64,000 bases of DNA, taken from contig NZ_CP109327.1 of NCBI RefSeq assembly GCF_035918155.1, forward strand, positions 6,882,001 through 6,946,000. The letters are read 5' to 3'. A program made the translations under genes and the position numbers. Below the pieces are notes generated by a model. The model did no database searches. It was not told the DNA's origin and worked only from the letters and a program-made list of their open reading frames with translations. The stretch comes from Streptomyces sp. NBC_01591 (lineage in GTDB: Bacteria; Actinomycetota; Actinomycetes; Streptomycetales; Streptomycetaceae). Below, in pieces: positions 1 to 64,000 of this stretch. How positions within the stretch are numbered: position 1 is the stretch's first letter; each line of letters starts with the position of its first letter.

Positions 1-1
1 A

Positions 2-1228
2 CCGCCCACGGTCGTCGCAGACCCCGGTCCGCCCGGTCCGTCACGACGGCGTGTCCTCACCGCCACGGCCACCGGTGCGGTCCTCCTGACGGGCGGCGCG
101 GCCGCTGCCCTGGTGGCCGGGCGGCAACGCGACAGGGCGACGTCGCCCCGCACCCTTCCCACGTACACGATCGGGCTGCACGCGGACCTGAGCGGGCCGG
201 GCAGGGCGGTCGGCCTGGCGCATGAACGCGGCATCCGGCTCGCCGTCGATGACCACAACTCCCGTACCGACGCAGGCTTCCGGCTCGCCCTGCGCACCGA
301 GGACGACGCCGGGGACGCGGCCCGCGCCCTGCACGTCGCCAACCGGCTGGTCGCCGATCCGGACGTGCTCGCCGTGGTCGGCCCCACCGGGGACGTCGCC
401 GCCGCGGCCGTCGTCAGCCGCTACGAGACGGCACGCCTCGCCCAGGTCGTCGTCGCGGCAGGATCCACCACCGCCGACTCGGCAGGCACCAAGACCCTCT
501 GCGTGACCCGGCCCTTCGACGACTCGCTGTCCATCGCCCTGATCCGCTACGTGGTCCAGGTCCGCCCGGCCGAACGGGTGGTCGTCGTCGAGGACCGTGC
601 CGACCTCCGGAGCAGCTGGTCGATCACCGACCGCTTCCGGGACCATCCGATCGAGGGGATCGAGGTGACGGTGCACACGGTCGACGCGGACACCACCACC
701 TTCGCCCCGGCCGCCCACGCGGCGGTCGCCGCCCGGGCGGACGCGGTCGTGTACGCCGGATCGTCACCCGGCAGGGGCGCCCGCTGCGCCACCGCCCTGG
801 CCGACGCCGGATTCACCGGAACCGGAATGTCCGTCGGGCCGGTCCTGGCACCCGCCTTCCTCCGCGGTGCGGGCAAGGCCGCCGAAGGGTGGGTCTTCGC
901 GCAGGCGTACACCGACCCGACGGCACTCCCGGCCGCGAAGGCGTTCACCGCCGCGCACCGCGAGCGGTTCGGGGCCCCGCCGGGCCGTTGGTCCGCCGAG
1001 GCGTACGACGCGGTCGGTCTGACCGTCCGGGCCGCCCGGACCACCAGCGCGGCCGAAGCGGAACGCGGCGGCGTCGCACAGCGGCTGTTCCGGACCAGCC
1101 ACCCGGGCATCACCCGGACGCTGTCCTTCCACTCCTCCACCCGTCAGGTGCGGATCGAGACGGGGATGTTCCTCTACCGGGTCCAGGGCGGGCGGGCGCG
1201 TTTCCTGGGGCCGTACACGAAGGTCTGA
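2..1228 (+). CDS. Periplasmic-binding-type (branched-chain amino acid) receptor domain, 5'-truncated; possibly the tail of a Ser/Thr kinase fusion
   Basis: The frame is open from base 2, so the true start lies upstream. The visible part begins with a Pro-rich stretch, then SRRRVLTAT followed by a hydrophobic Ala/Leu segment (about residues 19-41), then an extracytoplasmic type I periplasmic-binding fold that opens with YTIGLHADLSGPGRAVG and contains VVGPTGDVAAAAVVSRYE. This is the Leu/Ile/Val-binding-protein-like family, which normally binds small amino-acid ligands outside the membrane. The hydrophobic segment could be a Tat signal (RRR), or an internal membrane anchor after a Pro-rich linker. 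The latter arrangement is known in streptomycetes, where an N-terminal Ser/Thr kinase is fused to such a receptor. No transporter genes follow. Which of the two applies depends on sequence outside the window. Confidence 0.8.
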   Translation, partial: PPTVVADPGPPGPSRRRVLTATATGAVLLTGGAAAALVAGRQRDRATSPRTLPTYTIGLHADLSGPGRAVGLAHERGIRLAVDDHNSRTDAGFRLALRTEDDAGDAARALHVANRLVADPDVLAVVGPTGDVAAAAVVSRYETARLAQVVVAAGSTTADSAGTKTLCVTRPFDDSLSIALIRYVVQVRPAERVVVVEDRADLRSSWSITDRFRDHPIEGIEVTVHTVDADTTTFAPAAHAAVAARADAVVYAGSSPGRGARCATALADAGFTGTGMSVGPVLAPAFLRGAGKAAEGWVFAQAYTDPTALPAAKAFTAAHRERFGAPPGRWSAEAYDAVGLTVRAARTTSAAEAERGGVAQRLFRTSHPGITRTLSFHSSTRQVRIETGMFLYRVQGGRARFLGPYTKV

Positions 1229-1466
1229 ACGCGAGGTCCGAGGGGGCCTGAAGCGGAGCTGCGGGCGCGGTTAAGAAAACCTCGATGGACCTGTGGCGCG
1301 GGGTGCGGCAGATTTCTCCGTGACGGCAGAGGATGGTGCGCGGCAGCCGATCGACGCGCGCTGTCATTCGCCCCGTCCCTCTCGATCTTCCCCGGGCCGC
1401 AGGCTTCTTCAGGCATGTCCCCGGCCCGGGGTACTCAACGCCGCACCAGCGCAGGGAGCCGCAGCC

Positions 1467-2495
1467 GTGAAGGCACTCGTGAAGCAGAAGGCCGAGCCGG
1501 GACTCTGGCTGATGGACGTGCCGGAGCCGGAGATCGGCCCCACGGACGTACTGATCAAGGTGCTCCGTACCGGCATCTGCGGCACCGATCTGCACATCCG
1601 CAACTACGACGGCTGGGCGCAGCAGGCCGTGCGCACCCCGCTCGTCCTCGGCCACGAGTTCGTCGGCGAGGTCGCGGAGACCGGCGCCGACGTCGTCGAC
1701 ATCAACGTCGGCGACCTGGCCAGCGGCGAGGGCCACCTGGTGTGCGGCAAGTGCCGCAACTGTCTGGCCGGCCGCCGCCACCTGTGCCGCTCCACGCTCG
1801 GGCTCGGTGTCGGCCGGGACGGGGCGTTCGCCGAGTACGTCGCCCTGCCCGCGTCCAACGTCTGGGTGCACCGCGTCCCCGTCGACCTCGACGTCGCCGC
1901 GATCTTCGACCCGTTCGGCAACGCCGTGCACACCGCGCTGTCGTTCCCGCTGGTCGGTGAGGACGTACTGATCACCGGCGCCGGACCGATCGGCATCATG
2001 GCCGCCGCCGTCGCCAAGCACGCGGGCGCCCGCAACGTCGTCATCACCGACGTCAGCGAGGCCCGGCTGGAACTGGCCCGGAAGGTCGGCGTCAGCCTCG
2101 CCCTGAACGTCGCCGAGGAGACCATCGCCGACGGCCAGAAGCACCTCGGACTGCGCGAGGGCTTCGACGTCGGCCTGGAGATGTCCGGCCGGCCCGAGGC
2201 GATGCGCGACATGATCGCGAACATGACGCACGGCGGCCGGATCGCCATGCTCGGACTGCCGTCCGAGGAGTTCGCCGTCGACTGGGCCCGCATCGTCACC
2301 TCGATGATCACCGTCAAGGGCATCTACGGCCGAGAGATGTACGAGACCTGGTACGCCATGTCCGTACTGCTGGAGGGCGGCCTCGACCTCGCCCCCGTGA
2401 TCACCGGCCGGTACGGCTACCGCGACTTCGAAGCGGCCTTCGACGACGCGGCGAGCGGCCGCGGCGGCAAGGTCATCCTCGACTGGACCTCCTGA
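1467..2495 (+). CDS. tdh: L-threonine 3-dehydrogenase
   Basis: Zinc-dependent medium-chain dehydrogenase that oxidises L-threonine to 2-amino-3-ketobutyrate with NAD+. The 342-residue product matches the usual family length of about 340. The catalytic zinc region TGICGTDLH and GHEFVGEV is near the N-terminus, the structural zinc cysteines are in [15 protein letters not shown], and the Rossmann motif [10 protein letters not shown] is near residue 170. GTG at 1467 is chosen because GGGAG lies just upstream and the protein starts with the expected VKALVKQK; an upstream in-frame extension is unlike the family. The next gene is kbl, 66 bp downstream on the same strand, so the two form the classical threonine-to-glycine operon. 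Confidence 0.95.
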
Positions 2496-2510
2496 CCCGA
2501 CGCCCTCGCA

Positions 2511-2540
2511 GACGACGCCTCCGTAGACGACGCCACCGTA
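2511..2540 (+). repeat. Two tandem 15-bp units in the tdh-kbl spacer
   Basis: GACGACGCCTCCGTA is followed directly by GACGACGCCACCGTA, with one mismatch. It fills most of the short gap between tdh and kbl and ends just before the kbl ribosome binding site. No function is evident. Confidence 0.6.
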
Positions 2541-2561
2541 GACAGCTGGGAGACACCCCTC

Positions 2562-3755
<1,194 letters not shown>

Positions 3756-3812
3756 CACTCGGGGCCCGGCCGGGCGGCGGGGTTCCCTCCGTGACCTGGG
3801 ACAATGGGTCAC

Positions 3813-4745
3813 ATGATCGATTCACGGCGGCTGCGCATCCTCCGTGCGGTGGCCGACCACCGCACGGTGACCGCCGCAGCCGCCGCGCTGTACCTCACCC
3901 CCTCCGCCGTCTCCCAGCAGCTCGCCGCGCTGGAGCAGGAGACCGGGCACCGGCTCGTCGAACGGGGCGCGCGCGGCGCCCGGCTCACCCCCGCCGGGGA
4001 GATCCTGCTGACCCACACCAACGCGGTGCTGGCCCAGCTGGAAAGGGCCGAGGCGGAGCTCGCCGCCTACAGCTCGGGGGACGCGGGTACGGTCACCGTC
4101 GCCGCGTTCGCCACCGGCATCGGCCTCGTCCTCGCCCCCGCGATCGCCGAACTGACACGCACCGCGCCCGGTATCCGGGTCCGGGTCCAGGACGCCGAGG
4201 GCGACGCGAGCGTGCCGATGGTGCTCGACCGGCAGGTCGATGTGGCGGTCGCCGTCGAGTACCGGGGCGCCCCGGACGAGGACGACCGGCGGCTGACCCG
4301 GGTGCCGCTGTACTCCGAGCCGTTCGACGCGGTTCTGCCGGTCGGGCATGCGCTGGCCGGCCGGGAACAGGTGGCGATCGCCGACCTGGAGAAGGACGCG
4401 TGGATCGGCCCGTACCCCGGCAACCCCTGCCACGACGTGGTGGTCCTGTCCTGTGAGTTCGCCGGCTTCCAGCCCAGGATGGAGCACTCCTCGGACGACT
4501 TCCGCGCGGTGGTCGCGCTGGCCGGGGCGGGTGCCGGGGTGGCGCTGGTGCCGCGGTCGGCGCTGCGGGGGATGGAGCTGACGGGGGTGGTGGTGCGGCC
4601 GGTGGAGGGCAGCGCGCCGACCCGCCGGGTCTTCGCCGCGGTGCGGCACGGGGCGGAGGGGCATCCGCTGATCGCCCCGGTGCTCGACGCGCTGGCCGCG
4701 GCGGCGGTACGGGAAGGGGCGCTGCCCCTGCCCGCGTCACCCTGA
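3813..4745 (+). CDS. LysR-family transcriptional regulator
   Basis: 310-residue DNA-binding regulator. The N-terminal winged helix-turn-helix reads TVTAAAAALYLTPSAVSQQLAALE with the usual LysR spacing and is followed by the effector-binding domain (AGTVTVAAFATGIGLVLAPA onward). An ATG at 3804 would add three residues; 3813 (MIDSRRLRILRAV) fits the family better. No clear Shine-Dalgarno is seen, so the mRNA may be leaderless. It lies 57 bp after kbl on the same strand, so it could regulate threonine use, but the target is not shown by sequence. Confidence 0.9.
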   Translation: MIDSRRLRILRAVADHRTVTAAAAALYLTPSAVSQQLAALEQETGHRLVERGARGARLTPAGEILLTHTNAVLAQLERAEAELAAYSSGDAGTVTVAAFATGIGLVLAPAIAELTRTAPGIRVRVQDAEGDASVPMVLDRQVDVAVAVEYRGAPDEDDRRLTRVPLYSEPFDAVLPVGHALAGREQVAIADLEKDAWIGPYPGNPCHDVVVLSCEFAGFQPRMEHSSDDFRAVVALAGAGAGVALVPRSALRGMELTGVVVRPVEGSAPTRRVFAAVRHGAEGHPLIAPVLDALAAAAVREGALPLPASP

Positions 4746-4832
4746 CACGCACGCGTCCCCTCGGCTGCGGGACGATGCCACGGGGCGTCCGGAGAGTGTC
4801 CGGGCGCGTCCGGGGTGTCACGTCCGGTGTCC

Positions 4833-7469
4833 TCACGTCCGGCGTCCGAGGACGAACCGGCCGCCGGACCACCCCGGCCACAACGCCCCCGCACCCGCCG
4901 CGACCGTCACGGCCAGCGCGAGCACCCCGTACTGCACCGGCGGCAGATACGGCATCGACCCGGTCGTCGGCACCGCGAACGCCACCAGCGGGATCGCAGC
5001 GACCAGCGTGCCGATCGCCAGCCCGGCCACCGCCACCAGTCCCGTCTCCAGCACCAGCATCCGCCGCACCTGACGGCGACCCGCACCGACCATCCGCAGC
5101 AGGCGGAACTCGGGGCGGCGGCCCACCGCGATCAGGGACAGGGTGCTGACCACCGCGAGCAGCGCGAAGCCACCGATCACCCCGACACCGATGATGATCA
5201 TGGCGTTGTCCTGCTCCGAAGACGAGGGCGCGATCCGTACGTCGTCGGCCGTCGCGGGACGGACCCGCACACCCGTGTACGGGGCGAGCGCACGCCGTAC
5301 CGAAGTGGCGGTGGCGGAGGCCGAGGCCGCCGGACCGTCCGTCGAGCGGATCAGGATCCGCTGGTCGCGAAGAGCAGAGACGTGCCCGGCCAGCGCCTCG
5401 CGCGGCATCATGAACTCGCCGAGCCCCAGGGCCCGTTCGTAGAGCGCCACCACCCGCAGCCGTACTTCGGTGCCGTCGCCGAGACGGAGCTCCACCGAGT
5501 CACCGATGCCGACCCCGAGGTCGGACGCCCGGTCCTCGCCGACCGCCACTGTGCCCCTGCCGGTGAGCTCCGCCGGATCGCCCGCGGTGACGTGCGGATC
5601 GAGCGTGCCGGCCAGCTGGTCCGCCGTCACACCCAGCACGGGGAACCGGTCCAGCTTCGGCTCGCCCATCTCGCGGTGGGCGAGCACGACACCGGAGCGC
5701 AGCACACCGGTCGCCGCCGCCACCCCCGGGGCCTCGCGCACGGCCGCAGCCGCACCGGCCGGCAGTTCGGCGGCCGGGCCCGTCACCACCAGGTCGGCCC
5801 GGAGCGCGGCAGCGGCCTCCCGGTCGGCGGCCCGCTCCAGCGTCGAACCCGCCGCCAGCTGTACGCAGACGAACGCCACGACCAGCACGATCGGGGTGAT
5901 CGCCGCACCGAGGCGCCGATTGTGCGCGGCGGCGGACTTGGCGGCGAGGAAGCCGGAGACCCCGCCGGCACGCCGCACCGTTGTGCCGAGGACCCGCATC
6001 GCCACCCGGGCGATCCACGGACCGAGCAGCGCCACGGCGATGATCAGCGAGGTCGCCGCACCCGACGCGGCCACCGCGGCGGCCTGCCCGCCCTGCGCCG
6101 TCGCCGCACCGGCCGAACCGACCCCGGCCACCGCCAGCACCGCCCCCGCGACCGTACGGAACCGGCCCGGCTCGCCCGGCTCGGGCGCACGGGCCGCGCC
6201 CAGCGCGGCGGCGGGCCGCATCCCGGTGATGGACCTGGCCGCGAGGACCGCCACCGGACGGGCGGCGAGCGCGACGAGCGACGCGGCCGCGGCCGCCGCA
6301 GCGAACGGCAGCCACACCGGGACCGGCAGCGGCAGCGGGTCCGTCGTCAGCAGCGACCGCATCAGCAGACCCAGCGGCACGGCACCGACCCCGCCCAGCA
6401 CCGCCGCGGCACCGGCCACCCGGCTCACCTCACGGCCGACGGCCGATCTGAGCTGATGGGGCGTCGCGCCGACGGCACGCAGCAGCGCCAGTTCACCGGA
6501 GCGCTGGTGGACCGCCTGGGAGAGGGTGGTGGCGATCACCATGAGCGCCACCATGAAGACCGTTCCTGTGATGGAGGCGAGCAGCGGCAGCAGCTCACCA
6601 CGGGCGCCGAGCGCATCCGGGTGCTCGGCCTGCCCGCGCTCCGGGCCGGTGAGCACCCTGACCGCACGGTCGCCACGGGCGCGGTCGGGCAACGCCTTCT
6701 CCAGCGATGCCCGCAGCGTGTCGGCGGAGACACCCGGCTCGGCGACGATGCCGATCGCATCGACCGTGCCGGGGTGTCCGGCCAGGGCGGTGAGATGCCG
6801 CTCGATGAGGAAGACGGCGGGGGACCCGCCCCGCTGACCGGTGTCGGCGACACCGGTGACGGTGTACCGCCGGGGAGCCCCGTCGACCTGCAATGTCACA
6901 TGGTCACCGGTCCTGCTGCCGGTGGCGGCCGCCAGCGCGCCGTCGATGACCACCTCGCCGGCGGTCCGCGGCGCGCGCCCGTCCGTCAGCCGGTACGGAG
7001 TGAGCGCGGCGGCCGCCCAGGAACGGCCGGAGCCCGAGGCCGCACCGCCCCCACCGGCCACGGTCACCGGTACCGAATCGTCCGCGATCGCCTGCGCGAC
7101 GCCGTGCGCGGCAGCCGCCTCCGCCACCACGGAGCGGTCCAGCCGCACCCGTTCGGGCAGATAGGCCGTCGCGGTCTTCGGCTCACTGCCCCACGGCTTC
7201 GCCGTGTACGTCACCCGCTGGTCGGCCGCCACCACCGCGTCGGCCCCCGCGTAACGCTCCACCGGCGGCTGCGCCAGCAGCAGCGAACCGACCACGAGGG
7301 CGAAGGCGCCGATCAGCGCGGCCGCCGCCGTGGTCGCCGTGAACACCGCGCCCCAGGCCCGGCGATGGGCCTTCAGTGAACGCCGGGCGAGAAACGCCGA
7401 CGCCCGTCGGACACCGAGGCGCACATCCGACCGGGGCCGCGCCGCCCCCTTGTTCCTGGTCCTGTTCAT
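4833..7469 (-). CDS. ABC exporter permease with two FtsX/MacB-type domains
   Basis: 878-residue membrane protein. There is an N-terminal membrane segment (about residues 40-65), a large extracytoplasmic domain, and two FtsX cores. The first core is near residues 290-420 ([20 protein letters not shown]) and the second near 760-870 ([20 protein letters not shown]). The duplicated FtsX layout is typical of exporters that move peptides, lipids or lipoproteins, or that drive mechanotransmission across the membrane. Its start overlaps the stop of the ATPase gene at 7466 (ATGA), so the two form a translationally coupled exporter. The divergent two-component system at 8352 is the likely regulator. 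Substrate unknown. Confidence 0.92.
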
Positions 7470-8185
7470 CGCAGCCGGCCGCCGTCCATCGTCAGCACGG
7501 TGTCCGCCCAGCTCGCCGCCACCGGATCATGGGTGACCATGACGACCGTACGGCCGTCGATCCGCACCGCGTCGCGCAGCAGAGCGAGCACCAGCGTCGC
7601 CGACTCCGGATCCAGGGAGGCCGTCGGCTCGTCCGCGAAGATCACCTCGGGTTCGGTCACCAACGCCCTTGCCACCGCGACCCGTTGCTGTTGTCCGCCG
7701 GAGAGTGTCCCGGGGCCCAGCGCGCCGCGGCCCGTCAGGCCGACCCGGGCCAGCAGATCCCGTCCGCGGGTCAGCACCCGCTCGTCCGCCGGGTCGGCGC
7801 CCGCCAGCACCAGCGGCAGCACGACGTTCTCCTCGATGCTCAGTGAAGGCACCAGATTGAGGGCGTGCGACTGGAAGACGAAGCCGATCCGGTCCCGGCG
7901 CAACCGGGTCAGCGCCGCCTCGGAGAGCGCACCGAGATCGGTACCCCCGATCCGTACCGTGCCCGCCGTCGGACGGTCCAGACCCGCCGCACACTGCAGG
8001 AACGTGCTCTTCCCCGAGCCCGAAGGACCCACCACCGCGGTGAAGCTCCCCGCCGGGACCGAGCAGCTGACCGCGTCGAGCGCGGTCGTCTCCCGGCCGC
8101 GCCGGCCGTGGCGCCGGCTCACCGACTCCAGGCTCAGCGCGGACGCCCGCACCGCTGTGATCGTGTCCACCGTTGATCCCACCAT
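7466..8185 (-). CDS. ABC transporter ATP-binding protein (MacB/LolD type)
   Basis: 239 residues. Walker A is GPSGSGKST, the Q-loop region is [16 protein letters not shown], the signature is [15 protein letters not shown], and Walker B is [12 protein letters not shown] with a downstream THD switch. This is the LolD/MacB subfamily that pairs with FtsX-type permeases, matching the overlapping downstream gene. ATG at 8185 is taken; a GTG a few codons in (VDTITAV) is an alternative. It is divergent from the histidine kinase gene across 166 bp. Confidence 0.95.
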
Positions 8186-8351
8186 TCCTTCTGTGCCCCG
8201 CCGTGTGCCGTCTGACCTGGGTAAACGCTACGAACCGGGGAGTGGCCGGGCGAGGGTGCGCGGTCCCGGAACGGGGGTGCAGCCAGCTCCACCGCGGCCA
8301 GGGGGAGGGCACCACTCCGGCGGCGCGCGGACCCCCGTAACGTGATGCGTC

Positions 8352-9659
8352 ATGAGCACCACTCCCGCCCCGCTGACGGCCGCCATCCGGCGTTCGTGGG
8401 ATGCGTCGCGCTATCTGGGCATCGGTATCGCGGTCGCTCTGCTCGCGTATGTGAGCGCGTTCCTGGTGGTGGCAGTCCTGCTGTTCGCCGCCGTGCTCAT
8501 CGGGCTGCCCGCGCTGCCGGAGGCTGCAAAGGTGCTGCGCCGGTTCGCGGAGTCCGAGCGGCGCAGGGCGGCGGCGCGGCTGGGCGTTCCGTTCACGCCG
8601 ACGCGGTACCCGCCGCTGGACAGCGGCGAACTCTCCGAGCGGGTCCGGGGCGTGCTCGCCGATCCGACGGTCTGGCGCGACGCGCTCTGGCTGCCCCTCC
8701 AGGCGCTCATGGGCAATGCCCTCGGCTACCTCGCGATGGTGCTGTGGCCGGTCGGGCTCCTCGTGGACGGCGCCGCGCTGTCGGTCGCACACCTGCTGGA
8801 CCGGCGAGCCGCCGACGAGTACGGCACGCCGCTGCCCGAGCGGCAGGGGTGGGTGCTGCGCTGGCACTGCGTACTCGCGGACGTGTCGGCCGGATGGACC
8901 CGGTCCCTGCTCACCTCGTCGCCGTCGGCCGCGCTTGCCGCACGGATCGACCAGCTGACCGAGAGCCGGGCCGGTGCGGTCGAGGCGCACGGCGCCGAAC
9001 TGCGCCGCATCGAACGCGATCTGCATGACGGCGCCCAGGCCAGGATCGTCGCCCTGTCCCTGCGCATCGGCCTCGCCAGACAACTCCTCGACAGCGACCC
9101 GGCCGCCGCGCGCATCCGTCTGGACGAGGCGCAGGACGGCGCGGAGGCGGCCCTCGCGGAACTGCGGCACGTGGTGCGCGGCATCCATCCGCCGGTGCTG
9201 ACGGACCGTGGACTGACCGGTGCGGTACGGGCGTTGGCCGCCGACGCGGGTGTACCCGTCACGGCGGAGCTGGACGGTGTCGAGGACGGCCGACGGCTTC
9301 CGGCCGCGATCGAGGCCGCCGCCTACTTCGTCATCGCCGAGGCGCTCACCAACATCAGCAAACACAGCGGTGCGACGGCCGCGACCGTGCGCATCGCCCG
9401 TACCCCCGGCACCCTGCGGGTGACCATCAGCGACAATGGGCGCGGCGGCGCGGGCGAACGGTACGGCACCACGGAGAAGCCCTCCACCGGCGGCGATCGC
9501 CCACGCCCCGGGCCCACGCCGGTCACGGACCGGGGCGGGTCCGGCAGCGGGCTGGTCGGCATCAGGCGGCGGATCGCCGCCCTGGACGGCACCACCTGCA
9601 TCAGCAGCCCCATCGGGGGGCCGACGGACATCGAAGTGGAGCTGCCGTGCGGATCGTGA
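8352..9659 (+). CDS. Sensor histidine kinase (NarL/DesK type)
   Basis: 435 residues. Two hydrophobic segments lie near residues 21-52 and a membrane-associated sensor region near 110-190. The HisKA_3 dimerisation box ELRRIERDLHDGAQARIVAL has the phosphoacceptor at about His225. The HATPase domain has the N-box region EALTNISKHSGA and the G-box GSGLVGIRRRIAALDG. TAACGT at 8338-8343 just upstream suggests a leaderless or near-leaderless transcript. It overlaps the response regulator gene by 13 bp and so forms a cognate pair. The divergent ABC exporter is the obvious candidate target, which is common for this kinase type but inferred here. Confidence 0.93.
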   Translation: MSTTPAPLTAAIRRSWDASRYLGIGIAVALLAYVSAFLVVAVLLFAAVLIGLPALPEAAKVLRRFAESERRRAAARLGVPFTPTRYPPLDSGELSERVRGVLADPTVWRDALWLPLQALMGNALGYLAMVLWPVGLLVDGAALSVAHLLDRRAADEYGTPLPERQGWVLRWHCVLADVSAGWTRSLLTSSPSAALAARIDQLTESRAGAVEAHGAELRRIERDLHDGAQARIVALSLRIGLARQLLDSDPAAARIRLDEAQDGAEAALAELRHVVRGIHPPVLTDRGLTGAVRALAADAGVPVTAELDGVEDGRRLPAAIEAAAYFVIAEALTNISKHSGATAATVRIARTPGTLRVTISDNGRGGAGERYGTTEKPSTGGDRPRPGPTPVTDRGGSGSGLVGIRRRIAALDGTTCISSPIGGPTDIEVELPCGS

Positions 9660-10306
9660 TCGCCGAGGACAACGCGCTGTTGCGGGAGGGCCTGATCCTG
9701 CTGCTCACCAGCTCGGGCCACGAGGTGGTGGCCGACGCGGCGACCGGGCCCGAGGTGTTGCCGGCCCTGCTGGAACACCGTCCGGACGCCGCCGTGCTCG
9801 ACGTGCGGCTCCCGCCCACCTTCCGCGACGAGGGGCTGCGCGCCGCGCTCGCCGCCCGTGCGGAGCTGCCCGAGCTGCCGATCCTGGTGCTCTCGCAGTA
9901 CGTGGAGGAGACGTACGCCGCCGAGCTGCTCGCCCAGGGCGCGCAGGGCATCGGCTACCTCCTGAAGGACCGGATCGGCCGGGTCGACCAGTTCCTCCAG
10001 GCACTGGACCGGGTGGCGGGCGGCGGCACGGCACTCGACCCCGAGGTGGTGACCCAGCTGCTGACCCGCAAGTCGTCGGCCGGGCCGCTGCAGAGTCTCA
10101 CCCCGCGCGAGCGCGAGGTGCTGGAACTGATGGCTCAGGGCAAGGCGAACGGCACCATCGCCGCCGAACTGGTCGTGTCGGAACGGGCGGTGAGCAAGCA
10201 CATCGGCTCGATCTTCGCCAAGCTCGGCCTGGAACCCGACGACGGCACGGTGCACCGACGGGTGCTGGCGGTGCTGGCGTACCTGGAGGGCAAGGGGGCG
10301 CGCTGA
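9647..10306 (+). CDS. LuxR/NarL-family response regulator
   Basis: 219 residues. The receiver domain has the acidic pocket AEDN at residues 6-9, phosphoacceptor Asp52 in AVLDVRLP, and the lysine in YLLKD. A C-terminal LuxR helix-turn-helix follows (LTPREREVLELMAQGKAN, then VSERAVSKHIGSIFAKL). The GTG start lies inside the kinase gene, so translation is coupled. It acts as the DNA-binding output of the adjacent kinase. Confidence 0.95.
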   Translation: MRIVIAEDNALLREGLILLLTSSGHEVVADAATGPEVLPALLEHRPDAAVLDVRLPPTFRDEGLRAALAARAELPELPILVLSQYVEETYAAELLAQGAQGIGYLLKDRIGRVDQFLQALDRVAGGGTALDPEVVTQLLTRKSSAGPLQSLTPREREVLELMAQGKANGTIAAELVVSERAVSKHIGSIFAKLGLEPDDGTVHRRVLAVLAYLEGKGAR

Positions 10307-10324
10307 CGCCCTCGGTTCGCAACA

Positions 10325-10969
10325 ATGCCCCGCATGGACACCAGCGATCCCACCGGGACGACGGCCCGCGCCCGCCGCCTCGCCGTCCCCGGCCACCGCC
10401 GCATTCTCGGGATCGCGGGGCCGCCCGGGGCCGGGAAGTCCACCCTGGCGGCACGGCTCGTCGACGCACTCGACGGGCTCGCCGTCCTCGTCCCCATGGA
10501 CGGCTTCCACCTTGCCCAGGCCGAACTGGAACGGCTCGGCCGCGCCACGCGCAAGGGCGCCCCCGACACCTTCGACGCCGCCGGGTTCGCCGCCCTGCTC
10601 GGACGTCTGCGCGCACCGGAAGCGGGAACCACCGTGTACGCCCCCGCGTTCGACCGCACCCTGGAGGAGCCGATCGCCGGAGCCGTCCCCGTACCCCCGG
10701 ACATTCCGCTGGTCGTCACCGAGGGCAACTACCTGCTGCACGACGAGGGTCCCTGGGCACCCGTCCGCGGGCTGCTCGACGAGGTGTGGTTCCTGGAGAC
10801 CGACCCGGCCCTGCGGGTACGACGGCTCGTCGAGCGGCATGTGCGGTTCGGGAAGCCGCGACCGTACGCCGAGCGCTGGGTGGCGGAGTCCGACGAAGCC
10901 AACGCGCGCCTGGTCGAGCGGGGCCGGACGAGCGCCGACCTCGTCGTACGGCTGGATCCGCAGATCTGA
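10325..10969 (+). CDS. Nucleoside/nucleotide kinase-family P-loop protein
   Basis: 214 residues with Walker A GPPGAGKST near residue 37, then VPMDGFHLAQAELERLG and a central VVTEGNYLL. This is the uridine kinase/pantothenate kinase-like P-loop family; related proteins phosphorylate nucleosides, pantothenate or sugars. The substrate cannot be read from sequence. The start is ATG 10325 or ATG 10334; neither has a strong ribosome binding site. It sits 18 bp after the response regulator but has no obvious functional link to it. Confidence 0.88.
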   Translation: MPRMDTSDPTGTTARARRLAVPGHRRILGIAGPPGAGKSTLAARLVDALDGLAVLVPMDGFHLAQAELERLGRATRKGAPDTFDAAGFAALLGRLRAPEAGTTVYAPAFDRTLEEPIAGAVPVPPDIPLVVTEGNYLLHDEGPWAPVRGLLDEVWFLETDPALRVRRLVERHVRFGKPRPYAERWVAESDEANARLVERGRTSADLVVRLDPQI

Positions 10970-11040
10970 GTCCCGCTCGCGTCGACCGGCACGGACGGGC
11001 AGGATGCTGTGTGCCGTGTCGCGTCGCCAGGAGGTCCCGC

Positions 11041-12168
11041 ATGTCCAGCCAGAGCCAGCCCGTACCGTTCACCGCCGACGACTACCGGGCCCGTATGACG
11101 CGCGCGGCCGACACCGCCGCCGAGGCCGGGCTCGCGGGCGTACTGGTCGCGCCCGGCCCCGACCTCGTCTACCTCACCGGCTACCAGCCCGTGAACACCG
11201 AACGCCTCACCGTCCTCGTCCTCACGGCCGGTCAGGACCCGGTCCTCGTCGTTCCGACGCTGGAGGCCCCGGACGCCGAGAAGGCCGTCGGCGCCCCGGC
11301 CCTCACCCTCCGGGACTGGACCGACGGCAAGGACCCCTACGCCGTCACCGCCCCGCTGCTCGACGGCGCGGGCCGGTTCGGGATCAGCGACAACGCCTGG
11401 GCGATGCACCTGCTCGGGCTGCAGCGGACGCTGCCGGGGACCTCGTACGTCTCCCTCACCGAGGCCCTGCCGATGCTGCGCGCGGTGAAGGACACCCACG
11501 AGCTGGAGCGGCTCGCGGCCGCCGGGGCGGCCGCCGACGCCACGTACGGCGAGATCCTCAAGGTGCGTTTCTCCGGCCGCAAGGAGACCGACATCGCGGC
11601 CGAACTCGCGGACCTGCTCAAGCGGTTCGGGCACTCCCAGGTCGATTTCACGGTCGTCGGATCCGGCCCCAACGGCGCCAACCCGCACCACGAGGCCGGC
11701 GACCGCACCATCGAGCGGGGTGACATGGTCGTGCTCGACTTCGGCGGCCTCAAGCACGGCTACGGCTCGGACACCTCCCGTACGGTCCACGTCGGCGAAC
11801 CCACCGCCGAGGAGCAGCGGGTCCACGACATCGTGCGCGAGGCGCAGGAGGCGGGCTGCAACGCGGTCCGGCCGGGCGTCGCCTGCCAGGAGATCGACCG
11901 GGCGGCCCGCGCGGTCATCACCGAGTTCGGCTACGGCGAGCGCTTCATCCACCGCACCGGCCACGGCATCGGCGTCACCACCCACGAACCGCCGTACATG
12001 ATCGAGGGCGAGGAGCAGCCTCTGGTGCCCGGGATGTGCTTCTCCGTGGAGCCGGGCATCTATCTGCCGGGCCGGTTCGGTGTACGGATCGAGGACATCG
12101 TGACCGTCACCGAGGACGGCGGCCGGCGCCTCAACACCACCGCGCGGGAGCTGGCGATCGTCGAGTAG
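11041..12168 (+). CDS. M24-family Xaa-Pro aminopeptidase/dipeptidase
   Basis: 375-residue metallopeptidase with the pita-bread fold. The metal ligands are visible in order: MVVLDFGG (Asp), SDTSRTV (Asp), RTGHGIGVTTHEPP (His), SVEPGIY (Glu) and VRIEDIV (Glu). An N-terminal creatinase-like domain covers about residues 15-140. ATG 11041 follows AGGAGG with good spacing. There is no signal peptide, so it is cytoplasmic; it removes N-terminal residues before proline or splits Xaa-Pro dipeptides. It is convergent with treZ and separated from it by about 50 bp. Confidence 0.93.
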   Translation: MSSQSQPVPFTADDYRARMTRAADTAAEAGLAGVLVAPGPDLVYLTGYQPVNTERLTVLVLTAGQDPVLVVPTLEAPDAEKAVGAPALTLRDWTDGKDPYAVTAPLLDGAGRFGISDNAWAMHLLGLQRTLPGTSYVSLTEALPMLRAVKDTHELERLAAAGAAADATYGEILKVRFSGRKETDIAAELADLLKRFGHSQVDFTVVGSGPNGANPHHEAGDRTIERGDMVVLDFGGLKHGYGSDTSRTVHVGEPTAEEQRVHDIVREAQEAGCNAVRPGVACQEIDRAARAVITEFGYGERFIHRTGHGIGVTTHEPPYMIEGEEQPLVPGMCFSVEPGIYLPGRFGVRIEDIVTVTEDGGRRLNTTARELAIVE

Positions 12169-12219
12169 CCGGACACGGGGCGGGCGCGAGGTGTGTCCGG
12201 CTCGCTCCGTCCCGGTCCC

Positions 12220-13992
12220 TCAGCCGTCGGCCAGCACCACGCACGACTCCGGCGGCAGATGCAGCAACCCGTCGACGCCCGGGGCCTCCACCGGCTCCCA
12301 CGCCGCCACCACCCTGTCCCCGCCGCCCCGGCGCCGACCGCCGCCCAGCGGGATCGTGGCCGGCTTCTCGCCCAGGTTGACCGCGATCCGCAGATCGCCC
12401 CTGCGGTACGCCAGCCAGCGCGCCTGCTCGTCGTGGGCGGTGCGCACCGACGCCAGGTCCGGGTCGCGGAGGTCGGGCAGGGCGCGGCGCAGGGCGATCA
12501 GCTCGCGGTACCAGGCGTGCAGGCGGGCATGCGGCTCCTGCGCAGGTTCGTTCCAGTCCAGACAGGAACGGTTCCGGGTGGCCGGGTCCTGCGGGTCCGG
12601 AATGTCGTCCGCCGCCCAGCCGTGTGCCGCGAACTCCCGCCGCCGGCCGCTGCGTACCGCCTCGGCGAGCCCCGGATCGGTGTGGTCGGTGAAGAACTGC
12701 CACGGGGTGCGCGCGCCCCACTCCTCGCCCATGAACAGCATCGGCGTGAAGGGCCCGGTCAGCACGAGGGCCGCGCCGCAGGCCAGCAGGGCCGGGGAGA
12801 GCGTGGCGGAGAGCCGGTCGCCCAGGGCCCGGTTGCCGATCTGGTCGTGGGTCTGGGCGTAGCCGACGAAGCGGTGGGCCGGCGTGCGGACGATGTCGAC
12901 GGGGCGGCCGTGGGTACGGCCCCGGAAGCTGGAGTACGTGCCGTTGTGGAAGAACGCGCTCGTCACGGTCTTGGCGACGGCGGCCAGCGGAGCCGCGGCG
13001 AAGTCCGCGTAGTAGCCCTGGGACTCACCGGTGAGCGCGGTGTGCAGGGCGTGGTGGAAGTCGTCGTTCCACTGGGCGTGCAGGCCGAGGCCGCCCGATT
13101 CGCGCGGGGTCGTCGTCCGCGGGTCGCAGAGGTCGGACTCGGCGATCAGCGGGAGCGGACGGCCCAGTTCCGCCGCGAGCGCGTCGGCCGCCGTGGACAG
13201 CTCCTCCAGGAAGGTCAGCGCCCGCCCGTCGGCCAGGGCGTGGACCGCGTCGAGCCGCAGCCCGTCGAGCCGGTAGTCCCGCAGCCAGGCCAGCGCGCTG
13301 CCCAGCAGGAACGCCCGCACCTCGTCCGAACCGGGGGCGTCGAGGTTGACCGCCGCACCCCACGGCGTGTGATGGGCCTCGGTGAAGTACGGGCCGAACG
13401 CCGGGAGGTGATTGCCGGACGGGCCGAGGTGGTTGTGGACCACGTCCAGGAGCACCGCGAGCCCGAGACCGTGCGCCGTGTCGACAAAGCGCTTGAGCCC
13501 CTCCGGTCCGCCGTACGGCTCGTGCACGGCCCAGAGCGACACCCCCTCGTACCCCCACCCGTGGGTGCCGGGGAACGGGCAGACCGGCATCAGCGACACA
13601 TGGGTGACGCCGAGCTCGGCCAAGTGCCCCAGCCGGGCGGCCGCGGCGTCGAAGGTGCCCTCGTCGGTGTACGTACCGATGTGCAGCTCGTACAGGACGG
13701 CGCCCGGAAGTCCCCTTCCCGCCCAGTTGCTGCGCCATTCGAACAACGAGTGGTCGACGACGGCGCTCTCGCCGTCCGGCCCGTCCGGCTGACGCCGCGA
13801 ACGCGGATCGGGAAGCACCCTCCCGTCGCCGTCGCCCCCGTCCAGGACGAAGCCGTAGCGGTCCCCGTCCGACGCCTCCGCCTCGGCCGTCCACCAGCCG
13901 GACCGCACGGGATCACGCTCCATCGCCCGCGGCTCGCCCGCCAGTCGCAGTCCCACCTCGTCCGCATCCGGTACCCATACCTCGAACAGCAT
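12220..13992 (-). CDS. treZ: Malto-oligosyltrehalose trehalohydrolase
   Basis: 590-residue GH13 enzyme that releases trehalose from the end of maltooligosyltrehalose, the last step of the TreX-TreY-TreZ route from glycogen. It begins with a CBM48-like beta domain (MLFEVWVPDADEVGLRLAG) and has the conserved GH13 regions LLDVVHNHLGPSGNH, GLRLDAVHAL (nucleophile Asp), LIAESDLCDPR (acid Glu) and GYAQTHDQIGN. ATG at 13992 follows GAGGAG. The minus frame stays open far upstream, but that extension lies antisense to the GH1 gene and is not coding. treY and treX lie 6 kb away on the same strand. Confidence 0.93.
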   Translation of the reverse strand: MLFEVWVPDADEVGLRLAGEPRAMERDPVRSGWWTAEAEASDGDRYGFVLDGGDGDGRVLPDPRSRRQPDGPDGESAVVDHSLFEWRSNWAGRGLPGAVLYELHIGTYTDEGTFDAAAARLGHLAELGVTHVSLMPVCPFPGTHGWGYEGVSLWAVHEPYGGPEGLKRFVDTAHGLGLAVLLDVVHNHLGPSGNHLPAFGPYFTEAHHTPWGAAVNLDAPGSDEVRAFLLGSALAWLRDYRLDGLRLDAVHALADGRALTFLEELSTAADALAAELGRPLPLIAESDLCDPRTTTPRESGGLGLHAQWNDDFHHALHTALTGESQGYYADFAAAPLAAVAKTVTSAFFHNGTYSSFRGRTHGRPVDIVRTPAHRFVGYAQTHDQIGNRALGDRLSATLSPALLACGAALVLTGPFTPMLFMGEEWGARTPWQFFTDHTDPGLAEAVRSGRRREFAAHGWAADDIPDPQDPATRNRSCLDWNEPAQEPHARLHAWYRELIALRRALPDLRDPDLASVRTAHDEQARWLAYRRGDLRIAVNLGEKPATIPLGGGRRRGGGDRVVAAWEPVEAPGVDGLLHLPPESCVVLADG

Positions 13993-14160
13993 GCAACGCT
14001 CCTCGTCTCCTCGCCCCGCGCCCCATCGTCGGCAGCAGCCGCGATCACCGGCCCACGACACTGGATCGAGCCCGTTACTGGCGATTAAGGTCTGGTTCTG
14101 ATCATTGCCCCGCAAGGTTCCGCTCAATACGCACTCCCTCTTACGGCTGTGGAGGCCGAG

Positions 14161-15528
14161 ATGACTGTGCCGTCGTTCCCGCCCGGTTTCCTCTGGGGAG
14201 CCTCCGCGTCCGCCTTCCAGACCGAGGGGGCCGCAGACACCGACGGCAAGGGCCCATCCGGCTGGGACGCCTTCGCCGCGCAACCCGGACGGATCAAGGA
14301 CGGCACCGACACCACCCGCGGAACCGGCTTCCACCAGCACTACCGCGAGGACGTCGCTCTGCTGGCCGGCCTCGGCGCCGACGCCTTCCGGTTCTCCGTC
14401 AGCTGGCCGCGCGTGGTGCCCGGCGGCAGCGGACCGGTCAACCCGCAGGGGCTCGACTTCTACGACCGCCTCGTCGACGAACTGTGCGCCCACGGCATCA
14501 CCCCGGCCCCCACCCTCTACCACTGGGACACCCCGCTGCCGCTGGACGAGGAGGGCGGCTGGCTCAACCGGGACACCGCCTACCGCTTCGCCGAGTACGC
14601 GGGAATCGTCGCCGAGCGCCTCGCCGACCGCGTACCGATGTGGATCACCATCAACGAACCGGCCGAGGTGACGCTGCTCGGCTACGCGCTCGGCGAGCAC
14701 GCACCGGGCCGCACCCTCCTCCTCGATGCCCTGCCCGCCGCCCACCACCAGCTCCTCGCCCACGGACTGGCCGTGCGCGCACTGCGCGGCGCGGGCGCGG
14801 ACAACATCGGCATCGCCGTCTCGCACACCCCCGTCTGGACCGCCGGGGACCGTGACGAGGACCGGCTGGGCGCGGAGCTGTACGACACGATCACCAACTG
14901 GCTGTTCGCCGACCCGGTGCTCACCGGCCGCTACCCCGACGAGAACTTCGCCGCGCTGATGCCGGGCCCGGTCGAGGACGACCTGTCGACCATCTCCACC
15001 CCGCTCGACTGGTACGGCGTCAACTACTACAACCCCACCCTCGTCGGCGCCCCCGGCACCAGCGCCCCGGAGACCTTCTCCGGCTACCGGATGCCCGCCG
15101 AACTCCCCTTCGGCATCCGCGAGATAGAGGGTTACGAGAAGACCGACTTCGGCTGGCCCGTCGTCCCCGACGGCCTGCGCGAGACCCTCGTCCAGCTCCA
15201 CAGCCGCTACGGCGACCGCCTCCCGCCGCTCTACATCACTGAGAACGGCTGCGCCGTCGACGAGCCCGCCGAGGACACCCGCCGGATCGCGTACCTCGAA
15301 GGGCACCTGCGGGCGCTGCGCACGGCCATCGACGCGGGCGTCGACGTGCGCGGCTACTTCACCTGGTCGCTCACCGACAACGTCGAATGGACGGAGGGCG
15401 CCAGCAAGCGCTTCGGCCTGGTCCACATCGACTACGAGACGCTGCGCCGGACGCCCAAGGACTCGTACGCCTGGTACCGCGATCTGATCCGCACGCAGAA
15501 GGCGGGCGGTGCGGCACACCGCCCCTGA
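14161..15528 (+). CDS. Beta-glucosidase, glycoside hydrolase family 1
   Basis: 455 residues, the usual GH1 length. The acid/base glutamate is E166 in WITINEPAEV and the nucleophile is E361 in LYITENGCAVD. The N-terminal FLWGASASAFQTEGA and C-terminal YFTWSLTDNVEWTEG are family hallmarks. ATG 14161 is chosen because GGAGG lies at 14151-14155; the in-frame GTG at 14149 would place that site inside the gene. There is no signal peptide, so it acts on imported disaccharides in the cytoplasm. It lies 34 bp ahead of the fucosidase gene, so the two probably form one operon. Confidence 0.95.
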   Translation: MTVPSFPPGFLWGASASAFQTEGAADTDGKGPSGWDAFAAQPGRIKDGTDTTRGTGFHQHYREDVALLAGLGADAFRFSVSWPRVVPGGSGPVNPQGLDFYDRLVDELCAHGITPAPTLYHWDTPLPLDEEGGWLNRDTAYRFAEYAGIVAERLADRVPMWITINEPAEVTLLGYALGEHAPGRTLLLDALPAAHHQLLAHGLAVRALRGAGADNIGIAVSHTPVWTAGDRDEDRLGAELYDTITNWLFADPVLTGRYPDENFAALMPGPVEDDLSTISTPLDWYGVNYYNPTLVGAPGTSAPETFSGYRMPAELPFGIREIEGYEKTDFGWPVVPDGLRETLVQLHSRYGDRLPPLYITENGCAVDEPAEDTRRIAYLEGHLRALRTAIDAGVDVRGYFTWSLTDNVEWTEGASKRFGLVHIDYETLRRTPKDSYAWYRDLIRTQKAGGAAHRP

Positions 15529-15562
15529 CGGACCGCCCCCGGTGTGATCCATACTTCGCGGC

Positions 15563-16687
15563 ATGGTTGCTTCATGGTGGTCCCGGGCCGGACTGGGGAT
15601 CTTTGTGCACTGGACGCCCGCCTCCGTACCGGGCTGGGCCCCGCCGTACGTCCCCGCGGACGAACTCCCCCTGGCCGGCCGCCGCTCGCCGCTCGGCTGG
15701 ACGTCGTACGCCGAGTGGTACGAGAACGCGCTCCGCTTCCCGGAAAGCCCCGTCTCCGCCCACCACCGCACGACCTACGGCAGCCGCCCGTACACCGCAT
15801 TCGGGGGCGACTTCAACGACGCCCTGGCGACCTGGGACCCCACCGCGTGGGCCCGCAGCTTCCGCGCCGCGGGCGCCCGTTACGCCGTCCTCGTCACCAA
15901 GCACCACGACGGCTTCTGCCTCTGGCCCTCCGAGGCTGCCAACCCGCACCGGACCGGCTGGCACACCACACGCGACGTCGTCGGTGAATTCGCCGAAGCC
16001 GTACGGGCCGAGGGGCTGCGTTTCGGGGTCTACTACTCCGGCGGACTCGACTGGAGCTTCGACGACCGCCCCATAGGAACCGGCGCGGACACCGTCTCGG
16101 CCGTCCCGCGCGGCGGGTACCCCGCGTACGCGGGCGCCCAGATGCGTGAACTGATCCGCCGGTACCGCCCCGACATCCTCTGGAACGACATCGCCTGGCC
16201 CGGCTCACGCACCGACGTCCAGCGGCTCATCGAGTACTACCGCTTCACCGTCCCGCACGGCGTCGTCAACGACCGGCTGTTCCCGTACGCACCGATGTGG
16301 CGCGCACTGCGGCTCCCCGGCGCCAAGGCCCTGTACGACAGCTGGGAACGCCGCACCATCGCCCAGGGCGAGGGCTTCGTACCGCGCCGGCCCCCGTACT
16401 ACGACTTCCGCACCCCGGAGTTCGCCCGCTGCACCGGCCCCGACCCGTACGAGATCACCCGAGGCATCGACCACGGCTTCGGCTACAACCGCAACTCCCC
16501 GCCCGAGGCGTACCTCGGCCGCGAGGCACTGGAATCGCTGGTACGGGAGACGGCGGCCGCGGGTGGCAACCTGCTGCTCAACGTGGGGCCGCGCGGCGAG
16601 GACGCGACGGTCCCCGCCGAGCAGCAGCTCCGCCTGGAATGGCTGGCGGAACTCACCTCCGGAGCCGCGGGGGAGCGGTCGGCGTGA
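15563..16687 (+). CDS. Alpha-L-fucosidase-like protein, glycoside hydrolase family 29
   Basis: 374 residues and short for GH29, containing only the catalytic barrel without the C-terminal beta domain. Family signatures are GLGIFVHWTPASVPGW near the N-terminus, VLVTKHHDGFCLWPS in the middle, RFGVYYSGGLDWSF, and RYRPDILWNDIAWPG, whose Asp after ILWN is the expected nucleophile. ATG 15563 lacks a clear ribosome binding site. There is no secretion signal, so it probably trims intracellular oligosaccharides together with the upstream GH1 enzyme. True substrate uncertain. Confidence 0.85.
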   Translation: MVASWWSRAGLGIFVHWTPASVPGWAPPYVPADELPLAGRRSPLGWTSYAEWYENALRFPESPVSAHHRTTYGSRPYTAFGGDFNDALATWDPTAWARSFRAAGARYAVLVTKHHDGFCLWPSEAANPHRTGWHTTRDVVGEFAEAVRAEGLRFGVYYSGGLDWSFDDRPIGTGADTVSAVPRGGYPAYAGAQMRELIRRYRPDILWNDIAWPGSRTDVQRLIEYYRFTVPHGVVNDRLFPYAPMWRALRLPGAKALYDSWERRTIAQGEGFVPRRPPYYDFRTPEFARCTGPDPYEITRGIDHGFGYNRNSPPEAYLGREALESLVRETAAAGGNLLLNVGPRGEDATVPAEQQLRLEWLAELTSGAAGERSA

Positions 16688-16709
16688 CCGGTGGGCCGGT
16701 GGGGGCGGA

Positions 16710-17663
16710 TCAGTCCCACACCATGTCGAAAGAGCGCTCGAAGTTCACATACCCGAGGCGCGCGAAGGCCCTGGCCATCGGTACGTTGCCGAGGTCGGTG
16801 GAGGCCCGGATCCGTTCCACGCCGTCCTGCGCGGCCAGTACCCGGGTGCCCTCGGCGAGGATGTCGTCGATGTAGCCGTGGCCGCGGTGGGCGGGCAGCA
16901 CACCGATGTACGCGACGATCGGGTTGTAGTCGTTGCGTGCCGGGACCACGAACCCGACCGGTTCACCGTCCGGGAGTTCGGCGATGCGCCACCACTCGCG
17001 CGGTGTCCGGTACGTCGCCAGCTCCTCGTCGTAGTGCTTCTCGGCGGCCTCGCGGGCGCTGAGCCCGGACGCCAGGTCGGACTGCCCGTGGGCGTCGAGG
17101 GTGCCCTCCATCACCGGTGTCATCAGCGCGAGGAGATCCTCGCTACCGCCGACCGGGCGGAACCGGAGCCGGCCGCTGTCGGCGGGGACCGCCGTACCGG
17201 CGCGCCACTCCAGGCGGAGCCGCTCGACCAGCATCCGCGCACCGGAACGCTCCATGACCCGGATCCGGGCCTCGACGGCATCGCGGACGGCCGGGTCCTC
17301 GCGCCAGTCGGCCGGTACGAAGCGTCCGTACTCGGGCCGCGGGGCGCCGGCCGGCACGACCGCGGCCGTCGCCGTCTCCAGCAGCTTCAGGCCGACCTCA
17401 CCGCGGTCGGGCTCGGGCAGCGTGTCGTCCAGGTCGAAGAAGTCGAGGAGCAGCGGCGCCGCTCCGTCCCGGCTCCACCACGCGATCCTTGCCACCACGT
17501 GCTCGCCGCGCAGCGCCACCCACATCCACTCGGGGCGGCGACGCCCGCTCTCCAGGTCGTCGGCGAGTTCGTGATCGAGGGTGTACGACAGCCGGCGGAA
17601 GAGCCCGAGCTCCTGCGGACCGGCGAGCGGACGGATGGTCAGTTCCTGTGGTGCAAGGGTCAC
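16710..17663 (-). CDS. GNAT-family N-acetyltransferase
   Basis: 317 residues. The C-terminal GNAT core reads AYIGVLPAHRGHGYIDDILAEG (acetyl-CoA motif A) followed by STDLGNVPMARAFARLGYVNF. The N-terminal half looks like a second, degenerate GNAT domain, as in two-domain actinobacterial enzymes. GTG 17663 is chosen for the GAGGAG five bases upstream; the frame continues upstream but is not conserved-looking. It is convergent with the fucosidase gene and divergent from the FHA gene. Substrate unknown. Confidence 0.85.
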   Translation of the reverse strand: MTLAPQELTIRPLAGPQELGLFRRLSYTLDHELADDLESGRRRPEWMWVALRGEHVVARIAWWSRDGAAPLLLDFFDLDDTLPEPDRGEVGLKLLETATAAVVPAGAPRPEYGRFVPADWREDPAVRDAVEARIRVMERSGARMLVERLRLEWRAGTAVPADSGRLRFRPVGGSEDLLALMTPVMEGTLDAHGQSDLASGLSAREAAEKHYDEELATYRTPREWWRIAELPDGEPVGFVVPARNDYNPIVAYIGVLPAHRGHGYIDDILAEGTRVLAAQDGVERIRASTDLGNVPMARAFARLGYVNFERSFDMVWD

Positions 17664-17849
17664 ACAAGCTCCTCTGGGCGCGCGGAAGGGCCTTCCGGCG
17701 AATGCCGGGCGGCCTGCGGCGGGAGACAGTAGCAACGTCTCCACAGCCGTGCGCGGGGATATTCGCGGCAGGGCACCCCGCGCGGGCCGCAGGGTGGGAC
17801 ACGGGCCTGTTCTGGACACTCCGGGGCGGTCGGACCGACAATTGGCAGT

Positions 17850-18416
17850 GTGACGTCCTCCTTCGAGTCCCACACGTATCCCGTGCGGCTGTCCGACGCC
17901 CAGCGCGACCGTGTGCTCGGCGTACTCAGAGACGGCGCGGCACAGGGCAAACTGTCCCACGACACCTTCATGCGGCGCATGGAACTGGCCCTCACCGCCC
18001 GGCGCTCCGAGGAACTGGAGGCACTCACCGCCGACCTGGAGGGCGAGGGCCGCTGGTCACAGCGGATACTCCGGGTCGTGAGCGGGGTGTCCGGATTTCC
18101 CGGCCGGGTGCGCCGGGTCTGGCAGACCGAACGGCTCCCCAAACTCCTGCTCCCCGCCCCGAGCCCGCACCCCCTGCTGATCGGCCGCGATCCGGGAAAC
18201 GGGCTGCGGCTCAACCACGAGACCGTCTCCCGGCTCCACGCGGAGCTCACCGCGCGCGGCGGCTGCTGGCTGCTGCGCGACCTCGGCTCGACCAACGGCA
18301 CCTGTGTCAACGGCCAGCGGGTCACCGGCACGGTCCCGGTCCGCGACGGGGACCAAGTGAGCTTCGGACGGATGAGCTTCCGGCTCTCGGCGCCCGTCCT
18401 CGGGCCCCCGGACTGA
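17850..18416 (+). CDS. DUF1707 and FHA domain protein
   Basis: 188 residues. The N-terminal DUF1707 (about residues 12-65: VRLSDAQRDRVLGVLRDG) is a short actinobacterial domain often found on membrane or signalling proteins. After a basic linker comes a C-terminal FHA domain (about residues 105-180) with LIGRDPGNGLRLNHETVSRLH and LRDLGSTNGTCVNG, which contain the residues that bind phosphothreonine. It should read phosphorylation by Ser/Thr kinases. GTG 17850 directly follows a putative -10 region, so it is probably leaderless. No kinase is adjacent. Confidence 0.9.
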   Translation: MTSSFESHTYPVRLSDAQRDRVLGVLRDGAAQGKLSHDTFMRRMELALTARRSEELEALTADLEGEGRWSQRILRVVSGVSGFPGRVRRVWQTERLPKLLLPAPSPHPLLIGRDPGNGLRLNHETVSRLHAELTARGGCWLLRDLGSTNGTCVNGQRVTGTVPVRDGDQVSFGRMSFRLSAPVLGPPD

Positions 18417-18616
18417 GTGCCCCGTCCGAGAGCGCCTCGCCCGGGAGCGGGCCGCCGGGGAGCCGACCGGTTCAGGACCGCTGGTGCAGCCCGCGTCCGA
18501 ACGGGCGTACCACCGTCACCCGGACGGCCGTACGTCGGCTGCGTGACGCCGCCGTCGGTGGTGCGCTGGGGGAAACCGCGCCGCACACCGGCGCCCTGAC
18601 GCCCCGGGGGTCACCG

Positions 18617-19705
18617 ATGCAGGCGGACGCGCCGGAAGGCATACCCGTACCGGAACGCGGCCGCCGGACCGGCAGGCCGACGCGCGGCCCCCGCACGAGC
18701 ACCGGCCCCAGCCTGCTCGCACCCGGCGCGGCGCACGACCCGTACCGGATCTACCGCGTCCTGCGCGAGGAGTACCCGCTCAGCTACGACGCGCCCCTGG
18801 GCGCCTGGCTGGTCAGCCGGTACGCGGATGTGACCACGGCCCTCACCGACCCCCGGTTCACCGGCCTCCCGCACGACACCGCACCCCGTGGCGGCCCCGC
18901 CCCGCTCGGGCTCTGCCACGGCAGCCCCCGATGCGCACCCCGCACGCAGCACCCGGCCGCCGGGCCCGGGGCAGTGCCACGTCACATGTCGGATCCCGGG
19001 CCGGTGACCCGTCACATGCCGGACCTCGCATCGGTACCACGTCACATGGCAGCGCGGATCGAGCGGACCGCGTACGTCCTGGCACGCCGGATCGCGAGCC
19101 GTCAACAGGCCGACCTCGTCGAGGAGTTCTGCCGCTGGCTGCCCGTCGGCGCCGCCCCTGACGCGAGCGCCCGGCCGCACCGGCATCCCGGCACCGGGAC
19201 AGGCACCACCGCCACACCCTGCACCCGGCACACCGGCCTCCGCGAGAGAGCGCTCGCCTCCCTCCTCGCCAATGTGCTGGACGCCCCCGACCTCCTCGCC
19301 GCCCTGCGCATCGAACCCGCCCTGGCCGACCGGGCCTGGACGGAGTCGCTGCGCCGCGACCCACCGGTCCAGGTGGTGCTGCGCCGCACCGTCACCGAGG
19401 TCGCCCTCAGCGGCGGCACCCTGCCCGCCGGGGCGGACGTCGCCTGTCTGATCGGCTCGGCCGGCCGCGATCCGGAACGGTTCGCCGCACCCGACCTCTT
19501 CGACCCCTTCCGCCGCGACCAGGGCCGGTCCCTCTCCGGCCCCGTGTCCTGCCCGGCCGTCCTGCTCGGCCGGCTGGAAGCCCGCCACGGCCTGCGCGCG
19601 CTGCTCGACGCGATGCCCCGGCTCCGCTGGGCGGACGGATTCCGCCCGGCCGGCACCGGGCTGCTCACCCGTGGTCCGCGGGCCCTCCTCGTCCGGCCCG
19701 GCTGA
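18617..19705 (+). pseudogene. Cytochrome P450-like reading frame with the catalytic core missing
   Basis: 362 codons, intact but not a normal P450. The ends match bacterial P450s: PYRIYRVLREEYPLSYDAPLG at the start, then ESLRRDPPVQVVLRRT, GRDPERFAAPDLFDPFR and a C-terminal RLEARHGLRALLDAMP. The C-helix/HTRLR region is absent, replaced by a segment with three RHM repeats (VPRHMSDPGP, VTRHMPDLAS, VPRHM). About 100 residues leading into the I-helix are lost: LPVGAAPDASA jumps to ALASLLANVLDAPD. The heme loop FGxGxHxCxG is reduced to SGPVSCPAV, with only the cysteine left. It probably cannot bind heme normally. Its 3' end overlaps treY by 41 bp. It could instead be a repurposed scaffold protein. 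Confidence 0.7.
18981..19050 (+). repeat. Three GTCACATG motifs spaced exactly 30 bp
   Basis: GTCACATG begins at 18981, 19011 and 19041; the bases between are only partly conserved (CGGA after the first two, CCAC or ACCC before). The array lies inside the P450-like frame, in the segment that replaces a conserved P450 region. The same core recurs at 30-32 bp spacing at 57976-58079. Confidence 0.75.
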
Positions 19706-22061
19706 GCAGCGCCACCGGCAGTCCGCCGAAGAGTTCCGCCAGCGCCACCGAGCCACCGGTGAACTTCCGGCCGGGGGTCAGCAGATCGGTCCACGGTCCG
19801 TCGTCCGGCAGCGCCAGCTCCGTGTCGTGCCAGCCGCCCGACTCCGCCAGCCGCAACGACAGCCTGGTCACCGCGGTGACCACCTCGCCGGAGCGGCAGA
19901 ACGCCAGACAGTGCGCGGCCGCCGGGCCATGGGCGCTCAGCGGCGCGTACGTACCGGACTCGCCGAACACCTCCGGCCGTTCGCGTCGCAGCCGCAGGGC
20001 GGCCGCCGTCAGTTCGCCCTTCTCGCCGAGGCCCACGTCGCCGGACGGCTCGCGGAACGGCCGCCGGTTGTCCGGGTCGACCAGCGCCACGTACTCCCGC
20101 TCCGTGCCCTGGTACAGATCCGGTACACCCGGCATCGTCAGATGCACCAGCGCCGCCCCCAGCACATTGGCCCGCACGTACGGGTCGAGCGTGTGCGCGA
20201 ACCGCTCCAGTGTCTCGCGCACCGGACCGCCGCCGGCGGCAGGCCCGGCCGCCACGAAGTCCGTCACCGCCCGCTCGTACGCCGGATCGGGCTCGGTCCA
20301 GCCGGTGAAGAGCCCCGCCTCGCGCACCGCCTTCAGCAGCGCCGGCTCCAGTCGGCCCGCCATCTCGCCGCCAGGCAGCTTCGCGCAGCCCACGGCCGTC
20401 TGCCAGGCCTGCCAGGCGAGCTGCGCGTCCGGAGCGGTGGCCGGGGTCGCCCGTTCCAGCTCCGTCAGCAGCCCGGACCACGATTCCGGGCACTCCGTCA
20501 GCACCGCGACCCGGGCCCGTACATCGGCGCTCCGCTTGGTGTCATGGGTGGTCAGCGCCGTGCCGGTGGCCGGCCAGTCGCGGGCCAGCCGGGCGCAGTA
20601 CGCATGGAACTCCGCCGGCGTCACCGCGGGCTGCCCGGGGTCGCCGCCCACCTCGTTCGCCGAGATCAGCGGCACGTACCGGTAGAACGCCGTGTCCTCG
20701 ACCGACTTGGCGCGCAACGCGGAAGCGGTCTGGGCGAACCGGGCGCAGAACGCGGCCCGCTCGGGCCCCTCGCCCAGCCGCCCCAGCGCCAGCTCCCGGA
20801 CCACATCGACGGCCGACGCCTCCTCCGCGACGGCGAACGTCGCCTTCGCGTCCCGTACGGCCCCGTCCGGCAGCGTCTCCTCGGCCGTCCGCGTGCAGGG
20901 CCCGCCGGCCGTCACGTACGGGCGGTAGACGGGCACCCGCACGAGCAGTTCGCGCACGGCGGCGTGCAGCGTCCACGGGGCGTGATCGCGCAGCGCGGGC
21001 TCGGCGGCGCAGATCCGTACGGCGAGCCGGGTCAGCAGCTCGGTCTCGGCGGCCAGTTCATGCGTCACCACCCGGTACGCGGCGCGGCGCACGGTCGCCG
21101 TCCAGTAACCGCCGCGGTCGCCGGCGGGCCCCGCGTACTCCCGGTAGCGGCCGACCAGCTCCGCGGCGCCCATCGGGTCGACGAACAGGCCGTCGACGCG
21201 GTGCAGCGCGTCGTACCCGGTCGTCCCCGCGACGGCCCAGCCCGCGGGCAGCGGCTCGCCGCCGGTGAGGATCTTCTCCACCACCGTCCACCGCCCGCCG
21301 GTCGCCGCCGAGAGCCGCTCCAGGTAGGCCGCGGGTTCGGCCAGCCCGTCGGGGTGGTCGATGCGCAGCCCGTCGACGACACCGTCCCGGATCAGTTCGA
21401 GGATCTTGCCGTGGGTGGCGGCGAACACCTCGGGGTCCTCCACCCGCACCCCGATGAGCTCCGAGATCGTGAAGAACCGCCGGTAGTTCAGCTCGGTACG
21501 GGCCAGCCGCCACCAGCCGAGCCGGTAGTGCTGGGCATCCAGCAGCTCGGGCAGCGGCAGATCGGCGGTGCCGGCCCGCAGCGGGAACTCCTGCTCGCCG
21601 TAGCGCAGCACGTCCCCGTCCGCCCGGAGCCCGCCGATCTCGTCGCCGATCGGTCCGCCGAGCACCGGCAGCAGCACCTTGCCGCCGCCCGCCGCCCAGT
21701 CGATGTCGAACCAGCGGGCGTACGGGGATCCGGGGCCCTCGCGCAGCACCTCCCACAGCGCGTGGTTGTGGCGGGGGACGGCGGCCATGTGGTTCGGCAC
21801 GATGTCCACGATCAGCCCGAGACCGTGCTCACGCGCCGTGCGGGCCAGCTCCCGCAGCCCCTCCTCACCGCCGAGCTCGGCACGGACCCGGCCGTGGTCG
21901 ACGACGTCGTAGCCGTGCCGGGAGCCGGGCACGGCTTCGAGGACCGGGGACAGATGCAGATGGGAGACGCCGAGCGCGGCGAGATACGGGACGGCGTGTC
22001 CGGCGGCCGAGAACGGGAAGTCCGGCTGGAGCTGGAGCCGGTAGGTGGCGGTGGGCGTCAT
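19665..22061 (-). CDS. treY: Malto-oligosyltrehalose synthase
   Basis: 798-residue GH13 enzyme that turns the reducing-end alpha-1,4 bond of a malto-oligosaccharide into the alpha,alpha-1,1 bond of trehalose. It starts with the family signature ATYRLQLQPDFPF, followed by ALGVSHLHLSPV, GLIVDIVPNHMA, DGLRIDHPDGLAEP (nucleophile) and VVEKILTGGEPLP (acid). The C-terminal part has TMPGVPDLYQGTE. It lies 100 bp downstream of treX on the same strand and is probably co-transcribed. Its last 41 bp overlap the convergent P450-like frame. Confidence 0.95.
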   Translation of the reverse strand: MTPTATYRLQLQPDFPFSAAGHAVPYLAALGVSHLHLSPVLEAVPGSRHGYDVVDHGRVRAELGGEEGLRELARTAREHGLGLIVDIVPNHMAAVPRHNHALWEVLREGPGSPYARWFDIDWAAGGGKVLLPVLGGPIGDEIGGLRADGDVLRYGEQEFPLRAGTADLPLPELLDAQHYRLGWWRLARTELNYRRFFTISELIGVRVEDPEVFAATHGKILELIRDGVVDGLRIDHPDGLAEPAAYLERLSAATGGRWTVVEKILTGGEPLPAGWAVAGTTGYDALHRVDGLFVDPMGAAELVGRYREYAGPAGDRGGYWTATVRRAAYRVVTHELAAETELLTRLAVRICAAEPALRDHAPWTLHAAVRELLVRVPVYRPYVTAGGPCTRTAEETLPDGAVRDAKATFAVAEEASAVDVVRELALGRLGEGPERAAFCARFAQTASALRAKSVEDTAFYRYVPLISANEVGGDPGQPAVTPAEFHAYCARLARDWPATGTALTTHDTKRSADVRARVAVLTECPESWSGLLTELERATPATAPDAQLAWQAWQTAVGCAKLPGGEMAGRLEPALLKAVREAGLFTGWTEPDPAYERAVTDFVAAGPAAGGGPVRETLERFAHTLDPYVRANVLGAALVHLTMPGVPDLYQGTEREYVALVDPDNRRPFREPSGDVGLGEKGELTAAALRLRRERPEVFGESGTYAPLSAHGPAAAHCLAFCRSGEVVTAVTRLSLRLAESGGWHDTELALPDDGPWTDLLTPGRKFTGGSVALAELFGGLPVALLSRAGRGGPADHG

Positions 22062-22161
22062 GCGGACGTTCGTACCCAGCCTGGCGCCTTCTGTGTCACG
22101 GAACGCCGCAAAGGGCTCGACCGGCGGTGTACCCGGCCGCTGGGCGGGACGGTCCTCGGGC

Positions 22162-24321
22162 CTACGCGGGCCGTTGCAGCACCGCCATGCTGCGCCCGAC
22201 CAGCGTCACCCGATCGCCCGCCGCCACCTTCGGCCCCGAGCCGGGCATGACTCCGACCGGGCGTGCCGTGTCGACCACCACCAGCCACTGCCGGCCGTGA
22301 TTCACCGGAACGGAGAACTCCAGTGTCTCGGCGCTCGCGTTGAACATCAGCAGGAACGAGTCGTCGGAGATCCGCTCGCCGCGCGGCCCCGGCTCCGAGA
22401 TCGCGTGACCGTTGAGGAAGACCGTCAACGCCTTGGCATGCGCGGCCTGCCAGTCCCGCTGCGTCATCTCGCCGCCCTCCGGCGTGAACCACGCGATGTC
22501 CGAGAGCTCGTCGTGCGTGCCCTCGACCGGACGGCCGTGGAAGAACCGGCGGCGCCGGAAGACCGGATGGTCGCGGCGCAGCCACACCATCGCCCGGGTG
22601 AACTCCAGCAGACTGCTGCCCTCGGTGCTCCCCTCGCCCCGGTCGGCCTCGTCCGTCCTGTCCTCCGCGGCCGGGTCGGGCCAGTGCACCCACGACAGCT
22701 CGCTGTCCTGGCAGTACGCGTTGTTGTTGCCCCGCTGCGTACGCGCGAACTCGTCGCCGTGGCTCAGCATCGGCACGCCCTGCGACAGCATCAGCGTGGC
22801 GATGAAGTTCCGCATCTGCCGCGTCCGCAGATCGAGGATCTCCGGCTGGTCGGTGTCCCCCTCCGCGCCGCAGTTCCAGGACCGGTTGTGGCTCTCGCCG
22901 TCCCGGTTGCCCTCGCCGTTGGCCTCGTTGTGCTTGTCGTTGTACGAGACCAGGTCGTGCAGCGTGAATCCGTCGTGGCAGGTGGTGAAGTTGATCGAGG
23001 CGAGCGGCCGCCGTCCGTCGTCCTGGTACAGGTCCGACGATCCGGTCAGGCGCCCCGCGAACTCGGCGAGGGTCCGTGGCTCGCCGCGCCACAGGTCCCG
23101 CACGGTGTCCCGGTACTTGCCGTTCCACTCGGTCCACAGCGGCGGGAAGTTCCCCACCTGGTAGCCGCCCTCGCCCACGTCCCACGGCTCGGCGATCAGC
23201 TTCACCTGACTGACCACCGGGTCCTGCTGCACCAGGTCGAAGAACGACGACAGCCGGTCCACCTCGTGGAACTGCCGGGCCAGGGTGGCCGCCAGATCGA
23301 AGCGGAAGCCGTCCACGTGCATCTCCGTGACCCAGTACCGCAGCGAGTCCATGATCAGCTGGAGCACGTGCGGCGACCGCATCAGCAGGGAGTTCCCGGT
23401 TCCCGTGGTGTCCATGTAGTACCGCTGGTCGTCCGCGAGCCGGTAGTACGAGGCGTTGTCCAGGCCCCGGAAGGAGAGCGTCGGACCCAGATGGTTGCCC
23501 TCCGCGGTGTGGTTGTAGACCACGTCGAGGATCACCTCGATGCCGGCCTGGTGCAGGGCCCGTACGGCCTGCTTGAACTCCAGCACCTGCTCGCCGCGGT
23601 CGCCCCAGGAGGCGTAGGCGTTGTGCGGGGCGAAGAAACCGATGGTGTTGTAGCCCCAGTAGTTGGCCAGCCCCGCGTCGGCCAGCCGGTGGTCCTGGAC
23701 GAACTGGTGCACCGGCATCAGTTCGATAGCCGTGACGCCCAGTTCCGTCAGATGGGCGATCACCTCCGGATGGGCCAGCCCCGCGTAGGTGCCGCGCAGC
23801 TCCTTCGGCAGCCCCGGGTGGAGCATCGTCAGACCCTTCACATGGGCCTCGTAGATCACCGTGCGGTGGTAGTCCGTACGGGGCCGCCGGTCGTCGCCCC
23901 AGTCGAAGTACGGGTTGACCACGACCGAGGTCATGGTGTGCGGCGCCGAGTCGAGGTCGTTGCGTGCGTCGGGACGGCCGAACGGATAGCCGTACACCGC
24001 CTCGCCCCACCGGATCTGCCCGGCGACTGCACGGGCGTACGGGTCGAGCAGCAGTTTGGCCGAATTGCAGCGGGCGCCGCGCTCCGGTTCGTACGGCCCG
24101 TGGACTCTGAATCCGTACCGCTGACCGGGCATCACCCCGGGCAGATAGGCATGGCGGACGAAGGCGTCGGTCTCCCTGAGCTCCACCGCCGTCTCGGAAC
24201 CGTCGTCGTGCAGCAGGCACAACTCGATTCGTCTGGCGGCCTCCGAGAAGACCGCGAAGTTGGTCCCGGCGCCGTCGTACGTGGCACCGAGGGGATACGC
24301 CTGTCCCGGCCAGACCTGCAT
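22162..24321 (-). CDS. treX/glgX: Glycogen debranching enzyme
   Basis: 719-residue GH13 isoamylase-type enzyme that cuts alpha-1,6 branches and supplies linear malto-oligosaccharides to TreY. It opens with a CBM48 domain (QVWPGQAYPLGATYDGAGTN), then carries VILDVVYNHTAEGNH, VDGFRFDLAATLAR (nucleophile Asp), LIAEPWDVGEGGYQVGNFP (acid Glu) and FTTCHDGFTLHDLVSYN. ATG 24321 follows GGAAGAG; the long upstream extension of the frame lacks family sequence. It is first in a treX-treY unit, with treZ apart at 12.2-14.0 kb. Confidence 0.95.
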   Translation of the reverse strand: MQVWPGQAYPLGATYDGAGTNFAVFSEAARRIELCLLHDDGSETAVELRETDAFVRHAYLPGVMPGQRYGFRVHGPYEPERGARCNSAKLLLDPYARAVAGQIRWGEAVYGYPFGRPDARNDLDSAPHTMTSVVVNPYFDWGDDRRPRTDYHRTVIYEAHVKGLTMLHPGLPKELRGTYAGLAHPEVIAHLTELGVTAIELMPVHQFVQDHRLADAGLANYWGYNTIGFFAPHNAYASWGDRGEQVLEFKQAVRALHQAGIEVILDVVYNHTAEGNHLGPTLSFRGLDNASYYRLADDQRYYMDTTGTGNSLLMRSPHVLQLIMDSLRYWVTEMHVDGFRFDLAATLARQFHEVDRLSSFFDLVQQDPVVSQVKLIAEPWDVGEGGYQVGNFPPLWTEWNGKYRDTVRDLWRGEPRTLAEFAGRLTGSSDLYQDDGRRPLASINFTTCHDGFTLHDLVSYNDKHNEANGEGNRDGESHNRSWNCGAEGDTDQPEILDLRTRQMRNFIATLMLSQGVPMLSHGDEFARTQRGNNNAYCQDSELSWVHWPDPAAEDRTDEADRGEGSTEGSSLLEFTRAMVWLRRDHPVFRRRRFFHGRPVEGTHDELSDIAWFTPEGGEMTQRDWQAAHAKALTVFLNGHAISEPGPRGERISDDSFLLMFNASAETLEFSVPVNHGRQWLVVVDTARPVGVMPGSGPKVAAGDRVTLVGRSMAVLQRPA

Positions 24322-24725
24322 AGGTTCGACTCTTCCACTTCTGATCCGGGTGCCTGGAGCTTGCGGGCTGCCAGAACCCGTCCGACCCCTGATCCGCCGG
24401 ACAGGCCCTGGAGCCAGATCTTCCCCGAAACAGGTGCGGCTACCTAGGACCGACCGGCACATCACGCGGTCCGGTCAACATCGGGCCTCTCCGTGTCGCC
24501 CGGAACCGGGATCCGGGCCCGGGAAGGCGGCTCTCGCCCGGTGCAGGCCCGGGGACGGGGTGGTTAATCACTATGAATCCCCTCACTACGGCCGATCTCG
24601 CCGTCGGGAACGTGCCTGTGCCATACGGGAGTTGACGAAGCAGCATGCGCATCCGGCTGCACCGGCTCCCGCTCGCGGAGTACCCTTCCTTGATCGTTGG
24701 TGGGGGAGTGGAAGGCGGTGCGCGG
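24322..24725. other. Intergenic region between divergent treX and the HEPN gene
   Basis: 404 bp holding the 5' regions of two divergent genes. The only structured element seen is a 23-bp copy of a dispersed repeat at 24388-24410. No gene with family similarity was found; a 20-codon ATG frame at 24573 is judged spurious. Confidence 0.6.
24388..24410 (-). repeat. Single arm of a dispersed inverted-repeat element
   Basis: CTGATCCGCCGGACAGGCCC with flanking bases matches one arm of the 61-bp inverted repeat at 37113-37173 with one difference, and in part the hairpin at 54708-54732. Only one arm is present here, 67 bp upstream of treX. Confidence 0.75.
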
Positions 24726-25958
24726 GTGAGCTCGGGAGGATTCGAGCTGCCCCCAGGTGACCCGGGTCACGAGGGGGACGCCACCGATGTCCCGCCAGGG
24801 GCGGTATCGCTTGCGCAGCCCATGGAGATCGGCGCGGAGCTGGACTGGGGAGCGGACGCCTGGAGCGAGGTGCGTACGCGCGCCCAGCGGGCCGGACGGG
24901 CCTACATCTGGCTGAATCTCGTGGAGCAGCGGCTGCGTGCCGTGGTCGCCGCGGTGCTCCGGCCCATTTACGAGCCGGTCCACGGCGAGGACTGGGTGGT
25001 GGCCGCCGCCGGGCCCGCCGGACAGGAGTGGGTGCAGCGCGCCGTCGCCGTGCGCGAGGTCTCGCGCCGCAAGGGCTATCTGCTGGACCCCGCCGACGAC
25101 AACGTCCTCAGCTTCCTCACGCTGCCTCAGCTGCGTGAGCTGATGGTCCAGCACTGGCCGTGCTTCGAGGCGTACTTCGACGACCGGCGCGAGGTGGAGC
25201 TGGCGCTCGACGAGCTGGAGGTCGCCCGCAACGTGGTCTCCCGCAACCGCGCCCTGAACGAGGCCGTCCTCGCCCAGGCCGAGCGCGCCTCCGCCCGGCT
25301 CCTGGAGATCCTGGGCAGCGGCGCCGGGGTCCCGTCGGCCGACCGGCTCCCGGTCGACGCCGTGGAGGAGCTGGTCGGCGACCGGTACGCGGATGTGGTC
25401 TCCGTCCACTCCGACCGGGTGCGGCTCCAGCGCCAGCTGCCCGCCGAGGATCTCTTCGGCGGTTCGCGCCGGCTCGACGCGATCGGCATAGGGCTCAACC
25501 TGCTGGTGCAGAACTTCTCCGGCCGCAGGCTCATCCGGCTGGCCGAGTCGGGCTGCCGGGTCCGGCTGCTCTTCATCAACCCGGCGAGCAGCGCGGTCAA
25601 GCGCCGGGAGCGGGAGCTGGGTCTGAAGAAGGGCGAGCTGAGCCGGTCGGTGGAGATGAACATCCTCCACATGCGCCGGGTCCGCTCCAAGCTCCGCGAT
25701 CCGGGCGCCTTCGAGATCCATGTGTTCGACGAGACGCCGCGCTTCACGGCCTATCTGGTGGACGGCGACGGGACGGACGCGGTCGGGGTCGTCCAGACCT
25801 ATCTGCGGCGCGCACGCGGCATGGAGGCGCCCGTGCTGGTGCTGCGCGGCGGCGGGCGTGCCGTGGTCCGGGCGGGGCAGGACAACGAGCACGGGCTGTT
25901 CGAGACGTACCGCGAGGAATTCGAGTCCGTGTGGGCGGACTCCCGGCCCGTCTCCTGA
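24726..25958 (+). CDS. SAV2148-family HEPN domain protein
   Basis: 410 residues. The N-terminal text SSGGFELPPGDPGHEG and the body (GAELDWGADAWSEVRTRAQR, YIWLNLVEQRLRAVVAAVL) are recognised as the Streptomyces-conserved SAV2148 family, annotated with a HEPN domain. HEPN domains often bind or cut RNA or pair with nucleotidyltransferases, but the role of this family is not established and no toxin partner is adjacent. GTG 24726 is preferred because homologues are recalled to begin here; an in-frame GTG at about 24708 is possible. Confidence 0.85.
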   Translation: MSSGGFELPPGDPGHEGDATDVPPGAVSLAQPMEIGAELDWGADAWSEVRTRAQRAGRAYIWLNLVEQRLRAVVAAVLRPIYEPVHGEDWVVAAAGPAGQEWVQRAVAVREVSRRKGYLLDPADDNVLSFLTLPQLRELMVQHWPCFEAYFDDRREVELALDELEVARNVVSRNRALNEAVLAQAERASARLLEILGSGAGVPSADRLPVDAVEELVGDRYADVVSVHSDRVRLQRQLPAEDLFGGSRRLDAIGIGLNLLVQNFSGRRLIRLAESGCRVRLLFINPASSAVKRRERELGLKKGELSRSVEMNILHMRRVRSKLRDPGAFEIHVFDETPRFTAYLVDGDGTDAVGVVQTYLRRARGMEAPVLVLRGGGRAVVRAGQDNEHGLFETYREEFESVWADSRPVS

Positions 25959-26036
25959 GGGGCCGCCACCGCGTTGTCAGTGGTGCATGCGAGGGTGGGC
26001 ATCACCTGGGGGAGAGCACCACGAAGGAGGTACGGG

Positions 26037-26765
26037 ATGAGCTGGCACCGGGAGGCGCTGGTCGGCTTCGACCTGGAGACGACGGGCACGGAACCGCTGG
26101 AGGCGCGGATCGTGACAGCCGCGATCGTCGGCGTCGGCGGCAGGGACGGGGAGCCGGTGCGGCAGCACACCTGGCTGGCGGATCCGGGCATCCGGATCCC
26201 CGAGCAGGCCTCGGCGATCCACGGCATCAGCAGCGAGCGGGCGGCGGCGGAGGGCCGGCCGGTGCGCGAGGTGGCCGACGAGATCGCCGGGACGCTCACG
26301 GAGTACTGGCGCCGAGGCGTGCCGGTCGTCGCGTACAACGCGGCCTTCGATCTGACGCTGCTCACGGCGGAGTTGCAGCGGCACGGGCTGCCGTCGCTGA
26401 GTGACCGGCTCGACGGGGCCGGGATCGGTCCGGTCATCGACCCGTACACCATCGACCGGGCCGTCGACCGCTACCGCAAGGGCAAGCGCAACCTGGAGGC
26501 GGTCTGCGTCGAGTACGGCGTGGTGCACGGCGGAGCCCATGATGCGGGGGCGGACGCGCTGGCCGCGGTCCGGGTGGCGTACGCCATAGCCGAGCGGCAC
26601 GGCTCGGTGGCCGAGCTGACCGCCGCCGAGCTGCACGAGCGCCAGGTGGAGTGGTATGCGCAATGGGCGGCGGACTTCCAGCAGTTCCTGCGCCGCAAGG
26701 GCACGGCGGACGCGGTGATCGACGGCCACTGGCCGCTGCGGGAGCCGGTCGCGGTCGCCGGCTGA
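26037..26765 (+). CDS. DEDDh 3'-5' exonuclease (DnaQ/epsilon-like)
   Basis: 242 residues. Exo I is VGFDLETTGTEP (Asp12, Glu14), Exo II is VVAYNAAFDLTLL, and Exo III is GGAHDAGADALA with the histidine of the DEDDh class. Such proteins degrade DNA or RNA from the 3' end, as polymerase proofreaders or free exonucleases. It is a stand-alone domain with no helicase or polymerase partner visible. ATG 26037 follows AAGGAGG, an excellent ribosome binding site. Confidence 0.93.
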   Translation: MSWHREALVGFDLETTGTEPLEARIVTAAIVGVGGRDGEPVRQHTWLADPGIRIPEQASAIHGISSERAAAEGRPVREVADEIAGTLTEYWRRGVPVVAYNAAFDLTLLTAELQRHGLPSLSDRLDGAGIGPVIDPYTIDRAVDRYRKGKRNLEAVCVEYGVVHGGAHDAGADALAAVRVAYAIAERHGSVAELTAAELHERQVEWYAQWAADFQQFLRRKGTADAVIDGHWPLREPVAVAG

Positions 26766-26802
26766 CGGCCCGGACCCGTGGCCGGGGTTCAGGGGGCAGC
26801 CC

Positions 26803-27669
26803 TCAGAACGGGTACCACCGCACCGCCGTGTCGCCGTCACGCAGCGAGGCCACCCGGCGGCGGAATTCTGCGAGCGCCTTCGGGTTGGCCGGTGCGTGCT
26901 GGGACACCCACGCACAGCTGGCCGTCTCCCGGGCCCCGCGCAGCACCGCGCAGCCCTCCCACTCACGGACGTCCCAGCCGTACGTGGCGGTGAACGCGTC
27001 GTACGCCTCGGGTGCCAGGCCGTACCGGTCCCGGGACAGCGCGAGCACCACCAGGTCGTGCTCGCGCAGATCCGTGGAGAAGGTCTCCAGATCGACCAGC
27101 ACCGGCCCGTCCGGACCGACATGGACGTTACGGGGCAGCGCGTCGCCGTGGATGGGCCCCGGCGGCAGATGCGGGACCAGTGCGGCGGCCGCCGCCGCGA
27201 AGCCGTCGCGGCGCTCCCGCAGATAGTCGGCGTCGGCCGGGTCGATCGCGTCGCCCGCGAGCCGCAGCCAGCGTTCGACCCCGCCCAGCAGTTCGCGGCG
27301 CGGGAGGCCGAAACCGTCCGGGGCGGGCAGCGCGTGCACCAGGATGAGCAGCTGTGCCAGGTCCCGCGGCTCGGCGGGGCGTACGGCGTCGGGCAGCCGG
27401 TGCCAGAGGGTCACGGGGTGGCCCTCGACCAGGCGCGCCGCGGGCTCGGCGGCCCGTACGGCGGGGACGTCCGAGGCGGCCAGCCACCGGGCGACGGCCA
27501 CCTCGCGTTCGGCCCGGTCCCGCAGTTCCGGGTTCCGCACGGCGTCCCGGCCGACCTTGACCACCAGGTCGCCGACGGCGAACACCGCGTTCTCACCTAT
27601 CGCGAGCAGCTCCGCACCGCCGGACAGTCCGGCAGTGGCCAGCACCTCGCGCGCACGCATCTCGTTCAT
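26803..27669 (-). CDS. Aminoglycoside phosphotransferase-family small-molecule kinase
   Basis: 288 residues. The Brenner catalytic motif is PGPIHGDALPRNV, followed by the metal-binding VLVDLETFS. Near the N-terminus ENAVFAVGDLVVKVGR contributes the ATP lysine. The APH/choline kinase fold phosphorylates hydroxyl groups of small molecules. The family is broad, so antibiotic resistance should not be assumed. ATG 27669 (MNEMRAREVL) is taken; ATG 27660 is an alternative. It is divergent from the ABC transporter operon. Confidence 0.88.
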   Translation of the reverse strand: MNEMRAREVLATAGLSGGAELLAIGENAVFAVGDLVVKVGRDAVRNPELRDRAEREVAVARWLAASDVPAVRAAEPAARLVEGHPVTLWHRLPDAVRPAEPRDLAQLLILVHALPAPDGFGLPRRELLGGVERWLRLAGDAIDPADADYLRERRDGFAAAAAALVPHLPPGPIHGDALPRNVHVGPDGPVLVDLETFSTDLREHDLVVLALSRDRYGLAPEAYDAFTATYGWDVREWEGCAVLRGARETASCAWVSQHAPANPKALAEFRRRVASLRDGDTAVRWYPF

Positions 27670-27794
27670 GACTCCGATTTTCGCATCTGTGCAGGCTGGC
27701 TTGACGAACCGATGGCCCGTCAGCACGATGACGGAGGCCACCTGAGCGGCCAGAACGGTATGAAACCGATCGAATGACGCAAGGGGGCGAATTC

Positions 27795-28745
27795 GTGACA
27801 TTGGCGAGTGCAACCGTACGTTCCGAGAGGCATGGCCCGCCCGGCAGCCCGCAGGACAAGCGGTCCCGGCCGGTCAACCGGAATGCCGGCACCTGGTTCC
27901 TGGTGCTGCCCGCGCTGATCCCGATCCTGATCCTGAGCGTCGGCCCCCTGCTCTACGGCATCGCGCTGGCCTTCACCGATGCCCAGTCCGGCCGCACCCG
28001 CTCCACCCAGTGGGTGGGCGGACTGAACTTCCAGGACCTGCTCCACGACACCCTCTTCTGGGACTCGTTCCGGATCGGCCTGGTGTGGGCGTTCGGCGTC
28101 ACCGTCCCGCAGTTCGTACTGGCCCTCGGCCTCGCCCTGCTGCTCAACCAGAAGCTGCGGATGCGCTGGCTGGCGCGGGCGCTGGCGATCATTCCGTGGG
28201 CGATGCCCGAGGTGGTCGTGGGCCTCATGTGGCGGCTCGTCTACAACCCGGACGCGGGCGTCCTCAACGAGACCATCCGCGATCTCGGCCTCGGCGACGG
28301 CCGGGACTGGCTCACCGGACTCGCCACCGCCCTGCCCGCCGTGATCGTCGTGGGCATCTGGGCGGGCATGCCCCAGACCACCGTCGCCCTGCTCGCCGGG
28401 CTGCAGAACACCCCGCACGAACTCCACGAGGCGGCCGCCCTGGACGGAGCCGGTGCCTGGCGCCGCTTCCGTACCGTCACCTGGCCGGTGCTCAGGCCGG
28501 TCGCACTGTCCATCACCGCGCTCAACTTCATCTGGAACTTCAACTCCTTCGCCCTGGTCTACGTACTGACCAACGGCGGACCCGGCGGCCGCACCCGGCT
28601 GCCGATGCTCTTCGCGTACGAAGAGGCCTTCCACTACGGACAGTTCGGATACGCCGCGGCGATGGGCTGTGTGATGGTCACGGTGATCTCCGTGATCCTC
28701 GCGGTGTATCTCGCCGGCCGGCTCAGGGGAGGCGAGGACCGATGA
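27795..28745 (+). CDS. Sugar ABC transporter permease (MalF/UgpA type)
   Basis: 316 residues with six predicted membrane segments, the first near residues 33-55 (WFLVLPALIPILILSVGPLL). The EAA loop that contacts the ATPase reads EAAALDGAGAWRRFRTVTWP. GTG 27795 is chosen because AAGGGGG lies seven bases upstream; an ATG at 27774 would contain that site. The gene overlaps the next permease by four bases. The operon has no ATPase gene, as is usual in streptomycetes where one shared ATPase (MsiK) serves many sugar importers. Confidence 0.93.
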   Translation: MTLASATVRSERHGPPGSPQDKRSRPVNRNAGTWFLVLPALIPILILSVGPLLYGIALAFTDAQSGRTRSTQWVGGLNFQDLLHDTLFWDSFRIGLVWAFGVTVPQFVLALGLALLLNQKLRMRWLARALAIIPWAMPEVVVGLMWRLVYNPDAGVLNETIRDLGLGDGRDWLTGLATALPAVIVVGIWAGMPQTTVALLAGLQNTPHELHEAAALDGAGAWRRFRTVTWPVLRPVALSITALNFIWNFNSFALVYVLTNGGPGGRTRLPMLFAYEEAFHYGQFGYAAAMGCVMVTVISVILAVYLAGRLRGGEDR

Positions 28746-29581
28746 GCCTGCGTACCAGCAGAACCGCACGCGCCGGACAGTACGCCGCGCTCCTCGGCTA
28801 TCTCGTCTTCCTGGCGTTCCCGTTCCTGTGGCTGATCTCCACCGCCTTCAAACCGGCGCGCGAACTGGGCTCCCTGCACCCCACCTGGATCCCCGAGAAC
28901 CCGACGCTCGACAACTTCCGCAAGGCGTTCGACGAACAGCCGCTGCTCCAGGCCGCCGCCAACTCGCTGATCGCCGCCCTCTGCGCCGCCTTCATCGCGG
29001 TCCTCGTCGCCACGCCCACGGCGTACGTGATGGCCCGCCGCCGCTCCAGGCTCTCGACGGCGGCCACCGGATGGGTCGTGATCAGCCAGGCGTTCCCGCT
29101 CGTCCTGCTGATCATTCCGCTCTTCCTGATCCTGAAGAATCTCCATCTGATCAACACCCTGTGGGGGTTGATCATGGTGTACACCGTCTGGGCGCTGCCC
29201 TTCGCCCTCTGGATGCTGGTCGGATACGTACGGGCCGTGCCCGCCGAGCTGGAGGAGGCCGCCTCGGTCGACGGCGCGGGCCGGCTGCGGACGCTCGTCT
29301 CGGTCACCGCCCCGCTGCTGGCCCCCGGCATCGTCGCCACCGCGCTCTTCGCCTTCATCACCGCGTGGAACGAGCTCTTCTTCGCGCTCGTCCTGCTCAA
29401 GACACCGGAGAAGCAGACCTTGCCGGTCGTACTGACCCACTTCATCGGTGCGGAGGGCGCGGCCGATCTCGGTCCGCTCGCCGCCGCCGCGTTCCTCGCC
29501 ACCCTGCCCTCGCTGGTCGTCTTCGCGATCATCCAGCGGCGGATCACGGGCGGCATGCTGGCCGGGGCGGTGAAGAGCTGA
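28742..29581 (+). CDS. Sugar ABC transporter permease (MalG/UgpE type)
   Basis: 279 residues with six membrane segments. It starts with MSLRTSRTARAGQYAALLGYL, and the EAA loop is EEAASVDGAGRLRTLVSVTAP. ATG 28742 overlaps the stop of the first permease (ATGA), so translation is coupled. It forms the heterodimeric pore with the upstream gene product. Confidence 0.95.
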   Translation: MSLRTSRTARAGQYAALLGYLVFLAFPFLWLISTAFKPARELGSLHPTWIPENPTLDNFRKAFDEQPLLQAAANSLIAALCAAFIAVLVATPTAYVMARRRSRLSTAATGWVVISQAFPLVLLIIPLFLILKNLHLINTLWGLIMVYTVWALPFALWMLVGYVRAVPAELEEAASVDGAGRLRTLVSVTAPLLAPGIVATALFAFITAWNELFFALVLLKTPEKQTLPVVLTHFIGAEGAADLGPLAAAAFLATLPSLVVFAIIQRRITGGMLAGAVKS

Positions 29582-30879
29582 TGCGGGCATCTCTACGGAC
29601 GACGGCCGCCGCGGCGGCCACCGCACTGGCCCTGCTGCTCACCGGCTGCGCGGGGACGGACGACGGCAGGGGCGACAACGGGCGGATCGAGCTCAGCTTC
29701 CAGTCGCTGGCCTGGCAGAAGGAGTCCGTCGACGCCAACAAGCAACTGGTGAAGGAGTGGAACGAAGCCCATCCGGACATCCATGTCAGCTACGTCCAGG
29801 GCAGCTGGGACACCGTCCACGACCAGTTGCTCACCTCCTTCGAGGGCGGCGAGGCGCCGGACATCATCCATGACGCCTCCGACGACCTGGCCGACTTCGC
29901 GTACGGCGGCTACCTGGCCGATCTGCGGACGCTCCTCCCCGGCCGACTGACCGCCGACATCCCGCGGCAGAGCTGGTCCACCACCACCTTCGGCGACGGC
30001 GTCTACGGAGTGCCGTTCCTTCAGGAGCCCCGGGTCCTGATCGCCAACACCAGGATTCTCGCGGAGTCGGGGGTCCGCGTCCCGACGCCCGACCGTCCCT
30101 GGAGCTGGGCCGAGTTCCGGCAGGTCACCGAGGAGCTGACGGGCGAGGGGCGGTACGGCGTCGCCTGGCCGCTGAAGGAACCGGTCTCCGTCACGCTGAA
30201 CCTCGGACTCTCCGGCGGAGGCAAGCTCTTCCACCGCGGCGCCGACGGCAAGGTGACCATCCGAGCGGGCGAGGGCGACCGGATCGTCCCCGGCACCATC
30301 CACGACCAGGTCAATATCGACCACAGCGCTTCGCGCACCGCACTCGGCATGGGTGGCTCCGACACCCTTCCCGGATTCTTCGGCGGCAAGTACGCGATGG
30401 TGCCGCTGGGCTTCTCGTACCGCCAGCAGGTCGTCGAACAGGCCCCCGAGGGCTTCGAGTGGACGGTCCTGCCGGCTCCCGCGGGCAGTGCGGGCCCAGC
30501 CCAGGGGGTGAGTCCGCAGACCCTGTCCGTCTCGGAGGCCAGCCCGCACAAGAAGGAGGCCGCGCAGTTCATCGACTTCCTGCTGCGGCCGCCGAACATG
30601 GTGCGCCTGGCCAAGGGCGACTGGATGCTCCCGACCGGCACCGCGGCCCTCGCCGACCCGTCCCTGCACACCGCCGAGAACGGCTGGGCGACCGGTGTCG
30701 CCGTCGCGAAGGCGCTCCGGCCGGCGCCCGCCCAGTCGGTGCGCGGCTACCCGGAGTGGAAGGACAAGGTCGCCACACCCGCCCTCCAGGAGTACTACAG
30801 CGGGGCCATCGGGGCGGACGAGCTGAGGAAGCGTCTGGTCGACGACGGGAACCGGGTCCTGGCCCGCTATCAGCGCTGA
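29581..30879 (+). CDS. Extracellular sugar-binding lipoprotein
   Basis: 432 residues. The lipoprotein signal peptide ends in LLLTGCAGT, with Cys about residue 22 as the lipid anchor, followed by a family 1 solute-binding fold (LSFQSLAWQKESVDANKQLV onward). It captures the sugar for the two upstream permeases. ATG 29581 overlaps the permease stop by one base (TGATG). Placing the binding protein last is less usual than the binding-protein-first order. Substrate not predictable. Confidence 0.94.
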   Translation: MRASLRTTAAAAATALALLLTGCAGTDDGRGDNGRIELSFQSLAWQKESVDANKQLVKEWNEAHPDIHVSYVQGSWDTVHDQLLTSFEGGEAPDIIHDASDDLADFAYGGYLADLRTLLPGRLTADIPRQSWSTTTFGDGVYGVPFLQEPRVLIANTRILAESGVRVPTPDRPWSWAEFRQVTEELTGEGRYGVAWPLKEPVSVTLNLGLSGGGKLFHRGADGKVTIRAGEGDRIVPGTIHDQVNIDHSASRTALGMGGSDTLPGFFGGKYAMVPLGFSYRQQVVEQAPEGFEWTVLPAPAGSAGPAQGVSPQTLSVSEASPHKKEAAQFIDFLLRPPNMVRLAKGDWMLPTGTAALADPSLHTAENGWATGVAVAKALRPAPAQSVRGYPEWKDKVATPALQEYYSGAIGADELRKRLVDDGNRVLARYQR

Positions 30880-31475
30880 GGCACCCTCACGGCCGGTGCG
30901 GCGGCGGACGGTTCTTCGGCGATTCCGCCGCCACGTCGAGAGGGTCGGTTTCATGGGCCACTCAGTTTTTCCTGCGGCCGGGCCATGAATTACCGACCGG
31001 TACGTTTCTTCGGGTTCGTCGCCGGAACCCTCCGGGGGATGCACAGGAATCGAGGGCCCCGGTCCGGAGTATTCCTGGGCGTCGGTGATTCAGACATTCA
31101 ATGGCGTGAATTCGACTCTTCAGGCCCTTGTGCCCACGCGCCCCGTGCGGGTATGGGTGCCGCGTCGTGCCTGTTGTCGTGGTGGTCAGCCTGGTGCGTC
31201 CACACCCGCCGGGCGCCGCCGAAAACTGAACGCGCGGCCTCTTTCGGCCCGCCCGGACGGAAATCCGACGGACTTGGTTCCACCTGTGCCCGATTCGCCG
31301 TGATTCGGGTACGGCGAAAAAAGAAGTCATTGACAACTCCTTTCACGCTGAGCTTCACTCCTTTCGGCGGTGAGCGGCACAAAATTCCCGGTCAGAGGCG
31401 GGGGATTGGCGTCGCGATCGGTCCAAGTCATGCCCGCTTGAATGCAAATTCAGAGTAAAAGATGGAGGTGCTGTT
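30880..31475. other. Long 5' region ahead of the atropopeptide-like precursor gene
   Basis: About 600 bp without a supported gene. The first 60 bp hold a hairpin. The rest becomes clearly less GC-rich than its surroundings towards the precursor gene, for example GCGAAAAAAGAAGTCATTG near 31313 and GAATGCAAATTCAGAGTAAA near 31440. TTGACA at 31330-31335 could be a -35 but no good -10 follows. Antisense frames here look like noise. Confidence 0.5.
30900..30932 (+). terminator. Hairpin after the sugar ABC operon
   Basis: GGCGGCGGA (30900-30908) can pair with TCCGCCGCC (30924-30932) across a 15-base loop, 20 bp after the binding-protein stop. There is no T-run, as is usual for streptomycete terminators. 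Confidence 0.5.
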
Positions 31476-31556
31476 ATGAAGTTCCTTTTCTTGCTCAAGG
31501 ACAAGATGACGCCGGAGAAGAGCCTGAAGGCGTACGCCTGGTACCACTGGTACTAA
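31476..31556 (+). CDS. Atropopeptide-type (tryptorubin-like) RiPP precursor peptide, core AWYHWY
   Basis: 26 codons from ATG 31476 to TAA, with a strong ribosome binding site GGAGGTG five bases upstream. The peptide begins MKFLFLLKDK and ends KSLKAY then AWYHWY at the extreme C-terminus (residues 21-26). Tryptorubin A, the founding atropopeptide RiPP, is built from the hexapeptide AWYIWY and cross-linked between its aromatic side chains by a single P450. Here all four aromatic residues and the Ala are kept and only position 4 differs (His for Ile). A lone P450 gene follows 115 bp downstream, the expected partner. Residues 1-20 would be the leader. Seen: gene, core and neighbour. Inferred: the product class. 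The extra His could alter cross-linking. Confidence 0.88.
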   Translation: MKFLFLLKDKMTPEKSLKAYAWYHWY

Positions 31557-31583
31557 GCCGACAGAACGGTCCGTCGTTTCGAG

Positions 31584-31614
31584 GGACACGGTCAGTCGAT
31601 TCGGGCCCGTGTCC
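31584..31614 (+). terminator. Hairpin between precursor and P450 genes (attenuating or stabilising)
   Basis: GGACACGG (31584-31591) and CCGTGTCC (31607-31614) form a perfect 8-bp stem with a 15-base loop, 28 bp after the precursor stop and 57 bp before the P450 start. No T-run follows, so it more likely lowers read-through or protects the precursor mRNA than stops all transcription. This is a common way to obtain more precursor than enzyme. Confidence 0.5.
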
Positions 31615-31671
31615 GGCCAGGCCTCATCGGCCCGCCGGGCGCGGGCCCTTCCCGCTTCTTGGAGACCACCG

Positions 31672-32715
31672 ATGCACATGTCCGGTACCGGCAGCCGCGC
31701 CCGGGACGTCGTCTTCGCGCCGAGACTCCAGGCGCTCCTGCGAGACCACCGGGGCGAGGAGGTCTTCCGTCTGGACCCCGGCACCGTCGGCGTCGCCGGG
31801 GCCGACCTGACGGACCGGATCCTCGCCGCCAGACCGGCCGCCGAGGACGAGCGCCCCACCTTCAAACCCCTGCACGGACGGTCCATTCCGCGCACCGAGG
31901 CGTCGACGGTCATGCAGGCCATCGGCCGGGACGTCCGGACGGCACTGAAGAAGCCCGTCGGGAAGGTCGACCTCTCCGGCGAATGGCCGCACGTCGGCCA
32001 TGTGTTCCTGCGCGATCTGGTTCTCGGAGCCGACCCCTACCGGCTCCGCATCCTCATGGACCGCGCGCTGGAGCTGACGCCCAAACTCACCTGGACGGTC
32101 ATCGCCACGGGGGCGGCGCTGCCCGGCCGGCTCCGCCCCGGCGCGCCCGTCTCCGCCATCGCGGGCCTGACCGCCAATGCCGGGAGCTACAGCGACCGGC
32201 GTTACGCGATGGGCCTGTACCGGCGGGCGGCGGCCCCGGTATGTTTCACCGTCTCGACGCTCGTCGCCAACGCGCTCTGGCTCGGATCGCCCTTCGGTGA
32301 CGACACCTCGAACCGGAACATCCTGTACGAGGCCATGCGACTGCTGCCGCCCTCCTGGAACATCCTGCGGAAGGCGTCGCCGGAGTACCCCGCTCTCGAC
32401 TCCCGGATCGGCGCGGCCGACGACATCCTCCTCCTGCCGCTGCTGAGCCACCGCGACCCCGCGCTCTGGGACGACCCCGACGAGTTCCGCCCCGAGCGCT
32501 GGGACAGCCTGGACCCCGACGACCAGCCCGGGTACCTCCCCTTCGGGCACGCCTCGGAACGCTGCTGGGGCCGGCACATGGTGATGCCGCTCGCCGAGAT
32601 GCTGCTCGACATGCTGCGCGGCGACAATCTGACGGTGAGTCCGGAGCAGGCCGCCGCGAAGGTGCCCCTCGCCGGACTGATGGGGGTCGGCGACGTCCGG
32701 GTCGTCCGGACCTGA
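31672..32715 (+). CDS. Cytochrome P450, predicted cross-linking enzyme of the AWYHWY peptide
   Basis: 347 residues, shorter than the usual 400, with a brief N-terminus. The K-helix motif is YEAMRLLP (ExxR), the PERF-type motif is FRPERW, and the heme loop is PFGHASERCWG with the axial cysteine. The second glycine of the usual FGxGxHxCxG is Ala. The I-helix region (APVCFTVSTLVANALW) lacks the typical acid-alcohol pair. ATG 31672 follows TTGGAG; a second ATG lies two codons on. Ferredoxin and reductase must come from elsewhere in the genome. In the tryptorubin pathway one P450 makes all cross-links; that role is inferred here from position and from the core sequence. Confidence 0.88.
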   Translation: MHMSGTGSRARDVVFAPRLQALLRDHRGEEVFRLDPGTVGVAGADLTDRILAARPAAEDERPTFKPLHGRSIPRTEASTVMQAIGRDVRTALKKPVGKVDLSGEWPHVGHVFLRDLVLGADPYRLRILMDRALELTPKLTWTVIATGAALPGRLRPGAPVSAIAGLTANAGSYSDRRYAMGLYRRAAAPVCFTVSTLVANALWLGSPFGDDTSNRNILYEAMRLLPPSWNILRKASPEYPALDSRIGAADDILLLPLLSHRDPALWDDPDEFRPERWDSLDPDDQPGYLPFGHASERCWGRHMVMPLAEMLLDMLRGDNLTVSPEQAAAKVPLAGLMGVGDVRVVRT

Positions 32716-33052
32716 ACCCAATTTGGTGACCTCGTGAGGGCTCTGTGAACACGGGGGTGGAATCAAGCCGCCTCCCCGCCCGTCCGTACGGTCGGGCGGG
32801 GTTCGTCTTCCCGTGTGTGAAGTGTGCCGGTCGGAGCCGTAAGCCCGGTGTGTGCGGCGGATGTTGCGGCGGCGGTGCCCGACTTGGGCACGGCTGGCCG
32901 GTTTCTTATTACGTAACTTTGTTGAGTAAGTCACAGCCGCATGAAGGTCTTGATCTGGGCGCGTCAATCGGCGAGGGTTTCGAGCCAGCCCCCGGAGATC
33001 TTCCGGCCGGGGGCCAATCCCCCCACAAAGAATGACGAGGAGATCCCTCTTC
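32716..33052. other. Intergenic region: terminator and protease promoter region
   Basis: 337 bp. It contains the hairpin at 32774-32801 and, near 32907-32930, a lower-GC stretch with TTATTACGTAAC that may belong to the subtilisin promoter. No gene seen. Confidence 0.55.
32774..32801 (+). terminator. Terminator after the P450 gene
   Basis: CCCCGCCCG pairs with CGGGCGGGG across a 10-base loop, followed by TTCGTCTTCC. It lies 59 bp after the P450 stop and closes the two-gene peptide locus. Confidence 0.7.
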
Positions 33053-34255
33053 ATGGCAATTCACAAGCGCGCACGCCGGATCAAGCTGACCGCTGCGATA
33101 ACCGCGGTGGCCGCAGCGGCCGGGGTCACCCTGCTCAACACCTCCCTCGCCGGCGCCGCACCCGCTCCCGCGATGGGCACCGTCTACGGCGCGGACGCGG
33201 CGAACGCCGTCTCCGGCAGCTACATCGTGATGCTGGACGAGAAGGCCGACAAGGCGGAGCTCGCCAAGGAGTACGGCGGCAAGCTGAAGCGCAACTACAG
33301 CTCCGCCATCAACGGCTTCTCCGCCAGCGGCCTTTCGCTCACCGAGGCCAAGCGCCTGGCGGCCGACCCGGCCGTCTCCAAGGTCGTCCAGAACAAGAAG
33401 TTCCACATCGACGAGACCCAGGACAACCCGCCGTCGTGGGGTCTGGACCGGATCGACCAGACCGAGACGGCCGGCGACAACGCGTACACCTACCCGGACA
33501 GCGCGGGCGAGGGTGTCACCGCGTACGTCATCGACACCGGCGTCCGTACCACGCACGAGGAGTTCGAGGGCCGGGCCACCTCGGGCTACGACGCCGTGGA
33601 CAACGACGACAGCGCCGACGACGGCAACGGCCACGGCACCCATGTGGCGGGCACCATCGCCGGTGCGACCTACGGGGTCGCCAAGAAGGCCGACATCGTC
33701 GCCGTCCGGGTGCTCGACGACTCCGGCTCGGGCACCACCGAGCAGGTCGTCGCCGGTATCGACTGGGTCACCGAGAACCACGAGGGCCCCTCCGTCGCCA
33801 ACATGAGCCTCGGCGGCGGCGCGGACGAGGCGCTCGACGCCGCGGTCCAGAAGGCCATCGCCTCCGGAGTCACCTTCGCGGTGGCCGCCGGAAACGACTC
33901 CGCCGACGCGAGCGACAGCTCCCCGGCCCGCGTCCCGGAGGCCATCACGGTCGCCTCGTCCACGGTGGACGACGAGCAGTCCTCGTTCTCCAACTACGGC
34001 TCGATCGTGGACATCTACGCCCCGGGCTCGGACATCACCTCGTCCTGGAACGACAGCGACGACGCGTCCAACACCATCTCCGGTACGTCCATGGCGACCC
34101 CGCACGTCGTCGGTGCCGCCGCCGTCTACCTCGCCGGCCACCCGGACGCCACCCCGGAAGAGGTCGCCACGGCACTGACCGACGGAGCCACCCCCGACGC
34201 GATCTCCAACGCGACCGAGGGCACTCCCAACAAGCTGCTGAAGGTCGTCGAGTAG
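33053..34255 (+). CDS. Secreted subtilisin-like serine protease (S8 family)
   Basis: 400 residues. A signal peptide (MAIHKRARRIKLTAAITAVA onward, cleavage likely near SLAGAAPAPA) is followed by an I9 propeptide (about 55-118, SYIVMLDEKADKAELAKEYG). The catalytic domain has Asp161 in YVIDTGVR, His194 in GHGTHVAG, Asn281 in AAGND and Ser346 in GTSMATPHV. ATG 33053 follows GAGGAG; the upstream ATG at 33032 would contain that site. It degrades extracellular protein. A strong terminator separates it from the next gene and another separates it from the P450. Confidence 0.95.
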   Translation: MAIHKRARRIKLTAAITAVAAAAGVTLLNTSLAGAAPAPAMGTVYGADAANAVSGSYIVMLDEKADKAELAKEYGGKLKRNYSSAINGFSASGLSLTEAKRLAADPAVSKVVQNKKFHIDETQDNPPSWGLDRIDQTETAGDNAYTYPDSAGEGVTAYVIDTGVRTTHEEFEGRATSGYDAVDNDDSADDGNGHGTHVAGTIAGATYGVAKKADIVAVRVLDDSGSGTTEQVVAGIDWVTENHEGPSVANMSLGGGADEALDAAVQKAIASGVTFAVAAGNDSADASDSSPARVPEAITVASSTVDDEQSSFSNYGSIVDIYAPGSDITSSWNDSDDASNTISGTSMATPHVVGAAAVYLAGHPDATPEEVATALTDGATPDAISNATEGTPNKLLKVVE

Positions 34256-34305
34256 TCGACCCCGCAGCCGTGACCGGGTGACGGATGCCCGGCACAACGG
34301 AATCG

Positions 34306-34344
34306 GCGGCCGCCGCGCCCTCCCCCACGGGGCGCGGCGGCCGC
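34306..34344 (+). terminator. Strong terminator after the subtilisin gene
   Basis: A perfect 15-bp GC stem (GCGGCCGCCGCGCCC at 34306-34320 with its complement at 34330-34344) has a 9-base loop. It lies 50 bp after the protease stop and 21 bp before the -10 of the next gene. Confidence 0.85.
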
Positions 34345-34364
34345 GCCGTGCGAAGAGATCGTCC

Positions 34365-34370
34365 TATGGT
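34365..34370 (+). promoter_or_regulatory. -10 element of a leaderless promoter
   Basis: TATGGT lies six bases before ATG 34377, so transcription would start at or next to the start codon. No Shine-Dalgarno is present. Confidence 0.5.
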
Positions 34371-34376
34371 GTGCCC

Positions 34377-34952
34377 ATGACGATGTACGCGGCGCTGTTG
34401 CGCGGGATCAATGTGAGCGGCCACAAGAAGGTCCCGATGGCCGAACTCCGCACACTGCTCACCGGACTGGGACACGGAGACGTCCGCACCCACCTGCAGA
34501 GCGGCAACGCGGTCTTCAGCAGCGCGTCCGACGACGAGAACGCCCTCGCCGCCGAACTGGAGCAGGCCATCGAGAAGCGGTTCGGCTTCCCCGTCCCCTG
34601 CCTGGTCCGGGACGGAGCCTACCTGGCGGAAGTTGCGGCGGCCTGCCCGTTCCCGGCCGCCGAACTCGAAGGAAAACAGCTGCACATCACCTACTACGAC
34701 CAGCCGGTCGACGCCGATCGCTTCGCCGGGATCGAACCGGAGGCCTTCCTCCCCGAGGCATTCGGCCTCGGCGACCGTGCGCTCTATCTCTACGCCCCCG
34801 ACGGACTGGGCCGCTCGAAACTCGCCGCGGCACTGTCCCGGCCCTCCGTCACCAAGGGCATCATCGCCACCTCGCGCAACTGGAACACCGTGGTCAAGCT
34901 GGTGGAGATGACGGCGCCCACGGTCACCACACACGACGGAGCCCCCGCATGA
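34377..34952 (+). CDS. DUF1697 family protein
   Basis: 191 residues. The start MYAALLRGINVSGHKKVPMAEL, with GINV and HLQSGNAVFSS, is the hallmark of DUF1697. The structure is known to be ferredoxin-like but the function is not. It is leaderless by position of the -10 box. Its stop overlaps the start of the next gene (ATGA). Confidence 0.9.
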   Translation: MTMYAALLRGINVSGHKKVPMAELRTLLTGLGHGDVRTHLQSGNAVFSSASDDENALAAELEQAIEKRFGFPVPCLVRDGAYLAEVAAACPFPAAELEGKQLHITYYDQPVDADRFAGIEPEAFLPEAFGLGDRALYLYAPDGLGRSKLAAALSRPSVTKGIIATSRNWNTVVKLVEMTAPTVTTHDGAPA

Positions 34953-35344
34953 CCGAACCGTCCCCCGGCGTGGCCGCGGCGGTCGAGGGCGAGCTGCGCC
35001 TTCTGGACCCGGCCGTGCGCGCCTCCGCCGAACTCCTCGCCCAGTTGCTGCACCCCGACTACCGCGAGATCGACTACACCGGCCGGGTCTGGGACCGCGA
35101 CACCATGATCGCCTCGCTCACCGCGGCGGACGCCCCCCGCCCCGGCCCGCTGACCGCGTCCCGGATGAGCGGGGTCCAGCTCGCCGACGACCTCGTCCAC
35201 CTCACCTACGACACCGAGACGAAGGGACGCCTCGCCCACCGCAGTTCGGTGTGGCGGCTGACCGACGTGGGCTGGGTGCTCTACTTCAACCAGGCCACAC
35301 CGTTCGGCGCCGCCGCGGACACCGGTACCGGCGCCGAGGGCTGA
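34949..35344 (+). CDS. NTF2-like/DUF4440 family protein
   Basis: 131 residues: AAVEGELRLLDPAVRASAELLAQLLHPDY, then REIDYTGRVWDRDTMIASL, then VWRLTDVGWVLYFNQATPF. This is the SnoaL/NTF2-like cone fold. These small proteins bind hydrophobic ligands or act as minor enzymes. Translationally coupled to the DUF1697 gene. Specific role unknown. Confidence 0.85.
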   Translation: MTEPSPGVAAAVEGELRLLDPAVRASAELLAQLLHPDYREIDYTGRVWDRDTMIASLTAADAPRPGPLTASRMSGVQLADDLVHLTYDTETKGRLAHRSSVWRLTDVGWVLYFNQATPFGAAADTGTGAEG

Positions 35345-35351
35345 GCACCGG

Positions 35352-36218
35352 TCAGCGACGGGCGACGCGCTGCGCCCGCGCAGCCCACCGGCCATCCGTA
35401 CGGGAGATCCGCACCGGATGCCCGAAGCAGTCGCTGACCTGATCCGTGGTCAGTACCTCGTCCGCCCGACCCGAGGCCACGCACCGGCCGCCCCGCAGCA
35501 GCAGCGCATGCGTGGTGGAGGCGGGCAGCTCCTCCAGGTGGTGGGTGACCAAAACCGTCGCCAGCTCCGGATGTTCCTCGCGCAGCATGTCCAGACTGTC
35601 GAGCAACTGCTCACGCGCGGCGAGATCGAGCCCGGTGGCCGGCTCGTCGAGCAGCAGCAGCCGCGGTTGCGGCATCAGGGCGCGGGCGATGAGCGTACGG
35701 CCCCGCTCACCCTGCGACAGCGCCGGCCAGCGCGACCCCGACTTGCCGCCCATGCCCAGCATCTTCAGCAGCCGCTCCGCCCGCTCCCGCTGCTCCTCGC
35801 TCACCGTCCGGCGCGGCACCGGCTCGACCGAGTTCGTCAGGCCGGTCAGCACCACCTCGTGCACCGACAGCGGGGAACGCAGCGGATGACGCGGATCGAC
35901 ATGCCCGAGCAGTGACCGCAGCTCCCGCAGATCGACCCGGCCGAGGGTGCGTCCCAGCACCTCCACCGAGCCCCGGGTGGGATGGTTGACCGCGCCGAGC
36001 AGCCCCAGCAGCGTGCTCTTCCCGGCGCCGTTGGCACCGAGCAGCGCCCAGTGCTCACCGCTCCGTACGGTCAGGGAGACCGAGTCGAGCAGCACATTGC
36101 CGTCCCGTACGAGCGAGACACCGTCCGCCCGGATCACCGGGACGGCGGTGGCATCGGCCGCCGGGCCGGGAGCGGCGGCCGGAGCGGGGACGGCGGGGGT
36201 GATACGGGCGGTGGTCAC
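35352..36218 (-). CDS. ABC transporter ATP-binding protein
   Basis: 288 residues. Walker A is GANGAGKST, the signature is LSQGERGRTLIARAL, Walker B is LLLLDEPATGLD, and the switch is THHLEELP. It is of the stand-alone ModF/iron-siderophore-like type. GTG 36218 (VTTARITPAV) is chosen because AAGGAG lies nine bases upstream; ATG 36236 overlaps the preceding gene and lacks a good site. No permease is adjacent, so its partner is unknown. It follows the aldo/keto reductase gene closely and is probably co-transcribed with it. Confidence 0.9.
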   Translation of the reverse strand: MTTARITPAVPAPAAAPGPAADATAVPVIRADGVSLVRDGNVLLDSVSLTVRSGEHWALLGANGAGKSTLLGLLGAVNHPTRGSVEVLGRTLGRVDLRELRSLLGHVDPRHPLRSPLSVHEVVLTGLTNSVEPVPRRTVSEEQRERAERLLKMLGMGGKSGSRWPALSQGERGRTLIARALMPQPRLLLLDEPATGLDLAAREQLLDSLDMLREEHPELATVLVTHHLEELPASTTHALLLRGGRCVASGRADEVLTTDQVSDCFGHPVRISRTDGRWAARAQRVARR

Positions 36219-36232
36219 GTGCGGGTACTCCT

Positions 36233-37102
36233 TCATGCGGGTGCGAGCGCCTCCAGGCCGCTCAGGTCCTCGGTGGACAGCCGGATCTCCCGGGCCCCCA
36301 GGTTCTCCGCGAGATGGACGGGCGAACCGGTGCCCGGGGTCGGGCACAGCACGGGGGAACGGTGCAGCAGCCAGGCGAGGGCGATCTGCCCGCGAGTGGC
36401 ACCGTGCCGATCGGCGATGCCGGTGAGCACCGCGGCGGCGTCGCCGGTCAGAGCGCCGTTGGCCAGCGGGAACCAGGGCAGAAAGGCCAGGCCGTGGGCC
36501 TCGCACACCTTCAGTACCGCGTCCGACGAACGGTCGAGGAGATTGAAACGGTTCTGCACCGAGGCGATCCCGGTCAGGGAGAGAGCCTGCTCCAGCTGGT
36601 CGGCGGTGAGGGTGTCAAGACCGATGTACCGGATCTTGCCTTCCTGCCTCAGCGCATCCAGGGTGCCCAGCTGGTCGGCCATCGGCACCTCCGGGTCCAG
36701 CCTGTGCAGTTGGTAGAGGTCGATCCGGTCCGTCCGCAGCCGTCGCAGACTGGCCTCGCACATCGCCCGCAGCTGCTCCGGCCGGCCCGCGATGTGCCAG
36801 GCGCTGTCGCCGGTGCGCACCACACCGCCCTTGGTCGCGATCACCAGATCCTCGCGGTACGGGTGGAGCGCCTCGGCGACGAGTTCCTCGGCCAGCCCCG
36901 GGCCGTAGTTGTCGGCGGTGTCGACGAGCGTGACGCCCTGCTCGACGGCCGCCCGCAGCACGGCCACGGCATCCCGCCGCTCGCCGCGCGGGCCCCAGTA
37001 CCCGGGGCCGGTCAGCTGGGCGGTGCCGTAGCCGAGCCGGCGTACGGGCAGCTCGCCGCCGAGCAGGAACACATCATCGGGAAGGGGCGGGAGGAAGGTC
37101 AT
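36233..37102 (-). CDS. Aldo/keto reductase
   Basis: 289 residues of the (alpha/beta)8 NADPH oxidoreductase family: LGYGTAQLTGPGYWG, then the catalytic Asp/Tyr region FDTADNYGP-type (LVDTADNYGPGLAEELV), the Lys in VIATKGG, and His in YQLHRLDP. It reduces an aldehyde or ketone; substrate not predictable. ATG 37102 lies seven bases after TAGTGT, so it is probably leaderless. That -10 box begins inside an inverted-repeat element (37113-37173). Confidence 0.92.
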   Translation of the reverse strand: MTFLPPLPDDVFLLGGELPVRRLGYGTAQLTGPGYWGPRGERRDAVAVLRAAVEQGVTLVDTADNYGPGLAEELVAEALHPYREDLVIATKGGVVRTGDSAWHIAGRPEQLRAMCEASLRRLRTDRIDLYQLHRLDPEVPMADQLGTLDALRQEGKIRYIGLDTLTADQLEQALSLTGIASVQNRFNLLDRSSDAVLKVCEAHGLAFLPWFPLANGALTGDAAAVLTGIADRHGATRGQIALAWLLHRSPVLCPTPGTGSPVHLAENLGAREIRLSTEDLSGLEALAPA

Positions 37103-37112
37103 GACGGGAACA

Positions 37113-37173
37113 CTAGGGCCTGTCCGGCGGATCATGGCCGGGGTCGCGCCCTGATCCGTCGGACAGGCCCTAG
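37113..37173. repeat. 61-bp inverted-repeat (MITE-like) element
   Basis: Two 22-bp arms, starting CTAGGGCCTGTCCGG on the left (37113-37134) and ending CCGGACAGGCCCTAG-like on the right (37152-37173), differ by one base and enclose a 17-base loop. Single-arm or hairpin copies occur at 24388-24410 and 54708-54732. It resembles the ends of insertion sequences and small non-autonomous elements, but carries no gene. Confidence 0.8.
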
Positions 37174-37336
37174 TCGCAATCGGTGTCGTGACCACGGATC
37201 CTGTTCCGAGGTGCCGCCCGCCCCTTCGAGGGGCCGGATTTCCGACGTTGTCCACGCCGCCGTCCGAACCGCCCGGTCGGGACGGCGTCGCATTTCTTCA
37301 ATACCGGCCACCGGGACCGGCTCCAGACTGGGACGC

Positions 37337-37921
37337 ATGAAGAACGAGCACGCCCACCTGACCGAGGTCGCCGTCGAGGCGGCCCGCATCGCCCGCTCCA
37401 TCGACGTCGAGCAGCTCGACGTACCGAACACGCCCTGCGGTGACTGGGATGTGCGCGGGCTCGTCAACCACTGGGTGCTGTACACCTCACACGGCCTGGA
37501 GCACCGCGCCCTGCGCAAGGACCTCCCGGAGGAGCTCACCGCCCGCGACTTCACCGCCGACGCCGACTGGGCGCAGCAGTACGCGGCGCAACTGGACCGC
37601 GCGGTCGCCGCATGGTCGGACCCCGTGGTCTGGGACGGCGAGGTCGACCTCGGGGGTTCGGCCACCCCGGCAGCCGACATCGCCGCGATGCTCATCGCGG
37701 AGACGGCACTGCACGGCTGGGACGTGGCCCGTGCCGTCGGCGAGGAGTTCCGGCTCTCCGACGCGGCGGCGGCCTACGTCCTCGGCGTCGTCGACAGCAT
37801 GGCCGCGCTCTACCGGCAGTACGACGGCTTCGCCGACGAGGTGCCGGTGCCCGCGTCGGCGTCGGTGTTCGAACAGGCGCTGGCCCACAGCGGACGCGAC
37901 CCGCACTGGACCGGTGCCTGA
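37337..37921 (+). CDS. TIGR03086-family (DinB/mycothiol-maleylpyruvate isomerase-like) protein
   Basis: 194 residues. The N-terminal four-helix bundle contains TPCGDWDVRGLVNHWVLYTS, with the metal-binding histidine typical of the family, and later AETALHGWDVARAVG with a second histidine. Members bind a metal and some use mycothiol; most have no assigned reaction. ATG 37337 lacks a ribosome binding site and is probably leaderless. It is convergent with the HEAT-repeat gene. Confidence 0.88.
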   Translation: MKNEHAHLTEVAVEAARIARSIDVEQLDVPNTPCGDWDVRGLVNHWVLYTSHGLEHRALRKDLPEELTARDFTADADWAQQYAAQLDRAVAAWSDPVVWDGEVDLGGSATPAADIAAMLIAETALHGWDVARAVGEEFRLSDAAAAYVLGVVDSMAALYRQYDGFADEVPVPASASVFEQALAHSGRDPHWTGA

Positions 37922-37936
37922 GCCGGACGAGCGTCC

Positions 37937-39142
37937 CTAGTCCTGCCAGTAGAAGAGCAGGGTGGCGACGTCCGGGGGCTCGCGGCTGCCGAAGTAGTAG
38001 ACACAGAGGCCGGTGACCCGGATCGCGTCGGTCGCCCGGTCGATCCAGCGGAAGCCGGCCGATTCCAGGGCCGCGCGGGCGGCGGGTTCGTCCTCGTACG
38101 AGGTGGCGAACCGCCCGAGGGTGCTGACGGAGATCTCGCTCTCGCCGAACCTGATGACGTGGTAGGTGCCACCACCCTGCCGGTGGTGCTCCCCGCAGGA
38201 GACCGGGGGCTCCGGCGCCAGGCCCGCCGCGGTGAGCGCGGCCATGGCCCGGCGGAGCTGCTCGTCCTCGTCCGGCTCGGCGGGCGGCTCGGCGCAGATG
38301 GCCTCGACCCGCCACCGCGGGTCGCTCCGCTCCTCGCAGTCGTGCCCGTACTCCTGGAGGATCACCCCGCGCAGCTCTTCGTCCAGACCGTCGACCTCGA
38401 CCCGGGGACGGCCCAGCGAGTCGTGGATGGCCCGGGTCTCGGCGGTGTCGCCGGTGAGGCGGTGCAGCGCGTACGCCGCCCACAGCTTCGCCTCGGCCGT
38501 CGGCGCCTCGTCAAGGCAGCCGCGGATCCGGTCCGGGTCGGTCAGCAGTGACTGGGCGAGGTACGCGACCGCCCGGTCGGGGTCCGCGAGCGCGTCGGTG
38601 ACGTCCTGGCCGGCGCGGTGCCGCATCCGGACGCGGAAGGCGCGGTCCTCGGGGCGTGCGTCACCGACGTCGGCCAGCACCGCCGCGGTTCCGTGCCGGG
38701 CGACCAGCGCGTCCAGTCCGGCCTCGCCGATCGCCCGCAGGCGCGGCCACGGTTCGGCCGCGAGCGTCGCCAGCTCGCCGACCGCCGAACGGTCACCGAG
38801 CAGGCCGCGTGCTTTGAGGATCGCCTCGGGCATTCCGTACGAACTCTTCTGCCGCCGGTCCTCGTGCCTGAGCCAGGGCAGCAGTTCCGCCCGGTCCGCG
38901 AGGAGATCCAGCAGTGCGATGCGGACCTCGTCCATGTCACCGGGGTCGTGGACGCACGCGATCAGTCCGGCGACGCAGTGCTCCGGCACCCGCCCGGCCA
39001 GTGCGACCACGCAGGCCCTGCGGCGCCACCACGGATGCGCCGAATCGGCGACGTACCCCGCGAGTCGGTCCGCGTCGAACTCGCGCAGGCCCGCGGCATC
39101 GACCTGCCCGGCCCGCGGGACCAGTGTCTCGATCGTTCGCAT
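37937..39142 (-). CDS. HEAT-repeat-like protein of unknown function
   Basis: 401 residues. The first two thirds are built of helical pairs in the style of HEAT repeats (HPWWRRRACVVALAGRVPEH, DMDEVRIALLDLLADRAELL, PWPRLRAIGEAGLDALVARH). An acidic linker (EPPAEPDEDEQLRR) and a C-terminal alpha/beta domain (YHVIRFGESEISVSTLGRFA) follow. No catalytic motif and no signal peptide, so it is probably a protein-binding scaffold. Divergent from the Rv2466c-like gene. Confidence 0.8.
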   Translation of the reverse strand: MRTIETLVPRAGQVDAAGLREFDADRLAGYVADSAHPWWRRRACVVALAGRVPEHCVAGLIACVHDPGDMDEVRIALLDLLADRAELLPWLRHEDRRQKSSYGMPEAILKARGLLGDRSAVGELATLAAEPWPRLRAIGEAGLDALVARHGTAAVLADVGDARPEDRAFRVRMRHRAGQDVTDALADPDRAVAYLAQSLLTDPDRIRGCLDEAPTAEAKLWAAYALHRLTGDTAETRAIHDSLGRPRVEVDGLDEELRGVILQEYGHDCEERSDPRWRVEAICAEPPAEPDEDEQLRRAMAALTAAGLAPEPPVSCGEHHRQGGGTYHVIRFGESEISVSTLGRFATSYEDEPAARAALESAGFRWIDRATDAIRVTGLCVYYFGSREPPDVATLLFYWQD

Positions 39143-39231
39143 CCGTGGATGCTACCGCCCGCCTCGCCCCGGTCGAAGTGGCCCAGTCAGCTCGACGGTG
39201 AATGGTCCGGGACCACATGCCATTTTCTGTC

Positions 39232-39237
39232 TAGGCT
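39232..39237 (+). promoter_or_regulatory. -10 element of a leaderless promoter
   Basis: TAGGCT lies six bases before GTG 39244, the same geometry as several other genes in this window. Confidence 0.5.
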
Positions 39238-39243
39238 CGACCC

Positions 39244-39876
39244 GTGACCACACCACGCACCCCGGAACCGGGCCGGACCGTCGTCGACTTCTACTTCGAC
39301 CCGGCATGCCCGTTCGCCTGGATCACCTCCCGCTGGATGCTGGAGGTGGAGCAGCGGCGCGACATCGATCTCCGCTTCCGCGTCATGAGCCTCTACCTGC
39401 ACAACATCGGCAATGAACTCCCCGACTGGTACCGGGAACTGGTCGACAGGTCGATCGGCCCGGTGCGGGTCGCGGTCGCCGCGGCGGACGCCCACGGCGA
39501 CGGCGTGCTCCGCGACCTCTACACCGCGATGGGCGTCCGGATCCACCGGCAGAAGAACGAGGACTTCGACGAGGTGATCGCCGAGTCCCTCGCGGAGCTC
39601 GGCCTGCCCGCCGCGCTCGCCGCCGCCGCGCACTCGGAGGCGTACGACGAGGCGCTGCGGCGCAGCCATGACGCCGGCAAGGACCCGGAGGCGGACGCGT
39701 ACGTCGGCACGCCCACGATCCATGTCGACGGCGCGGTCTGGTTCGGGCCCGTCCTGCGCTCCGCACCGCTCGGCGAGGAGGCCGGACGCGTCTTCGACAG
39801 CTTCCGGGTGCTCGCCGGGAACCCGGACCTCTTCGAACTCAAGCGGACCCGCACGGGCAGCCTGGACGTGGGGTGA
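39244..39876 (+). CDS. DsbA-fold protein, Rv2466c-type mycothiol-dependent oxidoreductase family
   Basis: 210 residues. The thioredoxin-like start [20 protein letters not shown] carries CPFA where the mycobacterial enzyme has CPWC, so only the nucleophilic cysteine is present. The helical insertion and the cis-Pro loop [15 protein letters not shown] follow. Rv2466c relatives use mycothiol to reduce nitro compounds or disulfides; a monothiol version would rely on mycothiol for resolution. GTG 39244 fits a leaderless transcript. Reaction here inferred from family only. Confidence 0.88.
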
Positions 39877-39888
39877 CCGGGCGCCGCG

Positions 39889-40653
39889 CTACGCGGTGAG
39901 CGCGGCGGGCCGGGCCGCCGGCCTGCGGGCCTCGTCGTACCGGGTCAGCAGCAGCCGGGCCAACTCCGGTGAGGCGCCCAGCACATCGGCCAGTACGTCC
40001 GCGCCGGCCGCCCCTTCGGCGATCCGGTCCGGAAGCCGGCCGGGAGCGATGACGTACGGAGCCACCGCCACCCGGCGCACACCCTCGTCCCACAGGGCCC
40101 GTACCGCGTCCTCGGTACGGGGGAACCCCGTGGGAGATGCAGCGGAGGCGAACGCAGGCCGCACGGAACACCAACCGGTGTGCCGCAGCTCCCGCGCGAT
40201 TTCAGCGATCACTGCGATCGCCTCCGGGTCTGTGGAGCCCGCCGAGGCCAGGACGAGCCCGGTCGAGCTCCGGTCACCGGGACGGACCCCGGCCTCGTGC
40301 AGCCGCCGTTCCAGCGCCGAGTTCAGCAGCGGTGACGGGCCGAGCACCTCGGCCTGCCGGATGCGCAGCCGGGGCAGTCTGCTCCGGGCCTCGTGCAGCA
40401 CCGTCGGAATGTCGGACTTGGCGTGGAAGGCCCGGGTGAGGAGCAGGGGGAGCGCGATGACGTCCTGCGCCCCCTGTGCGGCCAGCCGCTCCAGGACCCG
40501 CGGCACCGACGGCGCGTTGAAGTCCAGGAAACCCGTCTCCACGCGCAGCCCCGGCCGCAGCGACCGCACCCGCGCGGTGAGCGCGTGCACGGTCGCCGCG
40601 TGCCGCGGGTCACGGCTGCCGTGGGCGATGACGAGAAGTACCGGAGCGGTCAT
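39889..40653 (-). CDS. Sirohydrochlorin chelatase (CbiX/SirB-like)
   Basis: 254 residues. The start PVLLVIAHGSRDPRHAATV contains the histidine expected to insert the metal. Two chelatase halves are present, as in long CbiX proteins (VIALPLLLTRAFHAKSDIP and VAVAPYVIAPGRLPDRIAEG). It inserts iron (or cobalt) into sirohydrochlorin. Siroheme is the cofactor of the sulfite reductase at the head of this operon, which explains its place here. It starts 8 bp after the permease stop. Confidence 0.92.
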   Translation of the reverse strand: MTAPVLLVIAHGSRDPRHAATVHALTARVRSLRPGLRVETGFLDFNAPSVPRVLERLAAQGAQDVIALPLLLTRAFHAKSDIPTVLHEARSRLPRLRIRQAEVLGPSPLLNSALERRLHEAGVRPGDRSSTGLVLASAGSTDPEAIAVIAEIARELRHTGWCSVRPAFASAASPTGFPRTEDAVRALWDEGVRRVAVAPYVIAPGRLPDRIAEGAAGADVLADVLGASPELARLLLTRYDEARRPAARPAALTA

Positions 40654-40661
40654 GGTCGTAC

Positions 40662-41552
40662 TCAGCTCTTGACGAGGAGGCCGCGGCCGCGCAGCACCCA
40701 CCGCTCCAGCGGACTGAAGATCAGCAGGTCGATCGCGATGCCGACGGTGAGGATCAGGATGATGGCGAGGAACACCATCGACATGCTGCTGGTCTCCCGG
40801 CCCTGTTCCAGCAACTGGCCCAGGCCCACCCCCAGATCGGGCGAGGAGGCGATGATCTCGGCGGCCATCAGCGAACGCCAGGAGAACGCCCAGCCCTGCT
40901 TCAGGCCCGCCAGATAGCCGGGCAGCGCGGCCGGCAGCACGATGTGCCAGGTGCCGCGAAGACCGGTGGCGCCCAGCGTCTTCCCGGCCCGCAGATGCAG
41001 CGGCGGGATCTGGTCGACGCCCGCGACCAGTCCGTTGGCGATCGACGGGACGGCGCCCAGCAGGATCACCGCGTACATCATCCGGTCGTCGAGCCCCAGC
41101 CAGATCACCGCTGGCGGCACCCAGGCGACCGACGGCAGCGACTGGAGCCCGGAGAGCACCGGCCCGATCGCCGCGCGGACCAGCTTGACGCGCGACACCA
41201 GCAGTCCGAGCGGAGTGCCGATGGCCAGCGCCAGCAGGAAGCCGAGCAGACCGCGCGAGACGCTGGTCCAGATGTAGCCGAGCAGGGTGCCCTGCGCCCA
41301 GGCATGGGTGACCTCGTCCCACACCTGGGACGGCGACGGCAGCTTGTAGTCGTCGGTGACCTGTGCCCAGATCAGGATCTGCCAGACGACGAGCACCAGG
41401 ACCACGGCCACGACCGGCGGCAGCACCTTGCGCACCAGCACCTCGCGGACCGGGGTCCGGCTCACCCGTACGGCGTCGAGTGCGTCCAGCCCCGCCTCCA
41501 GGCCCGCCAGGTCCTGGGCGGTGTCCTTTGCGGCGGTCTCAGTGCTGGCCAT
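40662..41552 (-). CDS. Sulfonate/taurine-type ABC transporter permease
   Basis: 296 residues with about six membrane segments and the SsuC/TauC-type loop HLRAGKTLGATGLRGTWHIVLPA. ATG 41552 (MASTETAAKD) follows GGGGAG; the GTG at 41570 would contain that site. It overlaps the ATPase gene by 14 bp. With the two upstream genes it forms a complete importer of a sulfur source: aliphatic sulfonates by homology, or possibly sulfate given the operon. Confidence 0.92.
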   Translation of the reverse strand: MASTETAAKDTAQDLAGLEAGLDALDAVRVSRTPVREVLVRKVLPPVVAVVLVLVVWQILIWAQVTDDYKLPSPSQVWDEVTHAWAQGTLLGYIWTSVSRGLLGFLLALAIGTPLGLLVSRVKLVRAAIGPVLSGLQSLPSVAWVPPAVIWLGLDDRMMYAVILLGAVPSIANGLVAGVDQIPPLHLRAGKTLGATGLRGTWHIVLPAALPGYLAGLKQGWAFSWRSLMAAEIIASSPDLGVGLGQLLEQGRETSSMSMVFLAIILILTVGIAIDLLIFSPLERWVLRGRGLLVKS

Positions 41553-42330
41553 GTCGGCGGATCTCCCCACGCAGTTGTTCGGTGATCTCTACGGACAGCT
41601 CGGCCACCGCGGTGTCCTCGATGCGGCGCGGCTGGTCGATGTCGACCGTCCACTCCCGGGCGATCCGGCCCGGCCGCGACGAGAGCAGGACGACCCGCTC
41701 GGCGAGCCGGACCGCCTCCCGCACGTTGTGCGTGACGAAGAGGACCGAGACGTTCGTCTCGCGCCAGATCCGGGTCAGCTCGTCGTGCAGCACGTCCCGG
41801 GTGATGGCGTCGAGTGCGGCGAACGGCTCGTCCATCAGCAGCAGTTGACTGTCCTGGGCGAGCGCGCGGGCCATCGCCACCCGCTGCCGCATACCGCCCG
41901 AAAGCTCATGCACCCGCTTCCCGTACGCCCCGCCGAGCCGTACGAGTTCGAGCAGCCGCTCCGCCTCGGCGCGGCGCTCGGACCTCGGTACGCCGCGCAG
42001 CCGCAGCGCGAGTTCGATGTTCTTGCCCGCGGTCAGCCACGGGAAGAGGGCGTGCTCCTGGAACATCAGGGCCGGCCGCCCGCCGGGGGTCTCGATGGAC
42101 CCCGCGGTCGGGCGGTCGAGTCCGGCCACCAGGTTGAGCAGGGTCGACTTGCCGCACCCGGAGGCGCCCAGGAGGGTGACGAACTCGCCGGGAGCGACAT
42201 CGAGTGTGATGTCGTCCAGGACGAGCTGCTGCCCCTCCGGTCCGCCGAAGGACTTCGATACGTGGTCGATACGGGCGGCGTGCCCGAACGCCGTACGGTC
42301 CTCGGCCTTGGTGAGCGTGGTGGTCGCCAT
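41539..42330 (-). CDS. Sulfonate/taurine-type ABC transporter ATPase
   Basis: 263 residues. Walker A is GASGCGKST, the Q-loop region is MFQEHALFPWL, the signature is LSGGMRQRVAMARAL, Walker B is LLLMDEPFAALD, and the switch is VTHNVREAV. This is the SsuB/TauB/NrtD type. ATG 42330 follows AGGAGGTGA. Second gene of the importer. Confidence 0.95.
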   Translation of the reverse strand: MATTTLTKAEDRTAFGHAARIDHVSKSFGGPEGQQLVLDDITLDVAPGEFVTLLGASGCGKSTLLNLVAGLDRPTAGSIETPGGRPALMFQEHALFPWLTAGKNIELALRLRGVPRSERRAEAERLLELVRLGGAYGKRVHELSGGMRQRVAMARALAQDSQLLLMDEPFAALDAITRDVLHDELTRIWRETNVSVLFVTHNVREAVRLAERVVLLSSRPGRIAREWTVDIDQPRRIEDTAVAELSVEITEQLRGEIRRHGQH

Positions 42331-42398
42331 GGTCGTCACCTCCTGGGAATCCTGTTCGGGTGCCGGACGCTCCGAGAGCGTCCGGCAGTAGGCAGCGC

Positions 42399-43514
42399 TT
42401 ACTTGACGCCGAGACCGGCGTCGGCGACCTCGGGCCTGCCGGCGGCCTCGAGGATCTTGTTCAGCGGCTTCAGGTCGTAAATGCCCGTCAGGTCCGTCTG
42501 CTCCAGCAGACCTGCCTTCACCGCGTGCTTGGCCTCGGTGTCGAGCGTGGCGGCCAGCGGGTCGTCGATGAACTGGATCGACTTCCACGCCGGGTCGAGG
42601 ACCTCGGCCGGCAGCGCCTTGCCGCTCAGCTCCTTGAGCGCGGTGTTGGCGGAGGCCTTCGCCTTGTCCGGGTTGGCGTTGATCCACGCGTTGGTGTCGA
42701 CCGTGCCGCGCAGCACCGCCTCGACGACGTCCGGGTGCTCGGTGAGGAACTTCTGCGACACGATGATGTTCGTGATCACGAACTTCTTGTCCGGCCACAG
42801 CGACGACTCGTCCAGGAGTTCCTTCGCGCCCTGGGCGACCAGCTTGGAGGCGGTCGGCTCGGGCACCCAGGCGCCGTCGATGGAACCCGACCGGTAGGCG
42901 TCCGGCGTCACCTTGTTGTCCGTACGGACCACGGAGACGTCGCCCTTGCCGCTGTTGGCGTCGACCTTCCAGCCCTTCTCGGAGATCCAGTTGAGGAAGG
43001 CCACGTCCTGGGTGTTGCCGAGCTGCGGGGTGGCGATCTTCTTGCCCTTGAGGTCGTCCAGGGTCTTGATCTTCTTCGGGTTGACGACCAGCTTCACGCC
43101 GCCGGACGCCGAACCGCCGATGATCCGCAGGCTCTTGCCCTTGGACTTGGCGAAGCCGTTGATGGCGGGCGAGGGGCCGATGAAGCCGATGTCGATCGAG
43201 CCCGCGTTGAGCGCCTCGATCTCGGACGGACCGGCGTTGAACGTCGACGGCTTGACCGCCGTGGAGCCGAGCTCCTTGGCGATGATGCCTTCCTGGATGC
43301 CGACCAGGGCCGTGGCGTGGGTGAGGTTCGGGAAGTAGCCGATCTTCACGGTGTCCGCGGAGAGCTTCTTGCCGCCGGTGGAGACACCGGCCTCCTTGAC
43401 GTCGTCCTGCTTCGCCTCGGAGCCGTAGCCGCAGGCGGTGAGCGCGAGAGCGAGCAGCGGCAGGGCGGCGACGGCGGCGAGGGCGCGGCGCGGCGCGGTA
43501 CGGGGGGCAGACAC
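42399..43514 (-). CDS. Sulfonate-type substrate-binding lipoprotein
   Basis: 371 residues. The signal peptide has RR and a lipobox LALTACGYG, with Cys as lipid anchor. The SsuA/NrtA-like fold includes KIGYFPNLTHATALVGIQEG and IGFIGPSPAING. GTG 43514 (VSAPRTAPRR) follows GAGAGGAAAG; the long upstream frame is not signal-like. It captures the sulfur compound for the ATPase and permease that follow. It lies 243 bp after cysN, so an internal promoter is possible. Confidence 0.93.
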   Translation of the reverse strand: MSAPRTAPRRALAAVAALPLLALALTACGYGSEAKQDDVKEAGVSTGGKKLSADTVKIGYFPNLTHATALVGIQEGIIAKELGSTAVKPSTFNAGPSEIEALNAGSIDIGFIGPSPAINGFAKSKGKSLRIIGGSASGGVKLVVNPKKIKTLDDLKGKKIATPQLGNTQDVAFLNWISEKGWKVDANSGKGDVSVVRTDNKVTPDAYRSGSIDGAWVPEPTASKLVAQGAKELLDESSLWPDKKFVITNIIVSQKFLTEHPDVVEAVLRGTVDTNAWINANPDKAKASANTALKELSGKALPAEVLDPAWKSIQFIDDPLAATLDTEAKHAVKAGLLEQTDLTGIYDLKPLNKILEAAGRPEVADAGLGVK

Positions 43515-43656
43515 GGGAGGCTTTCCTCTCGTTGGCCCGGTGCGCGCGTCCCTGGGTGCTACGGGGACGCGGCCGGGAGGTCGGCAGGTCTTCGTCTGAA
43601 CTGGCGGTGCGGGCGGTGCGGTTGGTGCGAGTGGGCGCGCAGGCGGTGCGCGTACG

Positions 43657-43758
43657 TCATCGCGCACATCGCGCGACCCCGCCCTGGCCGCTGCCGAGGG
43701 CGCCGCTGCCGATGCGGCCGCCCTCCTTCGCGAACGTGGAGTAGATGTCGATGGTCAT
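43657..43758 (-). CDS. Possible 33-residue peptide coupled to cysN
   Basis: Its ATG overlaps the cysN stop by one base (TGATG), a classical translational coupling. The product starts MTIDIYSTFAKEGGRIG and is followed by a Gly/Ser-rich tail with one cysteine (VARCAR). No family recognised. It fills part of the gap between cysN and the binding-protein gene. It could be a chance frame; the coupling and the hydrophobic-then-polar start argue weakly for a real peptide. Confidence 0.3.
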   Translation of the reverse strand: MTIDIYSTFAKEGGRIGSGALGSGQGGVARCAR

Positions 43759-45098
43759 CAGAAGTCCCATTCGGCGTCGTCCGCGGCGGCCTCGGGTCCG
43801 GCCGCGGCGGCGAACGAGGCGCCCGCCATGCCGGCCGTCAGCGTGGTGCCGTCCGCCGGGTCGATCAGGAGGAACGAGCCGGTGCGCCGGGAGTCCGCGT
43901 ACGCGTCGAGTGCGAGCGGCTCCGCGGTACGGACGACGACCCGGCCGATGTCGTTGGCGGCGAGCTGTCCGGGCGCCGGGTGCTGGGAGAGGTCGTCGAG
44001 CGTCAGGCGCGAGGGGATGTCCTTGACGATCGCCTTGACCGTGCGGGTGGTGTGCTTGAGCAGCACCCGCTGGCCGACGGCGAGCGGCTGGTCGGCGACG
44101 TGGCACACGGTCGCCTCGACGTCCTGGGTGACCGCCGGCGCGTCGTCGGCCGGTGCGATCAGGTCGCCGCGCGAGATGTCGATGTCGTCGGCCAGCCGGA
44201 TCGTCACCGACTGGGGCGCCCAGGCGATGTCCACGCTCTCGCCGAGCGCGTCGATCCCGGCGATCGTCGACGTACGGCCGGACGGCAGGACGGTGACGGC
44301 CTCGCCCACCCGGAACGCGCCGGCGGCGATCTGGCCCGCGTAGCCCCGGTAGTCGGGGTGCTCGGCGGTCTGCGGCCGGATGACGTACTGGACCGGGAAG
44401 CGGGCGTGGCAGGCGGTGAGGTCATGGCTGACCGGCACCGTCTCCAGGTGTTCCAGGACCGTCGGCCCGCCGTACCAGTCCATGTGCGCGGACGGCTCCA
44501 CGACGTTGTCACCGGCCAGCGCGGAGATCGGGATCGCGGTGATCTCCGGAACGCCGAGCGAGGCCGCGTACGCCGTGAACTCCTCGGCGATGGCGGCGAA
44601 CACCGGCTCCGCGTAGTCGACCAGGTCCATCTTGTTGACGGCCAGCACCACGTGCGGCACCCGCAGCAGCGCCGCGACGGCGGCGTGCCGGCGGGTCTGC
44701 TCGACGACACCGTTGCGGGCGTCGACCAGGACGACGGCCAGCTCGGCCGTCGAGGCGCCCGTCACCATGTTCCGGGTGTACTGCACATGCCCCGGGGTGT
44801 CGGCCAGGATGAACCGGCGGCGCGGCGTCGCGAAGTAGCGGTAGGCGACATCGATGGTGATGCCCTGCTCGCGCTCGGCCCGCAGCCCGTCGGTCAGCAG
44901 CGCCAGGTCGGGCGCCTCCTGGCCCCGGCTGCGCGAGGCGTGCTCGACGGCCTCCAGCTGGTCGGTGAGGACCGACTTGGAGTCGTGCAGCAGACGTCCC
45001 ACGAGGGTGGACTTGCCGTCGTCGACCGACCCCGCGGTGGCGAACCGCAGCAGGGTGGTGGTCGACAACTGCTCCGCGTGCTGGGTGAGTGTGGTCAT
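43758..45098 (-). CDS. cysN: Sulfate adenylyltransferase large subunit, GTPase
   Basis: 446 residues of elongation-factor type GTPase. G1 is GSVDDGKSTL, G2 region EREQGITIDVAYRYF, G3 DTPGHVQYTRNM, and G4 NKMDLVDY. Two beta-barrel domains follow. It couples GTP hydrolysis to the formation of APS from sulfate and ATP by CysD. The APS kinase domain fused in some species is absent, and CysC is separate here. It starts one base after the cysD stop. Confidence 0.96.
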   Translation of the reverse strand: MTTLTQHAEQLSTTTLLRFATAGSVDDGKSTLVGRLLHDSKSVLTDQLEAVEHASRSRGQEAPDLALLTDGLRAEREQGITIDVAYRYFATPRRRFILADTPGHVQYTRNMVTGASTAELAVVLVDARNGVVEQTRRHAAVAALLRVPHVVLAVNKMDLVDYAEPVFAAIAEEFTAYAASLGVPEITAIPISALAGDNVVEPSAHMDWYGGPTVLEHLETVPVSHDLTACHARFPVQYVIRPQTAEHPDYRGYAGQIAAGAFRVGEAVTVLPSGRTSTIAGIDALGESVDIAWAPQSVTIRLADDIDISRGDLIAPADDAPAVTQDVEATVCHVADQPLAVGQRVLLKHTTRTVKAIVKDIPSRLTLDDLSQHPAPGQLAANDIGRVVVRTAEPLALDAYADSRRTGSFLLIDPADGTTLTAGMAGASFAAAAGPEAAADDAEWDF

Positions 45099-45099
45099 C

Positions 45100-46035
45100 T
45101 TAGAAGTACCCCTCGCGCTTACGGTCTTCCATCGCGGCCTCGGACATCTTGTCGTCGGCACGCGTCGCGCCCCGCTCGGTGAGCCGGGAGGCGGCGATCT
45201 CGGTGATCACGTCGTCCAGCGTCGTCGCGTCCGAGTCGACGGCGCCGGTGCACGACATGTCGCCGACCGTGCGGTAGCGCACCTGCCGGGTCTCGATCCG
45301 CTCGCCCTCCTTGGGGCCGCCCCAGTCGCCCGCGGTCAGCCACATGCCGGAGCGGCTGAAGACCTCGCGCTCATGGGCGAAGTAGATCTCCGGGAGCTCG
45401 ATGCCCTCGCGGGCGATGTACTGCCAGACGTCCAGCTCGGTCCAGTTGGAGATCGGGAAGACCCGGACGTGCTCGCCGGGGGCATGCCGGCCGTTGTAGA
45501 GCTGCCACAGCTCGGGGCGCTGGCGGCGCGGGTCCCACTGGGAGAACTCGTCGCGCAGCGAGAAGACCCGCTCCTTGGCGCGTGCCTTCTCCTCGTCCCG
45601 GCGCCCGCCGCCGAACACGGCGTCGAAGCGGTGCTGCTGGATCGCCTCGGTCAGCGGCACGGTCTGCAGCGGGTTGCGGGTGCCGTCCGGGCGCTCGCGG
45701 AGCTTTCCGGCGTCGATGTACTCCTGCACGGAGGCGACATGGAGCCGCAGCCCGTGCCGGGCCACCGCGCGGTCGCGGTACTCCAGCACCTCGGGGAAGT
45801 TGTGCCCGGTGTCGACGTGCAGCAGCGTGAACGGCACCGGCGCGGGCGCGAACGCCTTGAGCGCCAGATGCAGCATCACGATGGAGTCCTTGCCGCCGGA
45901 GAACAGGATCACCGGCCGCTCGAACTCGCCCGCCACCTCGCGGAAGATGTGCACGGCCTCGGACTCCAGGGAGTCCAGGTGGCTGAGTGCGTACGGATTG
46001 CCGATGCCTTCCGACACGGTCGCGGCGGTCGTCAT
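45100..46035 (-). CDS. cysD: Sulfate adenylyltransferase small subunit
   Basis: 311 residues. The PP-loop SGGKDSIVMLHLALKAF binds ATP; LLHVDTGHNFPEVLEYRD and FGGGRRDEEKARAKERVFS are conserved. It makes APS together with CysN. ATG 46035 overlaps the cysC stop (ATGA). Ends in the usual REGYF. Confidence 0.97.
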   Translation of the reverse strand: MTTAATVSEGIGNPYALSHLDSLESEAVHIFREVAGEFERPVILFSGGKDSIVMLHLALKAFAPAPVPFTLLHVDTGHNFPEVLEYRDRAVARHGLRLHVASVQEYIDAGKLRERPDGTRNPLQTVPLTEAIQQHRFDAVFGGGRRDEEKARAKERVFSLRDEFSQWDPRRQRPELWQLYNGRHAPGEHVRVFPISNWTELDVWQYIAREGIELPEIYFAHEREVFSRSGMWLTAGDWGGPKEGERIETRQVRYRTVGDMSCTGAVDSDATTLDDVITEIAASRLTERGATRADDKMSEAAMEDRKREGYF

Positions 46036-46577
46036 GCCGCACCCCTCTCGCTCAGCAGCGCGTACAGCTCCGCCGCGGACTCCTGCACGGTCTGCCGGTG
46101 CGACTCGATCCGCAGGTCCGGCGACTCGGGCGCCTCGTACGGGTCGTCGACCCCGGTGAGCCCGCTGATCTCGCCCGCCGCCTGCTTGGCGTAGAGCCCC
46201 TTCACATCGCGTTCGGAGCACACCTCGACCGGAGTCGCGACATGCACCTCCAGATAAGCGGTGCCCTCGGTCTGGTGCCGCTTTCGCACCGCGTCCCGGC
46301 TGTCCGCGTACGGGGCGATGACCGGGACCAGCACCTTCACGCCGTTGGCCGCCAGCAGCTCGGCGACGAAGCCGATCCGCTGGACGTTGGTGTGCCGGTC
46401 CTCGCGGGAGAAGCCGAGACCCGCGGAGAGGAACTCCCGGATCTCGTCGCCGTCGAGCACCTCCACGCGATGCCCCTCACCGCGCAGCCGCCCGGCGAGT
46501 TCGTACGCGATGGTGGTCTTGCCCGCGCTCGGCAGACCGGTCAGCCAGATGGTGGCTCCCGTCTCCGTCACGCTCAT
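46032..46577 (-). CDS. cysC: Adenylylsulfate (APS) kinase
   Basis: 181 residues. The P-loop GLPSAGKTT, then LDGDEIREFLSAGLGFSRED, and the lid region with VHVATPVEVCSERDVKGLY. It phosphorylates APS to PAPS. Since CysH reduces sulfate at the APS stage in these bacteria, PAPS probably serves sulfation or storage, or the two routes coexist. ATG 46577 follows CAGGAG; an ATG eight codons upstream would contain that site. Confidence 0.95.
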   Translation of the reverse strand: MSVTETGATIWLTGLPSAGKTTIAYELAGRLRGEGHRVEVLDGDEIREFLSAGLGFSREDRHTNVQRIGFVAELLAANGVKVLVPVIAPYADSRDAVRKRHQTEGTAYLEVHVATPVEVCSERDVKGLYAKQAAGEISGLTGVDDPYEAPESPDLRIESHRQTVQESAAELYALLSERGAA

Positions 46578-46600
46578 CGAAGTCTCCTGATCAGTCGTCA

Positions 46601-47302
46601 TCAGTCGTGCAGCCCGCACTCGGTCTTGCCCCGGCCGGCCCAGCGTCCGGCGCGTGCGTCCTCGCCCTCCAGCACCCGGCGGGTGCAGGGCTCGCAGCCC
46701 ACGGAGGCGTAGCCGTCCATCAGCAGTGGGTTGGTGAGTACGCCGTGCTCCGTGACGTACGCGTCCACGTCGTCCTGCGTCCAGCGGGCGATCGGCGAGA
46801 CCTTCACCTTCTGCCGCTTCTGGTCCCAGCCGACGACCGGGGTGTTCGCCCGGGTGGGGGACTCGTCGCGGCGCAGCCCGGTCGCCCAGGCCGTGTACCC
46901 GGTCAGGCCCTCTTCGAGCGGCTTGACCTTGCGCAGCCTGCAGCACAGGTCGGGGTCGCGGTCGTGCAGCTTCGGCCCGTACTCGGCGTCCTGCTCGGCC
47001 ACGGTCTGCCGGGGGGTGAGGGTGATGACATTGACGTCCATCACCACCTCGACGGCGTCCCGGGTGCCGATCGTCTCCGGGAAGTGGTAGCCGGTGTCGA
47101 GGAAGACCACGTCGACACCGGGGAAGACGCGCGAGGCGAGATGGGCGACGACCGCGTCCTCCATCGAGGACGTGACGCAGAACTTCCCGCCGAAGGTGTC
47201 GGCGGCCCACTTGAGGATCTCCGGCGCGGAGGCGTCCTCCAGCTCCCGCCCGGCCCGCTCGGCCAGGATCTCGAGGTCTTCGCTCTGCAGAGTCTGAGTC
47301 AT
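46601..47302 (-). CDS. cysH: Phosphoadenylyl/adenylyl-sulfate reductase (APS reductase type)
   Basis: 233 residues with the PAPS-reductase fold. The paired cysteines DLCCRLRK and CEPCTRR form the 4Fe-4S site that marks APS-reducing enzymes. The catalytic cysteine is in the C-terminal KTECGLHD. It reduces APS to sulfite with thioredoxin. ATG 47302 overlaps the stop of the zinc-ribbon gene. Confidence 0.95.
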   Translation of the reverse strand: MTQTLQSEDLEILAERAGRELEDASAPEILKWAADTFGGKFCVTSSMEDAVVAHLASRVFPGVDVVFLDTGYHFPETIGTRDAVEVVMDVNVITLTPRQTVAEQDAEYGPKLHDRDPDLCCRLRKVKPLEEGLTGYTAWATGLRRDESPTRANTPVVGWDQKRQKVKVSPIARWTQDDVDAYVTEHGVLTNPLLMDGYASVGCEPCTRRVLEGEDARAGRWAGRGKTECGLHD

Positions 47303-47478
47303 ATCCCGTCCCCTTCAACGTCATTGCGCTGCAGCCCCCGGGTCAGCAGACCCAGGAACTTGAGCTGGAACGCGCGGTTGCAGGAGGCACATTCCCAGGC
47401 ACCGTGGCCGGTCTCGTGCGGGCGCAGGTCCTCGTCCCCGCAGTACGGGCAGTAGAACGGTGCGGCGCGTTCGCTCAT
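47299..47478 (-). CDS. Small zinc-ribbon protein in the sulfite reductase operon
   Basis: 59 residues. Two CxxC knuckles, YCPYCGDED and ECASCNRAF, should bind one zinc. It overlaps sulfite reductase upstream and cysH downstream by four bases each (ATGA twice), so it is translated in lockstep with both. Function not known; such ribbons may assist the assembly or redox partnering of the flanking iron-sulfur enzymes. Confidence 0.85.
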   Translation of the reverse strand: MSERAAPFYCPYCGDEDLRPHETGHGAWECASCNRAFQLKFLGLLTRGLQRNDVEGDGI

Positions 47479-49172
47479 GACAGGGACTCCGCACTGGCCC
47501 GCGCCGCCCAGGTCGCGAACCGCTCGTCGCCCTCGCGCTCCTCCTGGAAGCGGCCCAGGACCCGCTCGACGTAGTCGGGCAGCTCGGCCGAAGTGACCTT
47601 CAGGCCACGGACCTTGCGGCCGAACCCGGCTTCCAGGCCCAGGGCGCCGCCCAGGTGCACCTGATAGCCCTCGACCTGGTTGCCGTCGGCGTCCAGCACG
47701 AGCTGGCCCTTGAGACCGATGTCGGCGGTCTGGATGCGGGCGCACGCGTTGGGGCAGCCGTTGATGTTGATGGTGAGCGGCTCGTCGAAGTCCGGCAGGC
47801 GGCGCTCCAGTTCGTCGATCAGCGCGGCGCCGCGCGCCTTCGTCTCGACGATCGCCAGCTTGCAGAACTCGATGCCGGTGCAGGCCATCGTGCCGCGCCG
47901 GAACGGCGAGGGCCGCACCTGGAAGTCGAGCGCCTCAAGTCCGGCGACCAGGGAGTCCACCTGGTCCTGTGCCACGTCGAGAATGATCATCTTCTGCTCG
48001 ACGGTGGTGCGCAGCCGGTCCGAGCCGTGCGACGCCGCGAGGTCGGCGATCTTGGCGAGCGTGGAGCCGTCCACCCGGCCGACCCGGGGGGCGAAACCGA
48101 CGTAGAAGCGGCCGTCCTGCTGCTGGTGCACACCCACGTGGTCGCGCCAGCGGCTGCTGGGCTGCTCGGGGGCGGGACCGTCGGTCAGCGGACGCTTCAG
48201 GTACTCGTCCTCCAGCACCCGGCGGAACTTCGCCGGGCCCCAGTCGGCCATCAGGAACTTCAGCCGGGCGCGGTTGCGCAGCCGCCGGTATCCGTAGTCG
48301 CGGAAGATGCCGACGACTCCGGCCCAGACGTCCGGAACCTCGTCGAGCGGCACCCACGCGCCCAGCCGCTCGGCGAGCCGCGGGTTGGTGGAGAGCCCGC
48401 CACCGACCCAGACGTCGAAGCCCGGACCGTGCTCGGGGTGGACCACGCCGACGAACGCGATGTCGTTGATCTCGTGCACCACGTCCTGCACCGGCGAACC
48501 GGAGATCGCGGTCTTGAACTTGCGCGGCAGGTTGGAGAATTCCTTGTTGCCGATGTACCGGTCGTGGATCTCGTCGACGGCGGGCGAGCCGTCGATGATC
48601 TCGTCGGCGGCGATGCCGGCCACCGGGGAGCCGATGATCACGCGGGGGCAGTCACCGCACGCCTCGGTGGTGGAGAGCCCGACGGCCTCCAGCTTCTCCC
48701 AGATCGCCGGGACGTCCTCGATGCGGATCCAGTGGAGCTGGATGTTCTGCCGGTCGGTGATGTCCGCGGTGCCGCGCGCGTACTCCTGCGAGATCTCGCC
48801 GATCACCCGCAGCTGTGCGGTGGTCAGCCGGCCGCCGTCGATCCGGACCCGCAGCATGAAGTGCTTGTCGTCCAGCTCCTCCGGCTCCAGGATCGCGGTC
48901 TTGCCGCCGTCGATCCCGGGCTTGCGCTGGGTGTAGAGGCCCCACCAGCGCATGCGTCCACGAAGATCGTTGGGGTCGATCGAGTCGAAACCGCGCTTGG
49001 CGTAGATCGTCTCAATGCGTGTCCGCACATTGAGACCGTCGTCGTCCTTCTTGAACTGCTCATTGCCGTTGAGCGGAGTGTGGTGCCCCACGGCCCACTG
49101 GCCTTCGCCACGGTGGCGTCCGGCCTTGCGGCGGGGCGTGGTGGTCGCAGACTGTTCCGGGGTAGCGGCCAT
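47475..49172 (-). CDS. sir: Ferredoxin-dependent sulfite (or nitrite) reductase
   Basis: 565 residues. Two repeated ferrodoxin-like/siroheme halves are seen. The 4Fe-4S/siroheme cysteines are in ACTGIEFCK and NGCPNACARIQ (C-x5-C and C-x3-C). It also has RWWGLYTQRKPGIDGGKT and EACGDCPRVI, the regions that hold the Tyr and Cys cross-linked in the mycobacterial enzyme. It reduces sulfite to sulfide with ferredoxin. The operon with CysHCDN supports sulfite as substrate. ATG 49172 follows GAAGGA. A Cys leader peptide precedes it. Confidence 0.94.
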   Translation of the reverse strand: MAATPEQSATTTPRRKAGRHRGEGQWAVGHHTPLNGNEQFKKDDDGLNVRTRIETIYAKRGFDSIDPNDLRGRMRWWGLYTQRKPGIDGGKTAILEPEELDDKHFMLRVRIDGGRLTTAQLRVIGEISQEYARGTADITDRQNIQLHWIRIEDVPAIWEKLEAVGLSTTEACGDCPRVIIGSPVAGIAADEIIDGSPAVDEIHDRYIGNKEFSNLPRKFKTAISGSPVQDVVHEINDIAFVGVVHPEHGPGFDVWVGGGLSTNPRLAERLGAWVPLDEVPDVWAGVVGIFRDYGYRRLRNRARLKFLMADWGPAKFRRVLEDEYLKRPLTDGPAPEQPSSRWRDHVGVHQQQDGRFYVGFAPRVGRVDGSTLAKIADLAASHGSDRLRTTVEQKMIILDVAQDQVDSLVAGLEALDFQVRPSPFRRGTMACTGIEFCKLAIVETKARGAALIDELERRLPDFDEPLTININGCPNACARIQTADIGLKGQLVLDADGNQVEGYQVHLGGALGLEAGFGRKVRGLKVTSAELPDYVERVLGRFQEEREGDERFATWAARASAESLS

Positions 49173-49286
49173 GACAGTACGTCCTTCGGGACTGCAGGAG
49201 GGCGGCTCTGAACTGCACACTCGCGTCAAGGCGCGGCGGTGCGCAGGGTTTGCAGAGAAAAGGGGATCGCGGCGGTGCTGGGACTC

Positions 49287-49370
49287 TCAGCTCGCCGGAC
49301 AGATGGCGCTGGACACGCGGCCGAGGTCGACGTGGCGTCGACTCACCAAGGCAATTCCAGTTCCAGGCAT
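49287..49370 (-). CDS. Cysteine-containing leader peptide of the sulfite reductase operon
   Basis: 27 residues. It starts MPGTGIALV and ends SRRHVDLGRVSSAICPAS. The RRHVDLxRVxSAIC ending is the pattern of the actinobacterial putative leader peptides found ahead of sulfur assimilation genes. The cysteine codon near the end lets ribosome stalling report low cysteinyl-tRNA, altering expression of the downstream operon (sir at 49172, 114 bp on). No obvious terminator hairpin was seen in that gap, so control may be translational or Rho-based. Its start lacks a strong ribosome binding site. Confidence 0.88.
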   Translation of the reverse strand: MPGTGIALVSRRHVDLGRVSSAICPAS

Positions 49371-49550
49371 GACGGAAGCGTGGCACGCGTATCTCGGGCC
49401 AGTCCACCACTATCCAGGATGTGGACGAGAGTGTCCCGCATCGCGAGATGGCCTGGTGCTCGTCATTGGAGCGATCCGGACCGGCCCGCCCGTAATGGCC
49501 GCAATCCCCCTACATGTCACCCGAAGCGGAGGGCGGCCCCGCCCGCCGTG

Positions 49551-50144
49551 CTACCGCCCGGCCCCCGGCCACGGCCCCGGCGTCGCCACCTCCGGCTCCA
49601 GCTCCACCTTCGTGTCGAAGAGCCGGAAGCCGCGCCGCTCATAATTGTCCATGGCGTGAGGTCCGTCCTTGGAGCAGGTGTGCAGCCACACCCGCTTCGT
49701 CGGTGTCCGCTCCGGCCAGCGCTCCGCCAGGTCCCAGGCGCGAGCGACCCCGTACGAGAGCAGATGTCCGCCGATCCGCCGCCCCCGGAATGCCGGAATC
49801 AGCCCGAAGTACATGATCTCGACCGCACCCTCGTCCTGCGGGTCCAGCTCTATGTAGCCCGCGGGGGTGCCGTTCTCGTACGCCACCCAGGTCTCGGCCC
49901 CCGGCCGGTCCAGGGCCTCCTGCCACTGCGCGTACGTCATGGCGAGGCGGTCCGTCCACTGGATGTCGCCGCCGACCGCCGTGTAGAGGAACCGGCTGAA
50001 CTCGGGAAGCGGAATCTGTGACCGCACGATCCGCACATCGCCCTCCGGGACCGCGGCGGGCCGCAGATCGTCGGGGGAGGTCTGTTCCAGGGACCAGATG
50101 GTCACTTCGGTGGCGGCGGCGGCGCTACGTGCGGGGTTGCTCAT
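49551..50144 (-). CDS. GNAT-family N-acetyltransferase
   Basis: 197 residues. The central GNAT core is AVEIMYFGLIPAFRGRRIGGHLLSYGVARAWDLAE, and the end DNYERRGFRLF is typical. ATG 50144 (MSNPARS) has no strong ribosome binding site. Substrate unknown. Confidence 0.9.
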   Translation of the reverse strand: MSNPARSAAAATEVTIWSLEQTSPDDLRPAAVPEGDVRIVRSQIPLPEFSRFLYTAVGGDIQWTDRLAMTYAQWQEALDRPGAETWVAYENGTPAGYIELDPQDEGAVEIMYFGLIPAFRGRRIGGHLLSYGVARAWDLAERWPERTPTKRVWLHTCSKDGPHAMDNYERRGFRLFDTKVELEPEVATPGPWPGAGR

Positions 50145-50274
50145 GACTGCCAGGGAACCACGCCCCGCCGCCCGCGCCAAAGCCGGTCCCGAAGCGCGGA
50201 CCGCGGGATGCCCGACGGAGCGCGCCCGCCGACGGTGCGGGCCCACATCCGGAACGGCCCGGATCCGGAACGTC

Positions 50275-51573
50275 CTAGTCGGCCGTACGCGCCCTGACCA
50301 CCACCGGAGCCGTCGAGTGCGGCAGCAGATCGGCCGGGTGGTCCGGGTGGATCACCTCCACCTCGACGTCGTCGCCGAAGCGGTACGGGCGGTGTGCGAG
50401 CACCTGGGCGAGATGGCGGCGCATCCGTGAGATCTCCGCCCGTACCGTCACCGTCCGGGTCGCGTCGCCGAAGATGTCCTGGGCGAGCTCGGAGGCGGTA
50501 CGCCCCTCGCGGTGCAGCGCCAGGGCGTACAGCAGCTCCGCATGGCGCGGCGAGAGCCGCTGCGTCCAGGTGCCCACCGCGCCCACCATATTGACCGTGT
50601 AACCGCGCGGCCGGCTCAGATCCAGCACGACCCGTTGCGGCGCCCCGTCCGAAGGCCCGTCCGCGACCTGCAGCAGCCAGCCGCCGGGCAACGGCTCGAC
50701 CCGGCACATGCCGAGCGACGGCAGCCACACCCGGCCCGGCCGTATCGACTTGGGCAGCGGCAGCCGGTCGACCGGCGGCATCCCGGTCACCGCGGCGAGC
50801 CAGCCGTGGGTGTCCACCGCCAGGGTCCGGCCGCCCAGCCGGCACACCAGCGGTGCCGCCACCGAACGCAGCCGGTCGATCGCCTGCAGATGCCGGTTCC
50901 TGATCTCGCTCTCCGCCAGCCTGGCGACCGAACTGACCAGGGCGAGCGTCGTCGGATGGAACGTGGACGCGGGGCCGCTCATGTCGACGATGCCCATCAC
51001 CTTGCCGTCGCGCGGGTCACGGACCGGGGCCGCCGCACACGTCCAGTTGTGCAGCATGCGGACGAAGTGCTCCGCGGAATGGACCTGCACCGGGACGCGG
51101 GAGACCAGCGCCGTACCGATCGCGTTCGTCCCCGTGCTCTCCTCCGCCCAGGCCGCGCCCTCCGCCAGGCACACGTCGTCCGCCCGGCGCAGCACCCCCG
51201 CGTTGCCCCGGCGCCACAGCACCCGGCACTCCACATCGGTGATCACCATGATCTGCTGGGCGGCGTCCGCCAGGGAGACCAGGCCGTCGTCGAGCAGCGG
51301 CATCACCTCGCCCAGCGTCGAGCTCCGGCGCCGGTGCTCGATCTCGTCCACATCCAGCAGCACGCTCTCGGTGGACTGGTCCGGATCCATGCCGCTGCTC
51401 AGCACCCGGTTCCACGAGGCACCGATCTCGGCCCGCGGGGCGACCGCCGGGCGGTCGCCGACGAGCGTGGCCTCCCTGGCCCGGTGGACCGCGCGGGTGG
51501 CCCGGGCGGACTGCGGGACAGCCGGTCGCGTCACCCCGGAGGCGCTTGTCTCCACTCTCGTTTCCCCCCACAT
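50275..51573 (-). CDS. GAF-domain transcriptional regulator with C-terminal HTH
   Basis: 432 residues. The N-terminal part resembles the sensor half of AcoR-like activators: SWNRVLSSGMDPDQS, a GAF domain around 100-230 with AEESTGTNAIGTALV, HFVRMLHNWTCAAAPVRDP and GIVDMSGPA. The C-terminal winged-helix part reads RLSPRHAELLYALALHREGRTASELAQDIFGD, then RTVTVRAEISRMRRHL. The AAA+ domain of sigma54 activators is absent, as expected in actinobacteria. It lies downstream of the acyl-CoA dehydrogenase on the same strand, 262 bp away. Confidence 0.88.
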   Translation of the reverse strand: MWGETRVETSASGVTRPAVPQSARATRAVHRAREATLVGDRPAVAPRAEIGASWNRVLSSGMDPDQSTESVLLDVDEIEHRRRSSTLGEVMPLLDDGLVSLADAAQQIMVITDVECRVLWRRGNAGVLRRADDVCLAEGAAWAEESTGTNAIGTALVSRVPVQVHSAEHFVRMLHNWTCAAAPVRDPRDGKVMGIVDMSGPASTFHPTTLALVSSVARLAESEIRNRHLQAIDRLRSVAAPLVCRLGGRTLAVDTHGWLAAVTGMPPVDRLPLPKSIRPGRVWLPSLGMCRVEPLPGGWLLQVADGPSDGAPQRVVLDLSRPRGYTVNMVGAVGTWTQRLSPRHAELLYALALHREGRTASELAQDIFGDATRTVTVRAEISRMRRHLAQVLAHRPYRFGDDVEVEVIHPDHPADLLPHSTAPVVVRARTAD

Positions 51574-51647
51574 GCCAGGGCCGGCTCGACGATCCACGGG
51601 CTCATCCTGCCGCTGCGCGGGCCCCGGCACCGCGCACTCCGCACAAT

Positions 51648-51666
51648 GGTTGCAACCCTTTGCAAC
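51648..51666. promoter_or_regulatory. Tandem TTGCAA motifs upstream of the GAF regulator
   Basis: GGTTGCAACC (a perfect palindrome, 51648-51657) is followed after one base by TTTGCAAC (51659-51666), 75 bp upstream of the regulator start. It looks like an operator; the binding protein is unknown, and autoregulation is possible. Confidence 0.4.
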
Positions 51667-51835
51667 TCTGGCGAGAGGGTGCAGGCCCGTATGAGAGTGG
51701 TGGAACACCGCGCGGCGGAGCCCGTGTTCCACTGTTCGGTGTGCACAGCATGGAGGGTGGTGCCGTGTCGGCGCAGCACCACCCTCCGTTGCTGTTCACC
51801 CGCGGACAGCTCCGGTCTGATCCAAACGGAAGACC

Positions 51836-53473
51836 CTAGTGCGTGACGGGCCGCGCCCGTTCCACGATCGATGCCAGATCGAGGCTGTGCGGCAGTGTGC
51901 CGAAGGCCGCACCCCGGTCCCCGCCCAGCCGTGCGGCGCAGAACGCGTCGGCCACCTCCGGCGGCGCCCACCGCACCAGCAACGAACCCTGCAGCACCAG
52001 CGCCATCCGCTCGGCCAGCCGGCGGGCCCGCGCCTCGATCCCTTCCAGATCGGCGAGCTCCGTCAGCATGTGCTTGATCGCCCCGTCCAGCCGGTGATCG
52101 GCTCCGCGCGCCCTGCCGACCTCCTGAAGAAACGCGTTCAGCGCCATCGGCTCACGCTGCAGCGCCCGCAGCACGTCCAGCGCCTGCACATTTCCCGCGC
52201 CCTCCCAGATGGAGTTGAGCGGCGCCTCGCGAAGCAGCCTGGGCATCCCGGACTCCTCGACGTACCCGTTGCCGCCGAGACACTCCAGCGCCTCGGCCAC
52301 CACCGGCGTGCACCGCTTGGTCACCCAGTACTTCGCCGCCGGTACCGCGATCCGCAGGAAGGCCCGCTCGCTCTGGGACCCGTCGTCGTACGCCGCCGCC
52401 AGCCGCATTGCCAGCACCGTCGCGGCCTCCGACTCCAACGCCAGATCGGCCAGCACATTGCGCATCAGCGGCTTCTCGACCAGCACCCCGCCGAACGCGC
52501 TGCGGTACGTGCAGTGGTGGATCGCCTGCGCCACCGCCTGCCGCATCAGCGCCGCCGAACCGACCACACAGTCCAGCCGGGTCGCCGCCACCATCCCGAT
52601 GATGGTGCGCACCCCGCGCCCCTCCTCGCCGACCCGGCGCGCCCACGTACCGTCGAATTCGACCTCGGCCGACGCGTTCGACCGGTTTCCCAGCTTGTCC
52701 TTGAGCCGCTGGATCGCGAAGGTGTTGCGGGTGCCGTCGGGCAGCACGCGGGGCAGAAGAAAACACGTCAGGCCGCCGGGCGCCTGCGCCAGCACCAGGA
52801 AGCCGTCCGACATCGGCGCCGAACAGAACCACTTGTGCCCGGTGAGCAGATACTCGCCCTCCGCGGCCAGCGGCTCGGCACGGGTCGTGTTCGACCGTAC
52901 GTCCGTGCCGCCCTGCTTCTCCGTCATTCCCATTCCCAGGAGCACACCGGCCTTCTGCGCGGCGGGCCGCAGCTCCCGCTCGTACACCGCCGAGGTGAGC
53001 AGCGGTTCCCACTCCGCGGCCAGCGCGGGGTCGGTGCGCAGCGCGGGCACCGCCGCGTGCGTCATCGACAGCGGGCAGCCGTGCCCCGCCTCGGCCTGCG
53101 TCCACACGAGGAAGCCGGCCGCCCGCCGTACATGGCCGCCGGGCCTGCCCCAGGCGTCGGTCAGGCCCGCGGCGACCGCGTGGCCGAGCAGCCGGTGCCA
53201 GGCCGGATGGAAATCGACCTCGTCGATGCGATGCCCGTATCGGTCGTGGGTACGCAACGCCGGCGGATTCGCGTTCGCCTGCGCACCCCACTCCTGCACC
53301 TGCGCGGAGCCCGCGGAGCGGCCCAGCTCACCGAGCTCGCCCCGGACTTCGGGCAGGAGCTCGGGCGACATGTGACGTCTCACCGCCTCGGTGAGCGCCC
53401 GGTCGGCGGCGAAGACGTCGTAGCCGGTCAGCGGCGGTACCTGGTTGGACACGGTGTGGGTGGTGGCTGCCAT
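51836..53473 (-). CDS. AidB-like acyl-CoA dehydrogenase
   Basis: 545 residues, longer than ordinary acyl-CoA dehydrogenases (about 380) and close to E. coli AidB. Signatures are GMGMTEKQGGTDVRSNTT, LTGHKWFCSAPMSDGFLVLA, CLGGNGYVEESGMPRL, and NSIWEGAGNVQALDVLRAL with the expected acidic residue. It uses FAD. AidB family members are linked to the alkylation response and show weak isovaleryl-CoA dehydrogenase activity. ATG 53473 is 18 bp from the divergent YihY start, with a shared promoter. Confidence 0.93.
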   Translation of the reverse strand: MAATTHTVSNQVPPLTGYDVFAADRALTEAVRRHMSPELLPEVRGELGELGRSAGSAQVQEWGAQANANPPALRTHDRYGHRIDEVDFHPAWHRLLGHAVAAGLTDAWGRPGGHVRRAAGFLVWTQAEAGHGCPLSMTHAAVPALRTDPALAAEWEPLLTSAVYERELRPAAQKAGVLLGMGMTEKQGGTDVRSNTTRAEPLAAEGEYLLTGHKWFCSAPMSDGFLVLAQAPGGLTCFLLPRVLPDGTRNTFAIQRLKDKLGNRSNASAEVEFDGTWARRVGEEGRGVRTIIGMVAATRLDCVVGSAALMRQAVAQAIHHCTYRSAFGGVLVEKPLMRNVLADLALESEAATVLAMRLAAAYDDGSQSERAFLRIAVPAAKYWVTKRCTPVVAEALECLGGNGYVEESGMPRLLREAPLNSIWEGAGNVQALDVLRALQREPMALNAFLQEVGRARGADHRLDGAIKHMLTELADLEGIEARARRLAERMALVLQGSLLVRWAPPEVADAFCAARLGGDRGAAFGTLPHSLDLASIVERARPVTH

Positions 53474-53478
53474 GCCGA

Positions 53479-53485
53479 TACGGTA
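53479..53485. promoter_or_regulatory. Symmetric -10 element serving two divergent leaderless genes
   Basis: TACGGTA reads TACGGT on the plus strand and TACCGT on the minus strand. Each hexamer ends six bases before a start codon: GTG 53491 rightward and ATG 53473 leftward. Confidence 0.6.
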
Positions 53486-53490
53486 AGGAC

Positions 53491-54696
53491 GTGCAGGCAG
53501 CAAATGAAACACCCGAGCGGCCATCGGGTCGGCTCCACCGGGCCCGAGTCCTCTATCGCAACGTATCCAAGCGGCAGATGGCCTGGCAGTTGCTCAAGGA
53601 CACCGTCAACTCGTGCATGGAGTACCGCATTCTCGGGCTCGCCGCCGAGGCGGCGTTCTTCACCCTGCTGTCCCTGCCACCCCTGCTCCTCGGCCTGATC
53701 GGGCTCCTCGGATACGTCGACGAGTGGACCAGCACCACCACGGTCGCCTCCATCGAGCGCAACATCCTCAACGCCGCGCAGACCGTGCTCAGCGAGCGGG
53801 GCGTCAACGACTTCGCCAAGCCACTGCTGGAGGACGTCACCACCGGCGCCCGGCCCGATGTCATCTCGATCGGCTTCGCGATCGCGCTCTGGTCCGGCTC
53901 CCGCGCGGTCAATGTCTTCATCGACACGATCACCGTGATGTACGGCCTCGACGGCCAGCGCGGCATCGTCAAGACGCGACTGCTCGCCTTCCTGCTGTAC
54001 GTCGTCGCGCTGCTGCTCGGTGCCGTCGTGCTGCCGCTGCTCGTCGTCGGCCCCGACCGGGTCGTGGAGTTCGTCCCGTGGGGCACCGAGCTCATAAGCA
54101 TCCTGTACTGGCCGCTGGTGATCCTGCTGTCGATCGCGTTCCTGACGACGCTCTACCACGTGTCCGTACCGGTCCGTTCGCCGTGGATCGAGGACATGCC
54201 GGGTGCGCTGGTGGCGCTCGCGATGTGGGTGCTCGGCAGCTTCCTGCTGCGGATCTACCTCACCAGTACGGTCGAGGGGCCCACGATCTACGGCTCGTTG
54301 GCGGCCCCGATCGCCGTCCTGCTGTGGATCGGAATCTCCGCGTTCGCGGTGCTGGTGGGAGCGGCGGTGAACGCGGCCATCGACCGGGTGTGGCCCTCGC
54401 TGGCGACGGCCGCCGCCCGCGCGGCGAACGACCGGGTACGCGCGGCCCAGGCGGCGGAGTTCGTCGCCCGGACGCAGGCGGAGCACCAGGAGGACGAGGA
54501 CTGGGACGACGACGAGGACGATGACGACGGCGGTGAAAGCCCCTACATGCCCTCCGAATTCCCGGAGCGCTGGTCGAAGTTCCTGCCGCCGGACGACGTG
54601 AAGTCCAGGCTGCAGCCGAGCCGCGACAAGGAGCAGGACAAGCCGGACCCGGACAAGCCGGACCCGGAGAAGTCGGACAACGCGTCCGACGGCTGA
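53491..54696 (+). CDS. YihY/BrkB-family integral membrane protein
   Basis: 401 residues with about six membrane segments. Family features are AAEAAFFTLLSLPPLLLGLIG, IALWSGSRAVNVFIDTITVMYG and PTIYGSLAAPIAVLLWIGISA. The cytoplasmic tail is very acidic (DEDWDDDEDDDDGG near residue 335) and ends in charged KPDPDKPDPEKSDN. The family role is unsettled; it was once called RNase BN, wrongly, and is possibly a transporter. The start is a leaderless GTG. Confidence 0.9.
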   Translation: MQAANETPERPSGRLHRARVLYRNVSKRQMAWQLLKDTVNSCMEYRILGLAAEAAFFTLLSLPPLLLGLIGLLGYVDEWTSTTTVASIERNILNAAQTVLSERGVNDFAKPLLEDVTTGARPDVISIGFAIALWSGSRAVNVFIDTITVMYGLDGQRGIVKTRLLAFLLYVVALLLGAVVLPLLVVGPDRVVEFVPWGTELISILYWPLVILLSIAFLTTLYHVSVPVRSPWIEDMPGALVALAMWVLGSFLLRIYLTSTVEGPTIYGSLAAPIAVLLWIGISAFAVLVGAAVNAAIDRVWPSLATAAARAANDRVRAAQAAEFVARTQAEHQEDEDWDDDEDDDDGGESPYMPSEFPERWSKFLPPDDVKSRLQPSRDKEQDKPDPDKPDPEKSDNASDG

Positions 54697-54707
54697 GCGT
54701 GCCCGCC

Positions 54708-54732
54708 AGGGCCTGCCCGCCGGACAGGCCCT
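54708..54732. terminator. Bidirectional terminator hairpin made from the dispersed repeat
   Basis: AGGGCCTG (54708-54715) pairs with CAGGCCCT (54725-54732) around nine bases. It lies between the convergent YihY and Trypco1-type genes, and its right end overlaps the stop codon of the latter. The sequence matches the arms of the 37113-37173 element. Confidence 0.7.
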
Positions 54733-55114
54733 AAGGGGCGGGCGCGGGTGCCGGAACGGCCGGCGCCGTCGGCGCGGCCGGAACCGCCGGGGTCGCACCG
54801 GGGGACCAGGACAGCTTGACCGTCAGATGGCCCTCGACCGCGCTCTTGGCGATCACCGCCCCGGCCTCCGCCGTGATCTTCACCCCGAATTCGAGCTCCA
54901 CACCGTCCGGCTTCAGGGCGCCGTCCCGGAACACCGCGAGCGCGGACTCGGCCGCCGAGCGGATCCCCGTGAGTGCGCTGTCGAACGTACGCCCGGCCCT
55001 GGCCAGGGTGTTGTCATCGCCCAGCGCGACCAGCTGCGCGCCCTGCGTGTGACGGTCGACCTCGACCGTCACCGTCGCACCGCTCTCGGTGGTGAACTCC
55101 ATCAGTGCCGTCAT
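54731..55114 (-). CDS. CU044_2847/Trypco1-type small protein
   Basis: 127 residues: LMEFTTESGATVTVEVD, then TFDSALTGIRSAAESALAVF, then VELEFGVKITAEAGAVIAKS and GHLTVKLSW, followed by a Pro/Ala tail (AVPAAPTAPAVPAPAPAP). This family is predicted to be a trypsin-associated accessory domain. No protease is adjacent. Function unknown. Confidence 0.8.
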   Translation of the reverse strand: MTALMEFTTESGATVTVEVDRHTQGAQLVALGDDNTLARAGRTFDSALTGIRSAAESALAVFRDGALKPDGVELEFGVKITAEAGAVIAKSAVEGHLTVKLSWSPGATPAVPAAPTAPAVPAPAPAP

Positions 55115-55166
55115 GACCGCCCCCGGGAAGCCGATTCCGTACGCCGACGAGACTAGCGTGTGGGGT

Positions 55167-55862
55167 ATGGGCGACAGGTACGAAGAGCGGACGTCGCGGT
55201 TCGACGGTGCGATCGTGTGGACGCTGAGTGTGCCGACGGGGGCGGTCCATCCGGTGCTGCCCGACGGATGCATGGACCTGCTCTGGATCGGCGGACGGCT
55301 GCTCGTGGCAGGCCCCGACACCCGTGCCGCAACGCCGTCCGCCCCGACCGGCGGGCAGTGCACCGGCATCCGCTTCGCACCCGGCACCGCCCCCGCGCTG
55401 CTCGGTGTGCCGGCGCACGAACTGCGTGACCGTCGCGTCGAGCTGGCGGACCTGTGGCCCGGAGGCCGGGTCCGCGAGCTCACCGAGCAGCTCGTCGAAG
55501 CCCCCGACCCGGCTGCCGCGCTGGAGGCCATCGCGCTGCGCCGGGCGGCCGACACCGCACCGCCGGACCCGCTGATGCGGTACGTCGCGGACCGGCTCGG
55601 CGCCGGGCGGTCCGTCGCGGACACCGCGCACCGGGCCGGTCTCGGCGCCCGCCAGCTGCACCGCCGTTCGCTCGCGGCCTTCGGTTACGGGCCCAAGACG
55701 CTGGCCCGGGTACTGCGGCTGCAACGCGCGCTGGCCCTCGCGCGGTCCGGGACGCCGTACGCCGAGGCGGCGGTCGAGGCGGGCTGCACCGACCAGGCCC
55801 ATCTCGCCCGGGAGATGCGCGACCTGACCGGGACCACCCTGACCGCCTACCTCGGCCGGTAG
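55167..55862 (+). CDS. AraC-family transcriptional regulator
   Basis: 231 residues. The N-terminal sensor of DUF6597 type (VHPVLPDGCMDLLWIGGRLLV) is followed by a C-terminal AraC double helix-turn-helix (SVADTAHRAGLGARQLHRRS and YAEAAVEAGCTDQAHLAREM). ATG 55167 follows TAGCGT at 55154-55159 with no ribosome binding site, so it is probably leaderless; upstream in-frame codons overlap the divergent gene. Targets unknown; the convergent VOC protein is a common neighbour. Confidence 0.9.
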   Translation: MGDRYEERTSRFDGAIVWTLSVPTGAVHPVLPDGCMDLLWIGGRLLVAGPDTRAATPSAPTGGQCTGIRFAPGTAPALLGVPAHELRDRRVELADLWPGGRVRELTEQLVEAPDPAAALEAIALRRAADTAPPDPLMRYVADRLGAGRSVADTAHRAGLGARQLHRRSLAAFGYGPKTLARVLRLQRALALARSGTPYAEAAVEAGCTDQAHLAREMRDLTGTTLTAYLGR

Positions 55863-55879
55863 TCGCCCGGCCCGGGGCC

Positions 55880-56272
55880 TCAGCCGTTGGCGGCGAACAA
55901 CGACACCGAGCAGCCGTCCGGGTCGAGGACCGTCGCGTAACGCTGCCCCCACACCGCGTCCCATGGCTTCAGATGTCCCCGGTACCCCGCTCCGGTCAGG
56001 TCGTCGTACACCGCGTCGACCTCTGCCGGGCTGTCGCACAGGAAGGCCAGCGAGAGGCGGTCCCCGCCGGTCGGCGCGGTCCATTCGGGTTCGAACGAGC
56101 GGATGACGTCCTCGGTGTCCCACATCAGTCGCTGCCCCCCAGGGAGCGTCACTTCGACATGGGGTGCGGATTCCGCTCCGGCGGGGATGCCGAGACCGAG
56201 CCGACGGTAGAAGGTGAGCGATGCGGCCAGATCCGCCGTGACGATGCCGATCGCGTCCATGCGTGGAGTCAT
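55880..56272 (-). CDS. VOC-superfamily (glyoxalase/bleomycin-resistance fold) protein
   Basis: 130 residues: DAIGIVTADLAASLTFYRRLGL at the start and WGQRYATVLDPDGCSVSLFA at the end, the two beta-alpha-beta units of VOC proteins. Role not specified: a lyase, isomerase or binding protein. TACGGT at 56279-56284 on the minus strand lies six bases before ATG 56272, another leaderless start. Confidence 0.9.
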   Translation of the reverse strand: MTPRMDAIGIVTADLAASLTFYRRLGLGIPAGAESAPHVEVTLPGGQRLMWDTEDVIRSFEPEWTAPTGGDRLSLAFLCDSPAEVDAVYDDLTGAGYRGHLKPWDAVWGQRYATVLDPDGCSVSLFAANG

Positions 56273-56393
56273 GCTCCGACCGTATGCCGGTCCCCGGCGC
56301 GGGTCTTGTACGAAACGGACATCCGCGAGGACGGGTGAGAACGGGGCCGCAGGTGGGGTGCCGCAGGTGGCCGGCAGCACCCCCCACCCGCTC

Positions 56394-57953
56394 CTACGCG
56401 GACGTGCCGTCGGCCGTGCAGTCGGCGGGTGACGTGCCCGGGTCCGTCAGTGCGAGACCGAGCTGGGCGCGTTCGGTGACCCAGCGGCTCGGGCGATGGC
56501 GCGGATCGCCCGTCGTGCGGTGCAGCGCCCGGTGCAGCTCCAGCATCCGGTCCGCGCCGATCCGGTCGCCCCAGGCCAGCGGGCCGACGGGGTAGCCGAG
56601 TCCGGCGGTGACGGCCAGGTCGATATCGGCGGGGGCGGCGATGGAGCGCTCCGCGATCCCCGCCGCGACCGACACGATCGAGGCGAGCAGCCGCTGGGCC
56701 ACCGAGCCCGCGGTGTCCCGCACCACCGAGACCGCCCACGGCTCCTCGCCCTCCGCCGCGCGGGCCAGCACTGCGCGGGCGTCGCGCGCGGCGGCCGGGT
56801 CCGCCGCCGGGGTCACGGCCAGCACCCGGCGCCGGCCGGCCGCCGGCAACGGGTCCACGCCGAAGGTGCGCCCCGCGGGCAGCCCGTGTCCGGCGACCGC
56901 CTCGGCCACCGTGGTGCCCCAGACCGGAACCAGCACCAGGGCGTCGGCGGACGGTTCGTCGCCGGTCCCGACGACGGCACCCGCGGCGGTCAGCGCCGCC
57001 CGCAGCGCGGCCGCGTCCCGGTCCTGCCCCTCGGGGCCGTGGACGAACACCGGACGGCCCGGGTCGCCGGTGACCGGCGGCTCCGGAGCGGGGGAGGGCG
57101 CCTCGGGACCGTACGCGTACCAGCCGTGCCCGGTCTTGCGGCCGTGCAGCCCGGCCGCCACCCGGTTGGGGGTGAGGTAGGAGGGGCGGAGCCGGTCCGC
57201 GTACCGGAAGCCCTGCCAGATCGAGTCGATCACCGCGGCCGTCACATCGAGCCCGGTGAGGTCCATCAGCTCGAACGGGCCCATGCGCAGGCCCAGTACG
57301 TCGCGGGCGATCCGGTCGATGTCGGCCGGGTCGCCGGCCGTCTCCTCCAGCAGCGCGAGCGCCTCGGTCACCAGCCCGCGCCCGGCGTGATTGACCAGGA
57401 AGCCGGGGGTGTCGGCGACGGTGACCGCGCGGTGGCCGCAGCTCTCGACGAGCGAGGTGAGGGCCGGCGGGATCTCCGGGCGGGTGGCCGCGCCGGGCAC
57501 GATCTCGACGATCTTCATCAGCGGTACCGGATTGAAGAAGTGCAGCCCGGCCAGGCGCGTCGGGTCCTTCAGCTCGGCGGCGATCCGGGTGACCGACAGG
57601 GACGAGGTGTTGGTCGCGAAGACGGCCGTCGCGGGCAGCGACTGCTCCAGCCTGCCGAAGACCTCCGTCTTGGTGCCGAGGTCCTCCCGCACGGCCTCGA
57701 TGACCAGCTCGACTTCCGGGCCCTGCGCCCACGGGTCGTCGAGCGGGATCAGCCGCTCCAGGGCGGCGGCGCGGTCCTCGGCGGACATCCGGCCCTTCTG
57801 GACGGCCCGTTCGAGCATGGACCGTACGAAGTCCACGGCGGCCGTCAAGGCCTCCGTGCGCACGTCGCACAGCTCGACGGTGTGTCCGGCGGTCGCCGCC
57901 CACTGGGCGATGCCGCGGCCCATGGCCCCGGCGCCGACGATCCTGATACGCAT
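56394..57953 (-). CDS. 3-hydroxyacyl-CoA dehydrogenase (PaaH/DcaH-like, two-domain)
   Basis: 519 residues. The Rossmann NAD site is VGAGAMGRGIAQWAATAGH at the start, then VFATNTSSLSVTRIAA, LAGLHFFNPVPLMKIVEIV (catalytic His) and GFLVNHAGRGLV. A second C-terminal dehydrogenase domain appears around 430-510 (VTAGLGYPVGPLAWGDRIG). The two-domain length of about 500 resembles enzymes acting on 3-hydroxyadipyl-CoA. ATG 57953 is chosen because the family sequence starts there; the frame continues upstream through the repeat array. Last gene of the CoA-transferase unit. Confidence 0.92.
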   Translation of the reverse strand: MRIRIVGAGAMGRGIAQWAATAGHTVELCDVRTEALTAAVDFVRSMLERAVQKGRMSAEDRAAALERLIPLDDPWAQGPEVELVIEAVREDLGTKTEVFGRLEQSLPATAVFATNTSSLSVTRIAAELKDPTRLAGLHFFNPVPLMKIVEIVPGAATRPEIPPALTSLVESCGHRAVTVADTPGFLVNHAGRGLVTEALALLEETAGDPADIDRIARDVLGLRMGPFELMDLTGLDVTAAVIDSIWQGFRYADRLRPSYLTPNRVAAGLHGRKTGHGWYAYGPEAPSPAPEPPVTGDPGRPVFVHGPEGQDRDAAALRAALTAAGAVVGTGDEPSADALVLVPVWGTTVAEAVAGHGLPAGRTFGVDPLPAAGRRRVLAVTPAADPAAARDARAVLARAAEGEEPWAVSVVRDTAGSVAQRLLASIVSVAAGIAERSIAAPADIDLAVTAGLGYPVGPLAWGDRIGADRMLELHRALHRTTGDPRHRPSRWVTERAQLGLALTDPGTSPADCTADGTSA

Positions 57954-57975
57954 GGTGGTTGCGGTCCTCTCGGGG

Positions 57976-58079
57976 TGTGACATGTGATCCGTCCGGTCGA
58001 GAGCGGCTGTGACATGTGACCTGTCTCGGTGAACGGCTGTGACATGTGATCCGTCCAACCGAACGGCTGTGACATGTGA
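57976..58079 (-). repeat. Four tandem 30-32-bp repeats with core TCACATGTCACA
   Basis: On the plus strand TGTGACATGTGA starts at 57976, 58008, 58038 and 58068, spaced 32, 30 and 30 bp. Conserved flanks are a following CC-GTC and a preceding ACGGC or GCGGC. The array fills the gap between the CoA-transferase B stop (58086) and the dehydrogenase start (57953). The core is shared with the array at 18981-19050. Confidence 0.9.
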
Positions 58080-58085
58080 ACCGTC

Positions 58086-58895
58086 TCAGCGAAGATAGAC
58101 GCGTTCCGGGTCCACGTCCTCACACAGCAGCCGGAGTTCGGCCGCGGTCGGCGGCGGTACGGTCCCGACCTCGTCGGCCACCTTCAGGTCCCAGCCGGTG
58201 GCCGCCCGTACCTGCTCGACGGTGACGCCGGGGTGGACGGCGACCAGCCTCAGCTCCTCGCCGACGCCCGTGCGGGCCAGGATGCCCAGCTCGGTGATGA
58301 CCCGGGTGACACCGGCGCCCAGCGGCCGGATGCCCTCGGTCAGCGCCCGGTCGGGGCCGGGCGTGGTGCAGAAGTCGAGGGTCTCGGTGAAAGAACGCGG
58401 ATTGTGGCGGCGCATCACGACGAAGACCTCACGGGAGTTGGCCATCACCTCGATGCCGCCGCCGGAACCGGGCAGCCGGACCGAGGGGCTGTCCCAGTCG
58501 CCGATCACGGACGTGTTGAGATTGCCCCACCGGTCGATCTGCGCGGCGCCCAGGAAGCCCACGTCGATGTGGCCGCCCTGGAGGACACAGCCGAAGAGCG
58601 TGGGCATCGACAGCACCGCCTCGGCGCCGGTGATCAGGACCGCGTCGGCGATGGTCTCCGGCAGGTGCGAGGGGTGCGCGCCGCAGACCCCGGACTCGTA
58701 CACGACCTCGATCTCCGGGGCGACCGTCAGATGCGCCAGCTCGGTGGCAAGCGTCGGCAGGCCGATGCCGGCGAACACGGTGCGGCGCGCGGCCAGTTCA
58801 CGGGAGGCGACGACGGAGAGCAGCTCCGAGGAGGTGACGGCGTCCGCCGGCTCCGAGGAGTTGGTGGTGTCCGGTGCGGTGGTGGTGATGGTCAT
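58086..58895 (-). CDS. CoA-transferase subunit B
   Basis: 269 residues of family I CoA-transferase beta. EVVYESGVCGAHPSHLP carries the YESG glutamate expected to form the glutamyl-CoA intermediate (glutaconate CoA-transferase type). LQGGHIDVGFLGAAQIDRWGN and VRLPGSGGGIEVMA are conserved. It moves CoA from a donor (such as succinyl-CoA) to an acid with the A subunit. ATG 58895 lies 50 bp after the A subunit. Confidence 0.92.
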   Translation of the reverse strand: MTITTTAPDTTNSSEPADAVTSSELLSVVASRELAARRTVFAGIGLPTLATELAHLTVAPEIEVVYESGVCGAHPSHLPETIADAVLITGAEAVLSMPTLFGCVLQGGHIDVGFLGAAQIDRWGNLNTSVIGDWDSPSVRLPGSGGGIEVMANSREVFVVMRRHNPRSFTETLDFCTTPGPDRALTEGIRPLGAGVTRVITELGILARTGVGEELRLVAVHPGVTVEQVRAATGWDLKVADEVGTVPPPTAAELRLLCEDVDPERVYLR

Positions 58896-58945
58896 GGCGC
58901 GTTCCTTCTCGTGGTCCGTTTCCGTCGCCCGTCCGGTCCGCAGGC

Positions 58946-59893
58946 TCACAGCCGCCGCCCGTAGTTCACGGGCAGGCTCAGCGCCTCGCCGACCGCCAGG
59001 CCCGCCCAGAACTCCTCGCCGAGCTTGTCGACGTACTCTGCGTGGTCGGCCGTCCCGAGCACCCATTCGGCCAGCCACTCCTGGAGTCGCTGCGGGTCCT
59101 TGCTGATGTGCGACCAGGCGCGGTAGAAGGCGTTGTCCCGGTCGTAGTACCCCTGTGCGAAGGACGGGTGGGCGCCGCGCGGACAGACGACGACCGCGTC
59201 GACCGCGTGGGCGGGGACGAGCGTACGGTTCGGGTCCGAGCGGACCACCTCGTCGTCGACGATCTCCTCCACGACGACGATCGCCTTGTCCGCCGCGTAC
59301 ACCGCCTCGGCCTGGATGCCGGTCAGGCCCCACATCTGGGTGTTGCCGCTGCGGTCGGCGCGCTGGGCGTGGATGATCGTCACATCCGGGTTGACCGGCG
59401 GTACGACGTAGATCTGCTCGGGTCCGCCGTCCGGGCCGGGGTAGGGCGAAGTGACCTTGCGCAGACCGCTGTTGACGGACGGCAGATCGCTGCCGCCGTA
59501 GCTGCGCAGCGGGTGGAACGGCAGTCGCTGCGCACCGGCCAGGTAGCGGCAGATCATTCCGTAGTGGCTGTACTCCTCGAAGGCGAGCGGCGCCGGTTCG
59601 CCGGTCTCGATGCGGCGGCGCAGCTCGCCGAGCGAACCGGCGGAGGAGTTGCCGACGAAGGAGGAGACCAGCCGCGAGACACAGCCCGCGGCGATCATCT
59701 GGTCCACCACGATGTCCGCGGTCATCCGGACCACGGTGAGGTCCCGGCGGCCCTGGCGGATGATCTCGTGACCCGCGGCGGTCGGGACGAGATGGGTGAA
59801 CCCTTCGAGACAGACGGTGCCGCCGTCGTGGACGAAGGCGGCGATCGCCGCCTTCATCGACATCGTCTTGTCTTTCCGGTCCGTCGTGGCCAC
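58946..59893 (-). CDS. CoA-transferase subunit A
   Basis: 315 residues. DGGTVCLEGFTHLVPTAAGHEI, then LTVVRMTADIVVDQMIAAG and VTIIHAQRADRSGNTQMWG are family I alpha motifs. GTG 59893 follows GGAGGAG. It activates a carboxylic acid as its CoA thioester; 3-oxoadipate or another dicarboxylate is likely from the neighbours. First gene of a three-gene minus-strand unit whose upstream region contains the shared composite element at 59966-59999. Divergent from lysR. Confidence 0.92.
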   Translation of the reverse strand: MATTDRKDKTMSMKAAIAAFVHDGGTVCLEGFTHLVPTAAGHEIIRQGRRDLTVVRMTADIVVDQMIAAGCVSRLVSSFVGNSSAGSLGELRRRIETGEPAPLAFEEYSHYGMICRYLAGAQRLPFHPLRSYGGSDLPSVNSGLRKVTSPYPGPDGGPEQIYVVPPVNPDVTIIHAQRADRSGNTQMWGLTGIQAEAVYAADKAIVVVEEIVDDEVVRSDPNRTLVPAHAVDAVVVCPRGAHPSFAQGYYDRDNAFYRAWSHISKDPQRLQEWLAEWVLGTADHAEYVDKLGEEFWAGLAVGEALSLPVNYGRRL

Positions 59894-59965
59894 GGTGCTC
59901 CTCCGGCTCTGCTGGCGCGTCCTGGTATGCGCGTCGCCCCACCGTGTCAGCGGCTATTGATTGCT

Positions 59966-59999
59966 GTCCAATACCAAATTAAGGTCGCATCAAGACGTC
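59966..59999 (-). promoter_or_regulatory. Composite element GACGTCT-N19-TATTGGAC ahead of the CoA-transferase unit
   Basis: On the minus strand GACGTCT (59999-59993) is followed after exactly 19 bases by TATTGGAC (59973-59966). The start codon is about 73 bp further on. The same pair at the same spacing precedes the thiolase and transporter genes. It lies in the divergent lysR intergenic region, the usual place for a LysR operator. Confidence 0.8.
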
Positions 60000-60059
60000 T
60001 GATTAATGAATCGGATCAGTGGGTCCGGTCGGCGACGACCGGCGGCCGAAGGAGCGCGC

Positions 60060-60989
60060 ATGGAGCTGCGTCATCTGTCCGCGTTCGTCGCCGTGGCCGA
60101 GGAGCTGCACTTCGGGCGGGCCGCGAAACGGCTGCAGATGGCCCAGCCGCCGCTCAGCCAGCAGATCCGCCAGCTGGAGAAGGAACTGGGCGTCCAGCTC
60201 TTCGAACGCAACACCCGGTCGGTGCGGCTCACCAGCGCGGGGGAGTCCTTCCTCCAGCCGGTACGTACCGTCCTCGACGACCTCGACACCGCGGTGCGCG
60301 CCGCGAAGGCGGCGGGCCGCGGCGAGTACGGGCGGGTCACCATCGGTTTCGCGGGCGCCTCCAGCCACGACACGCTGCCGCTCCTCACCAGGGCGGTGCG
60401 CGCCGCCCACCCCGCCCTCGAACTGGTCATGAAGGGGCAGACCTACGCCAACGTCGCCCTTGACCGGGTCGCCGACGGCTCGCTCGACCTGGGGTTCGTC
60501 CGGCTGCCGGTGACCCAGCCGGGGGTGGCGTACCGGGTGATCGACGAGGAGGAGCTGGTGTGCGCGCTGCCCTCCGACCACCGGCTCGCCCGGCTGGAGA
60601 GCGTCCCCATCGACGTCCTGGCCGAGGAGCCCTTCGTCTCCTTCCCCGCCAACACCGGCTCCACCGTGCGCGACGCGATGGTCGGGGCCTGCGAGGCCGC
60701 CGGGTTCAACCCCCGCGTCGTCCAGGAGGCGCCCGACTCGTACACCATCCTGGCGCTGGTCGCCGCGGGTGTCGGAGTCACGCTCACCGTCACCTCCGTC
60801 CAGCACATCCAGCAGAACGGCCTCGTCTACCGGCCCCTGTCCGGCCCGCCGATCCGGCTCCAGGCGGCACTGGCCTGGCGGGCCGACAACCCCTCCGCCG
60901 CGTTGCGGGCGGTCCTCGCCGTGGCGGAGGAGGCCCTGCCCACGCCGCCGGGACCGGGCGGGAGCCGAACCACCGCAAGCCGACATTGA
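60060..60989 (+). CDS. LysR-family regulator of the CoA-dependent catabolic cluster
   Basis: 309 residues. The N-terminal HTH reads LHFGRAAKRLQMAQPPLSQQIRQLEKELG (BenM/CatM/PcaQ style), with the effector domain after residue 90 (YGRVTIGFAGASSHDTLPLL). ATG 60060 follows GAAGGAG. It is divergent from the CoA-transferase genes and followed by the thiolase gene; all three promoter regions share one composite element, so it is probably the activator. Inducer likely a pathway acid. Confidence 0.93.
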   Translation: MELRHLSAFVAVAEELHFGRAAKRLQMAQPPLSQQIRQLEKELGVQLFERNTRSVRLTSAGESFLQPVRTVLDDLDTAVRAAKAAGRGEYGRVTIGFAGASSHDTLPLLTRAVRAAHPALELVMKGQTYANVALDRVADGSLDLGFVRLPVTQPGVAYRVIDEEELVCALPSDHRLARLESVPIDVLAEEPFVSFPANTGSTVRDAMVGACEAAGFNPRVVQEAPDSYTILALVAAGVGVTLTVTSVQHIQQNGLVYRPLSGPPIRLQAALAWRADNPSAALRAVLAVAEEALPTPPGPGGSRTTASRH

Positions 60990-60996
60990 GACGCGC

Positions 60997-61030
60997 GACG
61001 TCTTGAACCAGGGCGAACTGGATATTGGAC
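60997..61030 (+). promoter_or_regulatory. Composite element GACGTCT-N19-TATTGGAC ahead of the thiolase
   Basis: GACGTCT at 60997-61003 and TATTGGAC at 61023-61030. An inverted repeat AGACG-N5-CGTCT (60989-61003) overlaps the lysR stop codon. The thiolase start is 63 bp downstream of the element. Confidence 0.8.
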
Positions 61031-61092
61031 CGACTCAGTCGCCGGGTGCAAGGGTCGGCGGCACACGCCACCCGCCTCCGAAAGGTCACGCC

Positions 61093-62322
61093 GTGCCCGA
61101 TCAGCAGCTCGATGTCGTCATCTGTGAACCACTGCGTACCCCCATCGGCCGTTTCGGCGGAGTGTTCGCACAGCAGACCCCGGCCGCACTCGCCGCACGC
61201 GTCATCGCCGAGCTCGTGGCCCGTACCGGAATCGATCCCGCCGCCGTCGACGAGGTGATCCTCGGGCACTCCTACCCGTCCGCCGAGGCCCCCGCCATCG
61301 GCCGGGTCGCCGCTCTCGACGCCGGGCTGCCCGAGACCGTCACCGGCTCCCAGGTCGACCGCCGCTGCGGCTCGGGCCTCCAGGCCGTGCTCGACGCCGC
61401 GATGCAGATCCGGGCCGGCTTCAGCGAGGTCGTGATCGCGGGTGGCGTCGACGTGATGAGCGCCGCCCCGTACTACACGCACGACGGCCGCTGGGGCATC
61501 AAGGGCCCCGGCCTCCAGCTCCACGACTCGCTGGCCCGGGGCAGGGTCACCGCGGGCGGCGTCAACCACCCCGTGCCGGGCGGCATGATCGAGACCGCCG
61601 AGAACCTCCGGCGCGCCTACGGCATCAGCCGCGCCGACCAGGACGCCCTCGCCCTGCGCTCGCAGCAGCGCGCCGGCCGGGCGGCGGCGGAGGGGCGCTA
61701 CGACGCGGAGACCGTCCCCGTCACCGTACGCACCCGCAAGGGCGAGACCGTCGTCACGGCCGACGAGCACCCCCGCCCCGACACCACCGCCGAGCAGCTC
61801 GCCGCGCTGCGCCCGATCATGGCGAAGTCCGACCCGGAGGCGACCGTCACCGCGGGCAACGCCAGCGGCCAGAACGACGCGGCCGCCGCCTGCCTGGTCA
61901 CGAGCGCGGCCACCGCCGAACGCCTCGGCCTCACCCCGCTGGTCCGGCTGGTCTCCTTCGCCCGCGCCGGGGTGCCCGCCGCGACGATGGGCATCGGCCC
62001 CGTCCCGGCGACCCGGGCCGCCCTCGACCGTGCCGGACTCACCCTCGCCGACCTCGACCTGATCGAGCTCAACGAGGCCTTCGCCGCCCAGGTGCTCGCC
62101 TGCACCCGCGAGTTGGGCCTCGGCGAGAAGGACCACGAGCAGCGCATCAACGTCAACGGCTCCGGCGTCTCCCTCGGCCACCCGGTCGGCGCCACCGGCG
62201 CCCGCATCCTCGCCACGCTCACCCGTGAGCTGCACCGCCGCGAGGCCCGGTACGGGCTGGAGACCATGTGCATCGGCGGCGGACAGGGCCTCGCCGCCGT
62301 CTTCGAGCGGATCGCGGCCTGA
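61093..62322 (+). CDS. Acetyl-CoA acyltransferase (3-oxoadipyl-CoA thiolase type)
   Basis: 409 residues. The nucleophilic Cys92 is in DRRCGSGLQAVLDA. The other catalytic residues are in NVNGSGVSLGHPVGATGAR (His) and METMCIGGGQG-type (LETMCIGGGQGLA, Cys). It splits a 3-oxoacyl-CoA to acetyl-CoA and a shortened acyl-CoA. GTG 61093 is chosen because the family start (PDQQLDVVICEPLRTPIGRF) follows; upstream frame lies in the operator region. Separate transcription unit from lysR, judged by the operator. Confidence 0.94.
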   Translation: MPDQQLDVVICEPLRTPIGRFGGVFAQQTPAALAARVIAELVARTGIDPAAVDEVILGHSYPSAEAPAIGRVAALDAGLPETVTGSQVDRRCGSGLQAVLDAAMQIRAGFSEVVIAGGVDVMSAAPYYTHDGRWGIKGPGLQLHDSLARGRVTAGGVNHPVPGGMIETAENLRRAYGISRADQDALALRSQQRAGRAAAEGRYDAETVPVTVRTRKGETVVTADEHPRPDTTAEQLAALRPIMAKSDPEATVTAGNASGQNDAAAACLVTSAATAERLGLTPLVRLVSFARAGVPAATMGIGPVPATRAALDRAGLTLADLDLIELNEAFAAQVLACTRELGLGEKDHEQRINVNGSGVSLGHPVGATGARILATLTRELHRREARYGLETMCIGGGQGLAAVFERIAA

Positions 62323-62337
62323 GCTTCCGCCCCGCGG

Positions 62338-62387
62338 GTGCAGTGAGACGCATGACGTCTCACTGCACCAGTAATTCGGTATTGGAC
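62338..62387 (+). promoter_or_regulatory. Perfect palindrome plus composite element ahead of the transporter
   Basis: GTGCAGTGAGACG (62338-62350) and its exact complement (62356-62368) enclose CATGA. The right half contains GACGTCT (62354-62360), followed after 19 bases by TATTGGAC (62380-62387). Best LysR-box-like site of the three. It could double as a terminator of the thiolase gene, 16 bp upstream, but lacks a T-run. Confidence 0.8.
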
Positions 62388-62568
62388 CGTTCTAGGTCCC
62401 GGCTGGCACCGTAACCGCCATCACCCCCCACGCCGCAGTCCCCCTCCCCGGACCACCGATGCGTCCCCACGCATCCACGCATCCCCACGCGGCGAAGGGC
62501 GTCTCGGGCGACGCCCCTTCTCGTCCCCCCTGCCATCCGTTCGATCAATGACGTTCACGGGAGCCACC

Positions 62569-63912
62569 ATGAGTGCGTCCACCGCCAGCGCGCGAGAGCG
62601 CACAAGAGCCGCCAACCGTGCCGGATTCGGTGCCTTCGTCGGTTCGACCATCGAATGGTTCGACTTCTACATCTACGGGACGGCGGCAGCGCTCGTCTTC
62701 GACAAGGTGTTCTTCCCCGAGCTGGAGGGGCCGGTAGGAACCCTGGTCGCCTTCGCGACCTTCTGGGTCGGCTTCCTCGCCCGCCCCATCGGCGGGATCA
62801 TCTTCGGCCACTACGGCGACCGCCTGGGCCGCAAGAAGACCCTGGTCATCACGTTGCTGATGATGGGCATCTCGACCACCGCGATCGGTCTGCTGCCGAG
62901 CTACGCCTCCATCGGCATAGCCGCCCCGATCCTGCTGGTCTGCATCCGCATGGTGCAGGGCATCGGCCTGGGCGGTGAGTGGGGCGGTTCCGTACTGATC
63001 GCCTCCGAGCACGCCCCGAAGGGCAAGTCGGTGCTGTACGGGGCGTTCGCCCAGCAGGGCTCGCCGGTGGGCAACACCCTCTCCACCCTGAGCTTCCTCG
63101 CGATCAGCCAGCTGCCCGACTCCGCGTTCGTCTCCTGGGGCTGGCGGGTGCCGTTCCTCTTCTCGGCCGCCCTCGTCATCGTCGGACTCTTCGTCCGGCT
63201 GAAGGTCGCCGAGTCCCCGGCGATGGCCAAGCTCATCGAGAAGAAGGAAGTCGTCAAGCTCCCGCTGACCGAGGTCCTGCGCACCCAGCCCATGCTGATC
63301 GTCCTCGGCATCGGCGCCTGCACGATCGGTCTGTCGGCCACGTACTTCAAGTCGACGTTCGCCCTGTCCTGGGCCACCTCGGCGCTCAGCTTCGACCGCA
63401 GCTCGTTCCTGACGATCATCCTCGTCGCCAACATCACCCAGATCATCGTCCAGCCCTTCGGCGCCCTGATCGCCACCCGCATGAAGAGCTGGTCCCGCGC
63501 GGTGACCGTGATGCTGGTGCCCGAGCTGATCCTGATGCCGGTGATGTTCCTGCTGATCCGCACCGAGAACTACGGTCTCGCGATGTTCGGCGTCGCCGTC
63601 GCCACCATCCCGCACTGCCTCTACTACGCGGCCCTGGCCGGCATGCTGGCCAGCCGCTTCCCGGCCCACCTGCGCTACACCGGCATCTCCCTCTGCTACC
63701 AGCTGTGCGGGACGCTGCTCGGCGGCACGACCCCGATCATCGGCCAGTTCCTGCTGAACCGCACCGGCTCGATCACCGCCGTCATCGCGTACGCCGTCTT
63801 CCAGGTGGCGCTGACCCTGGGATGCATGCTCCTGCTGCTCAAGCGCCCCAACCACGACGAGCAGGCCGTGGAGCCGGTCGCCACATCACGCACCGCGGCC
63901 GCCGCCGTCTGA
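62569..63912 (+). CDS. MFS transporter, metabolite:H+ symporter (MHS) family
   Basis: 447 residues with 12 membrane segments. The MHS start AGFGAFVGSTIEWFDFYIYGTAAALVF is diagnostic, and the loop 2-3 motif is GHYGDRLGRKKTLV, with RMVQGIGLGGEWGGSVLIASEHAP in segment 5. MHS members import dicarboxylates, shikimate, aromatic acids or betaines with protons. ATG 62569 (MSASTASARERTR) follows GGGAG; an ATG at 62548 is weaker. The composite element upstream ties it to the catabolic cluster, so it should import that acid. Confidence 0.93.
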   Translation: MSASTASARERTRAANRAGFGAFVGSTIEWFDFYIYGTAAALVFDKVFFPELEGPVGTLVAFATFWVGFLARPIGGIIFGHYGDRLGRKKTLVITLLMMGISTTAIGLLPSYASIGIAAPILLVCIRMVQGIGLGGEWGGSVLIASEHAPKGKSVLYGAFAQQGSPVGNTLSTLSFLAISQLPDSAFVSWGWRVPFLFSAALVIVGLFVRLKVAESPAMAKLIEKKEVVKLPLTEVLRTQPMLIVLGIGACTIGLSATYFKSTFALSWATSALSFDRSSFLTIILVANITQIIVQPFGALIATRMKSWSRAVTVMLVPELILMPVMFLLIRTENYGLAMFGVAVATIPHCLYYAALAGMLASRFPAHLRYTGISLCYQLCGTLLGGTTPIIGQFLLNRTGSITAVIAYAVFQVALTLGCMLLLLKRPNHDEQAVEPVATSRTAAAAV

Positions 63913-63950
63913 CCCCCGCCCACGAGAAGAGAGACGAGAGGACGGCCGCC

Positions 63951-64000
63951 GTGCCGCTGACCGTGAACGGCATCCCGGAGATCCTCGCGCTGAGCGGGCG
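63951..64000 (+). CDS. Start of a further gene (possibly MaoC-family hydratase), cut by the window end
   Basis: GTG 63951 follows GAGAGGAC. The first 16 residues read VPLTVNGIPEILALSG. This resembles the N-terminus of MaoC-like (R)-hydratases, which would supply the hydration step for the catabolic cluster. The fragment is too short to be sure. It lies 38 bp after the transporter and is probably co-transcribed. Confidence 0.5.
   Translation, partial: MPLTVNGIPEILALSG

Follow-up and report, generated by a model that had tools for sequence, protein, structure and literature searches.

We found a two-gene locus in the window (the whole 64,000-nucleotide stretch analysed; C1:6882001-6946000 of the 10.25-Mb, three-contig genome of Streptomyces sp. 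NBC_01591) that is likely a minimal atropopeptide locus, with a predicted product cross-linked through Trp2, Tyr3 and Trp5 of the core AWYHWY and His4 as a free spacer. The locus spans 31476-32715, from the ATG of the precursor gene to the stop codon of a cytochrome P450 gene (Table 1). As stated in the preliminary description, the small gene has 26 codons plus TAA, a strong ribosome binding site (RBS) and a C-terminal AWYHWY. The encoded peptide, MKFLFLLKDKMTPEKSLKAYAWYHWY, matches the NCBI model NF038372 ('tryptorubin family RiPP precursor') over residues 1-26 with 59.5 bits (cut-off 33). Atropopeptides are described in PMC11450843 as having a P450 of the class, a KSLK leader and a Trp at core position 2. 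KSLK occupies precursor residues 15-18, Trp is found at core position 2 and also at position 5, as in the bitryptides (xWxxWx subfamily), and the P450 was assigned to the class by identity and tree placement. Judged from the sequence, all three features are present, and the two-gene atropopeptide assignment made earlier is supported by the NF038372 match, the P450 kinship and the published definition.

Table 1. Features of the atropopeptide locus and its surroundings (window coordinates)
Feature	Position	Strand	Basis
Stretch absent at the same site in same-genus locus L144 (genome G070)	30880..32874	.	Locus comparison
Possible promoter region: TTGACA (31330-31335), then a dyad-like block	31330..31375	+	Conservation in 5 aligned loci
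Precursor RBS, GGAGG	31464..31468	+	7 nt ahead of ATG; invariant in 5 aligned loci
26-aa atropopeptide precursor (KSLK leader, AWYHWY core)	31476..31556	+	NF038372 match
Stem-loop in the gap from precursor stop to P450 start	31603..31648	+	Folding z -5.05; stem survey; compensatory changes
P450 RBS, GGAG	31661..31664	+	7 nt ahead of ATG; invariant in 15 aligned gaps
Atropopeptide-type cytochrome P450, 347 aa	31672..32715	+	PF00067, 48.6 bits; kinship
Terminator-like hairpin after P450	32779..32800	+	Scan; weak, 1.3 expected by chance

The precursor family is single-copy in this genome, with one match even at E <= 10. In the same genome, a search with the P450 returned the window P450 at E 2.7e-235 and the next best protein at E 5.4e-9. 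The suggestion that so short a gene may be missed by gene callers holds only in part: NCBI has a dedicated model, whereas the precursor is unlisted in one plasmid record of S. clavuligerus. This plasmid, pF1D18A (L171, 1799-1882), carries a GTG-start gene for a 27-aa precursor ending in AWYIWW, located before a P450 gene, and the gene table of the record, from which the precursor is missing, is stated to be incomplete.

The single P450 gene reported after the precursor is present, starts 115 nt past the precursor stop and encodes the Cys-ligand motif FGHASERCWG. Among 7,999 candidates scored, 438 homologues were found at E <= 0.001, and the best 120 of these 438 are 69-94% identical to the window P450. 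The closest named relative is in Streptomyces sp. ADI95-17 (L038), with 95% identity in the P450 and about 92% DNA identity in the flanks. Identity to P450s adjoining atropopeptide precursors is 60-95%, including 60% for the varsorubin producer (L116) and 63% for the amyxirubin producer (L110). In a tree restricted to atropopeptide-type and own-genome P450s, 35 atropopeptide-type P450s were split from five other own-genome P450s with a support of 99, the outgroup branches being long. The window P450 groups with precursor-bearing P450s, including the ones from the two characterised producers (varsorubin and amyxirubin), so the first ground for refutation named in the preliminary description does not apply. 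Nor does the second, a lack of precursor conservation beside P450 orthologues. A scan of named genomes by P450 alone confirmed 114 relatives, with 80 loci kept, and 133 loci with a P450 match were reduced to 107 distinct P450 proteins, every one of which (107/107) has a small gene with a W..W-type core no more than 700 nt upstream. This full co-occurrence is partly built in, because the loci were chosen by likeness to the window P450 or by the precursor model. The leader carries a KSLK-like pattern in 104 of the 107, KNLK in L029 and L052, and RSFK in L100. NF038372 matches occur in 44 of 392 same-genus genomes, 42 of them exceeding the cut-off, and none of 14 control genomes has a match above it. 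The precursor-P450 pair is kept together in both Actinomycetota and Pseudomonadota.

We then compared the locus with known systems. According to PMC11450843, minimal atropopeptide clusters, of which tryptorubin A is the founder, commonly have a precursor and one P450, a KSLK leader, an xWxxWx core with WY pairs, and no need for a protease gene, all in common with the window locus; the tryptorubin A core has Ile at position 4, whereas the window core has His. The loci of varsorubin (sva, S. varsoviensis) and amyxirubin (A. xylanica) show the same gene pair and order but differ in their cores (SWYQWL and AWYIWW, respectively), leaders and neighbours. The scabrirubin system (ScaA/ScaB, PMC12352619) belongs to the same family, and ScaB accepts cores that have His at this position; on the other hand, it makes monocycles, its core is TWFIWYS, and ScaB is likened here by its published description. 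On the favoured reading, the KSLK-containing leader would dock on the P450, which would oxidatively cross-link Trp2, Tyr3 and Trp5, with Tyr6 left free and His4 serving as a spacer outside the cross-links. A general host protease would then free the hexapeptide, or a pentapeptide after loss of Ala; the bond pattern and the host-protease release are taken from PMC11450843. The linear core mass of 924.39 Da given earlier was recalculated and is correct, but the subtraction of 2.02 Da per cross-link should be applied cautiously, since varsorubin B1 has three new bonds with only four H lost (PMC11450843). If the product is tryptorubin-like and loses four H as varsorubin B1 does, its expected [M+H]+ is 921.368 for the hexapeptide and 850.331 for the pentapeptide.

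The bond pattern cannot be read from grouping with known loci: in PMC11450843, the placement of a P450 was found to say little about structural novelty. Simple monocycles also occur in the family, as with ScaB (PMC12352619) and one varsorubin product (PMC11450843). The main product of this locus might be a scabrirubin-like monocycle, WYHW or WYHWY after trimming, closed by a single Trp-Trp link. ScaB forms rings of this kind from numerous precursors, including the tryptorubin-type core WYIWY (PMC12352619), and varsorubin B2a has one link (PMC11450843). Most characterised atropopeptides, however, have the complex shape, and AWYxWY-type cores with LauB1 gave tryptorubin B (PMC11450843). We regard a monocyclic main product as rather unlikely and favour the Trp2/Tyr3/Trp5 cross-linked product.

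The novelty that the preliminary description implied for AWYHWY is overstated, because this core recurs elsewhere: it is found beside 10 of the 107 distinct P450s. In our genus sample (392 genomes), six of the 44 genomes carrying the family have it, and it accounts for 6 of 45 precursors. The other cores in this sample are AWYIWY (14), AWYLWY (11), AWYFWY (6), AWYGWI (6), SWYIWY (1) and AWYIWF (1). The ten AWYHWY loci comprise the window, L038, L039 and L015 with the same 26-aa precursor; L048 (S. huiliensis) with a GTG start; L041, L117, L120 and L023 with another leader; and L100 with an RSFK leader. The named strains with AWYHWY loci are Streptomyces sp. ADI95-17, sk2.1, S. silaceus, WAC 01529, G44, S. 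huiliensis and RPT161. ADI95-17 and sk2.1 have the same 26-aa precursor as the window and the other five have different leaders, and the P450s of the seven loci are 67-95% identical to the window P450. AWYHWY was not found among the literature matches listed, and the core list of PMC11450843 may well hold it. One genome (G358) carries two separate atropopeptide loci (L029 and L128), with the cores AWYIWY and AWYGWI. In Streptomyces sp. RPT161 (L100, 7778-7852), the precursor has 24 residues and RSFK replaces KSLK, a leader that would fall outside the published motif list. A single origin of AWYHWY was considered: on a tree with nine AWYHWY rows, the core history requires five changes, gains and losses both counted, at least three of them forced by supported branches; L100 was scored there as lacking a core, and some rows (among them L078, L059, L060, L065, L069 and L081) carry wrong core labels. 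The placement of L100 beside L095 and its own leader argue for a separate gain of AWYHWY in that lineage.

Core position 4 is variable (I, L, F, H, G, A, V or Q). In the experiments of PMC12352619, ScaB cyclised a precursor yielding WPHWY, and ScaA-I25H, altered at the equivalent position, was cyclised to the usual cyclic tetrapeptide, while I25R was not. Since position 4 varies and ScaB cyclises His cores, His4 is most likely a spacer residue that the enzyme tolerates. The ScaB result does not prove this for a P450 of the tryptorubin kind, because ScaB makes monocycles. The proposal that His4 forms a new cross-link or a metal-binding group is accordingly less well supported. In its favour, the biarylitide enzyme P450Blt links Tyr to His, so P450 chemistry on imidazole exists, and AWYHWY recurs beside unlike leaders. 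Against this, His cores interleave with Leu/Ile cores among close P450s (83-95% identity), and ScaA-I25H gave the usual product. A His cross-link made by the P450 of this locus is therefore unlikely, and we give it little weight beside a free His4.

We then investigated the selection acting on the two genes. The P450 is under purifying selection, with dN/dS values of 0.12, 0.30 and 0.20 against L038, L039 and L015, whose P450s are 95, 91 and 87% identical to that of the window and adjoin the identical 26-aa precursor. At the DNA level, the precursor genes of L038 and L039 do not differ from that of the window, and L015 has three synonymous and no non-synonymous changes. The final 39 coding nucleotides of the precursor are identical between the two main leader types, which may reflect shared origin, recombination or codon bias. 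Upstream of the precursor, TTGACAA is invariant in five aligned loci and the following dyad-like block is partly conserved; this region is a possible promoter and operator. A sigma-70 promoter scan of 31000-33100 gave no site, which could be read as a sign of a silent or decaying locus without a product. Such a locus is very improbable given the purifying selection, the unchanged precursor in three relatives and the conserved RBSs.

The predicted P450 model, built from 41 alignment rows drawn from the query and the 120 relatives above, has a P450 fold with a mean pLDDT of 81.9. Its superpositions are loose (TM about 0.4-0.6, 11-20% identity among the 50 matches listed), with P450Blt appearing first at rank 36, and the best 60 of 179 solved structures match by sequence within P450 residues 215-326 only. 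Membership in another class of P450 cross-linked RiPPs, such as biarylitides or aminopyruvatides, could draw on these P450Blt structures and on a weak match to the aminopyruvatide ApyO model (NF050147; 60.7 bits over residues 215-326 only, cut-off 525), but it is practically negligible beside the KSLK leader, the direct tryptorubin-model match, the atropopeptide-class P450 kin and a precursor of 26 residues, where biarylitides have a five-residue precursor encoded by an 18-bp gene (PMC13417212).

The cassette is flanked by a solute-binding-protein gene, which ends at 30879, and a gene for an S8 protease, whose start is at 33032. In L144, 69 nt (1274-1342) take the place of the stretch absent there, representing an empty site, where the S8 protease adjoins the same transporter gene but no P450 is present. 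The two flanking genes likewise adjoin each other in L165 and L170. The S8 protease was considered as a cassette member and rejected: a homologue exists in 117 of 150 same-genus genomes at E <= 1e-120 (some being paralogues near 60% identity), and of 15 further loci only L038, L039, L040 and L042 have it adjacent to the P450. For the second main His-core lineage (L041, L045, L117), the loci were searched for nine genes that flank the cassette in the window, and none was found apart from a 33% match to an ABC protein in L117. The precursor-P450 pair is the conserved unit. As for the terminator reported after the P450, a hairpin is indeed present, but the scanned stretch has two such sites against 1.3 expected in shuffles, and among four aligned relatives the stem is visible by eye only in L038; this part of the description is weak on both counts. 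An Rfam CRISPR-repeat match at the same place (19.3 bits, gathering score 45) was taken as chance.

A stem-loop between the precursor and P450 genes is new here. The gap in the window folds with z = -5.05. Over 106 gaps (L132 left out), the best stem score, defined as pairs minus two per mismatch, has a mean of 13.1, compared with 7.7 for dinucleotide shuffles and 7.5 for P450 coding stretches of equal length, and 73 of the 106 score above all eight of their own shuffles. Comparison gaps were drawn from the named loci and the window, with genes called by a simple G+C rule. Non-Pseudomonadota gaps of 50-170 nt (n = 90) have a mean of 13.4, compared with means of 8.4 for same-direction (n = 86), 11.3 for convergent (n = 27) and 7.7 for divergent gaps (n = 30; p = 3e-16 versus same-direction and 0.02 versus convergent gaps, kinship being ignored). 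Eight of 12 Pseudomonadota loci score at least 11. Stems of at least 11 pairs, with loops of up to 20 nt, exist in 86 of the 106 gaps across two phyla, and 20 gaps fall below; the 49-nt gaps of L030, L032 and L025 (scores 6-7) clearly have no such stem. Reading the stem-loop as a classical terminator was rejected, as none of the 86 stems is followed by at least five T within 8 nt.

Compensatory changes were examined in clades chosen by hand, whose stems are unlike in sequence. They occur at 5 of 14 pairs in a first clade of 16 loci (95% of cells paired; 30-57% in slid versions) and at 3 of 12 pairs in the window clade of 15 loci (97% paired; slid 25-45%), where the signal is weaker, the number of pair types being equalled in 62 of 500 shuffles. 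A third set of 10 loci has seven consensus pairs, four with double changes, but is poorly aligned and has a covariation term of 0. Judging from conservation alone, the hairpin probably reduces how much P450 is made per precursor or shields the precursor mRNA, and it may tune the precursor:P450 ratio. More specifically, and tentatively, it could be a functional RNA element of two phyla that keeps its shape while its sequence changes and holds P450 output low relative to precursor. In PMC11450843, an RBS added before svaB raised the yield 100-fold, which fits limiting P450 translation, though it is no test of the hairpin; if the element is a brake, this gain would be relief of a built-in brake. 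No description of a hairpin between the genes was found in a narrow search of PMC11450843, PMC12352619 and PMC13417212.

Taken together, this is a real but fairly ordinary further member of the tryptorubin (atropopeptide) type, because its His sits at a freely varying position. The locus offers a natural pairing of precursor and P450 in which a titratable side chain is predicted to lie within an atropopeptide ring. It could show whether the free-spacer role that position 4 has with ScaB extends to complex members. Should the hairpin be a brake, its removal would be a simple route to higher yields of atropopeptides.
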